64,000 bases of DNA from Leifsonia sp. 71-9 (GTDB taxonomy: Bacteria > Actinomycetota > Actinomycetes > Actinomycetales > Microbacteriaceae). A program made the position numbers and the translations under genes. Shown here one piece after another: positions 1 through 64,000 of this stretch (the first letter of the stretch is position 1; the number at the start of each line of letters is the position of its first letter). Location of the stretch: assembly GCF_001898805.1 (NCBI RefSeq), contig NZ_MKVJ01000020.1:7373-71372 (forward strand), in the 5' to 3' direction. A model generated the notes under the pieces. It worked only from the letters and a program-made list of their open reading frames with translations. It was not told the origin of the DNA and did no database searches.

Positions 1-1001
<1,001 letters not shown>

Positions 1002-1002
<1 letters not shown>

Positions 1003-1550
1003 TGACACTCGAATTCACCGACCGCGAGCTGCCCGGCGGCCTGACCCTGCGCGTGCGCACGGAGCAGGACGCCGCGGCCCTCGCGGCCGCATACGTCCGC
1101 AACCGCGGCCACCTGGCGCCGTGGGATCCGACCCGCACCGAGGAGTTCTTCACGGAGGAGGGGCAGCTCGCCCGAACGCGTGAGCTGCTCGCCCTGCGGG
1201 ACCTCGACTCCGGCCTCCCGCTCGTCCTCGTGGACGGCGACGAGATCGCCGGGGGCATCGACCTCAGCAACATCGTCCGCGGCGCCTTCCAGAGCGCCAT
1301 GGTGGGCTACTGGCTCGACCGGGCGCACACGGGCAAGGGGCTCGCCTCGACGGCGCTCACCGCCGTGCTGGACGCCGCCCGCGGGTTCGGCCTGCACCGG
1401 GTGCAGGCGGCGACACTGCTCGCCAACCACGCGTCGCAGTCCGTGCTGACGCGCGCCGGATTCGAGCGCATCGGCGTCGCGCCCGACTACCTGCAGATCG
1501 CCGGACGCTGGCAGGACCACGTGCTCTTCCAGCGCATCCTGCACGACTGA
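1002..1550 (+). CDS. GNAT family N-acetyltransferase (RimJ/RimL-like)
   Basis: A 182-residue protein of the GNAT fold, likely transferring acetyl from acetyl-CoA to an amine. Sequence support is the order typical of RimJ/RimL-type enzymes: an N-terminal strand (LTLRVRTEQDAAALA), a central strand with VGYWLDRAHTGKGLASTAL, where the Q/RxxGxG/A-type CoA loop is HTGKGLA, and the C-terminal ANHASQSVLTRAGFERIG motif. The ATG sits at base 1002 inside the ahcY stop region (TGATG), so it is translationally coupled to ahcY. The substrate cannot be read from sequence; ribosomal-protein N-termini, small amines or antibiotics are all possible for this family. Confidence 0.9.
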
Positions 1551-1555
1551 GGCGG

Positions 1556-2470
1556 TCAGACCTCCGCGAACGCGCGGACGGGGAACGTCCCGAACCCCTC
1601 GACGGCGGGCGGCGCGGCGGTGAAACGCGCGCCGCGTGCCGGGAGCTCGCCGAGGCGGGTGAGGTGCTCGACCACGTGCACCCCCTCGGCGAGGAGCAGC
1701 GAGTGGACCGGGCGGGAGCCCCCGCTCTCGGTGTCGTCGATGTTGAGCGAATCGATGCCGACCAGCGCGGCGCCCTGCTCGGCGAGGTAGGCCGCTGCCT
1801 CCTCGGTCAGGTACGGAGCGCCGCTCGCGTACGCGGGCGTGCCGAAGTGCGCATCCCACCCGGTGTGCACCAGGACGGCCGCTCCCGCGACGTCGCGGTC
1901 GAAGAAGACTTCGGCGGGAACGCCGCGGTCGGTCGCGTCGTCGACGTGCACGACCTCGGCCCGGAGGCCGACGAGCGTCGAGAGATCGAGCGACGCCAGA
2001 TCGCCGCCGTCCGCGTAGCGGTGGTAGGGGCTGTCCAGGTAGGTGCCGGTGTTCCCGATCATGGTGATCACATCCATGGCGAACTCCGTCCCGGGCGCGT
2101 ATCGCGCGCGGGAGTCCTCGCGGGTGAGGTGCGGCGTGATCACCGGCGCCGGGAGTCCGGGATAGGTGACCAGCCCGGCGCGGATGGGGTGGCTGAGATC
2201 GACGACTCTGCGGGCGGCGGGAGCGGCCGGCGTCTCGATGCCGCGACTCCCGCGGTGCTGCTCCGCGACGATGCTCAGGCCGGTCAGCTGGACGCTGCTC
2301 ACCAGCGCCAGCCCGAGGTGCTGGACGAACAGCCGCGCGACGTCGTCCTCGGTGAGCTCGGCCGAGGGCAGGTCGAGCCGGAACCCCTCCGCACGGAGTC
2401 CGCCCCCGTTGGCGAAGGAGACGGTCGCGTCGAAGTGCGCGCGGTACTCGGCGGGTGCGGTCTCGGTCAC
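1556..2470 (-). CDS. Cyclase family protein (kynurenine-formamidase-like fold) with N-terminal extension
   Basis: 304 residues. Residues about 95-300 match the cyclase/arylformamidase family of metal-dependent hydrolases, with VVDLSHPIRAGLVTYPG and the region NTGTYLDSPYHRYADGGD. The family's metal motif is usually HxGTHxDxPxH; here the first two histidines are Asn and Tyr while the Asp and last His remain. The first 75 residues are a separate region (FANGGGLRAEGFRLDLP) not part of the minimal cyclase fold, possibly a fused small domain. The GTG start at 2470 was chosen because it lies 7 bases after the stop of the upstream RDD gene. The substrate is unknown. Confidence 0.8.
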   Translation of the reverse strand: MTETAPAEYRAHFDATVSFANGGGLRAEGFRLDLPSAELTEDDVARLFVQHLGLALVSSVQLTGLSIVAEQHRGSRGIETPAAPAARRVVDLSHPIRAGLVTYPGLPAPVITPHLTREDSRARYAPGTEFAMDVITMIGNTGTYLDSPYHRYADGGDLASLDLSTLVGLRAEVVHVDDATDRGVPAEVFFDRDVAGAAVLVHTGWDAHFGTPAYASGAPYLTEEAAAYLAEQGAALVGIDSLNIDDTESGGSRPVHSLLLAEGVHVVEHLTRLGELPARGARFTAAPPAVEGFGTFPVRAFAEV

Positions 2471-2477
2471 GGTGCTC

Positions 2478-3326
2478 CTAGCGGTCGGGGAAGGCGTGCG
2501 GGAGTCCCTCCAGGACGGGAGAGAGACGGTCCAGGCGCTCCTGCTCGAGGGCGAGCCCCCGTGCATCGCGCTGACGGCGCAGCAGCGCCACCCCGACGAG
2601 GAACGTCTCCGCGTCCACATCCGGAAGGGGCGACACGAACGCCGACGTCTCCCGGGCGAGCTCGGTGCTCAGGCCGTAGCGGGCGGCCGGCGTGAGCTGC
2701 GGCGCCTGGCGCACGAACTGTGCGATCCGACGTGAGAGCCGGTCGGGGAGGCGGCCCACGTCGGCCGTCGTCGCCCAGCCGGCGAGTGCGGGCGAGAGGT
2801 AGAGGTCGAGGGGTCGCGGTGCGGGGACGCGCACGAGCTGGCTGTACGTCCCGGCGAGCAGATCGCCCAGCCGCTTGGACCGCGCGTTGAGCAGGCCGAC
2901 CAGGGCCGCGATGCCGCCGACGGTCAGGAAGATCTCCAGGACGCCGGTCAAGGCCCGGATGAACGCGTGACGGAACCCGATCGCGCCGCCGTCGTCGCGC
3001 ACGATGCGCGCTCCGACGGCCAGCTTGCCGAGCGAGCGGCCGCGCGAGGCGAGCTCGACGGTCAGCGGCAGCACGACGGTCCCGAGGACCAGGATCAGGA
3101 CGACCAGGGCCTGCACCAGCGCGGCGTCCAGGCCGCCGCCGGTCGCGACGAGCAGCAGCACGCAGCCCAGCATGACGAGCACGTAGACGACCCAGTCGAT
3201 GAACGTGCCGGCGGCACGCAGGATGTAGCTGGCCGGCTTGACGTCGAGGGTGACGGCCTCGCCGGTCACCAGTTCGCGCTCGACCGGCCCCGGGAACGCG
3301 TCCGCCGCTGCCGTCATGGCTATCAT
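2478..3326 (-). CDS. RDD family integral membrane protein
   Basis: 282 residues with an RDD domain in residues about 30-170: LRAAGTFIDWVVYVLVML gives the first helix with the Arg and Asp, followed by hydrophobic segments VALIVLILVLGTVVLPLTV-like and LEIFLTVGGIAALVGL, and the post-helix motif GRSLGKLAVGARIV. The C-terminal 120 residues are soluble and include a YSQLVRV...LYLSPALAGWA region. Role unknown; RDD proteins often occur, as here, beside SpoIIM and the MoxR/DUF58 cluster. An internal ATG at 3317 (MTAAAD) is an alternative start. It is divergent from the SpoIIM gene with only 8 bases between the start codons, so the promoters must overlap. Confidence 0.85.
   Translation of the reverse strand: MIAMTAAADAFPGPVERELVTGEAVTLDVKPASYILRAAGTFIDWVVYVLVMLGCVLLLVATGGGLDAALVQALVVLILVLGTVVLPLTVELASRGRSLGKLAVGARIVRDDGGAIGFRHAFIRALTGVLEIFLTVGGIAALVGLLNARSKRLGDLLAGTYSQLVRVPAPRPLDLYLSPALAGWATTADVGRLPDRLSRRIAQFVRQAPQLTPAARYGLSTELARETSAFVSPLPDVDAETFLVGVALLRRQRDARGLALEQERLDRLSPVLEGLPHAFPDR
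3321..3326 (+). promoter_or_regulatory. -10 box TATCAT for a leaderless spoIIM-like mRNA
   Basis: TATCAT lies 8 nt before the ATG at 3335, with no room for a ribosome binding site, so the transcript probably starts at or within a base or two of the start codon. It lies within the first codons of the divergent RDD gene. No clear -35 box is visible. Confidence 0.5.
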
Positions 3327-3334
3327 TCAAGCAG

Positions 3335-4330
3335 ATGGATCTCGACGCATACACCGCAGCGCGCAGCGCCGACTGGGACCGGCTGGCCCAGCTGGCGAAG
3401 AAGGGGCGCCTGGACGGCCACGACGCGGATGAGCTCATCGATCTGTACCAGTCCGGCGCGGCCGATCTGTCGGCCATCCAGACGAGTGCGGGCTCGACCG
3501 CCGTGGGCGATCGGCTCTCGCTGACCCTCAGCACCGCGCGGCTGCGCTTCACCGGCGCGAGCGCCAACCTGTTCTCGCAGATCCCGCGCTTCTTCGCCCT
3601 CGAACTGCCCGCAGCGCTCTACCGCATCCGCTGGATCGCCGTCGCCGTCGCCGCCGTCACCATCGTCATCGGGACGCTGTACGCGCTGTGGATCACCGGC
3701 AACCCGGACGTGCTGCGCAACCTCGGCAGCGATGCGAACCTGCGCCAGTACGTCGACCACACCTTCATCGACTACTACTCGAACAACCCCGCGTCGTCTT
3801 TCGCGGGCCAGGTGTGGACGAACAACGCCTGGATCGCCGCCCAGTGCATCGCCTTCGGGATCACGGGCCTCTGGGTTCCGTACGTCATCGTCCAGAACGC
3901 GGTCGGCGTCGGGACGGCTGCGGGCGTCATGTTCGCCTACGGCCGCGGGGACGTGATGTTCTCCTACATCCTCCCGCACGGTCTCCTGGAGCTCACGAGC
4001 GTCTTCGTCGCCGCAGCGGCCGGCCTCCGCATCTTCTGGGCGTGGATCGCCCCCGGTGCCCGGACCCGGGCGCAGGCGCTCGCTGAAGACGGTCGCGCCC
4101 TGTTCACGGTCGCCGTGGGCTGCGCGATCAGCCTGTTCGTCTCCGGCCTGATCGAGGGTTTCGTGACGCCCTCGTCGCTGCCGGTGTGGGCGAAGATCGC
4201 GATCGGTGCACTCGCGCTCGCCGCCTTCCTCTTCTACATGATCGTCGTCGGGCGCCGAGCCGTGCGCCTGGGCGAGACGGGGGACCTCGGCGAGTTCGAC
4301 GCGGGAGCGCGCCGCATCGTCGCGGGCTGA
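3335..4330 (+). CDS. Stage II sporulation protein M (SpoIIM/DUF95)-like membrane protein
   Basis: 331 residues. An N-terminal cytosolic helical region (LAQLAKKGRLDGHDADELIDLYQ) is followed by membrane segments at about residues 98-122 (WIAVAVAAVTIVIGTLYALW), 165-205, 215-240, 250-275 and 285-308. The HGLLELTSVFVAAAAGLRI stretch is the typical SpoIIM signature. In non-sporulating Actinobacteria these proteins form a conserved locus with RDD, MoxR, DUF58, DUF4350 and DUF4129 genes; all of them are found here. The function is not established. Its stop lies 7 bases from the stop of the convergent DUF58 gene. Confidence 0.85.
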   Translation: MDLDAYTAARSADWDRLAQLAKKGRLDGHDADELIDLYQSGAADLSAIQTSAGSTAVGDRLSLTLSTARLRFTGASANLFSQIPRFFALELPAALYRIRWIAVAVAAVTIVIGTLYALWITGNPDVLRNLGSDANLRQYVDHTFIDYYSNNPASSFAGQVWTNNAWIAAQCIAFGITGLWVPYVIVQNAVGVGTAAGVMFAYGRGDVMFSYILPHGLLELTSVFVAAAAGLRIFWAWIAPGARTRAQALAEDGRALFTVAVGCAISLFVSGLIEGFVTPSSLPVWAKIAIGALALAAFLFYMIVVGRRAVRLGETGDLGEFDAGARRIVAG

Positions 4331-4337
4331 CCGGCGT

Positions 4338-5669
4338 CTACAGCCGTCCGGCCGCCTTGAGCGCCAGGTAGCGGTCGGAGAGCGCCGGAGGCAGGTCCTC
4401 GGGCGAGCCCGTCACGACGTCGCCCCCGAGCCGCTGGACGGCCGCCGTCACCCGGCTGATGTCGAGCAGCGAGCGCTCGGCCGCTGCAGCGCGGTACACG
4501 TCCGTGCGGTCGGCGCGCTCCCGGGTGGCCAGCAAGGTGTCCGGATCGGTGACGCTCGCCACGACGACGATGTGCTTGCGGGTCAGCTGGGGCAGCACCG
4601 CCAGCAGTCCGCGGGATCCGCCGGGGGCGTCGAGCGAGGTCACGAGCACGACGAGCGAGCGCTGGCTCGTCATCGCGGCCACCTGCCCGGGCACCGCGGA
4701 CCAGTCCATCTCGATGAGCGCCGGGTCGATGGTGGCCATGACGTCGACCATCCGCGAGAGCAGCTCGGGGCCGTTCGCCCCGTGCACCCGTCCCCGCACC
4801 ACGCGGTCGTAGGCGAGGAAGTCGACGCGATCGCCCGCGCGCGTGGCGAGGGCGGCGAGCAGGAGGGATGCCTCGAACGCCGTGTCGATCCGCGGCTCGT
4901 CGGCGATCCGGGCGGCGGAGGTGCGGGCCGTGTCGACCACGACGACCACGCGGCGGTCGCGCTCGGGGCGCCAGGTGCGCACCATGACGCGCGCTCCGCT
5001 GCCGCCGGTCGGGTCGTGCCGCCGGGCCGTCGCGCGCCAGTCGATGGAGCGGACGTCGTCCCCGCGCACGTACTCGCGGAGTGAGTCGAACTCGGTGCCC
5101 TGTCCGCGCAGGAGCACGCTCGTGGTGCCGTCGAGCTCACGCAGCCGCGCCAGCCGGGAAGGCAGATGCTTGCGGGACGAGAACGGCGGGAGCACGCGGA
5201 TGCGGCCGGGTGCGGCGAGCGTGGCCTGCCGGGCCCAGAGATGCAGGGGGCCCCAGGCCCGCACGGTGACCTGGGTCACCCGGCGCTCTCCGCGCCGCCA
5301 CGGCCGCAGCGCGACCGTGAGGCGCCGGCGCTCGCCCGGGGGGAGGTGGAGGGCCTGGCGGGACGTCGAGGCACCCGCCGAAGGCTCCCAGGCGTCGCGC
5401 AGCGTGCCGCGGATGGTGCGCCGGCCGGTGTTGGTCACGAGCAGCTCGGACACCGTCTCGGCGCCGAGGCGCACGCGATCCGGCAGGGAGCGTTCGAGGA
5501 CGACCCGGCGCGGCGAGGCGGCGACGGCGAGGTCGACGACGCCCAGCACGAGGCAGAGCGCGACCCAGCCGCCGAGGGCGGCATAGGCGAGCGGGGCCTC
5601 CCCGCCCAGCAGCACGACGGGGACGACGCCGAGCGCGAGCAGGGCGACGAAGCGTCCGGATACGGTCAT
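4338..5669 (-). CDS. DUF58 domain-containing protein (vWA-like partner of MoxR)
   Basis: 443 residues. Two N-terminal membrane helices (residues about 5-27 and 32-52) precede a beta-rich region and the DUF58 hallmark LREYVRGDDVRSIDWRATAR (about residues 200-220). A C-terminal von Willebrand A-like fold follows, with VVVVVDTART as the probable metal-site strand. DUF58 proteins are usually encoded with MoxR AAA+ ATPases, which are thought to remodel such vWA proteins in envelope or metal-cofactor assembly. Last gene of the operon running from 10005 to 4338; only 7 bases separate it from the MoxR stop codon. Specific role unknown. Confidence 0.9.
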   Translation of the reverse strand: MTVSGRFVALLALGVVPVVLLGGEAPLAYAALGGWVALCLVLGVVDLAVAASPRRVVLERSLPDRVRLGAETVSELLVTNTGRRTIRGTLRDAWEPSAGASTSRQALHLPPGERRRLTVALRPWRRGERRVTQVTVRAWGPLHLWARQATLAAPGRIRVLPPFSSRKHLPSRLARLRELDGTTSVLLRGQGTEFDSLREYVRGDDVRSIDWRATARRHDPTGGSGARVMVRTWRPERDRRVVVVVDTARTSAARIADEPRIDTAFEASLLLAALATRAGDRVDFLAYDRVVRGRVHGANGPELLSRMVDVMATIDPALIEMDWSAVPGQVAAMTSQRSLVVLVTSLDAPGGSRGLLAVLPQLTRKHIVVVASVTDPDTLLATRERADRTDVYRAAAAERSLLDISRVTAAVQRLGGDVVTGSPEDLPPALSDRYLALKAAGRL

Positions 5670-5676
5670 GGCGGGC

Positions 5677-6675
5677 CTAGATCGGAACCTGGACCTGCTG
5701 GACGATCGAGCGCAGGATCGCGTCGGCGCCCACTCCCTCGAGCTCCGCCTCCGGCCGCAGCTGGATGCGGTGCCGCCAGACCGGGACGAGCATCGCCTGC
5801 ACGTGGTCGGGCGTGATCGACTCGTAGCCGGACAGCCACGCCCAGGCCTTGGCCGCGGCGAGGAGCGCGGTGGTGCCGCGCGGGCTCACGCCCAGGCGGA
5901 CCGACGGACTCCGGCGGGTGGCGCGGGCGAGGTCCACGATGTAGCCGAGCACATCGGGGTTCGCCCCGACGGCAGCCGCCGATTCGCGCGCGGCCTGCAG
6001 TTCGGCGGCCGTCAGGACCGGGGTGACGCCCGCGGCGACGAGATCGCGCGGGTTGAAGCCCGCGGCGTGACGTCGCAGCACCTCCACTTCGGTCTCGCGC
6101 TCGGGCACGTCGAGCGTGAGCTTGAGCAGGAAACGGTCCAGCTGGGCCTCGGGCAGCGTGTAGGTGCCCTCGTACTCGATCGGGTTCTGGGTCGCTGCGA
6201 CGATGAACGGGTCGGGCAGGCGGCGGCTCACGCCGTCGACGCTCACCTGACGCTCCTCCATCGCCTCCAGCAGCGCGGACTGCGTCTTGGGAGGGGTGCG
6301 GTTGATCTCGTCCGCCAGCAGGATGTTCGTGAAGACCGGTCCTTCGCGGAAGACGAACCCGCCGGTCTGCGCGTCGTAGACCAGCGAACCGGTCACGTCG
6401 CCCGGCATGAGGTCGGGGGTGAACTGCACGCGCTTGGTGTCGAGGCTGAGAGCCTGGCTGAGCGAGCGCACCAGAAGGGTCTTGGCGACACCGGGCACAC
6501 CCTCCAGCAGGACGTGCCCGCGGGCGAGCAGCGCGATGATCAGCCCGGTGACGGCTCCGTCCTGTCCGACGACGGCCTTGCCGACCTCGGCGCGCACGCG
6601 GGCGAGCGTCTGGCGCAGGGCGGCGGCGTCCGCGGGTGCGGGATGTGCGGGGGCTCCGGTCGTGACGTCGGTCAT
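5677..6675 (-). CDS. MoxR family AAA+ ATPase
   Basis: 332 residues. The Walker A motif is GVPGVAKT, Walker B is LLADEINR followed by TPPKTQSALLEAMEERQVSVDG, and the sensor/lid region contains ATQNPIEYEGTYTLPEAQLDRFL, all diagnostic of MoxR. These cytoplasmic chaperone-like ATPases act on vWA-domain partners; the adjacent DUF58 gene is the likely partner. The ATG at 6675 overlaps the stop of the upstream DUF4350 gene by 4 bases (ATGA), which also fixes the start. Confidence 0.96.
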   Translation of the reverse strand: MTDVTTGAPAHPAPADAAALRQTLARVRAEVGKAVVGQDGAVTGLIIALLARGHVLLEGVPGVAKTLLVRSLSQALSLDTKRVQFTPDLMPGDVTGSLVYDAQTGGFVFREGPVFTNILLADEINRTPPKTQSALLEAMEERQVSVDGVSRRLPDPFIVAATQNPIEYEGTYTLPEAQLDRFLLKLTLDVPERETEVEVLRRHAAGFNPRDLVAAGVTPVLTAAELQAARESAAAVGANPDVLGYIVDLARATRRSPSVRLGVSPRGTTALLAAAKAWAWLSGYESITPDHVQAMLVPVWRHRIQLRPEAELEGVGADAILRSIVQQVQVPI

Positions 6676-7943
6676 GGCTCCATTCTTCCGGTCGGGCCCG
6701 CATCGGCGGGGGAGACGGCGGCAGCGGCGGCTCGTTCGAGCTCCGCGAGGTGGTCGGAGAGGGCGACGAGGTCGCCGTCGGTGCGGGGGATGTCGTCGAC
6801 CAGCAGCCCGCGGATCTGCTGGCGGTCCCGGCCGACGAGGGCCGCGATCGCGTCGGCGACCTCGGTGGTGGTCGCGGTCCGGGGGAGGCCGGCGACGGCG
6901 GCGAGCCGGCCGACGGTGCCGATGCGGAGGGAATCGGCGGCGCGCAGGCGCGCGGAGGACCGCTGGTAGAGCCGGGCCCGCCCCTCCCGCGTCTCGCCGG
7001 CGCGGACGACGACGGGGAGGTTCTCGACGACGAGCGGTCCGAACCTCCGGCCGCGCCAGACGGCCGCGGCGACGAAGACCAGGACGAGCAGGAGCAGCAC
7101 GGGCGTCACCCAGCCCGGGGTGAGCGCGGCGATGTCGGGCGGCCCCGTCACCGGGCGGTCGTCCAGACCGGGCAGATACCAGACCAGCGTGCGGTGCTGG
7201 CCGAGGAGGGTGAGGCCGAGGGCGGCGTTGCCCTCGCGATCCACCCCGTCGTTCATCAGCAGCGGGGCCGAGCCGACGAGGTAGACGGTGGTCCCCGTGA
7301 AGGTCGTGCGCACGAGGGAGGCCGCACCGGACGCGTCGGCGAAGCACGCGGCGCCGTCGTCCTGGAGCCGGAACGTTCCCGGCACCGTCGACCCGGCGGT
7401 GTTGGCGGTGGCGCGGGGGTCGATCCGCTCGGCGCGCTGCGCGGCGGCCACTCCGCATCCGGCGTCCGCCGGTCCGGTCGGCTCGCCGCTCGCCCGTGCA
7501 CCCGGCGCCACTTCGCGGAGGGTCTGGAACGAGGGCTCCACGATGACAATGGTCTTTGCGAGCTGCGCGAGCTCGCGGTAGGCGGACGCCTCGAGGTTGC
7601 CGGCGTCGTCGAAGACGAGGACCGTCGCGTCCCCGCCGGCGGTGTCCGTGCGGACCTGTTCCAGGGAGGTGGCGCTCCGGACGTCGACTCCTCGCGCGCC
7701 GAGCACCTGGGCGAGCGCCTTGCCGCCGGTGGGCGCCGCACTGCCCGGATCGAGCGGGGCGCCGGAGTGCGAACGGCCGCCCGTGAGGAGGATGCCCGCC
7801 AGCGCGACGACCACCGCGATCGCGCCCAGCACGACCCACGGCAGCGCTCGCCTGCCCGTCTGCCGCACCGTGGGCGAGACGGAGGTGGCCTCGACGGGAG
7901 CGGAGGTCTCCGTCGGGCGGTCGGGCGTACGGGTCGTCGTCAT
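6672..7943 (-). CDS. DUF4350 domain-containing membrane protein
   Basis: 423 residues. A short cytosolic N-terminus is followed by a helix at about 33-54 (ALPWVVLGAIAVVVALAGILL). An extracytoplasmic DUF4350 domain follows (about 60-255, with GGKALAQVLGARGVDVRSATS and the VLVFDDAGNLEASAYRELAQL strand resembling a GATase/ThuA-type fold). A second helix is at about 268-290 (PVLLLLVLVFVAAAVW), with a cytosolic tail. It is a standard member of actinobacterial MoxR/DUF58 operons; no biochemical role is known. It overlaps both neighbours by 4 bases, so the three genes are translationally coupled. Confidence 0.88.
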   Translation of the reverse strand: MTTTRTPDRPTETSAPVEATSVSPTVRQTGRRALPWVVLGAIAVVVALAGILLTGGRSHSGAPLDPGSAAPTGGKALAQVLGARGVDVRSATSLEQVRTDTAGGDATVLVFDDAGNLEASAYRELAQLAKTIVIVEPSFQTLREVAPGARASGEPTGPADAGCGVAAAQRAERIDPRATANTAGSTVPGTFRLQDDGAACFADASGAASLVRTTFTGTTVYLVGSAPLLMNDGVDREGNAALGLTLLGQHRTLVWYLPGLDDRPVTGPPDIAALTPGWVTPVLLLLVLVFVAAAVWRGRRFGPLVVENLPVVVRAGETREGRARLYQRSSARLRAADSLRIGTVGRLAAVAGLPRTATTTEVADAIAALVGRDRQQIRGLLVDDIPRTDGDLVALSDHLAELERAAAAAVSPADAGPTGRMEP

Positions 7944-8578
7944 GACACCGCCACCGGCAGCGCGGGGCGGGCCTGCTGCAACCGCTGGTCGAGAGCGACG
8001 AGCTGCTGATAGGCCGCGGCCGTGCCGGGCCGGTCGAGGTAGCGCACGGCGTCGAACGACCGCGCGGCCTCCGTCAGCTGCTCCCGTTCCGCCGGGAGGA
8101 CGGCGGCGGCCGTCGCGGCGAAGTGGGTCGCCGTGGTCCCCGGCGTCACCGCGACGAGGGTGCGCTCATCCAGACCGACCGCGATCGCCCGGAACTGCTC
8201 CTCGATCGCGAGCACCCAGTCCCCGCCCGAGGCGGCCTCCTGCGCCGACTGCCGCAGCTCGTGCGCGGAGCGCACGTCGTCTGCGCCGAAGAGCGGTCGC
8301 CGGTCGAGGGAGGAGCGCCGGTTGATGCGCGGTCGGCCGAAGATGACGAAGGCGGCGACGATCAGAGCCGCGATCACCAGGACGACCACCAGGAGCAGGA
8401 CGGGTCCCGCGTCACCGGTCGGGCCCTGCAGGAGCGAGTTGATCCAGTCGGAGACCGCCTTCGAGGCGAGGTCGAACCAGGTCGGCTTGGCGGCCTGGTA
8501 CTCGGGCCTGGCCAGCTCCTCCCTGATCCACTCCTGGGCCTGCGGGGAGGACGGATCGACGGGGATGTCGAAGCGCAC
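7940..8578 (-). CDS. DUF4129 domain-containing membrane protein
   Basis: 212 residues with one clear membrane helix at about 62-86 (PVLLLVVVLVIAALIVAAFVIFG) and a C-terminal DUF4129 region (about 105-200) with WVLAIEEQFRAIAVGLDERTLV and the pattern TATHFAATA...FDAVRYLD. This domain resembles the C-terminal part of transglutaminase-type proteins of MoxR clusters. Its ATG overlaps nothing upstream (5-base gap) but its stop overlaps the DUF4350 start. Function unknown. Confidence 0.88.
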   Translation of the reverse strand: MRFDIPVDPSSPQAQEWIREELARPEYQAAKPTWFDLASKAVSDWINSLLQGPTGDAGPVLLLVVVLVIAALIVAAFVIFGRPRINRRSSLDRRPLFGADDVRSAHELRQSAQEAASGGDWVLAIEEQFRAIAVGLDERTLVAVTPGTTATHFAATAAAVLPAEREQLTEAARSFDAVRYLDRPGTAAAYQQLVALDQRLQQARPALPVAVS

Positions 8579-8583
8579 GGGCC

Positions 8584-10005
8584 TCAGCTACCCGGCCAGG
8601 GTGGCGTCGTCGGGGCCGCGGCGGGCGCCGCGGGTGCGGGCACCACGTACGGGTCGGGGAGTTCTTGACCCGCTTGGCGCGCTTCCACGAATCGGACGAG
8701 CTGCAGGTCGAGCCCTTCCTTCCGCATCCGCAGGTCGAGGTAGAGCAGGGAGACCGCGGCGGTCTCCACGACGCTCCCGATCGCTCCGACGACGGCGCCG
8801 ACGACGCTCGCCAGCGCGCTGACGCCGAGCTGGCCGACGATGACCTGGGTGAAGGAGGACGCGTCGTCGGTGCTCAGCGAGGTGGGGGCGAAGATGCCGC
8901 CCAGCATGCCGCCGATGAGGCTGAAGGGTGTCGCCACGATCTGGGTGACCATGTAGATGATCACTCCGATCAGGGCGATCAGGCCGAACGACTTCCAGAA
9001 GTAGCCGTTCGTGAGCCGCCAGGACCGGGCGACGGCCTCGCCGATCCGGAGCCGCTCGAGAACGATGGCGCTCGGCACCAGTGCGATCTTGGTGTTGATC
9101 CAGATCGCCAGGGCGACCAGGCCGAAGCCGCCGAGGATGCCGACGGCGACGGCTCCGACGACGCCCGCCCCTCCACCGAGGGCCGCCAGAGCGAAGACGA
9201 CGGCGACCACGAGGGCGATCGCCACGAACCAGGCGAACGACACGAGGAAGGTCCAGCCGATCAGCGCACCGATCCGGCCGCGCACGAGCTGCCAGAGCGA
9301 CCGGAACGTCAGCTTCTCGCCGAGCGTCTCGCGCGCCACCTCTCCGACGACGACGCCCTGCAGGAGGGCGCCGGAGATCGCGGAGACGACGAGCGAGAGC
9401 AGGCCGAGCACGACGGTGCCGCCGATGGCGCCCGCGAGCAGGGTGTTCCGGTCGGACGCGTCGGAGTTGACCACGCGCTCGAGGAGGAAGTAGACGGCGC
9501 CGGCGAGGACGACGGAGACCAGGATGGTCGGGATGCCCTGCAGCAGCAGCGCCGCTCCGACGGTGATCTTGGGGTTGCGGCGCAGCGCCTGGAAGGGGGC
9601 GCCGATCAGTGTCCCGAACGACAGCGGGCGCAACGGGATCAGTCCCGGCTTGGGCGGCGGCGCCCAGCCCGGCTGCTGACCGTATGGGCCGTACTGGCCG
9701 CCGGCCTGCTGCCACCCGGGCTGCTGCTGCCACGCGGGGGGCTGCTGGCCGTAGCCGGGCTGCTGTCCGTAGCCGGGCTGCTGTCCGTAGCCGGGCTGCT
9801 GTCCGTAGGCCGGAGGCTGCTGTCCATAGCCGGGCTGCTGTCCGTACGCCGGAGGCTGCTGCCCGGCCGGCTGCTGACCGTATCCCGGCGCGTACTCGCC
9901 GTAACGCGGCTGCTGCTGCCCCTCCGGCGCGCCCGGAGGCGTGCCGCCCTCCGGCGCCGTCCCCCCGGCTGCCTGCGGTGTCTGACCGATCTGCTCGTCG
10001 CTCAC
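8584..10005 (-). CDS. Polytopic membrane protein with Gln/Pro/Tyr/Gly-rich repeat N-terminus
   Basis: 473 residues, first gene of the MoxR/DUF58 operon. Residues about 1-130 are low complexity, with at least seven copies of a P(G/A)YGQQ unit and Trp variants (QQPGW). Residues about 140-450 form a six-helix membrane domain of the glycerophosphoryl-diester-phosphodiesterase membrane-domain/DUF7847 type, including [20 protein letters not shown] and [19 protein letters not shown]. The GTG at 10005 was chosen because GAGAGGG lies 6-12 bases upstream; an in-frame ATG at 10020 is possible. It may be a scaffold or lipid-domain protein for the downstream MoxR/DUF58 machinery; this is inference. Confidence 0.85.
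9741..9890 (-). repeat. In-gene 18-bp tandem repeat encoding PGYGQQ units
   Basis: About seven partly degenerate 18-bp units (on the plus strand ctgctgtccgtagccggg) code the tyrosine/glutamine-rich N-terminus of the membrane protein. Three consecutive copies are nearly identical, so length variation by slippage is expected. Confidence 0.85.
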
Positions 10006-10157
10006 GCCGTGCCCTCTCATCCCCGCCCGTCGTGCGTTGCTCCCATGCTGGCACATCCGTCGCCGCCGCACTGCCCCGTCCACAGGGGGCGGGAGGCTCG
10101 CTCCTTCTCCACAGCGATCGTGCGGACGCCTTCCACGGCTCGACCAGGGGACTCGAC

Positions 10158-10163
10158 TACAGT
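10158..10163 (+). promoter_or_regulatory. Possible -10 box TACAGT for mtrAB-lpqB
   Basis: TACAGT fits the actinobacterial TANNNT -10 box and would give a leader of about 50 nt before the mtrA ATG. It lies between the divergent low-complexity membrane gene and mtrA. No convincing -35 box was found. Confidence 0.35.
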
Positions 10164-10220
10164 TGTGCCGTTGCATCCGCGGCCGCCGGCCGCCCGAGAG
10201 GGGTTCAGGGAACTTCGCAC

Positions 10221-10904
10221 ATGACTAGTCGCATCCTGGTGGTCGACGACGACACCGCCCTCGCCGAGATGATCGGCATCGTGCTGCGCACGGAAGGGTT
10301 CGACCCGGTGTTCTGCGAGGACGGCGCACAGGCCGTGGAGACGTTCCACGCCGCCAAGCCCGACCTCGTGCTCCTCGACCTCATGCTGCCCGGTCTCGAC
10401 GGCATCGAGGTGTGCAGCAGGATCCGCGCCGAGTCGGGGACCCCGATCATCATGCTGACGGCGAAGTCCGACACGGCCGATGTGGTCAAGGGGCTCGAGT
10501 CGGGTGCGGACGACTACATGGTGAAGCCGTTCAACCCGAAGGAGCTGGTGGCGCGCATCCGCACCCGTCTGCGCCCGGCCGCCACCACGCCGCCCAGCGA
10601 GCAGCTCCGGATCGGCGACCTCGTCGTCGACGTCGCCGGGCACGAGGTGCGCCGCGGCGAGCAGCGCATCGCCCTCACCCCGCTCGAGTTCGACCTCCTC
10701 CTGGCCCTGGCCTCCAAGCCGCAGCAGGTGTTCACCCGCGAGATGCTGCTGGAACAGGTCTGGGGATACCACTACAAGGCCGACACGCGTCTCGTGAACG
10801 TGCACGTGCAGCGGTTGCGCGCCAAGGTCGAGAAGGACCCGGACAACCCGAAGATCGTCATGACCGTGCGCGGCGTCGGCTACCGCGCCGGCGCGGCGAC
10901 GTAG
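10221..10904 (+). CDS. mtrA: Response regulator MtrA
   Basis: 227 residues. The receiver domain has acidic residues D9-D11, phospho-acceptor Asp53 ([10 protein letters not shown]), Thr80 and Lys102 (YMVKPF). The C-terminal OmpR-type winged helix (about 130-225) has [12 protein letters not shown] and [17 protein letters not shown]. MtrA is the essential response regulator paired with MtrB in Actinobacteria, controlling cell division, peptidoglycan hydrolases and DNA-replication-linked genes. The order mtrA-mtrB-lpqB is the standard arrangement. AGGG upstream of the ATG serves as a weak ribosome binding site. Confidence 0.97.
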
Positions 10905-10920
10905 CGCGGAGCCGGTCGCG

Positions 10921-12573
10921 ATGCGGTTCCGATGGCCGGACAGGGAGTGGTGGCGGCAGGCGCCGTCGCGCCTCTCCCGGCAATGGCGCCGGTCGCTCCA
11001 GCTGCGCACCGTCGCGATCACCCTGGCGCTGACCGGCGTGGCCATCCTGGTAACCGGGATCTACATGGCCCTCAGCATCTCGAACGACCTCTACCAGTCG
11101 CGGCTCGACCAGGCGCTGCGCGATTCCAGCCGCGCCACGACCGCCGCCCAGACGACGATGAACGCGTCGGACGTGTCGTCGGCGGACGGCGGACGCAACC
11201 TCCTGAACTCGGCGCTGCAGTCGGTGCAGACGTCGACCTCGAGCCGCCTCGTCGCGGCCTACCGGGTCCCGGGGCAGGACACCAGCGTCCTCGCCCCTCC
11301 CGACCGGGGGAGCCCGGCGTTGAACTCGGTCATCTCGGAGTCGCTCCGGGCGAAGGTCCAGGGCGGCGGGACCCAGCAGTTCTACCAGTCCGTCGCGCTG
11401 CCGGGAGCCTCGGGCGCGACCGATCCGGGCATCGTCGTCGGCACGCAGCTCACCCTTCCGTCGTACGGGCGCTACGAGCTCTACATCGGCTACAACCTGC
11501 GGGATTCGGAGAACACCCTCCTCTTCATCCAGAACACGCTCCTGCTCGCCGGGCTCGCCCTGATCGTCCTGATCGGCGCGATCACCTGGGTCATCGTGCG
11601 GTTCGTCGTGGAACCGATCCGCGTCGCCGCACGCACGAGCGAGCGGCTCGCCGCCGGCGATCTCGCGGTGCGCATCCCGGAGCGGGGGGAGGACGTCTTC
11701 GCCACCCTCGCGCGCTCCTTCAACGGGATGGCGGACAGCCTGCAGAGTCAGATCAACCAGCTGGCGACGCTCTCGCAGCTGCAGCAGCGCTTCGTCTCCG
11801 ACGTCTCCCACGAGCTGAGGACGCCGCTGACCACGATCCGGCTCGCGGGCGACGTCATCTACGATCAGCGCGCGACCTTCCCGCCCGCGACGGAGCGCAC
11901 GGCCGAGCTGCTGCACACGCAGGTGGAGCGGTTCGACCGGCTGCTCTCCGACCTCCTGGAGATCAGCCGCTACGACGCGGGGTCCGTCGTGCTCGACCCC
12001 GAGCCCACCAATCTCGTCCGGCTCGCCGAAGACGTGATCGACGAGCTCCGCGCGCTCTCCGAGCAGAACGGCTCGCCGCTGACCCTCGACGCCCCCGGAG
12101 GTTACTTCGACGTCGGGATGGATCCGCGGCGCATCCGCCGGGTCGTGCGCAACCTCATCGGGAACGCGATCGAGCACGGCGAAGGCCGGCCCGTCGTCGT
12201 CACCGTCGACAGCAACGAGACGGCCGTCGCGCTCACCGTCCGCGACTACGGCATCGGGATGAGCCACCAGGACGTCAACCACGTCTTCGACCGGTTCTGG
12301 CGCGCCGACCCCTCGCGCAAGCGGACGCTCGGCGGGACCGGCCTCGGGCTGGCCATCTCCCTGGAGGACGCGACCCTGCACTCCGGGTGGCTGCAGGTCT
12401 GGTCGATGCCCGGCCAGGGGTCCTGCTTCCGGTTGACCCTGCCGCGCGTCCCCGGCCGCGAGATCGTCGCCTCGCCGCTGCCGCTGCCGCCGGCGGACGC
12501 GGGGGAGCTGCCGGACGGCCTGCCGACCGGGGACGCCGCCCTGCCCGCGACCGAGAGCGAGGCCCGCGCATGA
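10921..12573 (+). CDS. mtrB: Sensor histidine kinase MtrB
   Basis: 550 residues. Domains in order: membrane helix at about 35-58 ([21 protein letters not shown]), an extracytoplasmic sensor region, a second helix at about 200-225 ([22 protein letters not shown]), HAMP, dimerisation/phosphoacceptor with SHELRTPLT (His297), and an ATPase domain with N box [13 protein letters not shown] boxes DYGIGMS and [10 protein letters not shown]. The C-terminus is a Pro/Ala-rich tail. It is the cognate kinase of MtrA, 16 bases upstream; LpqB is known to modulate MtrB and overlaps its stop. Confidence 0.97.
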
Positions 12574-14264
12574 GCCGCCGCCCGATCCGCGCGCTCGCCG
12601 CGGCCCTCGTCGTCGCGGTCGCCCTCGTGCTCTCCGCGTGCGCGAGCATCCCGGACGCCGGGCCGGTGCGCCCGGGCGGGACCGTCGCGCAGGTGGACGA
12701 CCCGCTCGACCTCGACTTCAACCCCTCCAAACCCGAGAAGGGCGCCTCCCCGCAGCGGATCGTGCAGGGCTTCATCGACGCCGCCTCCAGCCCGAAGAAC
12801 AATTTCCAGATCGCTCGCGAGTACCTCACCAGCGCGATGGCGGCGACCTGGAACCCGGACGAGTCGGTGACGGTCGACGACGGCCGCAACCGCACCTACG
12901 ACCATGACGGCGACCAGTGGAGCGTCGAGGTCGACCCGGTCGCGAGCGTCGACTCCGTCGGCACCTACCACCCGGCGACGACCAAGGCGCCGATCGGTCT
13001 GCGCTACGAGCTCGTCAAGCAGGACGGGGAGTGGCGCATCGCCGTCGCCCCCAACGGCGTCGTCATCGACGATCCGACCTTCCGCGCGGTCTACACGCAG
13101 CAGACCCTGTACTTCTACAGCCCGGACTTCGGCTACCTCGTCCCCGACGCCCGGTGGTTCCCCGCCCGCGTCGCGACCTCGGCGACCCGGGTGGCGAGCG
13201 CCGTCCTCGCCGGCCCGGCGAAGTGGCTCGCGGGAGCGGTGAGCAGCGCGTTCCCCGACGGCACCCAGCTCGCCGTGCCGTCGGTGACGACGGCGGGCGG
13301 TGTCGCGCAGGTCGATCTCAGCTCCGAGGCCGGTCGCGCCGACACGGTGCAGCTCCAGCGCATGCAGCTGCAACTGGAGCAGAGTCTGGGCAGCCTGGCC
13401 CAGTCGGTGCAGCTGTCCATCGAGGGCAACGTGGAACAGATCTCCCCGCTCAGCTCGGGAGCTGCTCCCCAGCAGGATCCGCCCGTGGACTCGCATCCCA
13501 TCGTCTACCGCGGAGACACGTTCGGGCTGCTCTCCGGCTCGAGCGTCGCCTCGCTGAGCGGGCTCGGCGACCGGGTCGTCGCGCTGCAGCCCACGGCGGT
13601 CGCGTTGGACGCCGCGCGCGATCAGGCCGCCGTGCTGTCCGCCGGCGGCGCCTACCTCGTCAGGCGCTCCGGGGACACGGTGCGGGTGGATGCCCGACCC
13701 GGCCTGATCGCGCCGACCATCGACAACAGCGGCTGGGTCCTGTCGGTCCCCGGGGACGCACCGGCCGCCGTGCAGGCGACCGGGTCGAACGGGGAGGCCC
13801 ACGCGGTCGCCACCGACTGGCCGACGGCCGTCGGGATCCAGTCGATCGCGGTCTCCCGCGACGGCACGCGGATCGTCGCGCTGCTGCAGACCTCCACGGG
13901 CTACTCGCTCGTCGCGTCCGGGATCGTGCGGGGCTCGGGGGGAGTCCCGACCTCGCTCACCCAGCCCGTCGAGCTCGCGGTCGGGTCGGGCACGCCGCTC
14001 TCGGTCGCGTGGACGAGCGAGCTGAGCGCGGTGCTGCTCACCTCCACGAACGGCGACGCCACGAGCATCGTCGAGCAGACCATCGGCGGTGAGCAGACCG
14101 TCACGACCGGACCCGGCGGCGGCCGGACGATCGTCGGGGCCAACGGCCTCGCCCGGTACCTCGTCCTCACGTCGGAGGGGAGCCTCCAGGCGCCGACGGG
14201 CACCGGGTGGCAGGCCCAGGCCGACAAGGTGGGAGCGGTCGCCGTCCAGCTCGGGCAGCCGTAG
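12570..14264 (+). CDS. lpqB: Lipoprotein LpqB, MtrAB accessory protein
   Basis: 564 residues with a lipoprotein signal peptide and lipobox LSAC (Cys24), so it is anchored outside the membrane. The N-terminal part holds the GerMN-like domain (about 170-300, with [17 protein letters not shown] and [16 protein letters not shown]). The C-terminal half is a degenerate beta-propeller-like LpqB domain. It acts with the MtrB sensor domain to tune MtrA phosphorylation. The ATG overlaps the mtrB stop by 4 bases. Confidence 0.95.
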
Positions 14265-14355
14265 CCGGTCCTCCACAGGGCGTCGCTGTGGGCGCGTCCT
14301 CCACAGATCCGGAGATCGTCGCCCCGAGGCCGCCCGGCGTCGCGAGGCTGGACGC

Positions 14356-15072
14356 ATGACTTCACTCACCCTGATCCGTGAATCCGTCCGCGACGCCGCC
14401 GCCGTCCTGCTCCCGGTGCGATGCGCCGGGTGCGGCGAACCCGACCGGAGCCTCTGCTCCGCCTGCCGGCGCGCGCTCGCCCCGCGGGTCACGGCGGCGG
14501 CCGCCGGCGGCGTGCCGCTCTGGGCGGCGCTCGAATACTCCGGGGTGCCGCGGAAGGTCCTCCTCGCGTTCAAGGAATCGGGGCGGGTCGATGCCGCGCC
14601 TGCGCTCGGCCGCGCACTCCGGGCGGCGATCGTCGAGGCCCAGCGCGCGAGCCCGGCGCCGCTCGCCGGGCGGGCGGATGCGCTCCTGCCCGTGCTGATC
14701 CCGTCGACCGCCGCCGCGCGCCGGAGACGCGGGTTCCATCCGTCCAGGATGATGCTCGCCCGGGCCCGCATCCTCGTGCCTCCGCTCTGGCGGGCGCTGC
14801 GCCTCACCCGGCAGACGCAGGACCAGGCGGGGCTCTCCTCGGCGGGGCGCGCGGCGAACCGCGACGGCAGCCTGGAGGCGTCCCGGCGGCTCCGCGGTCG
14901 TCGCTGCCTGATCGTCGACGACATCGTGACGACCGGGGCGACAATCGCCGAGGCGGCGCGGGCCATCGAGGCCGTCGGAGGGGTCGTCGTGGGCGCGGCG
15001 GCGGTCGCGCGGACGCCACGCCGGGGTGCGCAGAACCTCCCAGAAGGATTCCGGATGCCTCCCAGCGAATAA
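14356..15072 (+). CDS. ComF family protein (phosphoribosyltransferase-like)
   Basis: 238 residues. The N-terminus carries a four-cysteine zinc-binding pattern, CAGC at residues 23-26 and CSAC at 34-37. The C-terminal half has the PRTase PRPP loop CLIVDDIVTTGATIAEA. ComF proteins are linked to DNA uptake or processing in competent bacteria; in Actinobacteria the role is unproven, and location between lpqB and hpf is conserved. The ATG at 14356 gives the expected length; upstream sequence in this frame lacks family similarity. Confidence 0.9.
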   Translation: MTSLTLIRESVRDAAAVLLPVRCAGCGEPDRSLCSACRRALAPRVTAAAAGGVPLWAALEYSGVPRKVLLAFKESGRVDAAPALGRALRAAIVEAQRASPAPLAGRADALLPVLIPSTAAARRRRGFHPSRMMLARARILVPPLWRALRLTRQTQDQAGLSSAGRAANRDGSLEASRRLRGRRCLIVDDIVTTGATIAEAARAIEAVGGVVVGAAAVARTPRRGAQNLPEGFRMPPSE

Positions 15073-15109
15073 CATTCGTTTTCCGGTTCCCATACCCAGG
15101 GGGGAGCAC

Positions 15110-15115
15110 TACGGT
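15110..15115 (+). promoter_or_regulatory. Possible -10 box TACGGT for hpf
   Basis: TACGGT lies 67 nt before the hpf ATG in the 110-base gap after comF, giving a leader of roughly 60 nt that contains the strong GGAGG ribosome binding site. Low-confidence motif match only. Confidence 0.3.
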
Positions 15116-15182
15116 GGTCGAAAAGGCGCGAGGGTCGCCCACCGTGATCAGGGCGGCACCGCGTCGGATCAGGGAGGTCTCC

Positions 15183-15884
15183 ATGGACATCAACATCATC
15201 GGACGCAACCTGGGAATCACTGATCGCTTCCGTGAATACGCGACCGAGAAGTCGGACAAGGTCGCGCATCTGGCAGAGCGGGCCATCTCCTTCGAGATCA
15301 AGGTCAGCCGCCACAACGAGAAGCTCGGTGGCCAGAACGGGAACGACCGGGTTGAGCTGACGCTCGTCGGACCGGGGGCGGTGGTGCGGTCGGAGGCGAC
15401 CGGCACCGACAAATACGCGGCGTTCGATCTCGCGCTGGGAAAGCTCCTCGAACGCGTGCGCCGGGCCAAGGACCGCCGCAAGGTGCACCGCGGGCAGCAT
15501 CGCCCGACCTCGCTGCGCGAAGCGAGCACGGACGGCTTCAGCGCCGTGGGGCTCGCGGCGGCGCCGGTGGCGGTGCTCGACCAGGTCAGGACCGGAAGCG
15601 TCCCGGTGGTGCAGGACGAGGAGACGAACGACGAGGCCGGCGAAGAGGAGTACTCGCCCGTCGTGATCCGCAAGAAGGTCTTCGCGTCGCTTCCGATGAC
15701 CGTCGACGACGCCCTCTATTACATGGAACTCGTCGGGCACGACTTCTACCTGTTCGTCGACCAGGAGACCGAGCGGCCGAGCGTCGTCTACCGACGCAAG
15801 GGCTGGGACTACGGCGTGATCGCGCTGGACGACGACGCGGATGAGCTGCAGGAGGTGGCGACCGCCAGCCGCAAGCTCGGCTGA
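15183..15884 (+). CDS. hpf: Ribosome hibernation promoting factor, long form
   Basis: 233 residues. The N-terminal domain (about 1-105; MDINIIGRNLGITDRFREYATEKSDKVAHL is its start, with a basic segment RVRRAKDRRK) binds the 30S decoding region. A variable linker leads to the C-terminal dimerisation domain (about 170-233, VIRKKVFASLPMTVDDALYYMELVGHDFYLF and YRRKGWDYGVIAL), which joins two ribosomes into 100S particles during stationary phase or stress. Long-form length is normal. GGAGG 5 bases before the ATG fixes the start. It sits directly upstream of secA, as in other Actinobacteria. Confidence 0.97.
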   Translation: MDINIIGRNLGITDRFREYATEKSDKVAHLAERAISFEIKVSRHNEKLGGQNGNDRVELTLVGPGAVVRSEATGTDKYAAFDLALGKLLERVRRAKDRRKVHRGQHRPTSLREASTDGFSAVGLAAAPVAVLDQVRTGSVPVVQDEETNDEAGEEEYSPVVIRKKVFASLPMTVDDALYYMELVGHDFYLFVDQETERPSVVYRRKGWDYGVIALDDDADELQEVATASRKLG

Positions 15885-16005
15885 CGGCAGCGAGCCGATG
15901 GCGTCCGCCCGGGCGGCGGCCGCCATCGGCGCTCACATCCCACGGATTCACCCTCCATTCGGCTGCCTTTCAGCTGACGCAGGAGGAACCGGGCGGCTGA
16001 TCCCG

Positions 16006-16011
16006 TACGAT
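16006..16011 (+). promoter_or_regulatory. -10 box TACGAT for secA
   Basis: TACGAT in the 218-base gap between hpf and secA; it implies a leader of about 85 nt before the GTG at 16103. The rest of the gap contains no gene that I can support. Confidence 0.4.
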
Positions 16012-16102
16012 GTCTCTAACGTCGGCGGTGCCAGCCGTTCGGCGTGCGTCCGACAGGGACGCGGGCACGATCGGCCCGACCGAACACAAGTGGAGTGCAT
16101 CA

Positions 16103-18910
<2,808 letters not shown>

Positions 18911-18929
18911 CCCGAAAGGTCTCGCAGTA

Positions 18930-18961
18930 CCGTATGGCGGCCCTCCGGGGCCGCCATACGG
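18930..18961. terminator. Bidirectional hairpin between secA and the Rv3235-like gene
   Basis: A perfect 14-bp stem (CCGTATGGCGGCCC pairing with 18948-18961) around a TCCG loop, lying between the convergent stops at 18910 and 18972. Only a short T run (GTTTG) follows. Confidence 0.8.
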
Positions 18962-18971
18962 CGTTTGCGGG

Positions 18972-19577
18972 TCAGAGGACGCTGATCGCGGTCGCCCGCC
19001 AGCGAGCACGGTGACGTTCGAGCCGGAGGGCGATGGCCCGCGAGCGCGACGCCTGATGCACCATCACGACGGCTTCGACGACCCCCTCGGCCGGATGGGT
19101 GAGCAGCGGGGTGCCGATGGAGAACCTCGGTCGCATGGCCTCCTGGGCGGAGACGGCGCGCGAGCGCGCGGCGATCACCGTGCGCCGCAGCAGGTGGACG
19201 AAGACGGAGTCGGTGACCCACCGGCCGATCTGGTCGAGCGCCCGGGCGCCCGCCAGGATCTCGACGACGCACAGGGCGAGATTGGCGCACAGCAGCGCAG
19301 GGTCCTGGTCGAGCCTCGCCTGCTCGGCGTCCTCGTCGGCAGCGCTCTGCGCGGACGGAGCGGCCGGCCGTGAGCGGGCGGCGGCGGCCGGGCCGCCGGC
19401 GGCCCGACCGCGGGGCCGGTGGTTGACGGGGTGCGCCACGAACGACCGTCGGGCCGCCTCCGGTAGCGCGTCGTGCAGACGCCCTCGCTGGTCGTGCCAC
19501 GTGGTCGTGGCCTCCTCCGCCGGGGTCGCGCGTCCGCGCGGGGCGAGTCGTTCGATCGTCGTCGCTCTCGTCGACAT
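18972..19577 (-). CDS. Rv3235-family protein (DUF6459-like)
   Basis: 201 residues. The last 100 residues carry the recognisable region, from LCANLALCVVEILAGARALDQIGRWVTDSVFVHLLRR to VHQASRSRAIALRLERHRARWRATAISVL, as in the M. tuberculosis Rv3235-type proteins encoded beside secA in many Actinobacteria. The first 90 residues are Ala/Arg/Pro rich. ATG at 19577 is preceded by AGGAG at a 5-base spacing, which decides this start over longer alternatives. Function unknown; conserved position suggests a link with secA expression or export. Confidence 0.85.
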   Translation of the reverse strand: MSTRATTIERLAPRGRATPAEEATTTWHDQRGRLHDALPEAARRSFVAHPVNHRPRGRAAGGPAAAARSRPAAPSAQSAADEDAEQARLDQDPALLCANLALCVVEILAGARALDQIGRWVTDSVFVHLLRRTVIAARSRAVSAQEAMRPRFSIGTPLLTHPAEGVVEAVVMVHQASRSRAIALRLERHRARWRATAISVL

Positions 19578-19804
19578 GGGTCTCCTTGTGCTGTGCTGGG
19601 TGTGGTGCTGCGTGCGCCGCGACGGCGATGGGGGACGCGGCGGAGACCGACCGCCCGCCGGACATGCTGCCGAGCCGGTGCCGATGCGCGCTGGAATGAC
19701 TGTGCTCACGATGCCCCCTGATCTCCGTCACGGCCCCCCGGCCGTGGTTCGCACGACCTCACTCAAGCAGTGGCGGGCGGGGGAGTCCAGGGTGCCAACG
19801 CGCG

Positions 19805-19813
19805 TGTGGATAA
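19805..19813 (-). promoter_or_regulatory. Perfect single DnaA-box sequence upstream of the pdtaS-like promoter
   Basis: TGTGGATAA on the plus strand is TTATCCACA on the minus strand, the consensus DnaA box, 26 bases before the -10 box of the downstream kinase gene. It is a single copy in a 274-base intergenic region (19578-19851). That region also holds a small hairpin (CACGGCC-CCCC-GGCCGTG, 19729-19746) and nothing else I can support. Confidence 0.3.
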
Positions 19814-19839
19814 CCGGCGTCCGGCTTCGGGGGTCCGCC

Positions 19840-19845
19840 TACACT
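19840..19845 (+). promoter_or_regulatory. -10 box TACACT for a leaderless kinase mRNA
   Basis: TACACT ends 6 bases before the GTG at 19852, placing the transcription start at the start codon. No Shine-Dalgarno sequence is otherwise available. Confidence 0.6.
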
Positions 19846-19851
19846 AGGGGG

Positions 19852-21345
19852 GTGTCGACGCTCAGTGATCTCATCCATGCCCAAGGCCGTTCGTCCGAGG
19901 CCGACGTGGAATGGCTCCACGGACTGGTCGGAGACTGGCAGCTGCTCGCCGATCTGGCGTTCGCCGACATCGTCCTCTGGGTGCCGACGACGGACGACGA
20001 CTTCGTCGCGGTCGCGCACGCCCGCCCCTCCAGCGCGGCGACCCTCTTCTACCGCGACTTCGTCGGCCAGCGCATCAAGCCCGAGTGGAAGCAGCAGGTG
20101 ACGGACGCCTTCCGCACGAAGGAGATCATCGACACCTCCGCTCCCGACTGGTACGAGGAGACTCCGACGCGCGTCCGCGCCGTTCCGGTGATCCGCCGCC
20201 TCACGGTCCACTCGCCGAACACCGCGGACGAGCCGATCGCCGTCATCACCCGGCACACCAACCTGAGCGAGGCACGAACTCCGAGCCGCCAGGAGCTGAC
20301 GTTCAACGAGTGCGCCAACGACCTGTTCAGCATGATCGCGACGGGCGACTTCCCGGACCTCGGGGCCCCCGCGGCACCACGACGTGGGGCTCCCCGCGCG
20401 GCGGACGGCCTCATCCGGCTCGACGTCGACGGCACGACGACGTTCGCGAGCCCCAACGCGCTGAGCGCCTTCAACCGCATGGGCTTCACGGGGGAGCTGG
20501 AGGGTCAGTCGCTGGCAACGGTCACGACGGGTCTCGTCGCGGGGACGCTCACGGTCGACGAGTCGCTGCCGCTGGTCGTCACCGGCCGCGCCCCGTGGCG
20601 CACCGACATCGAGGCCCGCGGGGTCACGGTCTCGCTCCGCGCCATCCCGATCCGCAACCGCGGGGAGCGGGTCGGGGCCATCGTCCTCTGCCGCGACGTC
20701 TCCGAGCAGCGTCACCAGGAGCGCGAGCTGATCACCAAGGACGCGACGATCCGCGAGATCCATCATCGCGTGAAGAACAACCTGCAGACCGTGGCGTCCC
20801 TCCTGCGTATCCAGGCCCGCCGGACGCACTCGGAGGAGGCCCGCGAAGCGCTCAGCCAGGCCATGCGCCGCGTCGCCGCGATCGCCGTCGTCCACGACAC
20901 GCTCTCGACCGGCCTCGCTCAGATCGTGGACTTCGACGACGTGTTCGATCGCGTGCTGCTGCTCGTCGCCGAGGTCGCCGCCAGTCACACGACGACGGTG
21001 CACCCGAAGAAGACGGGGTCCTTCGGAACCCTCCCGAGCGAGTACGCGACGCCGCTCGCCCTCGCGCTGACCGAGCTGGTCACGAACGCAGTCGAGCACG
21101 GGCTCGCCGGACGCGAGGGACAGGTGGAGATCATCGCCAACCGGTCGGCGGAGTCGCTGACCGTGAAGGTCGTCGACAACGGCTCCGGCCTGCCGGAGGG
21201 CAAGGTCGGGTCGGGCCTGGGGACGCAGATCGTCCGCACGCTCATCCAGGGCGAGCTGGGCGGCGCGATCGACTGGCACACGCTGATGGGGCAGGGGACC
21301 GAGGTCACCATCGAGGTCCCGCTGCGCTACCTCACCACGATCTGA
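19852..21345 (+). CDS. pdtaS: PdtaS-like sensor histidine kinase (HisKA_2 type)
   Basis: 497 residues, soluble. Domains: N-terminal GAF-like sensor (about 10-150), PAS domain (about 170-290, with TTFASPNALSAFNRMG), HisKA_2 dimerisation/phosphoacceptor REIHHRVKNNLQTVASLLRIQ (His304/305), and an HWE/HisKA_2-associated ATPase with LALTELVTNAVEHGL, DNGSGLP and GSGLGTQIV. This is the architecture of M. tuberculosis PdtaS, whose partner PdtaR is an RNA-binding antiterminator; no pdtaR is in the window. It is adjacent to a WhiB1-type gene, as in mycobacteria. The GTG start at 19852 is supported by the leaderless promoter. Confidence 0.92.
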   Translation: MSTLSDLIHAQGRSSEADVEWLHGLVGDWQLLADLAFADIVLWVPTTDDDFVAVAHARPSSAATLFYRDFVGQRIKPEWKQQVTDAFRTKEIIDTSAPDWYEETPTRVRAVPVIRRLTVHSPNTADEPIAVITRHTNLSEARTPSRQELTFNECANDLFSMIATGDFPDLGAPAAPRRGAPRAADGLIRLDVDGTTTFASPNALSAFNRMGFTGELEGQSLATVTTGLVAGTLTVDESLPLVVTGRAPWRTDIEARGVTVSLRAIPIRNRGERVGAIVLCRDVSEQRHQERELITKDATIREIHHRVKNNLQTVASLLRIQARRTHSEEAREALSQAMRRVAAIAVVHDTLSTGLAQIVDFDDVFDRVLLLVAEVAASHTTTVHPKKTGSFGTLPSEYATPLALALTELVTNAVEHGLAGREGQVEIIANRSAESLTVKVVDNGSGLPEGKVGSGLGTQIVRTLIQGELGGAIDWHTLMGQGTEVTIEVPLRYLTTI

Positions 21346-21356
21346 CCCGGGAACCG

Positions 21357-21381
21357 CCCCTCGACGAGAAAAGCCGAGGGG
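21357..21381. terminator. Hairpin after the pdtaS-like gene
   Basis: CCCCTCG (21357-21363) pairs with CGAGGGG (21375-21381) around an 11-base A-rich loop, 11 bases past the kinase stop. It lies between convergent genes (the whiB stop is at 21492), and the rest of the 146-base gap holds no gene. Confidence 0.65.
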
Positions 21382-21491
21382 CGCTCCGCGGAGTCGGTGC
21401 TGTGCGGGGTGCTAGGTGTCCGTCCAGCTGGCTGCGGAGCGCCGCCTCGGCGGTGCTGTGGTGCGTGGTGGTGAGTCGGTGGGGCGCGGCG

Positions 21492-21740
21492 CTAGGACGC
21501 GCGGCGTGCCCGAGCGGCGCGGCGCTTGAGAGCGCGGCGCTCGTCCTCGGAGAGACCACCCCAGACGCCCGAGTCCTGGCCGGTCTCGAGTGCGTACTGC
21601 AGGCAGATCTCGGTGACGGTGCAGCGCGCGCAGACCGCCTTCGCCTTGTCGATCTGGTCGACGGCGGGACCCGTGTTTCCGACGGGGAAGAAAAGCTCGG
21701 GGTCCGCGGTCAGGCAGGCGGCTTTGTCGCGCCAATCCAT
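21492..21740 (-). CDS. whiB1: WhiB family Fe-S transcriptional regulator (WhiB1-like)
   Basis: 82 residues. The four [4Fe-4S] cysteines are at 9, 37, 40 and 46, the exact spacing of M. tuberculosis WhiB1, followed by the GVWGG turn (residues 58-62) and the basic C-terminal RRALKRRAARARRAS for DNA binding. WhiB1 is a nitric-oxide-sensing regulator that binds SigA. The ATG has AAGGAG 9 bases upstream. Next to a PdtaS-like gene, matching the mycobacterial order. The 225-base region upstream (21741-21965) is unusually AT-rich and probably holds its regulatory sites; only a half-match (TGTGAGCACTAAC) to a CRP site is visible there. Confidence 0.95.
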   Translation of the reverse strand: MDWRDKAACLTADPELFFPVGNTGPAVDQIDKAKAVCARCTVTEICLQYALETGQDSGVWGGLSEDERRALKRRAARARRAS

Positions 21741-21965
21741 GAAGATATGCTCCTTGTTTGCTGAATGTTTCCTGGCCTGAATGGCCTAGAATGCAGATAA
21801 GCAGTCGGGTTACAGGGTTCTTCAGATCCGTTGGGAAAAAGACCTGCCCACCACCCTGTGAGCACTAACTCGACCTCCAATATGCTCCCATAGCGCTTAA
21901 CTCGAATCAATAGTTTTGTATGGGATAACGCTGAGAACACAAGACAGAAATGGTGGGGTGGTATA

Positions 21966-22373
21966 GTGCCCGGTTCGGCCACGCGTCCGCCGGCGCTCCT
22001 GGCGCTCGCGGTGATCCTGTTCCTGGAGGCTGCGCTGGTCACCGGACTCGCCGTCTGGCTCCTGATCGATCTGCTCACGCTGACGCCGGAGTACCTGACG
22101 ACCGCGATCGCGATCTTCGTGCTGACCGCCCTGGCGGCGGTCTGGGTCATCGTCACGGCGGTCGGCATCCTGCGCAAGCGGGCATGGGCGCGGGCCTCGA
22201 CGGTGACCATCCAGATCCTGCAGATCGCCGTCGCCGTCGGCTGCTTCCAGGGCCTCGTCGCGCGCCCCGACCTCGGCTGGGCGCTGCTCATCCCCGCGAT
22301 CGTCGCGGGCGTCCTCGCGCTCACGCCGTCGGTCGTCCGCGCCACTGTGCGCAACACGGAGCAACACGAATGA
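21966..22373 (+). CDS. Small integral membrane protein, unknown function
   Basis: 135 residues with four predicted hydrophobic segments: about 9-35, 45-66, 80-97 and 102-120. No catalytic motif or family is recognised with confidence; it resembles generic four-helix actinobacterial membrane proteins. The GTG at 21966 lies inside a TATAGT hexamer (21962-21967) that could be a -10 box, in which case the true start would be further downstream (an in-frame GTG is at 22011). It is followed by a DUF1684 gene 36 bases on. Confidence 0.6.
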   Translation: MPGSATRPPALLALAVILFLEAALVTGLAVWLLIDLLTLTPEYLTTAIAIFVLTALAAVWVIVTAVGILRKRAWARASTVTIQILQIAVAVGCFQGLVARPDLGWALLIPAIVAGVLALTPSVVRATVRNTEQHE

Positions 22374-22409
22374 GCATTCGGCGGGAACAAGACGCAGACT
22401 GAGTGCGTT

Positions 22410-23183
22410 ATGCCCGACATCGTGACTGATCTCTCCGCCCCGCAGCAGACCCCCGCACCCTCCACCGCCTCGCCGGCCTCCGTCGACGCCGCCCGCGCCG
22501 GTTACGACGCCTGGCGCCAGACACGGCTCTCCTCGGTCGTCGGCCCGACCGGCAACCTCGCGCTCATCGAGACGCGCTGGCTGGCCGTGGGCGACACCAC
22601 CACCGCGGAGGAAGCGCTCGCCGGGCAGCCCGAGACCGTCACGGCCACCGAGCTCAGCCGCCGCAACCTCGAGACGGGCGAGCCGGAGCGCGGCATCCGC
22701 CTGTGGGACGCGGCGTCGCCCGCGATCCGCGCCTTCGAGACCATCGACGCCTTCCCGTTCGACCCGTCCTGGGTCGTTGAGGCGGAGTTCCACCCGGTCG
22801 CGGCCGACCGCACCGTGCCGTTCGAGCACCTGCGCGACAACGGCCTGACCCGCGAGCTCGTCGTCCCCGGTGACATCACCTTCAGCCGCGACGGCGCGGA
22901 CTACACGCTGAGCGCCTTCGACGACGACGGCACCCTCCTGCTCGTGTTCGCCGACGCCACGAACGGCGCCGAGGGGGAGAGCGGGACGTACGCGTCCGGC
23001 CGGTTCCTCTTCGTGCAGCGCGACGGCGACCGCGTCGTCCTCGACTTCAACCGCGCATTCGTGCCTCCCTGCGGCTTCTCGGACCAGTACAACTGTCCGC
23101 TGCCGCCGCGGAACAACCGCTTCTCCGTGCCCGTCCCCGCGGGTGAGAAGCGTGTCGTGCTCCGCGCGGGCGGCGCGCACTGA
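22410..23183 (+). CDS. DUF1684 domain-containing protein
   Basis: 257 residues, no signal peptide or membrane helix. The conserved DUF1684 features are seen: VFADATNGAEGESGTYASGRFL and the C-terminal DFNRAFVPPCGF...CPLPPRNNRFSVPVPAGEK, with two cysteines that are family-conserved. An earlier segment, LRDNGLTRELVVPGDITF, is also typical. The family has no established biochemical role. The start ATG lacks a clear ribosome binding site. It precedes the peptide importer operon on the same strand but with a 53-base gap, and may be independent. Confidence 0.85.
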   Translation: MPDIVTDLSAPQQTPAPSTASPASVDAARAGYDAWRQTRLSSVVGPTGNLALIETRWLAVGDTTTAEEALAGQPETVTATELSRRNLETGEPERGIRLWDAASPAIRAFETIDAFPFDPSWVVEAEFHPVAADRTVPFEHLRDNGLTRELVVPGDITFSRDGADYTLSAFDDDGTLLLVFADATNGAEGESGTYASGRFLFVQRDGDRVVLDFNRAFVPPCGFSDQYNCPLPPRNNRFSVPVPAGEKRVVLRAGGAH

Positions 23184-23236
23184 GCGCATCCGGCACCGAC
23201 AACCCCCACCCCTCCCCACAGCACAGGAGAACTCCG

Positions 23237-24739
23237 TTGAGAAAGACCCCCCTGCTCGCGACCCTCGCGATCGGCCTCGCCACGGCGCTGGCCCTCGCCG
23301 GGTGCTCGGGCGCCTCGTCCTCGTCGTCCGCGTCCGGTACGGATGCGACGATCGCCGTCGGCTCGCAGAACGAGCCGGTGCACCTCGACAACACGGCCGG
23401 CAGCGGCAGCGGTGTGACCGAGGCGTTCAACGGCAACGTCTACGAGGGCCTGTTCAAGCTCACCGACGACGGCAAGGTCGAGCCCCTCCTCGCCACCAAG
23501 TACACGACCAGCGAAGACGGCCTCACCTACACGTTCACCCTCCGCGAGGGCGTGAAGTTCCACGGCGGCTCCGCATTCACCAGCGCGGACGTCAAGCGCA
23601 GCATCGAGCGCGTGACCGCCGACGACTCCCAGTCGGCGCGCAAGTCGCAGCTCGCGGTGATCTCGGGCATCGAGACCCCGGACGCGCACACGGTCGTCAT
23701 CACGCTGAAGAGCCGGTCGATCTCGCTGCCGTACAACCTCAGCTACGTCTGGATCTACGGCCCGGGCGTCAAGGACTACAAGACCGCGGAGGACGGCACC
23801 GGACCGTACACGCTCGGTACGTGGAAGCGCGGCAGCTCGCTCAGCATCGAGCGCTGGAGCGGCTACTGGGGCGCCAAGGCGAAGAACAAGGAGGTCGTCT
23901 TCGACTACTTCACCGACGCCTCCGCGCTCTCGAACGCGCTGCTGACCAACCAGGTCGACATCGTCACCAACATCCAGAGCCCGGACTCCCTGGCGCAGCT
24001 CAAGGGCAACAAGGACTACACGATCAACGACGGCAAGTCGACGGTCAAGGAGCTCCTGGCCTTCAACGACCGCGTAGCGCCGTTCGACAAGGCCGAGGTC
24101 CGCAAGGCCGTCTACTCCGCGATCGACACCAAGAAGCTGCTGAACTCCATCTGGGGCGACTACGGCACGCTGATCGGCTCGATGGTCCCGCCGAGCGACC
24201 CCTGGTACGAGGACCTCACCAAGGTCAACCCGTACGACGTCTCGCTCGCCAAGAAGGAGCTGGCCGAGGCCGGCTACCCGGACGGCTTCACCTTCACGCT
24301 CGACACCCCGAGCTACGACCCGCACCCCGCGGTCGCCGAGTTCGTGAAGAGCGAGCTGGCGAAGGTCGGCATCACGGTGAACATCAACACCATCTCCGCC
24401 GACGAGTGGTACTCGAAGGTCTTCAAGGAGAAGAACTTCGAGGCGACGCTCCAGGAGCACGTGAACGACCGCGACGTGGTCTGGTACGGCAACCCGGACT
24501 TCTACTGGGGCTACAACAACCCGCAGGTCACCCAGTGGGTGAACGAGGCCGAGCAGTCGTCCACGACCGCGGAGCAGACGGCGAAGCTGAAGCTGGTCAA
24601 CGAGCAGATCGCGAAGGACGCGGCGAGCGTGTGGCTCTACCTCACGCCGCAGATCGTCGTCGCGTCGAGCGACCTCTCCGGCTACACCGTCAACGGGCTG
24701 AACTCGACGTTCTACACGTACGACATCGTCAAGAAGTAG
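23237..24739 (+). CDS. ABC transporter substrate-binding lipoprotein, family 5 (peptide/nickel type)
   Basis: 500 residues with a lipoprotein signal peptide and lipobox LAGC (Cys23). The mature protein is an SBP_bac_5 fold, recognised by EAFNGNVYEGLFKLTDDGKVEPLLATKY, the FTLREGVKFHGGSAFTSADVKRSIER signature, and LAEAGYPDGFTFTLDTP. It captures di- or oligopeptides (or related solutes) and delivers them to the permeases encoded downstream. TTG start with AGGAG 8-9 bases upstream. A strong hairpin after the gene probably makes this the most abundant product of the operon. Confidence 0.93.
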   Translation: MRKTPLLATLAIGLATALALAGCSGASSSSSASGTDATIAVGSQNEPVHLDNTAGSGSGVTEAFNGNVYEGLFKLTDDGKVEPLLATKYTTSEDGLTYTFTLREGVKFHGGSAFTSADVKRSIERVTADDSQSARKSQLAVISGIETPDAHTVVITLKSRSISLPYNLSYVWIYGPGVKDYKTAEDGTGPYTLGTWKRGSSLSIERWSGYWGAKAKNKEVVFDYFTDASALSNALLTNQVDIVTNIQSPDSLAQLKGNKDYTINDGKSTVKELLAFNDRVAPFDKAEVRKAVYSAIDTKKLLNSIWGDYGTLIGSMVPPSDPWYEDLTKVNPYDVSLAKKELAEAGYPDGFTFTLDTPSYDPHPAVAEFVKSELAKVGITVNINTISADEWYSKVFKEKNFEATLQEHVNDRDVVWYGNPDFYWGYNNPQVTQWVNEAEQSSTTAEQTAKLKLVNEQIAKDAASVWLYLTPQIVVASSDLSGYTVNGLNSTFYTYDIVKK

Positions 24740-24765
24740 CGCCCCGCGCGAGTTATCCACCGATC

Positions 24766-24796
24766 GCCCGGGGAGTCCGCGACGGACTCCCCGGGC
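24766..24796 (+). terminator. Strong intra-operon hairpin between binding protein and permease genes
   Basis: A perfect 14-bp GC-rich stem (24766-24779 with 24783-24796) closed by a 3-base loop, in the 75-base gap. It would terminate or stabilise the binding-protein mRNA, giving excess of it over the membrane components. A DnaA-box-like TTATCCACC lies just before it. Confidence 0.75.
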
Positions 24797-24799
24797 ATC

Positions 24800-24805
24800 T
24801 ACGCT
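24800..24805 (+). promoter_or_regulatory. Possible secondary -10 box TACGCT for the permease/ATPase genes
   Basis: TACGCT lies directly after the hairpin and 9 bases before the ATG at 24815, so the four downstream genes may also be transcribed on a nearly leaderless mRNA. Confidence 0.35.
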
Positions 24806-24814
24806 GAAAAGACC

Positions 24815-25777
24815 ATGGCTCCTTATCTGTTGCGTCGCACCGCGTTCCTCGTGGTGTCGTTGCTGCTCGCCATGGTCGCCCTGTTCTTCCTTCTGCGGGT
24901 CCTGCCGGGCGACCCGGCCAACGCGCTGCTCTCGGTCAACGCGACTCCGCAGCAGATCGCGGCGGCCCAGGAGCAGGTCGGCAGCAACCGGCCGCTCGTC
25001 GAGCAGTTCTTCTCCTGGTTCGGCAGCCTCCTCTCCCTCGACCTGGGCGAGTCGTTCATCACCTCGCTCCCGGTCGGGCCGGAGATCGTCTCGCGTCTCG
25101 CCGTGACGGTCCCGCTGACGCTGATCTCCTTCGTGGTCGCGCTCGTGCTGGCGCTCCCGATCGGCTTCATCGCCGCGTGGAAGGCCGACCGCTGGTACGG
25201 CATCGCGCTGTCCGCGTTCTCGCAGCTCGGGATCGCCGTGCCGGTCTTCTGGGTCGGCATCCTGCTGGTCAGAGTCTTCTCGATCAACCTGCGCTGGTTC
25301 CCCTCCGGCGGGTTCCCGCGCGACGACTGGGCCGATCCGGCGGCGGCGCTGCAGTCGCTCGCGCTGCCGATCATCACCATCGCGATCGTGATGAGCGCCT
25401 CCATCGCCCGGTACGTCCGGAGCGCGACGCTCGACGTGATCGGGAGCGACTACCTGCGCAACGCCCGCGCGCTCGGCTCGGGTTTCGGTGCGGCGATGTG
25501 GCGTCACGGTCTGCGCAACGGCGCCGTGCCGGTCATCTCCATCCTCGGCATCGAGCTGGCCACGACCTTCCTCGGCGCGGTGGTCGTCGAGAGCGTCTTC
25601 ACCCTCCCCGGGCTCGGGAGCATGCTGCTGCGGGCGATCGAGCAGCACGACTTCCAGAGCATCCAGGGCATCCTCTTCGTCTCGACCTTCGCCGTGCTGA
25701 TCATCGGCTTCGCCGCCGACGTCGTGCAGCGCCTCGTCGATCCGCGCCTGCGGCAGAGCATCTCGGGCAACCGATGA
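24815..25777 (+). CDS. Peptide-type ABC transporter permease (DppB-like)
   Basis: 320 residues, six membrane helices. The N-terminal LRRTAFLVVSLLLAMVALFFLLRVLPGDPA is the DppB/OppB signature with the conserved PGDP. The EAA-type cytoplasmic loop is seen as YLRNARALGSGFGAAMWRHGLRN (about residues 210-235). It forms the pore with the DppC-like protein, whose start overlaps its stop by 4 bases. Confidence 0.93.
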   Translation: MAPYLLRRTAFLVVSLLLAMVALFFLLRVLPGDPANALLSVNATPQQIAAAQEQVGSNRPLVEQFFSWFGSLLSLDLGESFITSLPVGPEIVSRLAVTVPLTLISFVVALVLALPIGFIAAWKADRWYGIALSAFSQLGIAVPVFWVGILLVRVFSINLRWFPSGGFPRDDWADPAAALQSLALPIITIAIVMSASIARYVRSATLDVIGSDYLRNARALGSGFGAAMWRHGLRNGAVPVISILGIELATTFLGAVVVESVFTLPGLGSMLLRAIEQHDFQSIQGILFVSTFAVLIIGFAADVVQRLVDPRLRQSISGNR

Positions 25778-26652
25778 GCGCGGTCGTCGATCAGGCCGCG
25801 GCGCAGGGCGCCGCTCCGCAGCCGGGCGTGCGTCGCCGCGGCCGCCGCTCCGTCACCCTCGGGATCGGGCTGACGCTCGTCGGCCTGGTCGTGATCGTGG
25901 CGCTCGTGTCGTTCTTCTGGCTCCCGTACGCGCCCAGCGATACGGCCGGCAGCCGCCTCGAACCACCGGGCGCGGCGCACTGGCTCGGCACCGACAAGCT
26001 CGGCCGCGACCTCCTGTCGCAACTGATGGTGGGCGCCAGGATCGCGCTGGCGGTCGGCCTCGGAGCCGTGCTGATCGGGGCCGTGGTCGGCATCACGATC
26101 GGCCTGCTGGCGGCGTTCGCATCGACGTGGCTCGACGACACCATCTCCGCGGTCCTCGACATCCTGATCGCCTTCCCGACCCTGCTGCTGGCGATGCTGA
26201 TCGTCGCGGCCCAGGGTGCGTCCCTCGGCACGGCGATCCTCGCGATCGGCTTGGCGATGTCCGCCGTGATCGCGCGTCTCACGCGGGTGCTGTCGAAGCG
26301 CGTGCTGTCGCAGCAGTACGTCACGGCCGCTCGCACCTCTGGCACGAGCTGGCCGGGAATCGTCGCGCGCCACATCCTCCCCAACATCTGGCCGACCCTG
26401 CTCGTCAACCTGGCGCTGCAGTTCGGGATCGCGGTGCTCGCGGAGGCGAGCCTCTCGTACCTGGGACTCGGCGCCCCGCCGCCGAACGCCTCCTGGGGCC
26501 GCCTCCTGCAGGAGGCCCAGGGGACGGTGGCCGTCGCGCCCGTCGGCGCCATCGCGCCCGGCATCGCCCTCGTGATCCTCGTGATCGGCGTGAACCTCGT
26601 GGCCGACGGGCTGCGCGACGTCGCAGACCCGACCAGGAGGCGATCGCGATGA
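25774..26652 (+). CDS. Peptide-type ABC transporter permease (DppC-like)
   Basis: 292 residues. N-terminal helix at about 30-52, the DppC/OppC N-domain motif HWLGTDKLGRDLLSQLMVGARIALAVGLGAVLIG, and the EAA loop YVTAARTSGTSWPGIVARHILPNIWPTLLV followed by LSYLGLGAPPPNASWG, typical of this permease family. The ATG overlaps the dppB-like stop and its stop overlaps the next ATPase gene, so translation is coupled. Confidence 0.93.
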   Translation: MSAVVDQAAAQGAAPQPGVRRRGRRSVTLGIGLTLVGLVVIVALVSFFWLPYAPSDTAGSRLEPPGAAHWLGTDKLGRDLLSQLMVGARIALAVGLGAVLIGAVVGITIGLLAAFASTWLDDTISAVLDILIAFPTLLLAMLIVAAQGASLGTAILAIGLAMSAVIARLTRVLSKRVLSQQYVTAARTSGTSWPGIVARHILPNIWPTLLVNLALQFGIAVLAEASLSYLGLGAPPPNASWGRLLQEAQGTVAVAPVGAIAPGIALVILVIGVNLVADGLRDVADPTRRRSR

Positions 26653-27437
26653 TCCTCGACGTGCGAAACCTCTCCGTCGCCGCGCGCGACGGGTCACCGC
26701 TCGTGCGCGACGTGTCGTTCTCGATCGGCGCGGGGGAGCGGGTGAGCCTGATCGGCGAGTCCGGGTCCGGCAAGTCCCTGACCTCGTTCGCCGTGGCCGG
26801 GCTGCTGCCCGACGGGCTGACGGCGGCCGGCAGCGTCGAGCTCGACGGCGTGCAGGTCGTCGGGGCCAAGGAGCGCGACCTCGTCCCGCTGCGCGGCCGG
26901 ACCGTGTCGTTCGTCTTCCAGGAGCCGCTCACCGCGCTCGACCCGCTCATGCGGCTCGGCCAACAGGTCGCGGAACCGCTGAGGCGCCACCTCGGCCTGC
27001 GCGGGGCCGCGCTGCGCAGCGCCGTCCGGGAGGCGCTCGACGAGGTCCGCCTGCCGGACCCCGAGCGCATCGCGCGGGCGTACCCGCACGAGATCTCGGG
27101 AGGCCAGCGCCAGCGGGTCGCCATCGCCGCCGCGCTCGCCTGCCGCCCGCAGCTGCTGATCGCCGACGAGCCGACGACCGCCCTGGACGTGACCGTGCAG
27201 GCCGAGGTGCTCTCCCTGCTCGACACGCTCATCGCCGACCGGGGGATGTCGCTGCTGTTCGTCAGCCACGACCTCGCCGTGGTGTCCCGCATGACCGACC
27301 GTGCGCTCGTCCTCCGCGGCGGACGCGTGGTGGAGGAGGGCGCCCTCCAGCGCCTCCTCGACGCCCCCACGGACCCGTACACGATCGAACTCGTGCGCAG
27401 CGCCCGTGAACTCGACGCCGCACTGGAGGTGCCGTGA
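26649..27437 (+). CDS. Peptide-type ABC transporter ATP-binding protein (DppD-like)
   Basis: 262 residues. Walker A GESGSGKS, Q-loop QEPLTALDP, ABC signature SGGQRQRVAIAAAL, Walker B LLIADEPTTALDV, H-loop SHDLAVVSR. Typical DppD proteins are about 320-330 residues with a C-terminal oligopeptide-transport extension; this one stops just after the core, so that extension is missing. It partners with the DppF-like ATPase encoded next (4-base overlap). Confidence 0.93.
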   Translation: MILDVRNLSVAARDGSPLVRDVSFSIGAGERVSLIGESGSGKSLTSFAVAGLLPDGLTAAGSVELDGVQVVGAKERDLVPLRGRTVSFVFQEPLTALDPLMRLGQQVAEPLRRHLGLRGAALRSAVREALDEVRLPDPERIARAYPHEISGGQRQRVAIAAALACRPQLLIADEPTTALDVTVQAEVLSLLDTLIADRGMSLLFVSHDLAVVSRMTDRALVLRGGRVVEEGALQRLLDAPTDPYTIELVRSARELDAALEVP

Positions 27438-28198
27438 CCGCCATCCTGGAGCTCCGTGACGCCGGATTCCGCTACCGGCGTGCGACCGGTGCCGCCCTCG
27501 AGGGCGTCTCGCTGACCGTCGAGGCCGGCCGCAGCGTCGGACTGGTCGGCGAGTCCGGCGCGGGCAAGACCACCATCCTCTCCCTGCTGCTCGGCCTTTC
27601 CAGCCCGACGAGCGGCGAGGTGCTGTTCGACGACGCGCCGCTCGACCGCCGCGACCGCGCGCTCATGCGCGAGTTCCGACGCAGCGTGCAGACGGTCTTC
27701 CAAGACCCGTACTCATCTCTCGATCCGCGGCAGAGCGTCGGGCGGATCGTGGGCGAGCCGCTCGCCTCCCTCCGGCTCGCTTCCGGAGCCGAGGCCCGCG
27801 ACCGCGTCGCGGCCGCGCTCGAGGCCGTCGCGCTCCCCGCGGATGCAGCCGGCCGCTACCCGCACGAGTTCTCCGGCGGCCAACGCCAGCGCATCGCGAT
27901 CGCCCGCGCCATCGTCTCGCGCCCGCGGGTGCTGCTCGCGGACGAGCCCGTCAGCGCTCTCGACGTGACGACGCGCATCCAGATCGTCGAACTGCTCGGA
28001 CGGCTGGCCGCGGATGAGGGGATGACCGTGGTGATGGTCTCGCACGACCTCAGCGTCGTCGCCTCCCTCTGCGCCGAGACGGTCGTGCTGCAGGGCGGCC
28101 GCATCGTGGAGCAGGGGCCGACCCGGGACGTCCTGCGCTCTCCGGCCGACCCCTACACGCAGCGGCTGCTGGCGTCGGTGCCGCGGCTCCCGGCCTAG
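27434..28198 (+). CDS. Peptide-type ABC transporter ATP-binding protein (DppF-like)
   Basis: 254 residues. Walker A GESGAGKT, Q-loop QDPYSSLDPR, signature SGGQRQRIAIARA, Walker B VLLADEPVSALDV, H-loop SHDLSVVAS. Like its partner it lacks the usual C-terminal extension. GTG start overlaps the preceding stop. Last gene of the importer operon; the convergent peroxiredoxin gene ends 24 bases beyond. Confidence 0.93.
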   Translation: MTAILELRDAGFRYRRATGAALEGVSLTVEAGRSVGLVGESGAGKTTILSLLLGLSSPTSGEVLFDDAPLDRRDRALMREFRRSVQTVFQDPYSSLDPRQSVGRIVGEPLASLRLASGAEARDRVAAALEAVALPADAAGRYPHEFSGGQRQRIAIARAIVSRPRVLLADEPVSALDVTTRIQIVELLGRLAADEGMTVVMVSHDLSVVASLCAETVVLQGGRIVEQGPTRDVLRSPADPYTQRLLASVPRLPA

Positions 28199-28222
28199 CC
28201 GGCAGCGGGCACCGGGCGACCG

Positions 28223-28696
28223 TCAGTCGAGGCCGAGCTTCTTGCGGAGCGAGGCGACGTGCCCGGTGGCCTTGACGTTGTAGAGCGGCAGCCGCACCGA
28301 GCCGTCGGGGTCCACGACGAAGGTGGAGCGGATGACGCCCTGCACGACCTTGCCGTAGAGCTTCTTCTCGCCGTACGCACCGTAGGCGTTGTGCACCGCG
28401 AGGTCCTCGTCGGACAGGAGCGGGAAGTTGAGCCCCTCCTGCTCCTGGAACTTCTTGTTCTGGGCCGGGGCGTCCTTCGAGATCCCGATCACCCGGTAGC
28501 CGCTGGACTTCAGCGAGTTGAGGTTGTCGCGGAAGTCGCAGGCCTCCTTGGTGCAGCCCGGCGTCATCGCCGCCGGGTAGAAGTACACGATCACGTTCTC
28601 CCCGGCGTAGTCGCCGAGCGAGACGGGGGAGCCGTCCTGGTCGGTCAGGGTGAACGCGGGTGCCGTGTCGCCGGCTTCGAGTCGCACGTCAGTCAT
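28223..28696 (-). CDS. bcp: Thioredoxin-dependent peroxiredoxin, BCP type
   Basis: 157 residues. Reduces hydrogen peroxide and organic hydroperoxides with thioredoxin as electron donor. The peroxidatic Cys48 and resolving Cys53 (TPGCTKEACDF) have the 5-residue spacing of the BCP/PrxQ group; E. coli Bcp is 156 residues with the pair at 45 and 50, which supports the ATG at 28696. An in-frame GTG at 28714 would add six residues. A CAGAAT motif 6 bases before the ATG could be a weak -10 box for a leaderless mRNA; GGAGG is too close to act well as a ribosome binding site. Confidence 0.94.
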   Translation of the reverse strand: MTDVRLEAGDTAPAFTLTDQDGSPVSLGDYAGENVIVYFYPAAMTPGCTKEACDFRDNLNSLKSSGYRVIGISKDAPAQNKKFQEQEGLNFPLLSDEDLAVHNAYGAYGEKKLYGKVVQGVIRSTFVVDPDGSVRLPLYNVKATGHVASLRKKLGLD

Positions 28697-28738
28697 GCCT
28701 CCATTCTGGCGCACGCGTCGCGTGTGCCGTGAGGAGGA

Positions 28739-29797
28739 TCAGCGGGCGAAGGTCGTGAGGAGGCGCTGCAGCGAGTCGAGCCTGGCCTTGCCTGCCTCGC
28801 CCAGGGCGCCGGACTCGACGGCCTCCATGATGGCGCAGTCCGGAGCGTCGGGCAGGTGCGTGCAGCCGCGCGGGCAGTCTTCTGCCAGCAGTGCAAGGTC
28901 GGTGAACGACTTCAGGATGCTGTCGGTGTTCACATGACCGAGGCCGAACGAGCGGACGCCGGGGGTGTCGATCACCCAGCCGTGCCCCTCGCCGTTCTCG
29001 ACGCGGAGGGAGACCGTCGACGACGACGTGTGCCGCCCGCGCCCGGTGACGACGTTGACGTGCCCGGTAGCCCGGCGGGCTCCGGGGACGATCTCGTTGA
29101 CGAGCGTGGACTTGCCGACACCCGAGTGTCCGACGACGACGGTGTCGTGACCGACGAGGGCGGCCTTGATCTCGTCGACCGGGATGCGGTCCTCCCGGCT
29201 GGTGAAGACGGGCAGGTCCAGCCCGGCGAAGTTCTCGAGGAAGGGGCCGGGGTCGGCCAGGTCGATCTTCGTGACGCAGAGCATCGGCGCGATCCCGGCG
29301 TCGTAGGCGGCGACCAGGTAGCGGTCGACCAGCCGGGTGCGGGGCTCCGGGTTCGCGGCGGCGACGACGATGAGCATCTGGTCCGCGTTCGCGACGACGA
29401 TGCGCTCCACCTCGTCGGTGTCGTCGGCGCTGCGGCGCAGCAGGGTGGTGCGCTCCTCGATGCGGACGATGCGCGCGAGCGTCCCTTCCTCGCCGGTGGT
29501 GTCGCCGACGACGGCGACGCGATCGCCGGTGACGATCGGCTGCCGGCGCAGCTCGCTCGCGCGGGCGGCGGTCAGCTGGTGCTCGTCGCCGGAGTCCTCG
29601 TCGAGCAGAACGGTGTAGCGGCCGCGGTCGACGCCGAGCACCCGCGCGATGCGGGCGTCGGCGTGCTCGGGCCGGGTCTTGGTGCGCGGCCGGTTGCCCT
29701 TCGGGTTCGGCCGCGACCGGATGTTCGACTCGTCGTAGACGTCGTACTCGTCGTCCTCGTCGTCATCCGCCCACCAGGCGCCCGTGTTCTCGGTCAC
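28739..29797 (-). CDS. rsgA: Ribosome small subunit biogenesis GTPase RsgA
   Basis: 352 residues. An acidic N-terminal tail ([13 protein letters not shown]) precedes an OB-fold (about 65-130) and a circularly permuted GTPase: TKIDLADP (G4) comes before Walker [13 protein letters not shown] (G1) and DTPGVRSFG (G3). A zinc knuckle at the C-terminus includes [14 protein letters not shown]. RsgA assists late 30S maturation. The GTG overlaps the aroA stop by 4 bases (GTGA), fixing the start and coupling translation. Confidence 0.96.
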
Positions 29798-31161
29798 TGC
29801 GGCGTCGTGCCTTCCGCGAGCATCCTCGTCCAGAGCTGGGTGAACTGCGGCAGCGTCTTCGCCGTGGTCGCGACGTTCTCGATCTCGACGCCGGGGACGA
29901 CGAGCCCGACGATCGCGCCCGCGGTCGCCATACGGTGGTCCTCGTAGCTCTGCCACACTCCGCCGTGCAACGGGCGCGGCTCGATCCGGAGACCGTCCTC
30001 GAGCTCCGTGACCGCACCGCCGAGACCGTTGATCTCGGCGGCCAGTGCAGCGAGCCGGTCGGTCTCGTGGTGGCGGATGTGGCCGATGCCGGTGATCTCG
30101 CTCGGTCCGTCGGCCAGCGCCGCGATCGCGACGAGGGCCGGAGCGAGCTCGCCGCCGGTCGTGAGGTCCAGGTCGACGGCGCGGACGCGCTCGGGACCGG
30201 TGACCGTCAGACGGTCGCCGTCCCGCGTCACGGTCGCACCGAACAGAGGGAGCAGGTCGGCGAGGTCGGCTCCGACCTGGGTCGTGGTCTCGGGCCACCC
30301 GGTGATGGTGACCGAGCCGCCGGTCACGACCGCCGCCGCCAGGAACGGCGCAGCGTTGGAGAGGTCGGGCTCGATGTCGACGTCGAGCGCCGCGATGGCG
30401 CCCGGGCGAACGATCCAGCGGCCGACCTCGGGGGACTCCACCTCGACGCCGCGCGCGGCCAGCGCCGCGATGGTCATCTCGATGTGGGGGAGGCTGGGGA
30501 GGCGCTCGCCGGAGTGGGTCAGGTCGAGCCCGTCGTCGAACCGGCTGGCCGAGAGGAGCAGCGCGCTGACGAACTGGCTGGAGCTGGACGCGTCCACGCT
30601 GATCGCACCGCCGGAGACGGAACCGGTGCCGTGCACCGTGAAGGGGAGGGAGCCTCGGCCGTCGTCGTTCACATCGACGCCGAGCGCGCGGAGGGCGGCG
30701 ATGATCGCGCCCATCGGGCGGCCGCGGGCGGAGTCGTCCGCGTCGAACGACGTCGGGCCGAGCGCGAGCCCGGCGATCGGCGGCACGAAGCGCATGACCG
30801 TACCGGCCTGACCGCACTCGATCGTGGTGCTGCCGAGCAGCTCCTCGGCGGGCGTCACGAGCAGGTCGGCGCCGAACTCGCTGTCGCCGCCCTTCTCCTC
30901 GATGCGCACCCCGAGGGAGCGGAGCGCCTCGATCATGTTGGCCGTGTCGCGGGAGTGCAGCGGCGCACGCAGCAGCGACGGGCCGTCGGCGAGGGCGGCG
31001 AGGACGAGCTCGCGGGCGGTCAGCGACTTCGATCCCGGCAGGGACACGGACGCCGAGACCGGCCCGGAGGCGACGGGAGCGGGCCAGAGCGTGTTCGGCT
31101 CCTCCGTGCGGGCGTCGCCGTACGGATCGAAGTCGGGAGCGGAATATTTCGAGATCAGCAT
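29794..31161 (-). CDS. aroA: 3-phosphoshikimate 1-carboxyvinyltransferase (EPSP synthase)
   Basis: 455 residues. Sixth step of the shikimate pathway: shikimate-3-phosphate + PEP to EPSP. The PEP/S3P site motifs are [20 protein letters not shown] (Lys and Arg retained; the usual Asn before Arg is Ala), [32 protein letters not shown] and the C-terminal DHRMA. ATG 31161 ([15 protein letters not shown]) gives the normal length. The start lies inside the candidate SigR-type promoter for the divergent sigR gene. Confidence 0.96.
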
Positions 31162-31165
31162 TGTT
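31141..31165 (+). promoter_or_regulatory. Candidate SigR-dependent autoregulatory promoter upstream of sigR
   Basis: GGAAT (31141-31145) and GTT (31163-31165) are separated by 17 bases, close to the SigR/SigH consensus GGAAT-N18-GTT. Transcription would start near 31172 and include the upstream GTG start of sigR with its AAGGAAGGA ribosome binding site. Confidence 0.6.
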
Positions 31166-31169
31166 GTCA

Positions 31170-31175
31170 AGGGTA
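31170..31175 (-). promoter_or_regulatory. -10 box TACCCT for a leaderless aroA-rsgA mRNA
   Basis: On the minus strand TACCCT lies 8 bases before the aroA ATG at 31161, without a ribosome binding site between. It overlaps the start region of the sigR upstream promoter on the other strand. Confidence 0.45.
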
Positions 31176-31206
31176 TCCGTGTTCCCGTCTGAAGGAAGGA
31201 CATCCC

Positions 31207-31950
31207 GTGGCATCCAGGACCGCCGTTCTCGACGCTCCACGCGTGGCGACGACCCGTCGCGCAGCCCTCGGGACCCGCTCCGGCGGGGCGGCGCGCAGCC
31301 GTCGGGGCGCTTCGGCGGCGGCACAACTAGACTTGCCCCTGATGAGCACCGAAACCGAGGACAGCGGTCGCCTCTTCGAGGAGCAGGCCCTGCCGTTCAT
31401 GGACCAGCTGTACGCAGCGGCCCTCCGCATGACCAGGAACCCGGCAGACGCACAGGACCTGGTCCAGGAGACGTACGTCAAGGCGTACGCCGCGTTCGCG
31501 CAGTTCCAGCAGGGCACGAACCTCAAGGCGTGGCTGTACCGCATCCTCACCAACACGTTCATCAACACCTACCGCAAGAAGCAGCGCGAGCCGTATCAGG
31601 GGACGATCGACGAACTCGAGGACTGGCAGCTCGGAGGGGCGGAGTCCATCTCCGCGTCGTCCAGCCGGTCCGCCGAGGCCGAGGCGATCGACCACCTGCC
31701 CGACAGTGCCGTCAAGGACGCGCTGCAGGCCATCCCGGAGGACTTCCGGCTGGCCGTCTACCTCGCCGATGTGGAGGGATTCTCCTACCAGGAGATCGCC
31801 GACATCATGAAGACCCCTATCGGCACGGTGATGAGCCGGCTGCACCGCGGTCGCAAGATGCTGCGGGAACTCCTCACCGACTACGCGCACGAGCGCGGGC
31901 TCTCTGCTGTCCAGCCCGCCGCCGTGCAGACCACCAGGAGCACGAAATGA
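31207..31950 (+). CDS. sigR: ECF sigma factor SigR/SigH (thiol-oxidative stress), with two candidate starts
   Basis: 247 residues from GTG 31207, or 202 from ATG 31342. Region 2 is [31 protein letters not shown], with [17 protein letters not shown]; region 4 is [24 protein letters not shown] with [14 protein letters not shown]. This matches SigR of Streptomyces and SigH of M. tuberculosis, which control thioredoxin, thiol biosynthesis and proteolysis genes. The GTG has a strong ribosome binding site (AAGGAAGGA); the ATG has none but follows a leaderless -10 box. Both products may exist. The anti-sigma gene rsrA overlaps the stop. Confidence 0.94.
31328..31333 (+). promoter_or_regulatory. -10 box TAGACT for a leaderless short sigR mRNA
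   Basis: TAGACT lies inside the N-terminal extension of sigR, 8 bases before the internal ATG at 31342. It would give an mRNA coding only the 202-residue sigma factor. Confidence 0.5.
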
Positions 31951-32192
31951 CGGACTGCGGCTGCGACAAGGCCAAGAAGGACCTCGAAGAATACCTGCGC
32001 AACGAGCTCTGCCGCGAGGATGCGGCGGACATCCGTGAGCACCTCGCGAACTGCGACGGCTGCACGAACGAGGCGCACCTCAACGTGGTGCTGACCGAGG
32101 TGGTGCAGCGGGCGTGCAAGGAGACCGCGCCCGAGACGCTGCGCACCGAAGTGCTGCTGCGCATCCGGTCCTTCCAGGCGACCGCCCACTGA
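31947..32192 (+). CDS. rsrA: Zinc-binding redox-sensitive anti-sigma factor RsrA
   Basis: 81 residues. The ZAS motif is His32-x3-Cys36-x2-Cys39 with Cys6 as fourth ligand, exactly five positions offset from Streptomyces RsrA (Cys11, His37, Cys41, Cys44). Cys4 and Cys22 are additional cysteines. Under reducing conditions RsrA holds SigR; disulfide formation releases zinc and the sigma factor. The ATG overlaps the sigR stop by 4 bases. Confidence 0.95.
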
Positions 32193-32205
32193 CCCCGCTC
32201 GTCGG

Positions 32206-33138
32206 TCAGTCGGTCCACTGAGGGGTCGGCTCGCCGGCCCCCGCGAACCGCGCCTCCCAGATCCCGTCCAGCTCGGCCGTCGTCGACGCGTCGAGGGCGA
32301 TCGCTCCGACGGCCACGTTCTCGGCCAGGTGCTCGGCGCTCGAGGTGCCGGGGATGAGCAGCGCGTTCGGCGCGTGGCCGAGGAGCCACGCCAGCCCGAC
32401 CTGCGCGGGCGTCGCCCCGAGCCGCTCCGCCGCGGCGATGACCTCCGGCTGCTCCGTCGCCTTCGGGATGCCGGGGAAGCCGGAGCCGAGCGGGAAGAAG
32501 GGCACCCAGGCGATGCCCTCGGCGACGCACAGCTCGAGCATGGGCTCGAACCGGCGCGCGACGATGCCGTAGGCGTTCTGCACGCACGCGATGCCGGCGG
32601 GCAGCGCGCGGCGGAGCGTGTCGATGTCGACGGCGCTCAGGCCGATCGCGCCGATGACGCCGGCATCGCGCAGCGCGAGGAGCTCGGCGAGCTGGTCGTC
32701 GAGGTCCACGAGCTGGTCACCCTCCGCGACGATCCCGGGGCCGACATCCAGACGCCGGAGGTTGACGATGTCCAGGCGCTCGTGCCCGAGCGTGCGGAGG
32801 TTGTCCTCCACCGCCTGGCGCAACTCCTGCGGCTTCTGGCCCGGCCGCAGCGGGATCGGGCCGCCGGGGTTCTTGAGCGCGCCCACCTTGGTGACGACGA
32901 GCACGTCGTCCTCTGGCCGGATCGCGCGCCGGATGAGGTCGTTGGCCACGCTGTCGCCGTAGAAGTCGGCCGTGTCGATGTGGTCGACGCCGAGCTCGAC
33001 CGCGCGGCGGAGCAGACGCTCGCCGGACGCCGCATCCGTGGCGAACCGCTCCAGCGCCATCGCGCCGTAGCCGATGCGCATGACCGGGTGCCCGGCGAAG
33101 TCGTAGGTGCCGCCGGGGCGGAGGGACGTGTCGCTCAT
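32206..33138 (-). CDS. Aldo/keto reductase family oxidoreductase
   Basis: 310 residues, TIM-barrel NADPH-dependent reductase. Asp and Tyr of the tetrad are in DTADFYGDSVAND, Lys in VVTKVGALK. The usual catalytic His position reads VNLRRLD, so it is Arg; this variant is seen in the YdbC/PdxI-like branch, some of which reduce pyridoxal. The C-terminal NADPH site is IPGTSSAEHLAENV. The start at 33138 follows TATAGA (33152-33157) by 13 bases. Divergent from a TetR gene with two operators between, so probably repressed by it. Confidence 0.88.
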   Translation of the reverse strand: MSDTSLRPGGTYDFAGHPVMRIGYGAMALERFATDAASGERLLRRAVELGVDHIDTADFYGDSVANDLIRRAIRPEDDVLVVTKVGALKNPGGPIPLRPGQKPQELRQAVEDNLRTLGHERLDIVNLRRLDVGPGIVAEGDQLVDLDDQLAELLALRDAGVIGAIGLSAVDIDTLRRALPAGIACVQNAYGIVARRFEPMLELCVAEGIAWVPFFPLGSGFPGIPKATEQPEVIAAAERLGATPAQVGLAWLLGHAPNALLIPGTSSAEHLAENVAVGAIALDASTTAELDGIWEARFAGAGEPTPQWTD

Positions 33139-33151
33139 GGAGGGACTCTTC

Positions 33152-33157
33152 TCTATA
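33152..33157 (-). promoter_or_regulatory. -10 box TATAGA for the aldo/keto reductase gene
   Basis: On the minus strand TATAGA lies 13 bases before the ATG at 33138. The operator at 33168-33185 starts 10 bases upstream of it, covering the spacer and -35 region. Confidence 0.5.
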
Positions 33158-33167
33158 CTCGTCAGAG

Positions 33168-33185
33168 AGCGGAGGGACCTCCGCT
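33168..33185. promoter_or_regulatory. Palindromic operator 1 for the TetR-family regulator
   Basis: AGCGGAGG-GA-CCTCCGCT is a perfect 8+2+8 palindrome between the divergent aldo/keto reductase and tetR genes. It shares the core CGGAGG-NN-CCTCCG with operator 2, centred 31 bases away (about three helical turns). Confidence 0.75.
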
Positions 33186-33199
33186 TACTCATCCACTAT

Positions 33200-33215
33200 A
33201 CGGAGGAGCCTCCGT
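33200..33215. promoter_or_regulatory. Palindromic operator 2 overlapping the tetR ribosome binding site
   Basis: ACGGAGG-AG-CCTCCGT is a perfect 7+2+7 palindrome ending one base before the TTG start. The GGAGGAG ribosome binding site is inside it, so repressor binding would also block tetR transcription or translation start. Confidence 0.75.
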
Positions 33216-33216
33216 T

Positions 33217-33804
33217 TTGTCATCCCCCGAGACCGCGACGACCCGTTCGCGCGCACCCCGCGCCGATGCCGCCCGCAACCGCGCGCTTCTCGTCGACGCC
33301 GCACGCGCCGCGTTCGCCTCCGGAGGCGAGCAGGTCTCCCTCGAGGCGATCGCCCGGGAGGCCGGAGTGGGGATCGGCACGCTCTACCGCAACTTCCCGA
33401 CCAGGGAGGACCTCATCGCGGCGGTCTACGCCAGCGAGCTCGACGCCGTCATCGCCGCGGCGGACGGCCTGCACGACGCCCGACCGGCCGACGTGGCCCT
33501 GCGGACGTGGCTGGACCGCTACGCCGCCTTCGTGATGACCAAGCGCGGGATGGCGGAGTCGTTGCGCGCCGGCGCGCTCGCCGACGCCGCGAACACTGCG
33601 CACACCCGCGAGCGCGTGAACGGCGCCGTGGGAGCCTTCCTCCAGGCCGGAGCGCAGACCGGGGTGCTGCGCGGCGACCTCGCCGCCGACGACGTCACGA
33701 CCGCGCTCGTGGGGCTCTTCCTCGCCACGCGGGACGTCGCCGACCCGGCGCAGATCGCCCGCCTGCTCGACCTGCTCGTCGACGGCCTCCGCGCGCGTCC
33801 CTGA
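33217..33804 (+). CDS. TetR/AcrR family transcriptional repressor
   Basis: 195 residues. The N-terminal helix-turn-helix is RNRALLVDAARAAFASGGEQVSLEAIAREAGVGIGTLYRNFPTREDLI; the C-terminal ligand domain contains LRTWLDRYAAFVMTKRGMAESL and belongs to the TetR C-terminal group common in Actinobacteria. TTG start at 33217 is supported by GGAGGAG 8 bases upstream. The palindromes at its 5' end predict autoregulation and control of the divergent aldo/keto reductase. Inducer unknown; a carbonyl compound used by the reductase is a reasonable guess. Confidence 0.9.
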   Translation: MSSPETATTRSRAPRADAARNRALLVDAARAAFASGGEQVSLEAIAREAGVGIGTLYRNFPTREDLIAAVYASELDAVIAAADGLHDARPADVALRTWLDRYAAFVMTKRGMAESLRAGALADAANTAHTRERVNGAVGAFLQAGAQTGVLRGDLAADDVTTALVGLFLATRDVADPAQIARLLDLLVDGLRARP

Positions 33805-33829
33805 CGATCGGCGGACGCCGCAGCGCCGA

Positions 33830-34606
33830 TCAGCTGCCCGTGCCCACCTGGTGCAGGAAGAAGAGCGCGCCGAGCGGATCGGTCGCCTGAGCGAACCTCC
33901 CGAACTCGCTGTCCCACGGGTCGCGCACGATCGTTCCGCCGAGTTCGACCACGCGCTGCGATGCGGCCTCGGCGTCCGCGACGCCGAAGTACACGACCCA
34001 GTGCGACGGGACACCCGGCGGGAGCATCCCGTCGGCGTCGTAGATGCCGCCGCTCGGGGCATCCGGGTCGCCGAACGTCGCGTAGCGGAAGTCCGCGGTG
34101 TCGCCGAGGACCTGCGTCTGCCAGCCGAAGACCTTCGTGTAGAAGTCGACCTGGGCCGGGTAGGCGCGCGCGTAGAGCTCGTGCCACGCGATGCCGCCGA
34201 CCTCGGTGACGAGCTCGAAGCCGCGGTGCTCCCGCGGCTCCCACAGTCCGACGACCGCGCCGCCCGGATCGGCCACGACGGCGAGACGACCCTGGTCGCC
34301 GACGTCCATGGTCGGGGCGAGGGACTGCGCACCGTTGTCGCCCGCGGCCTTCTCCGCCTCCTCGGCGTCCTCCACCAGCAGGTGGGTGAGCCACGCGTCC
34401 GGCTGTGCGCCCGGCATCGCGGGGCCGAGCCCTGCGACGGTGCGGCCGTCCTTGCGGAAGGTGAGGTAGCCGCCGTACTCCGCCCCGGACTCGTCGGCGG
34501 TCCAGCCGAAGAGGGCCGTGTAGAAGTCGCGGGCGCGCGGGGCGTCGGACGAGGCGAGATCGACCCAGCAGGGCTCGCCGAGGCGGTGATTCGTCAGCAC
34601 GGTCAT
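33830..34606 (-). CDS. VOC superfamily protein with two glyoxalase-like domains
   Basis: 258 residues made of two tandem VOC modules, starting at GEPCWVDLASSDAPRARDFYTALFGW (about 10-120) and GGIAWHELYARAYPAQVDFYTKVFGWQ (about 137-255). Each begins with the FYT(A/K)(L/V)FGW pattern. Such actinobacterial double-VOC proteins resemble the hydroxylase-named family in antibiotic clusters, but no activity can be assigned. Metal ligands are incomplete. A TACGTT -10 box 6 bases before the ATG indicates a leaderless mRNA. Confidence 0.87.
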   Translation of the reverse strand: MTVLTNHRLGEPCWVDLASSDAPRARDFYTALFGWTADESGAEYGGYLTFRKDGRTVAGLGPAMPGAQPDAWLTHLLVEDAEEAEKAAGDNGAQSLAPTMDVGDQGRLAVVADPGGAVVGLWEPREHRGFELVTEVGGIAWHELYARAYPAQVDFYTKVFGWQTQVLGDTADFRYATFGDPDAPSGGIYDADGMLPPGVPSHWVVYFGVADAEAASQRVVELGGTIVRDPWDSEFGRFAQATDPLGALFFLHQVGTGS

Positions 34607-34612
34607 ACGCTC

Positions 34613-34618
34613 AACGTA
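34613..34618 (-). promoter_or_regulatory. -10 box TACGTT for a leaderless VOC gene mRNA
   Basis: On the minus strand TACGTT is followed by six bases (GAGCGT) and the ATG at 34606. Confidence 0.55.
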
Positions 34619-34660
34619 CGCCGGGTCCGGTGGCTCGCGGAAGGCCCGCCGGACAGCGAG

Positions 34661-34692
34661 AAGGGCTGCCGGACCGAGGTCCGGCAGCCCTT
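34661..34692. terminator. Hairpin terminator after kgd
   Basis: A perfect 15-bp stem, AAGGGCTGCCGGACC (34661-34675) with its complement at 34678-34692, around a 2-base loop (in practice 4 or more). It lies 24 bases past the kgd stop and upstream of the VOC gene promoter. Confidence 0.8.
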
Positions 34693-34715
34693 CGACCGCT
34701 CCGCGTCCGGCGCGG

Positions 34716-37700
34716 CTAGAGCGTGAGCGCCCGCTGGATCAGCACCGACTGCTCCTGCGCGTGGCGCTTCGCCGAACCGGCGGCCGGAGCGGCCGACGGC
34801 GGGCGGGAGACGACGCCGAGCGGGCGCGGGCCCAGCTTGGAGGTCTCCAGGATCATGTACGGCCAGGCGCCCTGGTTCTCGGGCTCGTCCTGCACCCACA
34901 CCAGCTCGGCGTTGGGGTAGGAATCCACGACCGCCTTGATCTCGGCGCCGGGGAGCGGGTAGTACTGCTCCACGCGGACGAGCGCGATCTCGGGGTTGGG
35001 GTTCTTGTCCAGCTCGTTCAGCAGGTCGTAGTAGAGCTTGCCCGCCAGGAGCAGGACGCGCTTGACCGCGGCCTTGTCCGTGATGCGGGCGTCGTCGATG
35101 ACCGGCTCGAACTTGCCAGAGGTGAACTCGGACACATCGCTGGTCGCACCGCGCAGGCGCAGCATCGCCTTCGGCGTGAAGACCACCAGCGGGCGGCGCG
35201 GGCGGGCGTAGGCCTGACGGCGCAGCAGGTGGAAGTACGACGCCGGGGTCGACGGCCGGGCCACGGTCATGTTGTTCTCGGCGCACATCTGCAGGTAGCG
35301 CTCGATGCGGGCGCTGGAGTGGTCCGGTCCCTGACCCTCGTAGCCGTGGGGGAGGAGCAGGACGAGCGACGAACGCTGGCCCCACTTCTGCTCGGCGGAG
35401 GAGATGAACTCGTCGATCACGATCTGGGCGCCGTTGGCGAAGTCGCCGAACTGGGCCTCCCACAGCACGAGCGCGTCCGGCCGTTCGACCGAGTAGCCGT
35501 ACTCGAAGCCCATCGCCGCGTACTCGCTCAGGAGCGAGTCGTAGATCCAGAACCGGGCCTGGTTGTCGCTGAGGTTGGCGAGCGGCAGCCACTCCTGGCC
35601 GTTCACGCGGTCGTGGAGGACGGCGTGGCGCTGCACGAACGTGCCGCGGCGGGCGTCCTGACCGGCGAAGCGCACCGGGGTGCCCTCGATGAGCACGGAG
35701 CCGAGGGCCAGCAGCTCGCCGAAGCCCCAGTCCACGCCGCCGTTGCGGCTCATGTCGCTGCGCTTGTTGAGCAGCTGCTGCAGCTTGGGGTGCACGGTGA
35801 AGCCCGCGGGCGGGTTGTTGAACGCGTCGCCGATGAGCTGGATGACCTGCTCCGTGACGGCGGTGGTCTCCGGCTCGCCCACGTTGTCGTCGGCCTGCTG
35901 CGCGGCCGGCTGCTCGAGCCCGGCCGCGACGCCGTCGGCGGTCACGATCGGGGTCGAGTTGGTCTGCGCGGCGTGCGTCTCCATGAAGGCGCGCTCCAGG
36001 CGCTCCTGGAAGTCGCGGTGCGCCTGCTCGTACTCCTCCTCGGTGATATCGCCGCGGCCGACGAGGGCCTCGGTGTACAGGCGGCGCACGGAGCGCTTCG
36101 CCTCGATGAGGTTGTACATGAGCGGCTGCGTCATCGACGGGTCGTCGCCCTCGTTGTGACCGCGGCGGCGGTAGCAGATGAGGTCGATGACGACGTCGCG
36201 CTTGAACTCCTGGCGGTACTCGAACGCCACCTGCGCGACGCGCACGACGGCCTCCGGGTCGTCGCCGTTCACGTGGAAGATCGGCGCCTGGATGGTCTTC
36301 GCGACGTCGGTCGAGTAGACCGAGGTGCGGCCCTCACCGGGAGGCGTCGTGAAGCCGACCTGGTTGTTGATGTTGACGTGGATGGTGCCGCCGGTGCGGT
36401 AGGCCCGCAGCTGCGACATCTGCATCTGCTCGACCACGATGCCCTGGCCCGCCATCGCGGCGTCGCCGTGGATGAGGATCGGGAGGGTGAGGAAGGTGCC
36501 GGCGGGGCGGCGGTCCTGCTTGGCGCGGACGATGCCCTCGAGCACGCCGTCGACGGCCTCCAGGTGCGAGGGGTTGGCGGCCAGGTAGACCGGCATCTCC
36601 TCGCCGGCGGCGCCCTTGAAGGTGCCCTCGGTGCCGAGGTGGTACTTCACGTCGCCGGAGCCCTGCACGGTGCGCGGGTCCTGGGTGCCCTCGAACTCGC
36701 GGAAGATCTGGCCGTAGGTCTTGCCGGCGATGTTCGTCAGCACGTTGAGGCGGCCGCGGTGCGCCATGCCGATCGCGGCCTCGTCCAGCCCGGCCTCGGC
36801 CGCGCCCTGGAGGATCGTGTCGAGCAGGGCGATGGTGGACTCGCCGCCCTCGAGGCTGAACCGCTTCTGCCCGACGTACTTGGTCTGCAGGAAGGTCTCG
36901 AACGCCTCGGCCTCGTTGAGCTTGCCGAGGATGCGGAGCTGCTCGTCGTGGGTCGGCTTCTCGTACGCGCGCTCCAGCTTGTCCTGGAACCACTTGCGCT
37001 GCGCCGGGTCCTGGATGTGCATGTACTCGATGCCGACCGTGCGGCAGTACGAGTCGCGCAGCACACCGAGGATGTCGCGGAGCTTCATCGTGCGCTTGTC
37101 GCCGAACTGGCCGGTGACGAACTCGCGGTCGAGGTCCCAGAAGGTGAGGCCGTGGGTCTCGATCTCGAGGTCGGGGTGCGACCGCTGCTTGTACTCGAGC
37201 GGGTCGATGTCGGCCATCAGGTGGCCGCGCACGCGGAACGAGTTGATGAGCTCCTGGACGCGCGCGGTCTTGTCGACGGCGCTGGCCAGGTCGACGCTGA
37301 TGTCCGGATTCCAGTTGATGGGCGCGTACGGGATGCGCAGCTCGGCGAAGATGTCCTCGTAGAAGGTGCGCTTGCCGATCAGCAGCTCGTGCACGATCTT
37401 GAGGAACTCGCCCGAGCCCGCACCCTGGATGACGCGGTGGTCGTAGGTGCTGGTGAGCGTGATCGTCTTGCCGATCGCCAGGCCGGCGAGGGTTTTCTCG
37501 CTGGAGCCCTGGAACTCCGCCGGGTACTCGAGGGCGCCGGCGCCGATGATCGCGCCCTGCCCCTTCATCAGGCGGGGGACCGAGTGCACGGTGCCGATGC
37601 CGCCCGGGTTGGTGAGCGAGATGGTGGTGCCTGCGAAGTCGCCCGCGGTCAGCTTGTTGGCGCGCGCCTTCTGCACGAGCTCCTCGTACGCGGCGAGGTA

Positions 37701-38546
37701 GTCGCCGAAGCGCATCGTGTCGGCGCGCTTGATGCTGGGGACGAGGAGGGCGCGGCTGCCGTCCGGCTTGGGGATGTCGATCGCGATGCCGAGGTTGATG
37801 TGCGCCGGGGCCACGACCGACGGCTTGCCGTCGACCTCGTCGTAGTAGACGTTCTGGCTCGGGAACTCCTTGAGCGCCTTGATCAGCGCCCAGCCGATGA
37901 GGTGGGTGAAGGAGACCTTGCCGCCGCGGGCGCGCTTGAGGTGGTTGTTGATGACGATGCGGTTGTCGATCATCAGCTTCGCCGGGATGGTGCGCACGCT
38001 GGTCGCGGTGGGGACCGTGAGCGAGGCGTCCATGTTCGTGGCGAGCGACTTGGCCATGCCGCGCAGCGGGGTGACCTTGTCCTCGGCCTCCTCGCCGTCG
38101 CCGACGACGGAGTTGGGGGAGGTGACGGGGGCGTCGGCCGGGACCGGCGCGGGCTTCGGCGCCACCGAGGTGGTGCGCGCGACGGGCTGGCTGCCGATCA
38201 CCGGGATCGGGGTGGTGACGGGGTGGGCGTCGGACGGGGCCGTCGGCTCCGCGGGCGCGGGGACCGTCGGTTCGGCGGGCGACGGGGCCGTCGGCTCGCT
38301 GGGGGTCGGGACGACCGGTTCGGCCGGGGTGGGGGCGGGGGTCTCGTCAGGCGAGGGCAGGGAGGCGTCCGCGTCGCCCTCCTTGACCGTGGGGCGGTAG
38401 CTCTCGAGGATCGGCCACCAGGACTTGTCGACCGAGTTCCTGTCCTTGACGAACTGCTCGTACAGCTCGTCCACGAGCCATTCGTTGGCCCCGAACTCGC
38501 CCGACGATCCGTCGTCGGTTCCCACTCCGGTCAATTGGCTCGACAC
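34716..38546 (-). CDS. kgd: Multifunctional 2-oxoglutarate decarboxylase/dehydrogenase E1 with E2-like domain (KGD)
   Basis: 1276 residues. Actinobacterial KGD combines an E2o-like succinyltransferase domain and a ThDP-dependent E1o in the TCA cycle. N-terminal helix (NEWLVDELYEQFVKDRNSVDKSWWPIL), a Pro/Ala/Glu linker of EPTAPSP-like repeats (about 60-110), the acyltransferase domain (about 150-390, with TYDHRVIQGAGSGEFL), then E1 with AMAHRGRLNVL-like GMAHRGRLNVLTN, ThDP site YRRRGHNEGDDPSMTQP and QFGDFANGAQIVIDEFI. It has no lipoyl domain, as usual. GTG start matches family N-termini. Mycobacterial homologues are about 1230 residues; the longer linker explains the difference. Confidence 0.97.
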   Translation of the reverse strand: MSSQLTGVGTDDGSSGEFGANEWLVDELYEQFVKDRNSVDKSWWPILESYRPTVKEGDADASLPSPDETPAPTPAEPVVPTPSEPTAPSPAEPTVPAPAEPTAPSDAHPVTTPIPVIGSQPVARTTSVAPKPAPVPADAPVTSPNSVVGDGEEAEDKVTPLRGMAKSLATNMDASLTVPTATSVRTIPAKLMIDNRIVINNHLKRARGGKVSFTHLIGWALIKALKEFPSQNVYYDEVDGKPSVVAPAHINLGIAIDIPKPDGSRALLVPSIKRADTMRFGDYLAAYEELVQKARANKLTAGDFAGTTISLTNPGGIGTVHSVPRLMKGQGAIIGAGALEYPAEFQGSSEKTLAGLAIGKTITLTSTYDHRVIQGAGSGEFLKIVHELLIGKRTFYEDIFAELRIPYAPINWNPDISVDLASAVDKTARVQELINSFRVRGHLMADIDPLEYKQRSHPDLEIETHGLTFWDLDREFVTGQFGDKRTMKLRDILGVLRDSYCRTVGIEYMHIQDPAQRKWFQDKLERAYEKPTHDEQLRILGKLNEAEAFETFLQTKYVGQKRFSLEGGESTIALLDTILQGAAEAGLDEAAIGMAHRGRLNVLTNIAGKTYGQIFREFEGTQDPRTVQGSGDVKYHLGTEGTFKGAAGEEMPVYLAANPSHLEAVDGVLEGIVRAKQDRRPAGTFLTLPILIHGDAAMAGQGIVVEQMQMSQLRAYRTGGTIHVNINNQVGFTTPPGEGRTSVYSTDVAKTIQAPIFHVNGDDPEAVVRVAQVAFEYRQEFKRDVVIDLICYRRRGHNEGDDPSMTQPLMYNLIEAKRSVRRLYTEALVGRGDITEEEYEQAHRDFQERLERAFMETHAAQTNSTPIVTADGVAAGLEQPAAQQADDNVGEPETTAVTEQVIQLIGDAFNNPPAGFTVHPKLQQLLNKRSDMSRNGGVDWGFGELLALGSVLIEGTPVRFAGQDARRGTFVQRHAVLHDRVNGQEWLPLANLSDNQARFWIYDSLLSEYAAMGFEYGYSVERPDALVLWEAQFGDFANGAQIVIDEFISSAEQKWGQRSSLVLLLPHGYEGQGPDHSSARIERYLQMCAENNMTVARPSTPASYFHLLRRQAYARPRRPLVVFTPKAMLRLRGATSDVSEFTSGKFEPVIDDARITDKAAVKRVLLLAGKLYYDLLNELDKNPNPEIALVRVEQYYPLPGAEIKAVVDSYPNAELVWVQDEPENQGAWPYMILETSKLGPRPLGVVSRPPSAAPAAGSAKRHAQEQSVLIQRALTL

Positions 38547-38668
38547 AGCCGCTCGCCCACTCTCTCCATTGATTTCGTCCGATCGGGCGGCTCGTGACCG
38601 CCCGCTTCCATCCGAACATCAAGCCTAATCCCATCGGCGCATCCGTGCAGGCGCCCAGTCGGGGGCGA

Positions 38669-38674
38669 TACCGT
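38669..38674 (+). promoter_or_regulatory. -10 box TACCGT for a leaderless guaB1 mRNA
   Basis: TACCGT is followed by 7 bases and the ATG at 38682, with no ribosome binding site. Confidence 0.55.
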
Positions 38675-38681
38675 TATTCCC

Positions 38682-40121
38682 ATGCAGTTCTATGGAACGA
38701 CGCCGCGCCACGATCTCACCTACTCGGACGTCTTCCTCGTCCCGTCCCGCTCGGACGTGACGAGCCGTCTGGACGTCTCGCTCGCCCCGGGGGACGGCAC
38801 CGGCGCCACCATCCCCATCGTGTCGGCCAACATGAACTCGGTGACGGGCAAGCGCCTCGCCGCCACCCTCGCCCGCCGCGGCGGCCTGGGCGTCCTCCCG
38901 CAGGACATGCACCTGCAGGACCTCGACGACGCGATCCGCTGGGTGAAGTCCCAGCCCGTCGCCTTCGACACCCCGTACCCGGCCGCTCCGGAGGAGACCG
39001 TGGCGGACGTGCTCCGCCGCATCCCGGCCGTCGAGGGCCACGGGATCGTCGTGCACGACCAGTCGGGCGCGTTCCTCGGCTGCCTCGCCGCGGTCCAGCT
39101 CGGCTCCGCCCTGCCCGACGCGCGCATCGGCGACCTGCTGCACGGGACGCTGACCGCGCTCGACGCCGAGGACCTCACCGACGGCCGCGCCGCGTTCGAG
39201 GTGATGGATGCCGCCGGGCTCGAGTTCGCGCCGGTGCTCGACCACGGCCGTCTCGTCGGCACGCTGAGCAAGAAGAGCGCCCTGCGCTCCACCATCTACA
39301 CGCCCGCGGTCGACGCCTCCGGCCGTCTGCGCGTCGCCGCCGCCGTCGGCATCAACGGCGACGTCGCGGGCAAGGCCACGGCGCTCGCCGCTGCGGGCGT
39401 CGACGTGCTCGTGATCGACACGGCGCACGGCGACCAGGACGGCATGCGGCGCGCGCTGCACACGGTGAAGGGGCTGGGTCTCGGCCTGCCGATCGTCGCG
39501 GGCAACGTCGTCACCGAGCAGGCCGTGCGCGACCTCGTCGCCGCCGGCGCGGACATCCTGAAGGTCGGTGTCGGCCCGGGCGCCATGTGCACCACCCGCA
39601 TGATGACCGCGGTCGGCCGGCCGCAGTTCTCCGCGGTGCTCGAGACGAGCGAGACCGCCCGCGAGCTCGGCGCCCACGTGTGGGCCGACGGCGGGGTGCG
39701 CTACCCGCGCGACGTCGCCCTCGCCCTCGCGGCCGGCGGAGCCTCGGTGATGATCGGCTCCTGGTTCGCCGGCACGATCGAGGCGCCCGGCACGCTCGAC
39801 CGCGATGAGCGCGGCGCCCTCTACAAGGAGAGCTGGGGCATGGCGAGCACGAAGGCCGTCAACGGGCGGTTCGAGCGCCTCGACGCCTACGACCTCGCGC
39901 GCAAGACGCTCTTCGCCGAGGGCATCTCCAGCTCGCGCATCTACCTCGACCCGCTCCGCCCGTCGGTGGAGGACCTGCTCGACATGATCACCACCGGCGT
40001 CCGCAGCTCCTTCACCTACGCCGGGTCGCGCAGCGTCGCCGAGTTCCACGAGCGCGCCCTCGTCGGCATCCAGTCCGCCGCCGGCTACGAGGAGGGCAAG
40101 GCGCTGCCGGTCAGCTGGTAG
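38682..40121 (+). CDS. guaB1: GuaB1-family IMP dehydrogenase-related protein (GMP reductase type)
   Basis: 479 residues. A TIM barrel with an inserted pair of CBS domains (about 95-210) as in IMPDH. The catalytic loop is VGVGPGAMCTTRMMTAVGRPQFSAV with the active-site Cys; IMPDH normally has GxGSICTTR. The NAD(P)H/nucleotide motif is VSANMNSVTGKRLAA. Actinobacterial GuaB1 proteins have been shown to act as CBS-domain-containing GMP reductases that convert GMP to IMP for purine balance. Residue MASTKAVNGRFER near the flap is also GuaB1-like. Length normal. Confidence 0.93.
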   Translation: MQFYGTTPRHDLTYSDVFLVPSRSDVTSRLDVSLAPGDGTGATIPIVSANMNSVTGKRLAATLARRGGLGVLPQDMHLQDLDDAIRWVKSQPVAFDTPYPAAPEETVADVLRRIPAVEGHGIVVHDQSGAFLGCLAAVQLGSALPDARIGDLLHGTLTALDAEDLTDGRAAFEVMDAAGLEFAPVLDHGRLVGTLSKKSALRSTIYTPAVDASGRLRVAAAVGINGDVAGKATALAAAGVDVLVIDTAHGDQDGMRRALHTVKGLGLGLPIVAGNVVTEQAVRDLVAAGADILKVGVGPGAMCTTRMMTAVGRPQFSAVLETSETARELGAHVWADGGVRYPRDVALALAAGGASVMIGSWFAGTIEAPGTLDRDERGALYKESWGMASTKAVNGRFERLDAYDLARKTLFAEGISSSRIYLDPLRPSVEDLLDMITTGVRSSFTYAGSRSVAEFHERALVGIQSAAGYEEGKALPVSW

Positions 40122-40252
40122 CGCGCGCCCCGCCGGGCTGAGAAGGCTCTGTGAGCGGCGGCCCGGCGGAAATGCGAGACTCTGGCGAACGGGTTGTCCC
40201 CGACGAACCCACCCCGTCGGAGCGAGCGCTCCACGTCGAAATGAGGCCCGTC

Positions 40253-40915
40253 GTGACCCCATCCCCGTCCGCCCCGAACCGCAAGCAGCGGCAGGCAGAG
40301 GCCCGAGCGGCGAAGCTCGAGCAGTTCAAGAAGGAGCAGGCGCGCCGCACGCGCAACCGCCGGATCGGGATCGGGTCGGCCATCGCCGGCGCGGTCGCCG
40401 TGGTGGCGCTGGTCGCGACGATCATCGTGACCGCGCCGAAGGCGGCGACGTACGAGGCGGGCGGCAAGAGCGTCTCGATCGAGGGCGTGAAGACGTTCGA
40501 CAACACGGCCGGCCACGTGACCGGTGCCGTCGACTACAAGCAGACGCCGCCCGCGGGCGGCGAGCACAACCCGATGTGGCTCAACTGCGGCGTGTACGAC
40601 CGGCCGGTGCCGAACGAGAACGCCGTGCACTCGCTGGAGCACGGAGCGATCTGGGTCACGTACTCGCCCGATCTCCCCGCCGGCCAGCTCGACCTGCTGA
40701 AGACGAAGTTCCCGCGCACGTACGCGGTGCTCTCGCCGTACGACGGCCTCCCGGCCCCGATCGTGCTGAGCGGCTGGAACGTGCAGCTGCAGGTGCAGAA
40801 GGCCGACGACCCGCGCATCGCGAAGTTCTTCGAGGCCTACTGGCAGAGCCCCTCCGTCCCGGAGCCGGGCGCGTCCTGCACGGGCGCGTTCGACGCTCCC
40901 GGCAAGGTCTCCTAG
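40253..40915 (+). CDS. DUF3105 domain-containing membrane-anchored protein
   Basis: 220 residues from GTG 40253 (GAGG 6 bases upstream); longer in-frame starts at 40151 and 40241 exist. A basic coiled N-terminus (NRKQRQAEARAAKLEQFKKEQARRTRNRR) precedes one membrane helix (about 42-65), then the extracytoplasmic DUF3105 domain with PPAGGEHNPMWLNCGVYDRPVPNENAVHSLEHGAIWVTY. His and Cys residues in this motif suggest metal or redox chemistry, but the function is unproven. The DUF305 gene begins 3 bases after its stop, so they form an operon. Confidence 0.9.
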   Translation: MTPSPSAPNRKQRQAEARAAKLEQFKKEQARRTRNRRIGIGSAIAGAVAVVALVATIIVTAPKAATYEAGGKSVSIEGVKTFDNTAGHVTGAVDYKQTPPAGGEHNPMWLNCGVYDRPVPNENAVHSLEHGAIWVTYSPDLPAGQLDLLKTKFPRTYAVLSPYDGLPAPIVLSGWNVQLQVQKADDPRIAKFFEAYWQSPSVPEPGASCTGAFDAPGKVS

Positions 40916-40918
40916 CCG

Positions 40919-41575
40919 ATGGGCCGCGCGCCGGGACGGGCGTGGCCGCTCGTGCTCGCCGGTCTGGTGATCGTCGCGGTCACCGGCGTGCTCGCCTTCT
41001 CCGCGGGCCGGCTGAGCGTGGGCGCCCCGCGGACACCGGGGACGACGAGCGCCGAGGCCGGCTTCGCCCGCGACATGCAGGAGCACCACCAGCAGGGGGT
41101 CGAGCTCGCGATGATCGTGCGCGACCGCACCGACGACGCCGAGACGCGCCTCCTCGCCTACGACATCGCCACCACCCAGAGCCAGCAGGCCGGTCAGCTG
41201 TACGGCTGGCTGACCGGCTGGGGACTGCCGCAGGCCGCGACTGAGCCGTCGATGACGTGGATGACGCGCCCGGCGACGGTCGGCGGGACGGCGGGGGCCC
41301 ACGACCACGGCGGCGGCGCCCACGTGCCGGGGGAGCCGATGCCGGGGCTGGCGACGCCGGAGCAGATCGCCGCGCTGCGGGCGGCCTCGGGCGTGGAGGC
41401 CGAACGCGTGTTCCTCACGCTGATGATCGCCCACCACCGCGGCGCGGTCGAGATGGCCGATGCGCTCCTCGCCCGCAGCGAGGACCGCACGGTGCGCACC
41501 TTCGCCGCCGGCGTGGTCTCGAGTCAGAACGCCGAGATCACGCTGATGGAGTCGATGCTCGCGGCGCGCTCCTAG
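40919..41575 (+). CDS. DUF305 domain-containing exported/membrane protein
   Basis: 218 residues. An N-terminal helix (about 9-30, LVLAGLVIVAVTGVLAFSAG) anchors or exports it. The DUF305 four-helix, ferritin-like domain follows, with paired motifs FARDMQEHHQQGVELAMI (about 49-66) and FLTLMIAHHRGAVEMADALL (about 161-180). A His/Gly-rich insert HDHGGGAH lies between them. The HH...M pattern is consistent with copper or other metal binding. Paired with DUF3105, a recurrent actinobacterial combination; role probably in extracytoplasmic metal handling (inference). Confidence 0.9.
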   Translation: MGRAPGRAWPLVLAGLVIVAVTGVLAFSAGRLSVGAPRTPGTTSAEAGFARDMQEHHQQGVELAMIVRDRTDDAETRLLAYDIATTQSQQAGQLYGWLTGWGLPQAATEPSMTWMTRPATVGGTAGAHDHGGGAHVPGEPMPGLATPEQIAALRAASGVEAERVFLTLMIAHHRGAVEMADALLARSEDRTVRTFAAGVVSSQNAEITLMESMLAARS

Positions 41576-41997
41576 GAGCCGTCGCCCTGCTGGGTGGTGC
41601 CCCCGCTGCCGCCGCCCTGCTGGGTCGAGCCGCTGCCGGTGCCGCTGCCGTTCCCGCCGCCGAACTGGCGCGGGTCGAAGTTCTGGTTCGTGCCGAAGCC
41701 TCCCCGCTGCGGGCCGTCGGTCGCGTGGCCGGTGAAGAAGCCGGCGAAGAACACGATCGCGAGCACCGCGACGGCGCCGACGACGATGGCGGTGTTCTGC
41801 GCCCAGACCGGCCAGCGGCGCAGGATGCTGCCGTCGGCGGCAGGCTTCGCGGCGGCCGGCTGCTGCCAGGTCTGGTGCGGCGCGGGCTGCGGGGGCGCGT
41901 AGTGCGGCGCGGGCTGCTGCGGCGGCGCAGGCTGCTGCGGCCAGCCTGCGGGGACGCCGGGGTTCGGGACGGCGGCGTTCGGGTCGGCGGTGCTCAT
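41572..41997 (-). CDS. Small Pro/Gln/Ala-rich single-pass membrane protein
   Basis: 141 residues: a Pro/Gln/Ala-rich cytosolic N-terminus (residues 1-60, e.g. PQQPAPHYAPPQPAPHQ), one membrane helix (about 68-90, NTAIVVGAVAVLAIVFFAGFF), and a Gly/Ser/Gln-rich outer tail (GGGNGSGTGSGSTQQGGG). No family assigned. It converges on the DUF305 gene, overlapping by 4 bases at the stops, so no terminator separates the two. GAGAGGAACC before the ATG is a good ribosome binding site, supporting that it is a real gene. Confidence 0.75.
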   Translation of the reverse strand: MSTADPNAAVPNPGVPAGWPQQPAPPQQPAPHYAPPQPAPHQTWQQPAAAKPAADGSILRRWPVWAQNTAIVVGAVAVLAIVFFAGFFTGHATDGPQRGGFGTNQNFDPRQFGGGNGSGTGSGSTQQGGGSGGTTQQGDGS

Positions 41998-42123
41998 GAC
42001 GGTTCCTCTCGGTCGGTGCTGAGGTCACTGTCGGAGCCGGCCCTGCGCGACGACTATGGCCGTTCGATGGGGACGCTGGGAATCCGCCCCGCATCCGCTG
42101 CGACGCCTCGCAGACCGCGCCGC

Positions 42124-42129
42124 TATACT
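42124..42129 (+). promoter_or_regulatory. -10 box TATACT for the CNNM/CorC gene pair
   Basis: TATACT 65 bases before the GTG at 42194. It is followed 9 bases on by an ATG (42139) opening a 27-codon reading frame in another phase that ends at 42222, overlapping the start region of the downstream gene. Confidence 0.5.
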
Positions 42130-42193
42130 GGCCGGGAAATGGACGACCCTCCTTCTTGTAGCCCATTCCAGCTCCCGAGTCCGCCGTGCCGGC

Positions 42194-43543
42194 GTGAGCG
42201 GGGTGACCACCGTGCTCGCTGAGTGGCTCCTCCTCGGCGTCGGATTGCTCTTGACGATCGGCACCGGCCTCTTCGTCGCGAGCGAGTTCGCGCTCGTGAA
42301 CCTCGACCGCGGTGACCTCGAGGCCCGGCGCGCGCGCGGCGAGTCCCGCCTGTCGATGACCATCGCGGCGCTGAAGATCACCTCGACCCATCTCTCCAGT
42401 GCGCAGCTGGGCATCACGCTCACCACGCTGCTCACCGGTTACACGATGGAGCCAGCGATCAGCACCCTCCTGCGCGGGCCACTGCTCGCCACCGGCCTGC
42501 CCGAGGCCGCGGTGACGCCGATCGCGACGATCGTGGCCATCCTGGTCGCGACCCTGCTGTCGATGATCCTGGGCGAGCTGGTCCCGAAGAACTTCGCGCT
42601 CGCCCTGCCCATCGCGACGGCCAAGCTCGTCATTCCGTTCCAGACCGTGTTCACCACGGTGTTCCGGCCCTTCATCGCGCTGCTGAACGGCACCGCGAAC
42701 GGCTTCCTGCGCCTGCTCGGCATCGAGCCGAAGGAGGAGCTCTCGGGCGCCCGCACCGCCGAGGAGCTGTCCTCGCTGGTGCGCCGCTCGGCCAGCGCCG
42801 GGGTGCTGGAGGCCGACACGGCCACTCTGCTGAGCCGCACCCTCGCCTTCTCCACCCGCAACGCCTCGGACGTGATGACCCCGCGTCCGCGCATCGAGAC
42901 CGTCCGCCGCACCGATCCGGCGCAGGCCGTCATCGGGCTGGCGCGGAGCTCCGGCTTCTCTCGATTCCCCGTCGTCGACGAGGACGTGGACGACGTCGTC
43001 GGGTTCGTGCACGTCAAGCAGGCGGTCGCCGTGCCGCGCGAGCGCCGCGCCAAGGTGCCCGTCTCCGCGCTGCAGACCGACGCCCTGCGCGTGCCGGAGA
43101 CGATGAGCCTGGAGACCCTGCTCGGCGAGCTGCGCGGCCGCGGCTACCAGATGGCCGTCGTCGTCGATGAGTACGGCGGCACCTCCGGCATCGCGACCCT
43201 CGAAGACCTCGTCGAGGAGATCGTCGGCGAGGTCGCCGACGAGCACGACCGCACCCGCGCGGGCGTCGTGCGCGGCCGCGACTCCATCACCTTCCCCGGC
43301 ATCCTGCGCCCGGACGAGCTCGAGGAGCGCGCCGGGGTCACCGTGCCGGAGGAGGGCCCGTACGAGACCGTCGCCGGCTTCGTCATGAACGAGCTCGGGC
43401 GCCTGCCCAAGGTGGGCGACGAGGTCCCGATCGAGGGCGGCACGCTGCGCGTCGAGCGCCTGGAGGGGCGGCGCGTCGACCGCATCCGGTACACGCCCGA
43501 CCCGGTGACGGACCCGACCGCGGAGGGGGTGCGCCATGAGTGA
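42194..43543 (+). CDS. CNNM/HlyC-CorC family transporter-associated protein, full length
   Basis: 449 residues from GTG 42194; other in-frame GTGs at 42203 and 42212. DUF21/CNNM membrane domain with three to four helices (about 5-190, [23 protein letters not shown] and [14 protein letters not shown]), then two CBS domains (about 215-335, [10 protein letters not shown] and [26 protein letters not shown]), and the CorC_HlyC C-terminal domain (about 355-440). Family members are implicated in Mg2+ or Co2+ efflux and homeostasis. It overlaps the second CNNM gene by 8 bases. Confidence 0.92.
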
Positions 43544-44573
43544 CTGGATCGGGATCGTCTGGCTGGTCGTGCTCCTGCTGGTCAACGCCTTCTTCGTCGG
43601 CGCCGAGTTCGCCGTCATCTCCGCGCGCCGCTCGCAGATCGAGCCCCTCGCGGAGCGCGGCAAGCGCAGCGCCAAGACGGCGCTCTACGCGATGGAGCAC
43701 GCCACGCTGATGCTGGCGACCACGCAGCTCGGCATCACCGTCTGCTCGCTCCTCATCCTGAACGTCTCCGAACCGGCCATCCACCACCTGCTGGAGGTCC
43801 CCCTCCACGCGACGGGATGGTCGGAGGAGGTCATCGGCACGGTCGCGTTCATCGTGACGCTGGTGCTGGTGTCGTTCCTGCACGTGGTCTTCGGCGAGAT
43901 GGTGCCGAAGAACATCTCCTTCTCGATGCCCGACCGGGCCGCCCTGCTGCTCGCGCCGCCGCTGGTGGCGATCGGCCGCGCCGTGCGTCCGATCATCGTC
44001 GCGCTGAACGCCACGGCGAACAGCGTGCTGCGCCTGTTCCGGGTGGAGCCGAAGGACGAGGCCGCCAGCACCTTCACGCTCGACGAGGTCGCGACCATCG
44101 TGAACCAGTCGACGCGCGAGGGCGTGCTGATGGACCGCACCGGCGCGCTCACCGCCGCGTTCGAGTTCACCGAGAAGAAGGTGCGCGACGTCATGGTCCT
44201 CCCCGGGACCCTCGTCTCCCTGCCGCCGTCGCCGACCCCGGCCGACGTCGAGCGCGCGGTCGCGAAGCACGGCTTCTCCCGCTACGTCGTTCCCGACTCG
44301 GACGGCGAGCCCACCGGCTACCTGCACCTCAAGGACGTGCTCGACCTCGAGGAGACCGGCTTCGAGCTGCCCGTCCCCGGCAAGCGCGTGCGCCGGCTGG
44401 TGACGGTGTTCGTCGACAGCGACCTCGAAGACGCGCTCGCGACGATGCGCCGCTCGGGGAGCCATCTGGCGCGCGTCGTCGACGCCGAGGGCGAGACCGC
44501 CGGCGTGCTGTTCCTCGAGGACATCATCGAGGAGCTCGTCGGCGAGGTGCAGGACGCGACCCGGCGCTCCTGA
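43536..44573 (+). CDS. CNNM/HlyC-CorC family protein, short form without CorC_HlyC domain
   Basis: 345 residues. Same CNNM membrane domain (about 1-190, [24 protein letters not shown] and [19 protein letters not shown]) and CBS pair (about 215-340, ending [22 protein letters not shown]), but it stops where the CorC_HlyC domain would begin. The paired long/short arrangement is common in Actinobacteria and suggests a heteromeric unit. ATG overlaps the long-form stop by 8 bases. Confidence 0.92.
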
Positions 44574-44587
44574 GCGCCGGGTCGCGT
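44554..44587. terminator. Bidirectional hairpin terminator between CNNM and OYE genes
   Basis: A perfect 16-bp stem (44554-44569 with 44572-44587) with a minimal loop. It includes the last codons and stop of the short CNNM gene, in the gap before the convergent OYE gene. Confidence 0.8.
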
Positions 44588-44611
44588 CGCGGTGTCAGCG
44601 GAGCCGGGTGT

Positions 44612-45697
44612 TCAGCGCCACTGCGCGCGCAGGTACTGCGGCGGCCAGTAGTCGATGGTCGCGCCGAGCTCGTGGGCGGCCCGCAGCGGGAAGTGCGGGT
44701 CGCGCAGCATCGCGCGCGCCAGCATCACCGCGTCGGCGGCGCCGCTCTCGACGATGTCCGCGGCCTGCTGCGGCGTCGTGATGAGACCGACCGCACTGAC
44801 CGGGACCTCGGCCGAGGAGCGCACGTGCTCGGCGAACGGGACCTGATAGCCCGGCCCGAGGGGGATGCGGATGCCGGCCGCGATGCCGCCGCTCGAGATG
44901 TCGAAGAAGTCGGCCCCGGCCTCCTGCGCCCAACCGGCGACGGTCGCGGTCTGCTGCTCGTCCCAGCCTCCCGGGGCCCAGTCGCTGCCGGAGAAGCGGA
45001 CGAAGAGGGGCACATCGTCGCCGACCTCCTCGCGCACCGCGGTCACGATGCGCAGGAGCAGGCGGGCGCGGTTCTCGAGGGAGCCGCCGTACTCGTCCTC
45101 GCGGTGGTTGGCGAGCGGCGAGAGGAACTGGTGCAGCAGGTAGCCGTGGGCGGCGTGCAGCTCCAGGATGCGGAAGCCGACGTCGACGGCGCGGCGCGCG
45201 CCGGCGCGGAAGTCGTCGACGAGCGCGTCGATCCCGGCGAGGTCGAGCGCGACCGGCACGGCCATGTCGCCGAACGCCTCCGCCGACGGGGCGACGGTGG
45301 TCCAGCCGCCCTCGTCCAGCGGCACCGAGCCGCCGGTGCGGTCCTCGAAGCCCCAGGCCGCCCAGCTCGACGCCTTGCGGCCGGCGTGGGCGAGCTGGAT
45401 GCCCGGTACCGCGCCCTGCCCGGCGATGAAGTCGACGATCGGACGCCACGCCTCGGCCTGCTCGTCGGTCCAGATGCCGGTGTCCTGCGGGGAGATGCGC
45501 CCCTCCGGGTTGACGGAGGTGGCCTCGGTGAAGACGATGCCGCTGCCGCCCGCGGCGAACGAGCCGAGGTGCACGAGGTGCCACTGCTGCGGGATGCCCG
45601 TGCGGTCGAGCACGGAGTACTGGCACATCGGCGAGGTCCAGATGCGGTTGCGCGCCGTCACGCCGCGCACGGTGAAGGGGTCGAAGAGAGTAGTCAT
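44612..45697 (-). CDS. NADH:flavin oxidoreductase / old yellow enzyme (YqjM-like)
   Basis: 361 residues, FMN-dependent TIM barrel. RNRIWTSPMCQYS holds the redox-tuning Cys of the YqjM class. The substrate and FMN site is ELHAAHGYLLHQFLSPLANHREDEYGGSLENRARLLL, and the C-terminal phosphate-binding part has DAVMLARAMLRDPHFPLRAA. These enzymes reduce activated C=C bonds of enones and related electrophiles. Only 2 bases from the stop of the upstream HAD gene, so they share an mRNA. Confidence 0.94.
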   Translation of the reverse strand: MTTLFDPFTVRGVTARNRIWTSPMCQYSVLDRTGIPQQWHLVHLGSFAAGGSGIVFTEATSVNPEGRISPQDTGIWTDEQAEAWRPIVDFIAGQGAVPGIQLAHAGRKASSWAAWGFEDRTGGSVPLDEGGWTTVAPSAEAFGDMAVPVALDLAGIDALVDDFRAGARRAVDVGFRILELHAAHGYLLHQFLSPLANHREDEYGGSLENRARLLLRIVTAVREEVGDDVPLFVRFSGSDWAPGGWDEQQTATVAGWAQEAGADFFDISSGGIAAGIRIPLGPGYQVPFAEHVRSSAEVPVSAVGLITTPQQAADIVESGAADAVMLARAMLRDPHFPLRAAHELGATIDYWPPQYLRAQWR

Positions 45698-45699
45698 CG

Positions 45700-46323
45700 T
45701 CAGTTCCAAGCCGCCAGACCCTCGAGATATGCCCGGAGGTCCGCAGCGGTCGTGAAGACGTGCCCGGTGATGCCGACCGCTTCGGCGCCGCGCACGTTCT
45801 CCTCCTTGTTGTCGATGAAGACCGTCTGCGCGGGCGTGACGCCGAGCTCCTGCAGCACGTGCTCGAAGATCGCGGCGTCCGGCTTGATGGTGCCGAGCTC
45901 GCCGCTCACGAACACCTGGTCGAACAGATCGCCGAGCGTCCCGTGGCGGAAGTAGGAGCCGAAGTCGCGCCCGGCGTTGGAGAGGAGCGCCAGCCGGGTG
46001 CCGCCCTCCTTGAGGTCGAGCAGCACGTCCAGCGTGCCCGGGTCGATCGTGAGCCAGCTGCGGAAGTCGGCCAGCCACAGCCGGTGGATGGTCGCGTCGT
46101 TCCACTGCTCGCCCAGCTCGCGCTCGATCCCGCGCCAGTACTGCTGGATGCCGAGCGTGCCCTGGTCGAGATCGTGCCGGTGCCGCCAATAGGCGGGCCA
46201 GAACACGTCGTGGTCGCCGCCCGCCAGCTCCACCAGCGCGGCACGGTCCGCCTCGGTGGGGGTGACGGAGATGACCTCGCCGTAGTCGAACACGACCACT
46301 CTGCCCGGGATGTGGATGCCCAT
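45700..46323 (-). CDS. HAD-like hydrolase (haloacid dehalogenase/phosphatase group)
   Basis: 207 residues. Motif I is VVVFDYGEV (nucleophile Asp13; the DxGxV form, lacking the second Asp of phosphatase-type DxDxT). Motif II is LALLSNAG, motif III the Lys of GTIKPDAAIF, motif IV FIDNKEENVRGAEAVG. An alpha-helical cap lies between about 20 and 85. This subgroup includes sugar-phosphate phosphatase-like and dehalogenase-like proteins; substrate unknown. TAAGTT 6 bases before the ATG suggests a leaderless mRNA, though GGGAG is also nearby. Confidence 0.9.
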   Translation of the reverse strand: MGIHIPGRVVVFDYGEVISVTPTEADRAALVELAGGDHDVFWPAYWRHRHDLDQGTLGIQQYWRGIERELGEQWNDATIHRLWLADFRSWLTIDPGTLDVLLDLKEGGTRLALLSNAGRDFGSYFRHGTLGDLFDQVFVSGELGTIKPDAAIFEHVLQELGVTPAQTVFIDNKEENVRGAEAVGITGHVFTTAADLRAYLEGLAAWN

Positions 46324-46329
46324 GCTCCC

Positions 46330-46335
46330 AACTTA
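46330..46335 (-). promoter_or_regulatory. -10 box TAAGTT for the HAD-OYE operon
   Basis: On the minus strand TAAGTT is followed by six bases (GGGAGC) and the ATG at 46323. Confidence 0.5.
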
Positions 46336-46392
46336 TCGCGGGCGGACGGGCCCCTCGCGGCCGGAGAACCTATCGTGGGGGGAGGAGGTGCG

Positions 46393-47286
46393 ATGAACGA
46401 CGCGCAGAAGACCCGGGTCCGCCAATGGGGAGAGGCCGACGCCGCGGAGTGGATCGCGGCGCCCGGCGAGGCGAGCGACAAGTACTCCCGCGGGGTGCTC
46501 GGCGTGGTCACCGGCTCCGACCGCTACCCCGGAGCGGCGGTGCTCGGGGTGGAGGCCGCCGCCCGCACCGGTGTCGGGATGATCCGCTATCTCGGCGCCC
46601 CGCGACCGGCCGAAGAGGTGCTCCGCCGTCGCCCCGAGGCCGTCTCCGCCGGAGGTCGCGTGCAGGGGTGGCTGATCGGCTCCGGGATGGACGCCAGCGC
46701 CCGCCCCTCCGACGACCTGCTCCGCCTCCGCGCCGCGCTCGCCGACGGGACGCCCCTGGTGGTGGACGCGGGCGCGCTCGACCTCGTCCGGTCGGCCACC
46801 GGTCCGGTCGTGGTGACCCCGCACTACCGCGAGCTGGCCGGCATGCTCGCCGCGCAGGCGGACGACGACTCCGACGCGGTGACCGCGGCCGAGATCGCGG
46901 CGGACCCCGCGGCCTGGGCGGACCGCGCCGCGCGCAGCCTCGGCGTCACGGTGCTGCTGAAGGGACACACGACGCACATCGCCGTCCCGTCCGGCGGCCG
47001 GTTCACCGTCACCGCCGGGACGGCCTGGCTCGCGACCGCGGGCAGCGGGGACGTGCTCGGCGGCATCCTGGGCGCGCTGGTCGCCACGCACGCCGACGAG
47101 ATCGCGTCGCAGCGTCACGAGGCGCTCGCCGCGCTCGCCGCGACGGCCGCGTGGGTGCACGGCCAGGCGGGGGAGCGCGCCTCCGACGGCGGCCCGATCG
47201 TGGCCCTCGACATCGCGGACGCCGTGCCCGCCGTGGTCCGTGATCTTCTCAGGGAGCAGCGCCGTGCTCTCAGCGGAGGGGCGTGA
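46393..47286 (+). CDS. ADP-dependent NAD(P)H-hydrate dehydratase-like protein (carbohydrate-kinase domain)
   Basis: 297 residues of the NnrD/YjeF C-terminal kinase-like fold, which repairs damaged NAD(P)HX using ADP or ATP. Supporting motifs are GVVTGSDRYPGAAVLGVEAAARTGVGMIR, VVVTPHYRELAGML, VLLKGHTTHIAVPSGG and the nucleotide loop TAGSGDVLGGILGAL. There is no fused epimerase (NnrE) domain, so that activity must be elsewhere. ATG at 46393 has GGAGGAGG immediately upstream with good spacing. Confidence 0.9.
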   Translation: MNDAQKTRVRQWGEADAAEWIAAPGEASDKYSRGVLGVVTGSDRYPGAAVLGVEAAARTGVGMIRYLGAPRPAEEVLRRRPEAVSAGGRVQGWLIGSGMDASARPSDDLLRLRAALADGTPLVVDAGALDLVRSATGPVVVTPHYRELAGMLAAQADDDSDAVTAAEIAADPAAWADRAARSLGVTVLLKGHTTHIAVPSGGRFTVTAGTAWLATAGSGDVLGGILGALVATHADEIASQRHEALAALAATAAWVHGQAGERASDGGPIVALDIADAVPAVVRDLLREQRRALSGGA

Positions 47287-47295
47287 GCCGTCCCC

Positions 47296-47301
47296 TAGGA
47301 T
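47296..47301 (+). promoter_or_regulatory. -10 box TAGGAT for a leaderless GT87-like mRNA
   Basis: TAGGAT is followed by 7 bases and the ATG at 47309; no ribosome binding site is present. Confidence 0.55.
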
Positions 47302-47308
47302 GAGGCGC

Positions 47309-48652
47309 ATGGGGATGGACGCAGCGCCGATTTCGGCGTCGGCCGCTCCGGCGTCGGCCCCGGGGGCGCTGCGCCGGGCGCTCGCGCATCCCCTCGCGCT
47401 CTGGATCGGCTTCCTGCTCGTCCACCTGATCGTCGGCGGTCTCGCCCTGCACGGGGGCAAGGGCCTCGGCGACGTCTTCTTCGTGTACAAGCCGTGGGCG
47501 CAGCTGGCCGCCCAGGGCACCGAGATCGTCGGGGTGAACTCCGACTGGGTGTACCCGTTCGGCGCGCTCGTGCCCGTCATGCTGCCGCTGCTGTTCGGCG
47601 CGGACAACTACGTGGGCGGCTGGCTCACGCTGGTGCTCCTGCTCGACGCGGCGGCGTTCGCGACCCTCATCGTCGGCCGGGACCCGCGCCGGATCACCGC
47701 CGCCTGGTGGTGGCTCGGCTTCCTGCTGCTGCTCGGACCGGTCGCCGTCGGCCGCCTCGACTCCGTCGCGGCCGCGCTCGCGATCGTGGGACTGCTCTGG
47801 CTCGCCGTCCACGAGCGCGCCGCGGTGGTGGTGCTCACCATCGCCACCTGGATCAAGGTGTGGCCGGCCGCCGTGCTCGTCGCCGCCGTCGTCGCGCTCC
47901 GCTCCCGCTGGCACATCGTGCTGGTCGCCGCGGTCACCTCGGCCGTCATCGTGGCGGTTCCGCTGATCTTCGGCGCGGGGATGCACCTCCTCAGCTTCAT
48001 CACCATGCAGACCGGCCGCGGCATCCAGATCGAGGCGCCCGTCAGCACGTTCTGGATGTGGCAGGCCGCCTTCCACGTCCCCGGCGCGGCCGTCTACTAC
48101 GACTCTCACCTGATCACGTTCCAGGTGAGCGGCGCCGGCACGGAGCTGGCCGGGTCGCTGATGAACCCGCTGCTCGCGGTCACCTGCGTGGTCGTCGCCC
48201 TCCTCGGGATCCGCGCCCTGCACCGTGGGACGCCGTACACGCGCATCCTGCCGGAGCTCTCCCTCGCGATCGTGACCGCCCTCATCGCGTTCAACAAGGT
48301 CGGCTCGCCGCAGTACATGACCTGGCTCGTCGCCCCGGTCCTCATCGGGCTCGTCTACCAGGGCAAGGGGTTCCGCACCCCCGCGATCCTCGTCCTCGCC
48401 GCCGCCGGCCTCACCCAGGTGTTCTACCCGTTCCTGTACGACTACCTGCTGCTGCCCGACCCGGGGATGGTCGCCGTGCTGACCGTCCGCAACCTCCTGT
48501 ACTTCGTCATCCTCGGCTGGGCGATCGGGGCGCTGTGGCGTCATCGGCACGCCGACGACGCCGTCTACGACACCGTGCCCGCCCGGGTCTGGCCGTTCCG
48601 CGCGCCCGTCGCCGCGGCGGCCGGCGCCCCGCTCCGAGAGGAAACACCATGA
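47309..48652 (+). CDS. GT87/DUF2029-like polytopic membrane glycosyltransferase
   Basis: 447 residues with about 10-11 hydrophobic segments (e.g. about 34-56, 95-115, 150-190, 205-235, 340-370). An early outer loop holds VYKPWAQLAAQGTEIVGVNSDWVYPFGAL, as in GT-C type polyprenyl-phosphate-sugar-dependent enzymes of the DUF2029 group such as actinobacterial mannosyltransferases. Catalytic Asp candidates lie in the loops before helix 2 and helix 4. Substrate unknown. The stop overlaps the start of the thiamine-binding gene by 4 bases. Confidence 0.8.
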   Translation: MGMDAAPISASAAPASAPGALRRALAHPLALWIGFLLVHLIVGGLALHGGKGLGDVFFVYKPWAQLAAQGTEIVGVNSDWVYPFGALVPVMLPLLFGADNYVGGWLTLVLLLDAAAFATLIVGRDPRRITAAWWWLGFLLLLGPVAVGRLDSVAAALAIVGLLWLAVHERAAVVVLTIATWIKVWPAAVLVAAVVALRSRWHIVLVAAVTSAVIVAVPLIFGAGMHLLSFITMQTGRGIQIEAPVSTFWMWQAAFHVPGAAVYYDSHLITFQVSGAGTELAGSLMNPLLAVTCVVVALLGIRALHRGTPYTRILPELSLAIVTALIAFNKVGSPQYMTWLVAPVLIGLVYQGKGFRTPAILVLAAAGLTQVFYPFLYDYLLLPDPGMVAVLTVRNLLYFVILGWAIGALWRHRHADDAVYDTVPARVWPFRAPVAAAAGAPLREETP

Positions 48653-48951
48653 TCGTCGCCTTCTCCGTCGCCCCCAGCGGCGGCCCCGACGGCTCCGACT
48701 CCGTGCACGACGCGGTCGCCGCCGCCGTCCGGATCGTCCGCGAGTCCGGGCTCCCGAACCGCACCTCCTCGATGTTCACCGAGATCGAGGGCGAGTGGGA
48801 CGAGGTCTTCGACGTCGTCCGTCGCGCCACCGAGGCCGTCGGCGCGTTCGGCACCCGCGTCTCGCTCGTGCTCAAGGCCGACATCCGCCCCGGCCACACC
48901 GGCGAACTCGACGGGAAGCTCGAGCGCCTGGAGGCCGCGCTCGACGCCTGA
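48649..48951 (+). CDS. MTH1187-type thiamine-binding protein
   Basis: 100 residues, ferredoxin-like MTH1187/YkoF fold: MIVAFSVAPSGGPDGSDSVHDAVAAAVRIVRESGLPNRT-like start (small strand then helix) and RVSLVLKADIRPGHTGELDGKL. Family members bind thiamine or related metabolites. The gene's last codons (EAALDA-stop) form the left copy of the 30-bp direct repeat that flanks the following GC-poor island, so this gene end is the insertion site. Confidence 0.88.
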   Translation: MIVAFSVAPSGGPDGSDSVHDAVAAAVRIVRESGLPNRTSSMFTEIEGEWDEVFDVVRRATEAVGAFGTRVSLVLKADIRPGHTGELDGKLERLEAALDA

Positions 48952-48960
48952 GCGGGCCGG
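48931..48960 (+). repeat. Left copy (attL-like) of the 30-bp direct repeat bounding the GC-poor island
   Basis: Identical over 30 bp to 50530-50559. It covers the last six codons and stop of the thiamine-binding gene and 9 bases beyond. Inside it, GGCCGCGCTC and GAGCGGGCC form an imperfect inverted pair around a 7-base spacer, like a tyrosine-recombinase core or the gene's own terminator. Confidence 0.85.
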
Positions 48961-48966
48961 CACCGG

Positions 48967-49932
48967 TTAGCCCACTCCGTCCAGGTGTGTTGGCTGATCG
49001 TCAGCTCGAATATCCGTTAGTACGTACGTCTGTCGCGAGCGCGCGTTGGTTCCGGAGGGAATCCAACGAATAGTCCTGAACGTGGCAACGGCAGTTGTGT
49101 TCTCTGCGGAAAAATGCGCGATTGGATCAATGAGGTCCGGGTCAACGATCGCGGCTTCGATGGGACCACCCGTGTCTGGCAGAAACCACATGGCGCCGAC
49201 CGAGCGGCGCTGGCCATCCACCCTTCCGCGCAGGGTGGCGGTATCTTCTTCGCTTGTCTTTGCATCCAAGGCGTCTAAAAGCGCTAGTGCGCCGCTTCGA
49301 CGAATAGAGAGTACGAGTGGATCATCCTGCGGTCTCCTGAGCTCGCCCTCGACGTTCCAATCGGTCCGAGAAATTGCCTTCGCTGCGCGCCGCAGGCCTG
49401 CGTGGGCCTTAGTAGGCAGCTGGTTGGTCATACCGCCGAGAAGTGTGAAGCTTTCTTCTTCGTCGGAGTTTCCTGCGCGAGAAAGAACCGCTGCCACGAT
49501 TCCGAGCGACAACGAATGCTGTGATTCAGTTCGAGCTTCGATGAAACTCCCGTCTTCCTCTTGGGGCGGCGGGACGCGGAGAACCAGATGAACTGATCCG
49601 GGAGTCGGAGCCACGATGTGCAGCGGAGAACGAAGACGCTGGCGCCCCATTGCCTGTTTGGAGATCTCTTTGACCGCGTCCGATACACCTCGAACGAATT
49701 CGGCGAAGCTGAACGCGTCGGTCTCGTGGCCAGGAACTGATTCACCAGAAAGATGAATGTCAAGTTCGGCTTGAAATCCGTTCGTCAACTCGAATAGAGC
49801 GTGGCGGAGTTCAGGAACTTGGCTCGCCGAAGCTTCGAGGGAAGTTCGAGCAATTCGCGACGCGAAGTCGTCGCCAGAGGCCGCATGCCATGCGCGACGG
49901 AGCTCACGCTCAAGCTCTTGCGAAGAACTCAT
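48967..49932 (-). CDS. Unrecognised protein, second gene of the GC-poor island
   Basis: 321 residues; I do not recognise the family. The N-terminus (1-50) is helical and charged, about 95-125 contains a basic segment (KQAMGRQRLRSP) and strand LHIVAPTPGSVHLVLRV, and the C-terminal 90 residues look beta-rich (RGRVDGQRRSVGAMWFL, AAIVDPDLIDPIAHF, TYVLTDI). No signal peptide or membrane helix. The ATG has a near-perfect ribosome binding site (GGAGGTGAT) and overlaps the stop of the DUF6932-like gene by 4 bases (ATGA), so the two are co-translated. Codon use and GC (about 52-53 % in sampled lines) are unlike the flanks. Confidence 0.75.
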   Translation of the reverse strand: MSSSQELERELRRAWHAASGDDFASRIARTSLEASASQVPELRHALFELTNGFQAELDIHLSGESVPGHETDAFSFAEFVRGVSDAVKEISKQAMGRQRLRSPLHIVAPTPGSVHLVLRVPPPQEEDGSFIEARTESQHSLSLGIVAAVLSRAGNSDEEESFTLLGGMTNQLPTKAHAGLRRAAKAISRTDWNVEGELRRPQDDPLVLSIRRSGALALLDALDAKTSEEDTATLRGRVDGQRRSVGAMWFLPDTGGPIEAAIVDPDLIDPIAHFSAENTTAVATFRTIRWIPSGTNARSRQTYVLTDIRADDQPTHLDGVG

Positions 49933-50423
49933 GCGATCACCTCCAAATAGCCCTTTGAGACATTGTGGCGCGTGCCACCGTCGTCGGCGCGCACGGACGA
50001 CCAAGTCTGGTGCCAGTAAGGCGCAGAATCCGGCTCCTCACGGATTGCGATGAATGCATCTACCAGGCCATTCATGGGCTGCAGGCGTCGTCCCGCCCCG
50101 TTCGACGTCATCAAGTGCGAGAGGGAGTCCTGCGAGTTCGGAGATAGATCGTTGAGTTCGATTTGTCGCGCTAGCACGACGACGTCGATGTCTTTAGGTG
50201 CGGCCGAAACTTTGTGTGTGACGAATCCTCCGTCCACCCAGTAACGATGGTTCGGGAGAAGCACAGCCATTTGACGCAACCACACGCTGAACGCATCGAA
50301 GATCAATTGACGTTGCGTCGCGAAGGGTGCGTTCGTCACAAACATGGCTTCAAGCTCATCGAGGGTCGCCCGGTGACGCCCCGCCGGTAATAGCCCTTCA
50401 GACGTGAGGCTGGGAATACTCAA
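49929..50423 (-). CDS. DUF6932-like protein with nucleotidyltransferase-type motif, first gene of the island
   Basis: 164 residues from TTG 50423. N-terminus GLLPAGRHRATLDELEAMFV and the motif VDGGFVTHK...KDIDVVVL match the DUF6932 pattern as I recall it. G65-G66 followed by D78-x-D80 fits hG[GS]-x(9-13)-Dh[DE]h of the Pol-beta-type nucleotidyltransferase fold (MNT-like). It may modify a protein, RNA or small molecule; MNT-type proteins often serve as antitoxins or defence components, but that is inference. The TTG start has GGGGGAG very close upstream. It is followed by its partner with a 4-base overlap. Confidence 0.72.
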   Translation of the reverse strand: MSIPSLTSEGLLPAGRHRATLDELEAMFVTNAPFATQRQLIFDAFSVWLRQMAVLLPNHRYWVDGGFVTHKVSAAPKDIDVVVLARQIELNDLSPNSQDSLSHLMTSNGAGRRLQPMNGLVDAFIAIREEPDSAPYWHQTWSSVRADDGGTRHNVSKGYLEVIA

Positions 50424-50529
50424 ATCTCCCCCAAATATGTCGTACCTGAGTGAGCTTATTGGAGGGTCTTGCCCTCAGGCACTCCCCAAAATGGGCTGCG
50501 CTGCATGTTTAGGACGATCCCGCATGCGT

Positions 50530-50559
50530 GAGGCCGCGCTCGACGCCTGAGCGGGCCGG
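50530..50559 (+). repeat. Right copy (attR-like) of the 30-bp direct repeat
   Basis: Exact duplicate of 48931-48960, here without the rest of the thiamine-binding gene. The interval 50424-50529 between the island genes and this repeat holds the island promoter region, a short GAGGG-CCCTC hairpin (50462-50476), and a 16-codon minus-strand frame (ending at 50456) of unclear meaning. Confidence 0.85.
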
Positions 50560-50620
50560 ATTTCACACGATCGTTACGTGGGACGACCCCTGGCGGGCAT
50601 CGGGTCGAAACGATTCGATA

Positions 50621-50626
50621 TAAGCT
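50621..50626 (+). promoter_or_regulatory. -10 box TAAGCT for a leaderless MFS gene mRNA
   Basis: TAAGCT is followed by 6 bases and a GTG at 50633. An in-frame GTG at 50627 would begin right after the box and is less likely. Confidence 0.45.
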
Positions 50627-50632
50627 GTGCGA

Positions 50633-51910
50633 GTGAATCCCGGAATCGACGGGCCGACGCAGTTGTCGTCGGCCCGTACTCGTCTTGCGCTGCTCGCCCT
50701 CGCCCTGGGCGGGTTCGGCATCGGCTCCACCGAGTTCGTCGCGATGGGGCTGCTGCCCAACATCGCCCACGACCTCCTGCCGCAGGTCTACGCGGCGTCG
50801 TCGACCGACGCGATCGCGCAGGCGGGGTGGATCATCTCGGCCTACGCGCTCGGCGTCGTCGTCGGGGCCCCGACGATCGCGGCGGTCGCCGCGCGGCTCC
50901 CGCGCAAGAAGCTGCTGCTCTGGCTGCTCGTCGCCTTCACCGTCGGCACGATCGCGTCGGCGCTCGCGCCCACGTTCGGGCTGGTGCTGGTCGCCCGGTT
51001 CATCTCGGCGCTCCCGCACGGCGCGTACTTCGGCATCGCCTCGCTGGTGGCGGCGTCCCTCATGGGCCCGGGCAAGCGCGGGCAGGGCGTGGCCTTCGTG
51101 CTCTCCGGGCTCACCATCGCGAACGTGATCGGGGTGCCGTTCATCACCTGGGTGGGGCAGACCACCAATTGGCGTGTCGCGTATCTGGTCGTCGCGGCGA
51201 TCTTCGCGCTCACCTTCGCCGCCGTCGCGCTCCTCGTGCCGTGGCAGGCGGGCGATCCGAAGGCGACGCTCCGCAACGAGCTGCGGGCCTTCGGGCGCCT
51301 GCAGGTCTGGCTGGCGCTGCTGATCGGGGCCATCGGCTTCGGCGGGTTCTTCGCCGTCTACACGTACATCTCGCCGATGGTGACCACGGTCACCGGGCTG
51401 CCGGAGTCCGCGGTGCCGTTCGTGCTCATCCTGATCGGCATCGGCATGACCGTCGGCAACATCCTGGGCGGACGGATGGCCGACCGCAGCGTGGAGCGCA
51501 GCATGATGCTGTTCTTCGTCGTGCTGCTGGTGGGGCTGGCCGTGCTGTTCTTCACGGCGGCGACGCTGGCCGGGCTGCTGATCTCGGTGTTCGTGATCGC
51601 GGGAGCCGCCTCGGCGCTCTCGCCCACCATCCAGACCCGGCTGATGGATGTGGCGCACGACAGCCAGTCCATCGCCGCGGCGCTGAACCACTCGGCGCTC
51701 AACATCGCGAACGCCTCGGGCGCCTTCCTCGGCGGCCTCACGATCGCCGCCGGATTCGGCTACGTCTCGCCGGTCGCCGTCGGCGCCGTGCTCGCCGTGG
51801 CGGGCATCGTCCTGGCGCTGGTGTCGTTCGGCATCGACCGCTCGCGCATCCACCGCGGCGTGGACACGGGTGTCGTGCACGCTCAGCGCCCGACGGTGCC
51901 GATCGACTGA
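50633..51910 (+). CDS. MFS transporter, DHA1/AraJ-type drug exporter
   Basis: 425 residues, 12 membrane helices. Helix 1 is LALLALALGGFGIGSTEFVAMGLLPNIAHDL, typical of the AraJ/sugar-efflux-like DHA1 group. The loop 2-3 motif is RLPRKKLLLWLL, and GRMADRSVERSMML is the repeat of motif A in loop 8-9. RFISALPHGAYFGIASL is also diagnostic. Likely exports small hydrophobic compounds or sugars with proton antiport; substrate unknown. No regulator is adjacent; it lies just outside the island. Confidence 0.92.
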   Translation: MNPGIDGPTQLSSARTRLALLALALGGFGIGSTEFVAMGLLPNIAHDLLPQVYAASSTDAIAQAGWIISAYALGVVVGAPTIAAVAARLPRKKLLLWLLVAFTVGTIASALAPTFGLVLVARFISALPHGAYFGIASLVAASLMGPGKRGQGVAFVLSGLTIANVIGVPFITWVGQTTNWRVAYLVVAAIFALTFAAVALLVPWQAGDPKATLRNELRAFGRLQVWLALLIGAIGFGGFFAVYTYISPMVTTVTGLPESAVPFVLILIGIGMTVGNILGGRMADRSVERSMMLFFVVLLVGLAVLFFTAATLAGLLISVFVIAGAASALSPTIQTRLMDVAHDSQSIAAALNHSALNIANASGAFLGGLTIAAGFGYVSPVAVGAVLAVAGIVLALVSFGIDRSRIHRGVDTGVVHAQRPTVPID

Positions 51911-51925
51911 CGGACGCGCGAGGCG

Positions 51926-52579
51926 TCAGTCGTTCTGCAGCAGGATGCCGTCCTGGATGGCGCGCTTGCGCAGGGCGACCTTGGTGCCCACGTCGTAGCC
52001 GGCCACGCGGTACTTCTCGCGGATGCGCTTGAGGTAGCTCTTCGCGGTCTCGTCGGAGATGCCGAGCTGGAAGGCGACCGCCTTCACAGGCTCCCCGGCG
52101 CCGTAGAGCGCCATCACGCGGCGCTCCTGCGCGCTGAGCTTCGGGGCGCCGCCGACCTCGCCGGCGTTGAGCGCCAGGTCGAGCTCGGCCGAGATGAACG
52201 ACTCGCCCTTGCTGGCGGCGCGGATGGCCTCCACGATCATCTCGGCGTCCTCGCTCTTCACCAGGTAGCCGAGCGCACCGGCCGCCAGGGCCTCGCGCAC
52301 GACGGCCGGCTCCGAGTACGTGCTCATCAGCACGGTGCGGACGCCGGTCGTCTTCAGCGTCGAGAGCTTCAGCGAGACGGGGATGTTGTCCTTGAGGTCG
52401 AGGTCGAGCAGCACCACGTCGACCGGGAACTCCGGGTGCGTGAGCAGCTCGGGCCAGCTGGCGACGGCCGCGACCATGTTGATGTCGTCCGCAGCGTTGC
52501 GGATCCACTCGGTCAGGGCACCGAGCAGCATCTTGTGATCGTCGACGATGGCGATTCTGATGGGGGGAGCCTCGCTCAC
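51926..52579 (-). CDS. NarL/FixJ-type response regulator
   Basis: 217 residues. Receiver domain with acidic pair in VDDHKML (Asp13-14), phospho-acceptor Asp59 (VVLLDLDLKD), Thr in LMSTYSE and Lys in GYLVKSED. C-terminal LuxR-type HTH (about 150-210): LSAQERRVMALYGAGEPVKAVAFQLGISDETAKSYLKRIREKY. Third gene after the histidine kinase and degenerate-kinase genes; separated by 31 bases from the latter. GTG start with GAGAGG upstream. Targets unknown. Confidence 0.93.
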   Translation of the reverse strand: MSEAPPIRIAIVDDHKMLLGALTEWIRNAADDINMVAAVASWPELLTHPEFPVDVVLLDLDLKDNIPVSLKLSTLKTTGVRTVLMSTYSEPAVVREALAAGALGYLVKSEDAEMIVEAIRAASKGESFISAELDLALNAGEVGGAPKLSAQERRVMALYGAGEPVKAVAFQLGISDETAKSYLKRIREKYRVAGYDVGTKVALRKRAIQDGILLQND

Positions 52580-52610
52580 GAGCAGCCTCTCTTCGGTTCT
52601 GGTGCGGCCG

Positions 52611-53819
52611 TCAGGTCGGGTCGGCCGTGGTGTCGCTCACAGTGGTGATGTCGATCCGGAGCGTCGAGCCCGAGAACGACTCGACGAATCGACCCACTTT
52701 ACGGATAGCTTGCCATGCCGCGGGGTCTACCCCGTTTCGCGGCACACCGGTACTCGCGATCGTGATGGCCATCGTCGTCCCGGCCGTGGGAGAGCCGGGG
52801 AGCTGGGTCGCGGGCCGCGAGATGTCGAGCGAGAGGCTGCGCGGCTGGCCGGCGCCGGTGCGGACCGGGTCGCTGATCAGCAGCCACACCGCGGTCAGCA
52901 GCCCGTCGCGCTGATCCCGCTTCAGCCCGGCCGCCAGCCCCTCGGGATCGGTCAGCGCCACGGTCGGCCCGAGCAGGGCGGACTCGGTCACCGCGTGGTA
53001 CAGCCAGGTCTCCTTGCGGCCCTGGATGAGGTGCAGCCGCAGCTCGGTGGCGATGCTCGCCGCCGCATCCGCCGTCGCCTCGTCGAGGGGGAGCGGGGTG
53101 CGTCCGGTGGCCACGCCGTCGAGCAGGCGCTCCGCCGCGAGGTCGAGCCGGGCGAGCTCCTCCGACGCCATCATGCCGACGGCGTAGCCGGGGGACGACA
53201 CCGTGCTCTGCACCTGCACGAGGTCCAGCTCCAGCTGGACGAGCGTGCGCAGCGAGCGGATGATCTGCATGCCGATGAGCGGGGGTGCGACCGCGATGGC
53301 GATGGTCACGACGCCCGGCCCGAGCATCCGGACGTCGGCGCCCGATCGCAGCACGAGCACGACGGCGAGCACCAGGCCCAGGGCCGCCGTGACGATCACG
53401 ATGTCGCGTGCGGGTCGCACGGGAACGCAGAGGAGGAGGGCCGGCCCGACCGCCGCGGCGGCCGTCAATGGGACCCAGTCCGGCGAGGAGGTCCCCACGA
53501 CGTCGAGGGCGACCGCCGCGGCCCAGAACACGAGGGCGGCCGCGAAGAGCCAGGCGGGCAGCTCCTCGGGGAGGCGGAATCGCAGCACGAGCGCGGCCAC
53601 GAGGGTGGCGGCGATCAGGGTCCACGCCGCTATGCCGAGGGGGAGCGCGGGATAGGCGCCGACGTTCAGCACGAAGAGCACGAGCAGGAACGCGATCAAC
53701 GCGAGGGAGGCGACGTTGAAGCCCAGATCGAGGCGGGCGCGGCCGAGCGCGTCGCGTTCCTCGCCGCCCGGGCGGGCGAGCCCGGGGCGCCGGATGGTCG
53801 CTTCGTCCGCTCGTCTCAT
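52611..53819 (-). CDS. Membrane protein with degenerate histidine-kinase-like C-terminal half
   Basis: 402 residues. Six hydrophobic segments lie in residues about 30-200 (e.g. LGFNVASLALIAFLLVLFVL, IVIVTAALGLVLAVVLVL). The soluble part (about 205-402) follows the layout of a NarL-type kinase core: helical hairpin MMASEELARLDLAAERLL, then TAVWLLIS at the N-box position, MAITIASTG where DxGxG would be, and SGSTLRIDITTV at the last strand, but it lacks the phosphoacceptor His, N-box Asn and glycine boxes. It is probably a pseudokinase that modulates the adjacent kinase. ATG overlaps the kinase stop by 4 bases. Confidence 0.7.
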   Translation of the reverse strand: MRRADEATIRRPGLARPGGEERDALGRARLDLGFNVASLALIAFLLVLFVLNVGAYPALPLGIAAWTLIAATLVAALVLRFRLPEELPAWLFAAALVFWAAAVALDVVGTSSPDWVPLTAAAAVGPALLLCVPVRPARDIVIVTAALGLVLAVVLVLRSGADVRMLGPGVVTIAIAVAPPLIGMQIIRSLRTLVQLELDLVQVQSTVSSPGYAVGMMASEELARLDLAAERLLDGVATGRTPLPLDEATADAAASIATELRLHLIQGRKETWLYHAVTESALLGPTVALTDPEGLAAGLKRDQRDGLLTAVWLLISDPVRTGAGQPRSLSLDISRPATQLPGSPTAGTTMAITIASTGVPRNGVDPAAWQAIRKVGRFVESFSGSTLRIDITTVSDTTADPT

Positions 53820-54982
53820 TTCGGCACCTCCAGCACCACGGTCGTCCCGCTGCCGGGGGAGGAGAACAGGCGGGCGTTGCCTCCGACGTCGCGCAGCCGC
53901 GCGACGATCGACTCGGTGTAGCCCAGCCGGCCCTCCTCGATGCTCGCGACGTCGAAGCCCTTGCCCGCATCGGTGACCATCGCGCGCACGGTGGTCTCGT
54001 CGTCGGTGATCGTGACGTGCGCCTCGTTCACGCCCGAGTGCCGGCGGACGTTCTCCAGGCACTCGCCGAGGGCGAGAAGGAACGAGTCGAGCACGTCGCT
54101 CGGCAGCAGCACCTGGCCGGAGCCGTGCCAGTTGACCTCGAGCCCCATCCGGCGGAAGCGCTGCTTGACCGACTCCAGGGTGTTGCCGAGGGTCGACTCC
54201 TCCACGGGCTTCAGCCGGTAGTCGCCCGAGCGGGCGGGGTCGGGGGTGAAGCCGAGGCGCAGCTGGCGCAGCAGCGCGGCATCCTCCGCCGCCTGCTCGC
54301 GGAGGGCCCCGACGCCCACGCCGACGCCCGAGTGGGCGAGGAGGGTGAGGGTGGCGAGCACGGTGTCGTGCAGCAGACGCGCGCCCTGGCGGCGCCGCGC
54401 CTCGGTCTCGCTCGCCTGACGCTCCACGCGGTAGGCGCGGCTCATCGTCGAGATGCGCTTCAGCGTGCGCGGCACGGTGCGGGACAGCCACACGCCGGTC
54501 GCGGTCAGGGCGACCCAGCCCGCGACGACGAGCAGCACGGGCTCGGCGAGGCGGGACTGGGTCACGAGGAGGGTGGCCAGGACGGCGGCGAGGGTGACCA
54601 CCGCGGCGCCGATCAGCACGAAGAGCCGCGCGCGCGAGGTGATCGAGAGCACGGACAGGCACGCGATGCCCACCGCGCCGACGACGCCGACCACGCTCAG
54701 CGCGGACGGACCGAGCGGCTCCATCGGCAGCAGGTTGACGAGCACGATCGCGGAGCCGGCGACGACGATCACGCAGATCCACAGGGTCGGACGCAGCAGC
54801 GTGCCGAGCTGGAACTGGGCGTACGCGAGGCAGGCGAGCAGGACGAGGGAGGCCAGGTAGAGCGGCAGCGGCAGCGTGCCGGGGATGCTCAGGCAGACGA
54901 GGGCGGTCGCGCTCGCGGTGAGCCCCACGGTGCGGGCGGTCGCTGCGAGGAGCCGATCACGCTCCTTCTGGATGCGCGACAT
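53816..54982 (-). CDS. Sensor histidine kinase (HisKA_3-like, NarX/DesK group)
   Basis: 388 residues. Five to six N-terminal membrane helices (about 20-165). Phosphoacceptor His205 in ARRRQGARLLHDTVLATLTLL, then an ATPase domain with N box LGECLENVRRHSG, G1 DAGKGFD and C-terminal SSPGSGTTVVLEV. Partner of the response regulator at 51926-52579. The gene starts 15 bases after metX on the same strand, with GGAGGAGG abutting the ATG, so it may be co-transcribed with metX. Signal unknown. Confidence 0.92.
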   Translation of the reverse strand: MSRIQKERDRLLAATARTVGLTASATALVCLSIPGTLPLPLYLASLVLLACLAYAQFQLGTLLRPTLWICVIVVAGSAIVLVNLLPMEPLGPSALSVVGVVGAVGIACLSVLSITSRARLFVLIGAAVVTLAAVLATLLVTQSRLAEPVLLVVAGWVALTATGVWLSRTVPRTLKRISTMSRAYRVERQASETEARRRQGARLLHDTVLATLTLLAHSGVGVGVGALREQAAEDAALLRQLRLGFTPDPARSGDYRLKPVEESTLGNTLESVKQRFRRMGLEVNWHGSGQVLLPSDVLDSFLLALGECLENVRRHSGVNEAHVTITDDETTVRAMVTDAGKGFDVASIEEGRLGYTESIVARLRDVGGNARLFSSPGSGTTVVLEVPK

Positions 54983-54997
54983 CCTCCTCCGTTCCGC

Positions 54998-56203
54998 TCA
55001 GGCCGCGAACAGGCGCCGCAGGTGCTCGCTGACGGCGTCGTCTTCGATGAGGAACCCGTCGTGGCCGAAGTCCGAGCGGATCACCACAGGAACTCTACCG
55101 TCGATCGTATCGGGCAGGTGGGAGGCGATGACCTCCTGCCCCTCGACCGGGAACAGGCGGTCGCTGTCGACCCCGAGCACGAGAGTCCGCGCGGTCACCC
55201 GAGAGAGGGCGGCGGCGACACCCCCGCGATCGCGCCCGACGTCGTGCGAGTTCATCGCCTGCACGAGGGTGATGTAGCTGTTGGCGTCGAAGCGGCGCGT
55301 GAACTTGTTGCCGTGGAAGTCGAGGTACGACTCGACGGCGAACCGCCCGCCGCCGCCGAGCGGGCTGATGCCGCTCTGCCAGGTGCGCTCGAACCGCGCG
55401 TTCAGCTCGGACGGGCTGCGGTAGTTGAGCAGCGCCATCCGCCGGGCGAGCGCGAGGCCCTGGTGCGGACCGTCGCCGTCGCCGGCGTCGTAGTAGACGC
55501 CGCCGCGGTGCAGCGGGTCGGTGCGGACGGCCTCGATCTGCACCGAGTTGAGCGCGATCTGGTCGGCCGTGGAGAACGGAGGCGCGGCGAGCACGGCGAG
55601 GCGCTCGACCCGTTCGGGGAACGACACGGCCCACTCGAGCGCCTGCATCCCTCCCATCGAGCCGCCGACGACGGCCGCCCAGCGGTCGATGCCGAGCACG
55701 TCGGCGAAGGCCGCCTGCGCGTTCACCTGGTCGCGGATGGTCGTGAACGGGAAGCGCGGTCCCCACTCCGCGCCGTCCGGGGCGATGGAGGCGGGCCCGG
55801 TCGTCCCCTGGCAGCCGCCGAGCATGTTGGGCACGACCACGAACCAGCGGTCGGTGTCGATCGCCTTGCCGGGGCCGATGATCCCGGACCACCAGCCGGC
55901 GGTCGGCTGGCCCGGTCCGGAGGGTCCGACGGCGTGGGCGTCGCCGGTGAGCGCGTGCAGCACGAGCACGGCGTTGTCGCCCGTGGGGGAGAGCTCGCCC
56001 CAGGTCTCGTAGGCGACGCGGACGTAGGGGAGGGACTCGCCGCTCTCGAACGAGAACGGGCCGATGCCCGCGAACCGGCGGCCGGCGGGCGGGTCGGTCT
56101 CCTTCCACGCCCCGCTCGCCGGAGGCTTGCCGAGCAGCGAGCGCGCCTGAGCCTCCGTGATGAAACTCGACGGGGCCGTATCGGCGGATGTCTGCCACTC
56201 CAT
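54998..56203 (-). CDS. metX: Homoserine O-acetyltransferase
   Basis: 401 residues, alpha/beta-hydrolase fold. Transfers acetyl from acetyl-CoA to homoserine, the first committed step of methionine synthesis by the O-acetylhomoserine route. Nucleophile Ser in GGSMGGMQALEW, Asp in LVLGVDSDRLFP and His in DFGHDGFLIE form the triad; the oxyanion region LHALTGDAHAVG and NMLGGCQGTTGPAS are signature motifs. No clear ribosome binding site; GAGAAT 6 bases before the ATG may be a weak -10. The matching metY lies 3.8 kb away on the other strand. Confidence 0.96.
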   Translation of the reverse strand: MEWQTSADTAPSSFITEAQARSLLGKPPASGAWKETDPPAGRRFAGIGPFSFESGESLPYVRVAYETWGELSPTGDNAVLVLHALTGDAHAVGPSGPGQPTAGWWSGIIGPGKAIDTDRWFVVVPNMLGGCQGTTGPASIAPDGAEWGPRFPFTTIRDQVNAQAAFADVLGIDRWAAVVGGSMGGMQALEWAVSFPERVERLAVLAAPPFSTADQIALNSVQIEAVRTDPLHRGGVYYDAGDGDGPHQGLALARRMALLNYRSPSELNARFERTWQSGISPLGGGGRFAVESYLDFHGNKFTRRFDANSYITLVQAMNSHDVGRDRGGVAAALSRVTARTLVLGVDSDRLFPVEGQEVIASHLPDTIDGRVPVVIRSDFGHDGFLIEDDAVSEHLRRLFAA

Positions 56204-56319
56204 AGGCCCATTCTCCCGGAGCGGGAGACGCGTCGGCGCTCTGTTACGTCGCCGCCGGTGCTATAGGCTTCCTGGGACTTGGCTTTCAGTGTGATGAGAG
56301 CTTCTACAGGTGTTGCGGG

Positions 56320-56838
56320 GTGGGCAGGATCATGATCGTCTTCTTGATCATCGGCGGGGTGGGGTTGGCGCTGCTGCTGATCTCGATGCTCTTCGGAGAG
56401 CTTCTGGACCTGCTCGACGGCGCCCTCTCGGGCACGGGTCTCGGCGCCGGTCTCACGATCTTCGGCGCGTCCGGCCTCCTCGTGCTGGCCAACGACTGGC
56501 CGGTCGGCTTCGCCTACGTGATCGCCGCCGCGGCCGGCCTCGTGACGCTGGTCGGCGTGCAGCTGCTCGTCCGGCGGTTCCAGAGCAGCGAGGACGGCGC
56601 CCCGTCGAACCCGGCGGATCTCACCGGCGTCGCCCGCACGCGCATCAGCCCGAACGGCGGCGAGGTCAGCCTCGACGGCCCGCACGAGCTGGAGGCGCGC
56701 CTCGCCTACTCCGACGACGAGATCCCCGCCGGGACGGTCATCCGCGTGGTCGAGACCCACGGCTCGCGCGTGAAGGTCGCCCGGCTCGCAGCCGCCTCCC
56801 TCCCCGTTTCCGAACACACCGACCCTGAGAAGGACTGA
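56320..56838 (+). CDS. NfeD family membrane protein
   Basis: 172 residues. Three membrane helices (about 4-25, 45-60 and 64-85) precede an OB-fold NfeD domain (about 100-160): LTGVARTRISPNGGEVSLDG...IPAGTVIRVVETHGSRVKVARL. NfeD proteins are almost always encoded beside flotillins, as here (3-base gap), and are thought to act together in membrane microdomains. GTG 56320 has AGGTG 7 bases upstream; ATG 56332 is an alternative. A TATAGG about 60 bases before the start may be the promoter. Confidence 0.9.
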   Translation: MGRIMIVFLIIGGVGLALLLISMLFGELLDLLDGALSGTGLGAGLTIFGASGLLVLANDWPVGFAYVIAAAAGLVTLVGVQLLVRRFQSSEDGAPSNPADLTGVARTRISPNGGEVSLDGPHELEARLAYSDDEIPAGTVIRVVETHGSRVKVARLAAASLPVSEHTDPEKD

Positions 56839-56841
56839 GAC

Positions 56842-58377
56842 ATGACCACTCCCTCCTCCATCGCCGGCATCATCGCGGTCGTCGGCATCGTCGTCGCCGT
56901 CCTCGCGGTGTTCCTCTTCATCGCCAGCCGCATCCGGCGCGTGGCGCCGAACGAGGCGCTCGTCATCGTCGGCCGCGGCGCCGGACGTCCCTCGGCCGCC
57001 GCCACCGCGTCGGGCGAGCACGAAGGCGGCCAGCGCGTCGTCATCGGCGGCCGCGTCTTCATCTGGCCGATCCTGCAGCAGGGGTTCGCGATCTCGCTGG
57101 AGCAGCGCCAGATCGGCATCGTGGTGGAGGGCGTCGACAGCAACTTCATCAAGCTCGCGATCCAGGCGAGCGTCAACTTCAAGGTGTCGGGCACCCCGGA
57201 GGGTGTGCGCCGCGCCGCGCAGCGCTTCCTGTCGCAGCAGAACTCGCTCACCGAGATCATCCAGCAGTCGCTGGAGGGCTCGCTCCGCTCGATCATCGGC
57301 AACATGCCGGTGAAGGACATCATCTCGAACCGCAACGCCCTCTCGGAGGCCGTGGTCGAGGCGACGAAGGTCGACCTGGCCGAGCAGGGCCTCCAGGTCG
57401 ACCTCCTGAACATCTCGGACATCTCGACCCCGGGCACGAACTACCTCGCCGACCTCGGCCGCGCGGAGGCCGCGCTCGCCAAGCAGAACGCCGAGATCCG
57501 GGAGGTCGAGACCGCTCGCGCGAGCGAGTTCGCGCGCATCGACGCGGCCGAGCAGATCGCCGAGCGCCAGAAGGCGCTCAGCCTCAAGCAGGCGACGATC
57601 AAGGCCGAGACCGACCGTGCCAACGCCGAGGCGGAGGCCGCCGGTCAGCTCGCGCAGGCCGAGCAGCAGAAGCTCGTCGCCACCCAGGAGCGCGACGCCC
57701 TCGCCGAAAAGGCGAAGGTCGAGCAGGAGCGCCTCGACATCGAGGTGCGCAAGCCGGCCGAGGCCGACGCCTACGCGACGGTCCAGCGCGCGCAGGCCGA
57801 GCGCGACGCGACCAACGCCGCCACCGAGGCCGACGCCTACAAGCGCCGCACGATCGCCGAGGCCAACAAGGTCGCCGCCGTGCAGGACGCCCAGGCCGCC
57901 GCCGAGTCCGTCCGCCTGGCCGGTGACGCGGAGCGCGACCGGCAGATCGCGCTCGCCGCCGGTGTGCGCGCCGACGGCGAGGCGCGTGCCGCCGCGATCG
58001 AGGCCGAGGGTCTCGCCGAGGCGCGGGCGACGGACGCGAAGGCGGAGGCGCTGCGCAAGTTCGGCGAGGCCGGCCTCGCCTCCGAGATCATCGACCGCCT
58101 GCCCGAGATCACCCGCGCCGTCGCGGAGCCCCTGGCCAACATCGACAACCTCACGGTGATCAGCACCGACGGTGCGTCGGCGGTCACGAAGACGGTCGGC
58201 CAGGTCGTCAGCGAGGTGCCCAAGGTCGTGAAAGACCTGACCGGGCTCGACCTGGGCTCGATCCTCGGCTCCCTCGCGGGCGGTGCGCTCGGCGCCAACG
58301 CGCTGAGCGCCGCAGCGCCGGGCACCGCGACCCGGGTCGACCGGGGCGCGACGACGACGGCGACCGCGGGCGAGTAA
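56842..58377 (+). CDS. Flotillin family protein (SPFH/Band 7 domain)
   Basis: 511 residues. N-terminal membrane segment (about 5-27), SPFH domain (about 30-190, VAPNEALVIVGRGAG, GGRVFIWPILQQGFAISLEQRQIGI and VEATKVDLAEQGLQVDLLNISDI), a long Ala/Glu coiled coil (about 200-390) and a glycine/alanine-rich tail. It forms oligomers that organise membrane microdomains. AAGGA precedes the ATG. Operon with nfeD. Confidence 0.95.
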   Translation: MTTPSSIAGIIAVVGIVVAVLAVFLFIASRIRRVAPNEALVIVGRGAGRPSAAATASGEHEGGQRVVIGGRVFIWPILQQGFAISLEQRQIGIVVEGVDSNFIKLAIQASVNFKVSGTPEGVRRAAQRFLSQQNSLTEIIQQSLEGSLRSIIGNMPVKDIISNRNALSEAVVEATKVDLAEQGLQVDLLNISDISTPGTNYLADLGRAEAALAKQNAEIREVETARASEFARIDAAEQIAERQKALSLKQATIKAETDRANAEAEAAGQLAQAEQQKLVATQERDALAEKAKVEQERLDIEVRKPAEADAYATVQRAQAERDATNAATEADAYKRRTIAEANKVAAVQDAQAAAESVRLAGDAERDRQIALAAGVRADGEARAAAIEAEGLAEARATDAKAEALRKFGEAGLASEIIDRLPEITRAVAEPLANIDNLTVISTDGASAVTKTVGQVVSEVPKVVKDLTGLDLGSILGSLAGGALGANALSAAAPGTATRVDRGATTTATAGE

Positions 58378-58390
58378 CGACGCACGGCAC

Positions 58391-58421
58391 GAAGGGCGGC
58401 GGGGACTACTCGCCGCCCTTC
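58391..58421. terminator. Bidirectional hairpin between flotillin and K+ channel genes
   Basis: GAAGGGCGGCG (58391-58401) pairs perfectly with CGCCGCCCTTC (58411-58421). The hairpin lies 14 bases past the flotillin stop and covers the last codons and stop of the convergent channel gene. Confidence 0.75.
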
Positions 58422-59125
58422 GGCGTCTCCCGCTCCTCGTCCTCGTCGCGGGGGAGGTCGAGGCGACGCTCCGGATCCGCGGGCGGCTGGTGCCGGATGC
58501 GCTGGGTGCGCTCGTTCAGGTACGACACGATCGTCGCGCTCGCGGTGCCGACGATGGCGATGCCGCCGATCATCAGGACGACCGCGAGGATGCGTCCGGT
58601 GACCGTCACCGGGTAGTAGTCGCCGTAGCCGACCGTCGCCATCGTGACGCACGCCCACCACAGCGCGTCTCCGAAGCTGTGGATGTTCGCCCCCGGCGCG
58701 TAGCGCTCGGTCCGGAACACGGCCAGCGAGATCGTGTAGATGAACATGACGACCGCGCTGCCGGCGATGACGAGCACCCGGCGACGCAGGTGCGCCGCCG
58801 TGTCGCCGCGGAAGGCGTGGATCCGGCTGAGCCCGGTGAGCAGGCGGAACGGCCGCGCCATCGGCAGGAACACCGAGAGCAGGTCGACCTTGTTGCGCCG
58901 CACGAAGCGCGCCTTGTCGGCCGAGAGCAGCAGCCGGACGACGTAGTCGATCAGGAAGAACAGCCAGACCGCCCCCAGCACCGTCACGAGCAGCACGTGC
59001 AACCAGGTCGGCGGACGCTCGTCGAGGATGTCCCAGGTGTAGGCGATCAGGAAGGCGACGCTCGCCAGCACGCCGGGCCAGGCCGTCGCCCGTTCCCAGT
59101 GGTCGCGCCGGGCGTCGTCGCCCAC
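58406..59125 (-). CDS. Voltage-gated-type potassium channel family protein
   Basis: 239 residues. Six-helix layout: S1 (about 17-35), S2 (about 44-66), S3 region DLLSVFLPM, an Arg-bearing S4 (RPFRLLTGLSRIHAFRGDTAAHLRRR), S5 (about 118-138), pore with selectivity filter TVGYGD (about residue 165) and S6 (about 180-202). No cytosolic RCK domain is present; the tail is short and acidic. Follows the SDR gene by 4 bases on the same strand. Confidence 0.93.
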   Translation of the reverse strand: MGDDARRDHWERATAWPGVLASVAFLIAYTWDILDERPPTWLHVLLVTVLGAVWLFFLIDYVVRLLLSADKARFVRRNKVDLLSVFLPMARPFRLLTGLSRIHAFRGDTAAHLRRRVLVIAGSAVVMFIYTISLAVFRTERYAPGANIHSFGDALWWACVTMATVGYGDYYPVTVTGRILAVVLMIGGIAIVGTASATIVSYLNERTQRIRHQPPADPERRLDLPRDEDEERETPKGGE

Positions 59126-59129
59126 GGTC

Positions 59130-59903
59130 TCAGTCCTTCACCCGGAGCGCGCCCTTGTGGAAGCGGTACGGCGCCGCCTGCGCGACCGGCTTGACGACGA
59201 TGAGGTCGAGATCGACGTGCCGCGGGAGCTCGAGCGCGTGCACGATCGTCTCCGCGATGTCCTCCGCGGTCAGCGGCTCCGGCACGTCCTCGTAGACGGC
59301 GTCGCGCTTCTCCTGGTCGCCGCCGAAGCGGACCAGGGAGAACTCCTCGGTCGCGACCATGCCGGGGGCGACCTCCACCACCCGGATGGGCTCGCCGTTC
59401 AGCTCCAGCCGCAGCACCTCGGTCAGGGCGTGCTGGGCGAACTTCGCCGCGTTGTAGCCGCCGCCGCCCACGTAGGCCTGGTGGCCGGCGATGGAGGTGA
59501 GGTTCAGGATGTCGGCGTGCCCGGTCTCCGCCGCGCCCTCGCGCAGGAGGGGGAGCAGTGCGCTGACGACGCGCTTGGTGCCGAGGACGTTGATCTCGAA
59601 CATCCACACCCAGTCGTCGACGCTGGACTCCTCGACGGAGGCGAGGCCGTGCGCGCCGCCGGCGTTGTTGACGAGGGCGTGGACGCCTCCCGTGGCCGCC
59701 AGGTGGTCGCGCAGCGCGTCGACGTCCTCCTGGCGCGTGAGGTCGGCGACGAACACCTCGGCGCCGGTCTCCTCCGCCAGCGCGCGCAGCCGGTCCTCGC
59801 GGCGGGCGACCCCGACCACGTCCCAGCCGCGCTCGCGGAAGAGGCGCACCGTCGCCGCCCCGATGCCCGAACTCGCTCCCGTCACGACCACACGTCTGCT
59901 CAT
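59130..59903 (-). CDS. Short-chain dehydrogenase/reductase (SDR) family oxidoreductase
   Basis: 257 residues. Cofactor motif TGASSGIG, structural NNAGG, catalytic Ser in LTSIAG and YNAAK (Tyr and Lys), as in the classical SDR class; the Arg after the first strand (VARRED) suggests NADP preference. It resembles YdfG-type 3-hydroxy acid dehydrogenases. ATG 59903 is preceded by AGGGA, and GAGAAT lies 7 bases upstream as a possible leaderless -10 box. An upstream in-frame start at 59918 would add five residues. Confidence 0.92.
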   Translation of the reverse strand: MSRRVVVTGASSGIGAATVRLFRERGWDVVGVARREDRLRALAEETGAEVFVADLTRQEDVDALRDHLAATGGVHALVNNAGGAHGLASVEESSVDDWVWMFEINVLGTKRVVSALLPLLREGAAETGHADILNLTSIAGHQAYVGGGGYNAAKFAQHALTEVLRLELNGEPIRVVEVAPGMVATEEFSLVRFGGDQEKRDAVYEDVPEPLTAEDIAETIVHALELPRHVDLDLIVVKPVAQAAPYRFHKGALRVKD

Positions 59904-60027
59904 GGTCCCTATTCTCACGGGTTACGGCGTGTTTCGGGTGCGTTGCCCGTGCGCGAGGCGCACCTCTACCCTGGTCTGGAGGCGGTGGCAGGGCCGCTCG
60001 TCGATTTCCACCCGAAGGAGCTACGCC

Positions 60028-61350
60028 ATGACCGACGCCGCCGACTGGCAGTTCGAGACCAAGCAGATCCACACCGGTGCTGCGCCCGACCCCGTGACCA
60101 ACGCGCGCGCCACGCCGATCTACCAGACCACCTCCTACGTCTTCAACAACGCGGAGCACGCCAAGAACCTCTTCGCTCTGGCGGAGTTCGGCAACATCTA
60201 CACCCGCATCCAGAACCCGACCCAGGCCGTGGTCGAGGAGCGCGTCGCCGCGCTCGAAGGGGGCACCGGCGCCCTCCTCGTCGCCTCGGGCCAGGCGGCC
60301 GAGACCTTCGCCGTGCTCAACATCGCGCAGGCCGGCGACCACATCGTCTCGTCCAGCTCGATCTACGGCGGCACGTACAACCTCTTCAAGTACACCCTCG
60401 CGAAGCTCGGCATCGAGACCACGTTCGTCGAGAACCAGGACGACGCCGAGGAGTGGCGCCGCGCGGTCCGCCCGAACACCAAGCTCTTCTTCGCCGAGAC
60501 CATCGGCAACCCGAAGATCAACATCCTCGACATCGCGCTCGTCGCCGACGTCGCGCACGAGGCGGGCGTTCCGCTGATCGTCGACAACACGATCGCGACC
60601 CCGTACCTCATCCGCCCGTTCGAGCACGGCGCCGACATCGTCGTGCACTCGGCCACCAAGTTCCTCGGCGGACACGGCACCGTCATCGGCGGCATCGTCG
60701 TCGACGGCGGCAGCTTCGAGTGGTCGAAGAACGTCGAGAAGTTCCCGGGCCTCACCGAGCCGGACCCGTCGTACCACGGCGCCAGCTACACCGCCGCGGT
60801 GGGCGACGGCCTCGCCTACATCATCAAGGCGCGCGTGCAGCTGCTCCGCGACCTCGGCTCGGCGATCGCCCCGGCCAGCGCCTGGCAGCTCATCCAGGGC
60901 ATCGAGACCCTCTCGCTGCGTGTCGAGCGCCACGTGCAGAACGCGCAGGAGATCGCGGAGTTCCTCGAGAACCACCCCGACGTCGCCACGGTCAACTACT
61001 CCGGCCTGCCGACCAGCCCGTGGTACGCCGCCGCGAACAAGTACGCCCCCAAGGGCGTCGGCGCGGTGCTCTCGTTCGAGCTCAAGGGCGGCGTCGACGC
61101 CGGCCGCGCGCTCGTCGACAACCTGGCGCTGTTCAGCCACCTCGCCAACATCGGCGACGTGCGTAGCCTCGTCATCCACCCGGCGTCGACCACGCACTCC
61201 CAGCTGACCCCGGAGCAGCAGCTCACCGCGGGCGTCACCCCGGGTCTGGTGCGCCTCTCGGTCGGCCTCGAGAACATCGACGACCTGAAGGCGGACCTGT
61301 CGGCCGGCCTGGCCGCCGCCCGTTCGGTCGCCGAGGCCGCGCGCGCGTAG
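60028..61350 (+). CDS. metY: O-acetylhomoserine sulfhydrylase / aminocarboxypropyltransferase
   Basis: 440 residues, PLP-dependent Cys/Met metabolism family. FETKQIHTGAAPDPVTNARATPIYQTTSYVF is the MetY N-terminus, the PLP Lys lies in VHSATKFLGGHG, and the tail HPASTTHSQL...VRLSVGLE is diagnostic. It converts O-acetylhomoserine and sulfide to homocysteine, directly after MetX. AAGGAG 8 bases before the ATG. Its separation from metX by four unrelated genes is unusual, because the two are commonly adjacent. Confidence 0.96.
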   Translation: MTDAADWQFETKQIHTGAAPDPVTNARATPIYQTTSYVFNNAEHAKNLFALAEFGNIYTRIQNPTQAVVEERVAALEGGTGALLVASGQAAETFAVLNIAQAGDHIVSSSSIYGGTYNLFKYTLAKLGIETTFVENQDDAEEWRRAVRPNTKLFFAETIGNPKINILDIALVADVAHEAGVPLIVDNTIATPYLIRPFEHGADIVVHSATKFLGGHGTVIGGIVVDGGSFEWSKNVEKFPGLTEPDPSYHGASYTAAVGDGLAYIIKARVQLLRDLGSAIAPASAWQLIQGIETLSLRVERHVQNAQEIAEFLENHPDVATVNYSGLPTSPWYAAANKYAPKGVGAVLSFELKGGVDAGRALVDNLALFSHLANIGDVRSLVIHPASTTHSQLTPEQQLTAGVTPGLVRLSVGLENIDDLKADLSAGLAAARSVAEAARA

Positions 61351-61371
61351 CCTCCCGCCCCACCACGTGAC

Positions 61372-61414
61372 GAGCCGTCGCGGGATCCGGAACCTCCGGA
61401 GCCCGCGGCGGCTC
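61372..61414. terminator. Hairpin terminator after metY, shared with the convergent MFS gene
   Basis: GAGCCGTCGCGGG (61372-61384 region) pairs with CCCGCGGCGGCTC with one G-T wobble; inside it TCCGG and CCGGA form a second stem. It is 22 bases past the metY stop. Confidence 0.75.
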
Positions 61415-61422
61415 CTCCGCGT

Positions 61423-62883
61423 TCAGAGGGTGGGCTGCTCCGCGTCGGCGAACGCCAGCTTGGGCACGAAGAACAGCAGGACGGCCGCGACCAGGGCGCC
61501 GAGCCCGCAGATCGTCCAGACGAGCATGTAGCCGAACAGACTCGCGGCCGTCGCGGTGACGGTGGCCGCCCCGGTCAGGAGCACCACGCCGAACACGGCG
61601 GAGGCGAACGAGCCGCCGATGGTCTTCGTGGTGTTCGTCATGGCGGTGGCGACGCCGGTCTGGCCGCGTGGCGCCGCTGCCGCTGCGGCGGCCGGCAGCG
61701 CTCCGACCAGCGCTCCGGAGCCGATGCCTGCGATCGCCATGTTGGTGAACACCTGCCAGGTCTCCAGGTGGAACGGCAGGAAGAGCAGGTAGCCGATCGC
61801 GACCAGGAACGACGCCACGATGAGGGTGACGCGCGGGGTCAGCCACGACGAGACCAGCGGGAACAGCACGGCGCCGACGATCATCGAGATCAGATACGCG
61901 CCGATCAGGATGCTGCGCTGGCCCGCCGAGAGGCCGAGACCGTAGCCGTTCACCGGGTCGGTGCCGGCGTAGGTGCTGAGCGGCGCCTGAGCGCCCAGGA
62001 GGCTGATCCCGACGAGTCCCGCGGTGAGCTGGATCGGCCACATGTTCGGCCGGCGCAGCACGCGGAGGTCGATCGCCGGGTCGGACTGCTTCAGCTCCCA
62101 TTTGCCGAAGGGGATGAAGGCGAGGATGCCGGCGGCGATGAGCACCCACACCCACCACGTGCCGACGCCGTTGATCCGCAGGAAGGTGAGCCCCGAGGTG
62201 ATGAGCAGCAGTCCGAGGGTGAGCAGGAGGAAGCCGATGCCGTCGAGCCTGCGGTCGGGGGTCGGCTCCGACTCCGGGACGCCGAACAGGATGGCGAAGA
62301 ACACGAGGGTCACGGCGATCGCCGGGATCATCAGGGTGATGGTGAGGTTCTGGCCGACGGCCTCGAACAGCAGCCCGGCGCCGATCGCGCCGAGGATCGC
62401 GCCGAGCTCCAGGGCGACGACGAGCAGGCCGGCGGCGCGGCGGGTCTGCGACGCGCCCGTCCCGCTGCGGCGGCCGCGGTCGAAGATCAACGCCACCTCC
62501 AGCGGCAGCCAGACGACGTAGAAGCCCTGCAGGGCGAACGCGATGAGGAACATCGTGAAGTTGCCCGAGAACGCCAGCGCCCACGTCGCCAGGGCCGTGA
62601 TGACCGTCGCGATGAGCAGGATGCGCTTGTGGCCGAACATGTCGCCCAGCTTCGCCAGCGGCGGCACGACCAGGGCGGAGAGCAGCAGCTGCGCGGCCTC
62701 GAACCAGTTGTAGTCGGCGTCGTGGATGCCCAGATGCTTGACCGTGTCCGAGATCAGGGGCACGTAGTAGCCCTGGAGGATTCCGCTCGTGAGCTCGACG
62801 ACGGCGAGCCACCCGATCAGGCCGGCGGTGACGCCGATCGCGACAGCGGCCCGGCGGGGAGCGACGGTCTTCTCTGAGGTCAT
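61423..62883 (-). CDS. MFS transporter, DHA2-like 12-14 helix
   Basis: 486 residues with 12-14 hydrophobic segments. Loop motif A is AKLGDMFGHKRILLIATVIT, and the first helix region is LIGWLAVVELTSGILQGYYVPLISDTVKHLGI. Two additional central helices suggest the 14-TMS DHA2 group. Substrate unknown. ATG 62883 (MTSEK) follows TAGCAT by 5 bases; a GTG at 62898 is an alternative. Divergent from the phosphoribosyltransferase gene, whose GTG is 42 bases away, so their promoters are intertwined. Confidence 0.88.
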   Translation of the reverse strand: MTSEKTVAPRRAAVAIGVTAGLIGWLAVVELTSGILQGYYVPLISDTVKHLGIHDADYNWFEAAQLLLSALVVPPLAKLGDMFGHKRILLIATVITALATWALAFSGNFTMFLIAFALQGFYVVWLPLEVALIFDRGRRSGTGASQTRRAAGLLVVALELGAILGAIGAGLLFEAVGQNLTITLMIPAIAVTLVFFAILFGVPESEPTPDRRLDGIGFLLLTLGLLLITSGLTFLRINGVGTWWVWVLIAAGILAFIPFGKWELKQSDPAIDLRVLRRPNMWPIQLTAGLVGISLLGAQAPLSTYAGTDPVNGYGLGLSAGQRSILIGAYLISMIVGAVLFPLVSSWLTPRVTLIVASFLVAIGYLLFLPFHLETWQVFTNMAIAGIGSGALVGALPAAAAAAAPRGQTGVATAMTNTTKTIGGSFASAVFGVVLLTGAATVTATAASLFGYMLVWTICGLGALVAAVLLFFVPKLAFADAEQPTL

Positions 62884-62888
62884 GCTGG

Positions 62889-62894
62889 ATGCTA
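62889..62894 (-). promoter_or_regulatory. -10 box TAGCAT for the MFS gene
   Basis: On the minus strand TAGCAT lies 5 bases before the ATG at 62883, consistent with a leaderless or near-leaderless mRNA. Confidence 0.4.
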
Positions 62895-62912
62895 GCACCG
62901 GTCGGAGGCGGG

Positions 62913-62918
62913 TAACGT
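62913..62918 (+). promoter_or_regulatory. -10 box TAACGT for a leaderless phosphoribosyltransferase mRNA
   Basis: TAACGT is followed by six G/A-rich bases and the GTG at 62925; the same 6-base spacing is seen at the pdtaS-like gene. Confidence 0.55.
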
Positions 62919-62924
62919 AGGGGG

Positions 62925-63443
62925 GTGGCCAGCGAACTCGACGACTCAGGTACAGGTGTTCTCGCAGAGACGGAACGGGAAGTGCTGGGCTGGTTGGAGT
63001 TCGGCGACGCCGCCCGCCATCTCGCGGGCGAGGTGCTGGAGTCCGGGTTCGAGCCCGACATGGTCATCGCGATCGCGCGGGGCGGCCTCCTGCTCGCCGG
63101 CGCCGTCTCGTACGCCCTGGGCATCAAGGCCTGCGGTGCGCTGAACGTCGAGTTCTACACGGGCGTCGACGAGCGCCTCCCGGAGCCCGTGGTGCTGCCG
63201 CCCATGCTGGATTCCTCCGCTCTCGACGCCAAGCGGGTCCTGCTCGTCGACGACGTGTCCGACTCCGGCCGCACCCTCGCCATGGTCGTCGACCTGATCT
63301 CCGCCTCGGGCGCCGACGTGCGCACCGTATGCCTCTACTCCAAGCCGCGCACCGTGCTCGAGCCCGACTTCGTCTGGCGCCGCACGGACCGCTGGATCAC
63401 CTTCCCCTGGTCGGCCCTGCCGCCGGTCACCGCGGCGCACTGA
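62925..63443 (+). CDS. Phosphoribosyltransferase (xanthine/hypoxanthine-type, Gpt-like)
   Basis: 172 residues. PRTase fold with [21 protein letters not shown] at the N-terminal side and the PRPP loop [17 protein letters not shown]. The C-terminal [15 protein letters not shown] hood resembles Gpt-type purine PRTases of Actinobacteria. Probably salvages xanthine, guanine or hypoxanthine with PRPP. GTG start supported by a leaderless promoter. The ung gene begins 9 bases after the stop and may be co-transcribed. Confidence 0.88.
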
Positions 63444-63452
63444 CCGCAGCCG

Positions 63453-64000
63453 TGGCGAAGTCGCTCGCCGAGCTGGCCGCCGACGGCTCGATGGATCCGG
63501 GATGGGCGCACGCCCTCGAGCCCGTCGCCGACCGCATCGCCGCGATGGGGGAGTTCCTGCGCACCGAGGTGGCGGCCGGGCGCCCCTATCTCCCGGCCGG
63601 GCCGGACGTGCTCCGTGCGTTCCGGGCGCCGCTCGCCGACGTGCGCGTGCTCATCGTCGGCCAGGACCCGTATCCGACGCCCGGCCATCCCATCGGCCTG
63701 TCCTTCGCGGTCGAGCGGCACGTGCGGCCCGTGCCGCGCAGCCTCCAGAACATCTACCGCGAACTGCGGGACGACCTCGGCGTCACCCCTCCCGCCCACG
63801 GCGATCTCAGCGCGTGGGCGGACAACGGCGTGATGCTGCTCAACCGGGTGCTCACCGTGCGTCCCGGCGCTCCCGCCTCGCACCGCGGGGCCGGCTGGGA
63901 GGCGGTCACCGAACACGCCATCCGCAGCCTCGTCGCGCGCGACCAGCCGTTCGTCTCCATCCTGTGGGGGAGGGACGCCTCGACGCTGAAGCCGCTGCTC
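63453..64000 (+). CDS. ung: Uracil-DNA glycosylase family 1, 5' part
   Basis: 182 residues visible; runs off the window. Removes uracil from DNA as the first step of base excision repair. The water-activating motif is [22 protein letters not shown] (catalytic Asp in GQDPY; the usual His after Tyr is Pro, as in other actinobacterial Ung proteins), followed by [11 protein letters not shown] and [24 protein letters not shown]. The C-terminal HPSPLS loop lies beyond the window. GTG 63453 gives the expected N-terminus. Confidence 0.94.

Follow-up and report, generated by a model that had tools for sequence, protein, structure and literature searches.

PDC-M63AB, a phage defence candidate in the PADLOC library, consists of a DUF6932 protein and an adjacent partner of roughly 310 aa and represents the enterobacterial form of such pairs. 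In Escherichia coli phage PhiR30_1, the DUF6932 gene (PDC-M63A model; E value, 8e-36) and the partner gene (PDC-M63B; 4e-42) directly follow cI. According to the available text of one report (PMC12409345), deletion of PDC-M63AB from a prophage of E. coli NILS69 had no defence effect against 10 phages, which the authors call virulent dsDNA phages; infection was altered only in the NILS69 mutants that lacked the restriction island or PD-T4-3. This deletion was the only direct PDC-M63AB test that we found in print. DUF6932 was not mentioned in the literature searched, PDC-M63 was mentioned in one paper, and no title or abstract opening found there concerned such a gene pair. Two Mycobacterium abscessus prophages, prophiGD21-3 and prophi58-1 (genes 3 and 2), carry a repressor, a nucleotidyltransferase, and a partner in this order. 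Genes 38 and 37 of phiT46-1 have the same order, with a gene for an unnamed protein in the place of the repressor; the available part of PMC7849713 does not mention these two genes.

A second point of comparison is RexAB. The available parts of PMC6426606 and PMC11077077 describe actinophage Rex-like pairs (e.g., CarolAnn gp43/44 and Sbash gp30/31) that combine a DUF4747 protein with a membrane protein; the repressor and CarolAnn gp43/44 are expressed together, and in several actinophages the Rex pair adjoins the repressor as in lambda. Here, we describe a repeat-flanked island of two genes, A and B, in a 64,000-nucleotide stretch of DNA (the window) from Leifsonia sp. 71-9. The island can further be compared with MNT-HEPN toxin-antitoxin systems, in terms of residues, and with islands placed by tyrosine integrases at gene 3' ends, in terms of layout. 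MntA-type enzymes hold their partner in check, and the classical integration pattern consists of repeats at the 3' end of a gene that is itself restored.

Results

The window contains two identical 30-mers (48931 to 48960 and 50530 to 50559), which form its longest nontandem exact repeat (runner-up, 20 bp). As the first-pass annotation had stated, the left copy comprises the final six codons and the stop codon of a thiamine-binding protein (Thiamine_BP) gene plus 9 bp, and this gene (48649 to 48951, forward strand; 100 aa; PF01910, 1.2e-25), whose 3' end is the insertion site, is intact at the left junction. The 30-mer did not prove to be scattered over many unrelated sites, an outcome that the same annotation had named as speaking against integration: the assembly (4.48 Mb, 24 contigs) contained only these two copies with up to 3 mismatches allowed, and a 20-bp core of the repeat (up to 1 mismatch) occurred in 3 of the 249 genomes of the family, with two copies in the host and a single copy in each of the remaining two.

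The segment between the repeats is 1,569 bp long and has a G+C content of 57.8%, compared with 71% for the window and 73.4 and 70.5% for its 3-kb flanks. None of 625 sampled 1,569-bp windows was as GC poor; the segment had been rightly described as such, with a quoted value (52 to 53%) that was too low. Regarding the third codon position, the G+C fraction was 0.57 in A and 0.67 in B, compared with 0.96 to 0.98 in three neighboring genes.

Both genes lie on the reverse strand. Gene B (49929 to 50423) encodes a nucleotidyltransferase-like DUF6932 protein of 164 aa (PF22014, 4.7e-27; PDC-M63A, 5e-21) and begins with TTG, with GGGGGAG upstream. Gene A (48967 to 49932) encodes the 321-aa partner, with 6 bp between its stop codon and the left repeat. 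The leader of the two genes (50424 to 50529, reverse strand) reaches the right repeat and presumably holds the promoter; no sigma-70-like consensus was found in it. The right flank, outside the insertion, is a major facilitator superfamily (MFS) transporter gene (50627 to 51910, forward strand; PF07690, 7.5e-43). The start codon of A overlaps the stop codon of B (ATGA), and both genes occurred together at 17 of 20 loci in relatives (see below); given these two observations, B and A form a coupled operon.

No integrase was found within the island, in agreement with the annotation, and no other mobility gene. The host genome contained six tyrosine recombinase matches, none of them in the window; for the nearest, at a distance of ~46 kb, each of the five genomes searched had a similar match. 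The repeat holds an inverted pair (CGCTC, 7 bases, GAGCG; i.e., 5-bp arms), which had been taken to suit a tyrosine recombinase. The pair exists, but arms as long as these were present in 9.6% of 9,139 window 30-mers and in 19% of 5,000 shuffles. Because the pair is at the chance level, it provides no evidence for a recombinase core. A DDE transposon or insertion sequence was rejected because the segment has no terminal inverted repeats (best 15-mer agreement, 8/15).

We also searched viral and plasmid sequences for the repeat. A 21-mer core was present in none of the viral contigs, and an 18-mer was present in four, none of which had a Thiamine_BP match and one of which had an integrase-like open reading frame (ORF) 3.7 kb away. 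On the basis of these results, the 30-mer was rejected as a phage attachment core. The best matches to the full 30-mer were ~90% identical over 29 to 30 bp, both in phages (0.05; among the best 15 of 488 records) and in plasmids (0.01; among the best 10 of 331 records).

The site is empty in close relatives. Judged by the thiamine gene, G021, G002, and G011 are the three nearest relatives; in all of them, the pair was absent and Thiamine_BP adjoined the MFS gene, with only a short spacer between the flanks (blastn), as the annotation had predicted. An alignment of the window's joined flanks with five relatives showed one gene end, behind which the spacer varied. The Thiamine_BP ortholog of G021 is 99% identical to that of the host (96% in the comparison that placed G021 among the nearest relatives), with a nearly identical gene end, at which the 30-mer is matched once, in 23 of its first 24 positions. 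Given that the flanks are contiguous and the pair is missing in the three nearest relatives, the segment is an insertion. Of 28 genomes of the genus, only the host and G026 contained the 321-aa protein A; the pair is therefore not a shared feature of all relatives, nor does it share the codon bias of its neighbors, either of which would have spoken against a foreign origin according to the annotation. The empty site and this distribution make a gain of the pair in the host's Leifsonia lineage most likely, as judged from the genomes compared. A gene pair of the phage and plasmid type was genuinely and recently inserted into the genome of a soil Leifsonia.

Use of the site by other elements was not observed. 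Different cargo between these repeats, which the annotation had thought possible in other strains, was not seen in the relatives examined. Among 60 relatives with the Thiamine_BP gene, none had a copy of its 3' end (at least 14 bp) downstream, and none had a tyrosine integrase within the 20 kb or less behind the gene (one stretch was only 6.7 kb; the others were up to 20 kb), as assessed with a profile that found 4 of 5 control loci and missed an M. kansasii plasmid locus. The footprint of site-specific integration that the annotation had read here was confirmed in part (i.e., the insertion and the empty site); the tyrosine recombinase was not, given the chance-level arms and the absence of site use in the 60 relatives. 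Site-specific integration at a gene end is possible.

Separately, three other genomes (G020, G022, and G001) had long insertions of normal G+C content in the same block. The thiamine-gene spacer of G002 and G011 contains palindromes of a dispersed family, the half-sites of which numbered 35 in the host and 58 in G002 (control, 1 each) and 4 in G026 and 3 in G010 (controls, 2 and 1). Breaks or hairpins may render such a spacer receptive.

The second carrier in the genus is Leifsonia shinshuensis DP-L11 (G026). Its pair follows the thiamine gene within the same block, in the same orientation relative to that gene as in the host, but past a small gene and a palindrome, and it adjoins an inverted MFS gene. 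Compared with an empty relative (G010), the insertion comprises ~1,653 bp (1625 to 3277 of locus L023) and contains only the pair. No exact repeat of at least 13 bp was detected around it within 1.7 kb to the left and 4 kb to the right. At their outer ends, the two Leifsonia insertions did not resemble each other significantly (734 of 5,000 shuffles matched the agreement of the 30-mer), and we therefore rejected common ends.

The A and B proteins of the two carriers are 82 and 81% identical, respectively, while the agreement at fourfold-degenerate sites of the two genes was 0.318, compared with 0.282 expected at saturation (220 sites; P = 0.12). This combination of conserved proteins and nearly saturated fourfold sites favors strong constraint on the two predicted proteins. 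Six flanking genes, when pooled, had a fourfold agreement of 0.585 (expected, 0.468; 1,052 sites), i.e., an identity excess of 0.219. The Thiamine_BP gene alone was also near silent-site saturation (58 sites). The saturation of the pair, the low G+C content of both copies, and the 26 genomes without the protein together favor separate arrivals in the two carriers; the silent-site comparison is moderate evidence, given the thiamine gene result and the possibility that such sites evolve faster in a gene of low G+C content.

To describe the wider distribution of the pair, we searched for protein A at three taxonomic levels. It was present in 8 of 299 family, 7 of 396 order, and 8 of 394 class genomes (with the host counted in each), in addition to G026. 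Of the 21 nonhost loci, 20 were taken for comparison, with one (G1011) left out owing to a stop codon inside a weak match. Both genes were detected at 17 (E value threshold, 1e-3), A alone was detected at 2, and neither was detected at 1; at one of the 17 (L061), the A reading frame was shortened. A long flanking repeat was found only at the window's locus among 20 loci with a match (window's locus included), and the longest repeat at any other locus measured 17 bp and spanned 5.2 kb; the repeat is therefore not a property of the pair. A tyrosine recombinase ORF lay within ~6 kb of the pair at 6 of 19 loci other than the window's (L070 was dropped because it had no confirmed match), compared with 0 of the 60 Thiamine_BP loci searched with the same profile. 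At two of these loci (L062 and L067), the recombinase was the next gene, starting <100 bp behind the pair.

Protein A was also detected in Rhodococcus and Mycobacterium plasmids (four records) and in a single phage record, that of Gordonia phage Holliday, in which the pair directly follows the immunity repressor and an integrase is close by. Searches for DUF6932 in phage records returned 10 with B and 7 with the E. coli version (15 distinct records, some from the same phage). In six of the nine that were viewed, an annotated repressor gene immediately preceded the DUF6932 gene in the same direction. Of the other three, phiT46-1 is described above, a Streptococcus satellite phage had a gene for a DNA-binding protein just before DUF6932, and MissE1 had a regulator gene three genes before it. 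A partner gene (292 to 329 aa) directly followed DUF6932 in eight of the nine records (all except MissE1), and the order repressor, DUF6932, and partner recurred in Mycobacterium, E. coli, and Erwinia phages. The Leifsonia island itself contains no repressor.

Viral contigs provided four DUF6932 loci, with a clear A in L077 (1.8e-102) and a weak A in L075 (3.3e-8). In L078, the neighbor of DUF6932 encodes 318 aa without an A match at an E value of 1, and the contig ends within or right after this gene; L076 ends early. Profile comparisons (hhalign) of the A family with the 318-aa protein (P = 0.22) and with the satellite-phage partner (P = 0.39) were not significant. Judging from these records, this kind of pair is carried by temperate phages and plasmids.

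Regarding the proteins, G65, D78, D80, K157, and G158 of B were invariant in 21 aligned sequences, and D122 was kept in at least 90% of them. The nucleotidyltransferase motif comprises a G, D-x-D, and a third acidic residue, and the pattern in B fits that of a working enzyme, at the level of sequence. The structure model of B (pLDDT, 85.4) shows mixed helices and strands, and its only PHROGs match was a family of unknown function (4.4e-14). Protein A matched no Pfam or PADLOC family at E values of ≤1; it had one weak match to a PHROGs family of unknown function (0.045) and a subcutoff match to the NCBIfam model NF053583 (putative phage structural protein; 1.9e-4; 20.9 bits versus a cutoff of 60). 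Its structure model (pLDDT, 64.4) was too weak for use, and solved structures provided no credible sequence match for A or B. Pfam matches among 21 A-family members were limited to single members at E values of 0.018 or worse, including one antitoxin-like RHH match (0.027). Protein A is a partner protein family without a name in the libraries searched; its length equals that in G026.

These features allow a comparison with the described systems. As with PDC-M63AB, the island has two adjacent genes, and B matches PDC-M63A. Unlike PDC-M63AB, its A matches no PDC-M63B model (PADLOC, E value ≤1), the A family is not significantly similar to the E. coli partner (hhalign P = 0.13), and the island is free-standing, outside any prophage. 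We rejected membership in PDC-M63AB because the library's own second model does not match A; the island is best read as a divergent PDC-M63-like candidate for exclusion or defence, on the sequence similarities available. The M. abscessus partner aligns with the A profile over its C-terminal 100 residues (hhalign P = 0.0017; probability, 15%) but has 292 aa, with its N-terminal part unaligned, and is adjacent to an integrase.

The likeness to RexAB concerns position: in six of the nine phage records viewed, the DUF6932 gene sits where lambda carries rexAB, next to the repressor. In contrast, A and the 21 A-family members had no DUF4747 match (Pfam, E value ≤1), and the other gene of the island encodes a nucleotidyltransferase-like DUF6932 protein with modeled mixed helices and strands, unlike a RexB-type membrane protein as judged from Pfam and this model. 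The pair thus appears to share the Rex position and not its parts; at most, it would work like RexAB without being a member. B resembles MNT-HEPN systems in its G65, D78, D80, and D122 residues, but none of the 21 A proteins had a HEPN match (Pfam, E value ≤1). Tyrosine-integrase islands at gene 3' ends likewise have a direct repeat, a restored gene, and an empty site in relatives, whereas the Leifsonia island has no integrase and the site showed no sign of another element in 60 relatives.

Discussion

Our preferred explanation, which we hold tentatively at just short of an even chance, is that a bare two-gene operon of the phage or plasmid type entered recently through one crossover-like event and may block other phages. 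The segment would have entered as one piece at the 3' end of the Thiamine_BP gene. A circle bearing the pair and a single 30-mer may have recombined with the chromosomal 30-mer, giving repeat, pair, and repeat with the host gene intact; an insert between repeats beside an intact host gene is what a single crossover between a circle and a chromosome yields. Either an integrase supplied in trans or ordinary homologous recombination over the 30 bp could have made the crossover. Regarding function, B would be a nucleotidyltransferase-type enzyme with A as its partner, and B perhaps modifies A or a target upon sensing infection. Given that the DUF6932 gene typically lies behind a repressor and should thus be made in the lysogen, the most likely job of the pair would be to block other phages, by lysogen-type exclusion or defence. 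We count against this explanation the lack of attachment-site use in the 60 relatives and the negative deletion test of PDC-M63AB, together with the absence of a mobility gene from the island, the lack of a long flanking repeat at the other pair loci, the dissimilar outer ends of the G026 insertion, and the absence of a PDC-M63B match for A.

How the segment arrived can be explained in other ways. An integrase could have placed a full prophage or element at the 3' end of Thiamine_BP, with the repeats as attL and attR and a later deletion leaving the pair. The repeats at the gene end fit this course, as do the M. abscessus prophages with the pair between repressor and tyrosine integrase, the integrase close to the pair in Holliday, the adjoining recombinase at L062 and L067, and the viral contig L078 that ends at the partner gene. 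We nevertheless consider a remnant unlikely: no phage genes lie between the repeats, A ends 6 bp from the left repeat and has the same length as in G026, no full element was found at the site in 60 relatives, and the G026 insertion (1.65 kb) is also limited to the pair, so that the same decay would be needed twice. The repeat might instead be a by-product of end joining, in which fill-in of a staggered break would have duplicated 30 bp and a Ku-dependent pathway would have ligated in a foreign fragment. Ku is encoded in the host genome, the inverted pair is at the chance level, the ends are not shared with the G026 insertion, and the palindromes in the G002 and G011 spacers could be break prone. 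This route also seems improbable to us, as a 30-bp fill-in is long, the fragment is exactly one complete operon, and a second species has received this pair in the same spacer. Lastly, the pair may have resided in this spacer since the common ancestor of both carriers and been lost elsewhere, with the repeat as a later duplication. The shared spacer and orientation, and the near saturation of the thiamine gene itself, agree with such an old resident, which is nevertheless very unlikely given the 26 of 28 genus genomes without protein A, the saturated silent sites of the pair next to flanking genes that keep their identity excess, the low G+C content kept in both copies, and the differing junctions.

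Function and mode of travel admit further readings. The pair might serve addiction as a toxin-antitoxin system, with an MntA-like B restraining A. A small nucleotidyltransferase-like protein with the conserved G and D-x-D, its coupled partner gene, and carriage on plasmids are in keeping with this role, but we find it doubtful because no trustworthy toxin match for A, HEPN or other, was detected in Pfam among the 21 family members. It is also conceivable, if rather unlikely, that an exclusion unit free of any recombinase has split from the slot behind the repressor, travels alone (1.6 kb), and has settled twice in one Leifsonia spacer from separate sources. If true, this would be a mobile defence cassette of the smallest possible size, and its partner would belong to a protein family still without a name.

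The pairing of DUF6932 with A spans actinobacterial chromosomes, plasmids, and a Gordonia phage. The negative E. coli deletion test used virulent phages, according to the available text (PMC12409345). The position behind the repressor gives testable grounds for regarding PDC-M63-like pairs as exclusion systems that would be expressed in lysogens. With its clean repeat, its empty site, and no integrase, the Leifsonia island offers a tractable case for the movement of very small defence modules.

Palindromes and rearrangements around the thiamine-MFS spacer

The spacer between the thiamine-binding gene and the MFS transporter gene, in which the DUF6932-partner gene pair is inserted in Leifsonia sp. 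71-9, contains a palindrome with half-site GAGGTTCACGTNRTTGCGC in G002 and G011, two near relatives that lack the pair. This palindrome (G002:C1:140018-140072) is dispersed and also occurs in the host genome; the half-site has 35 occurrences in the host genome and 58 in that of G002, against a control count of 1 in either genome. Half-site counts showed no enrichment in the genomes of G026, the second Leifsonia carrier of the pair (4; control, 2), and G010, its empty relative (3; control, 1). We regard the dispersed palindrome as REP-like. The same spacer in G010 and G008 contains another, different palindrome.

An inverted MFS gene adjoins the thiamine-binding gene in several Leifsonia genomes (G008, G010, G019, G022, G023, G024, G026, and G027; positions 3272-4595 of the G026 pair locus, L023, and orthologues). 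Further insertions of normal G+C content were present within the block spanning the thiamine-binding, MFS, and response regulator genes in G020 (~7.7 kb; L137), G022 (~14 kb; L138), and G001 (~4.6 kb; L123). Elsewhere in the window, 18-bp units form a tandem repeat (positions 9749-9846).

Plasmid and phage neighborhoods

At the locus viewed in Streptococcus phage MissE1 (L102), a RelE/ParE-type toxin gene is followed by the DUF6932 gene, beside which the large partner is absent. A Rhodococcus plasmid (L072) carries the pair close to genes for Erm, an IS110 transposase, and a predicted pore-forming effector.
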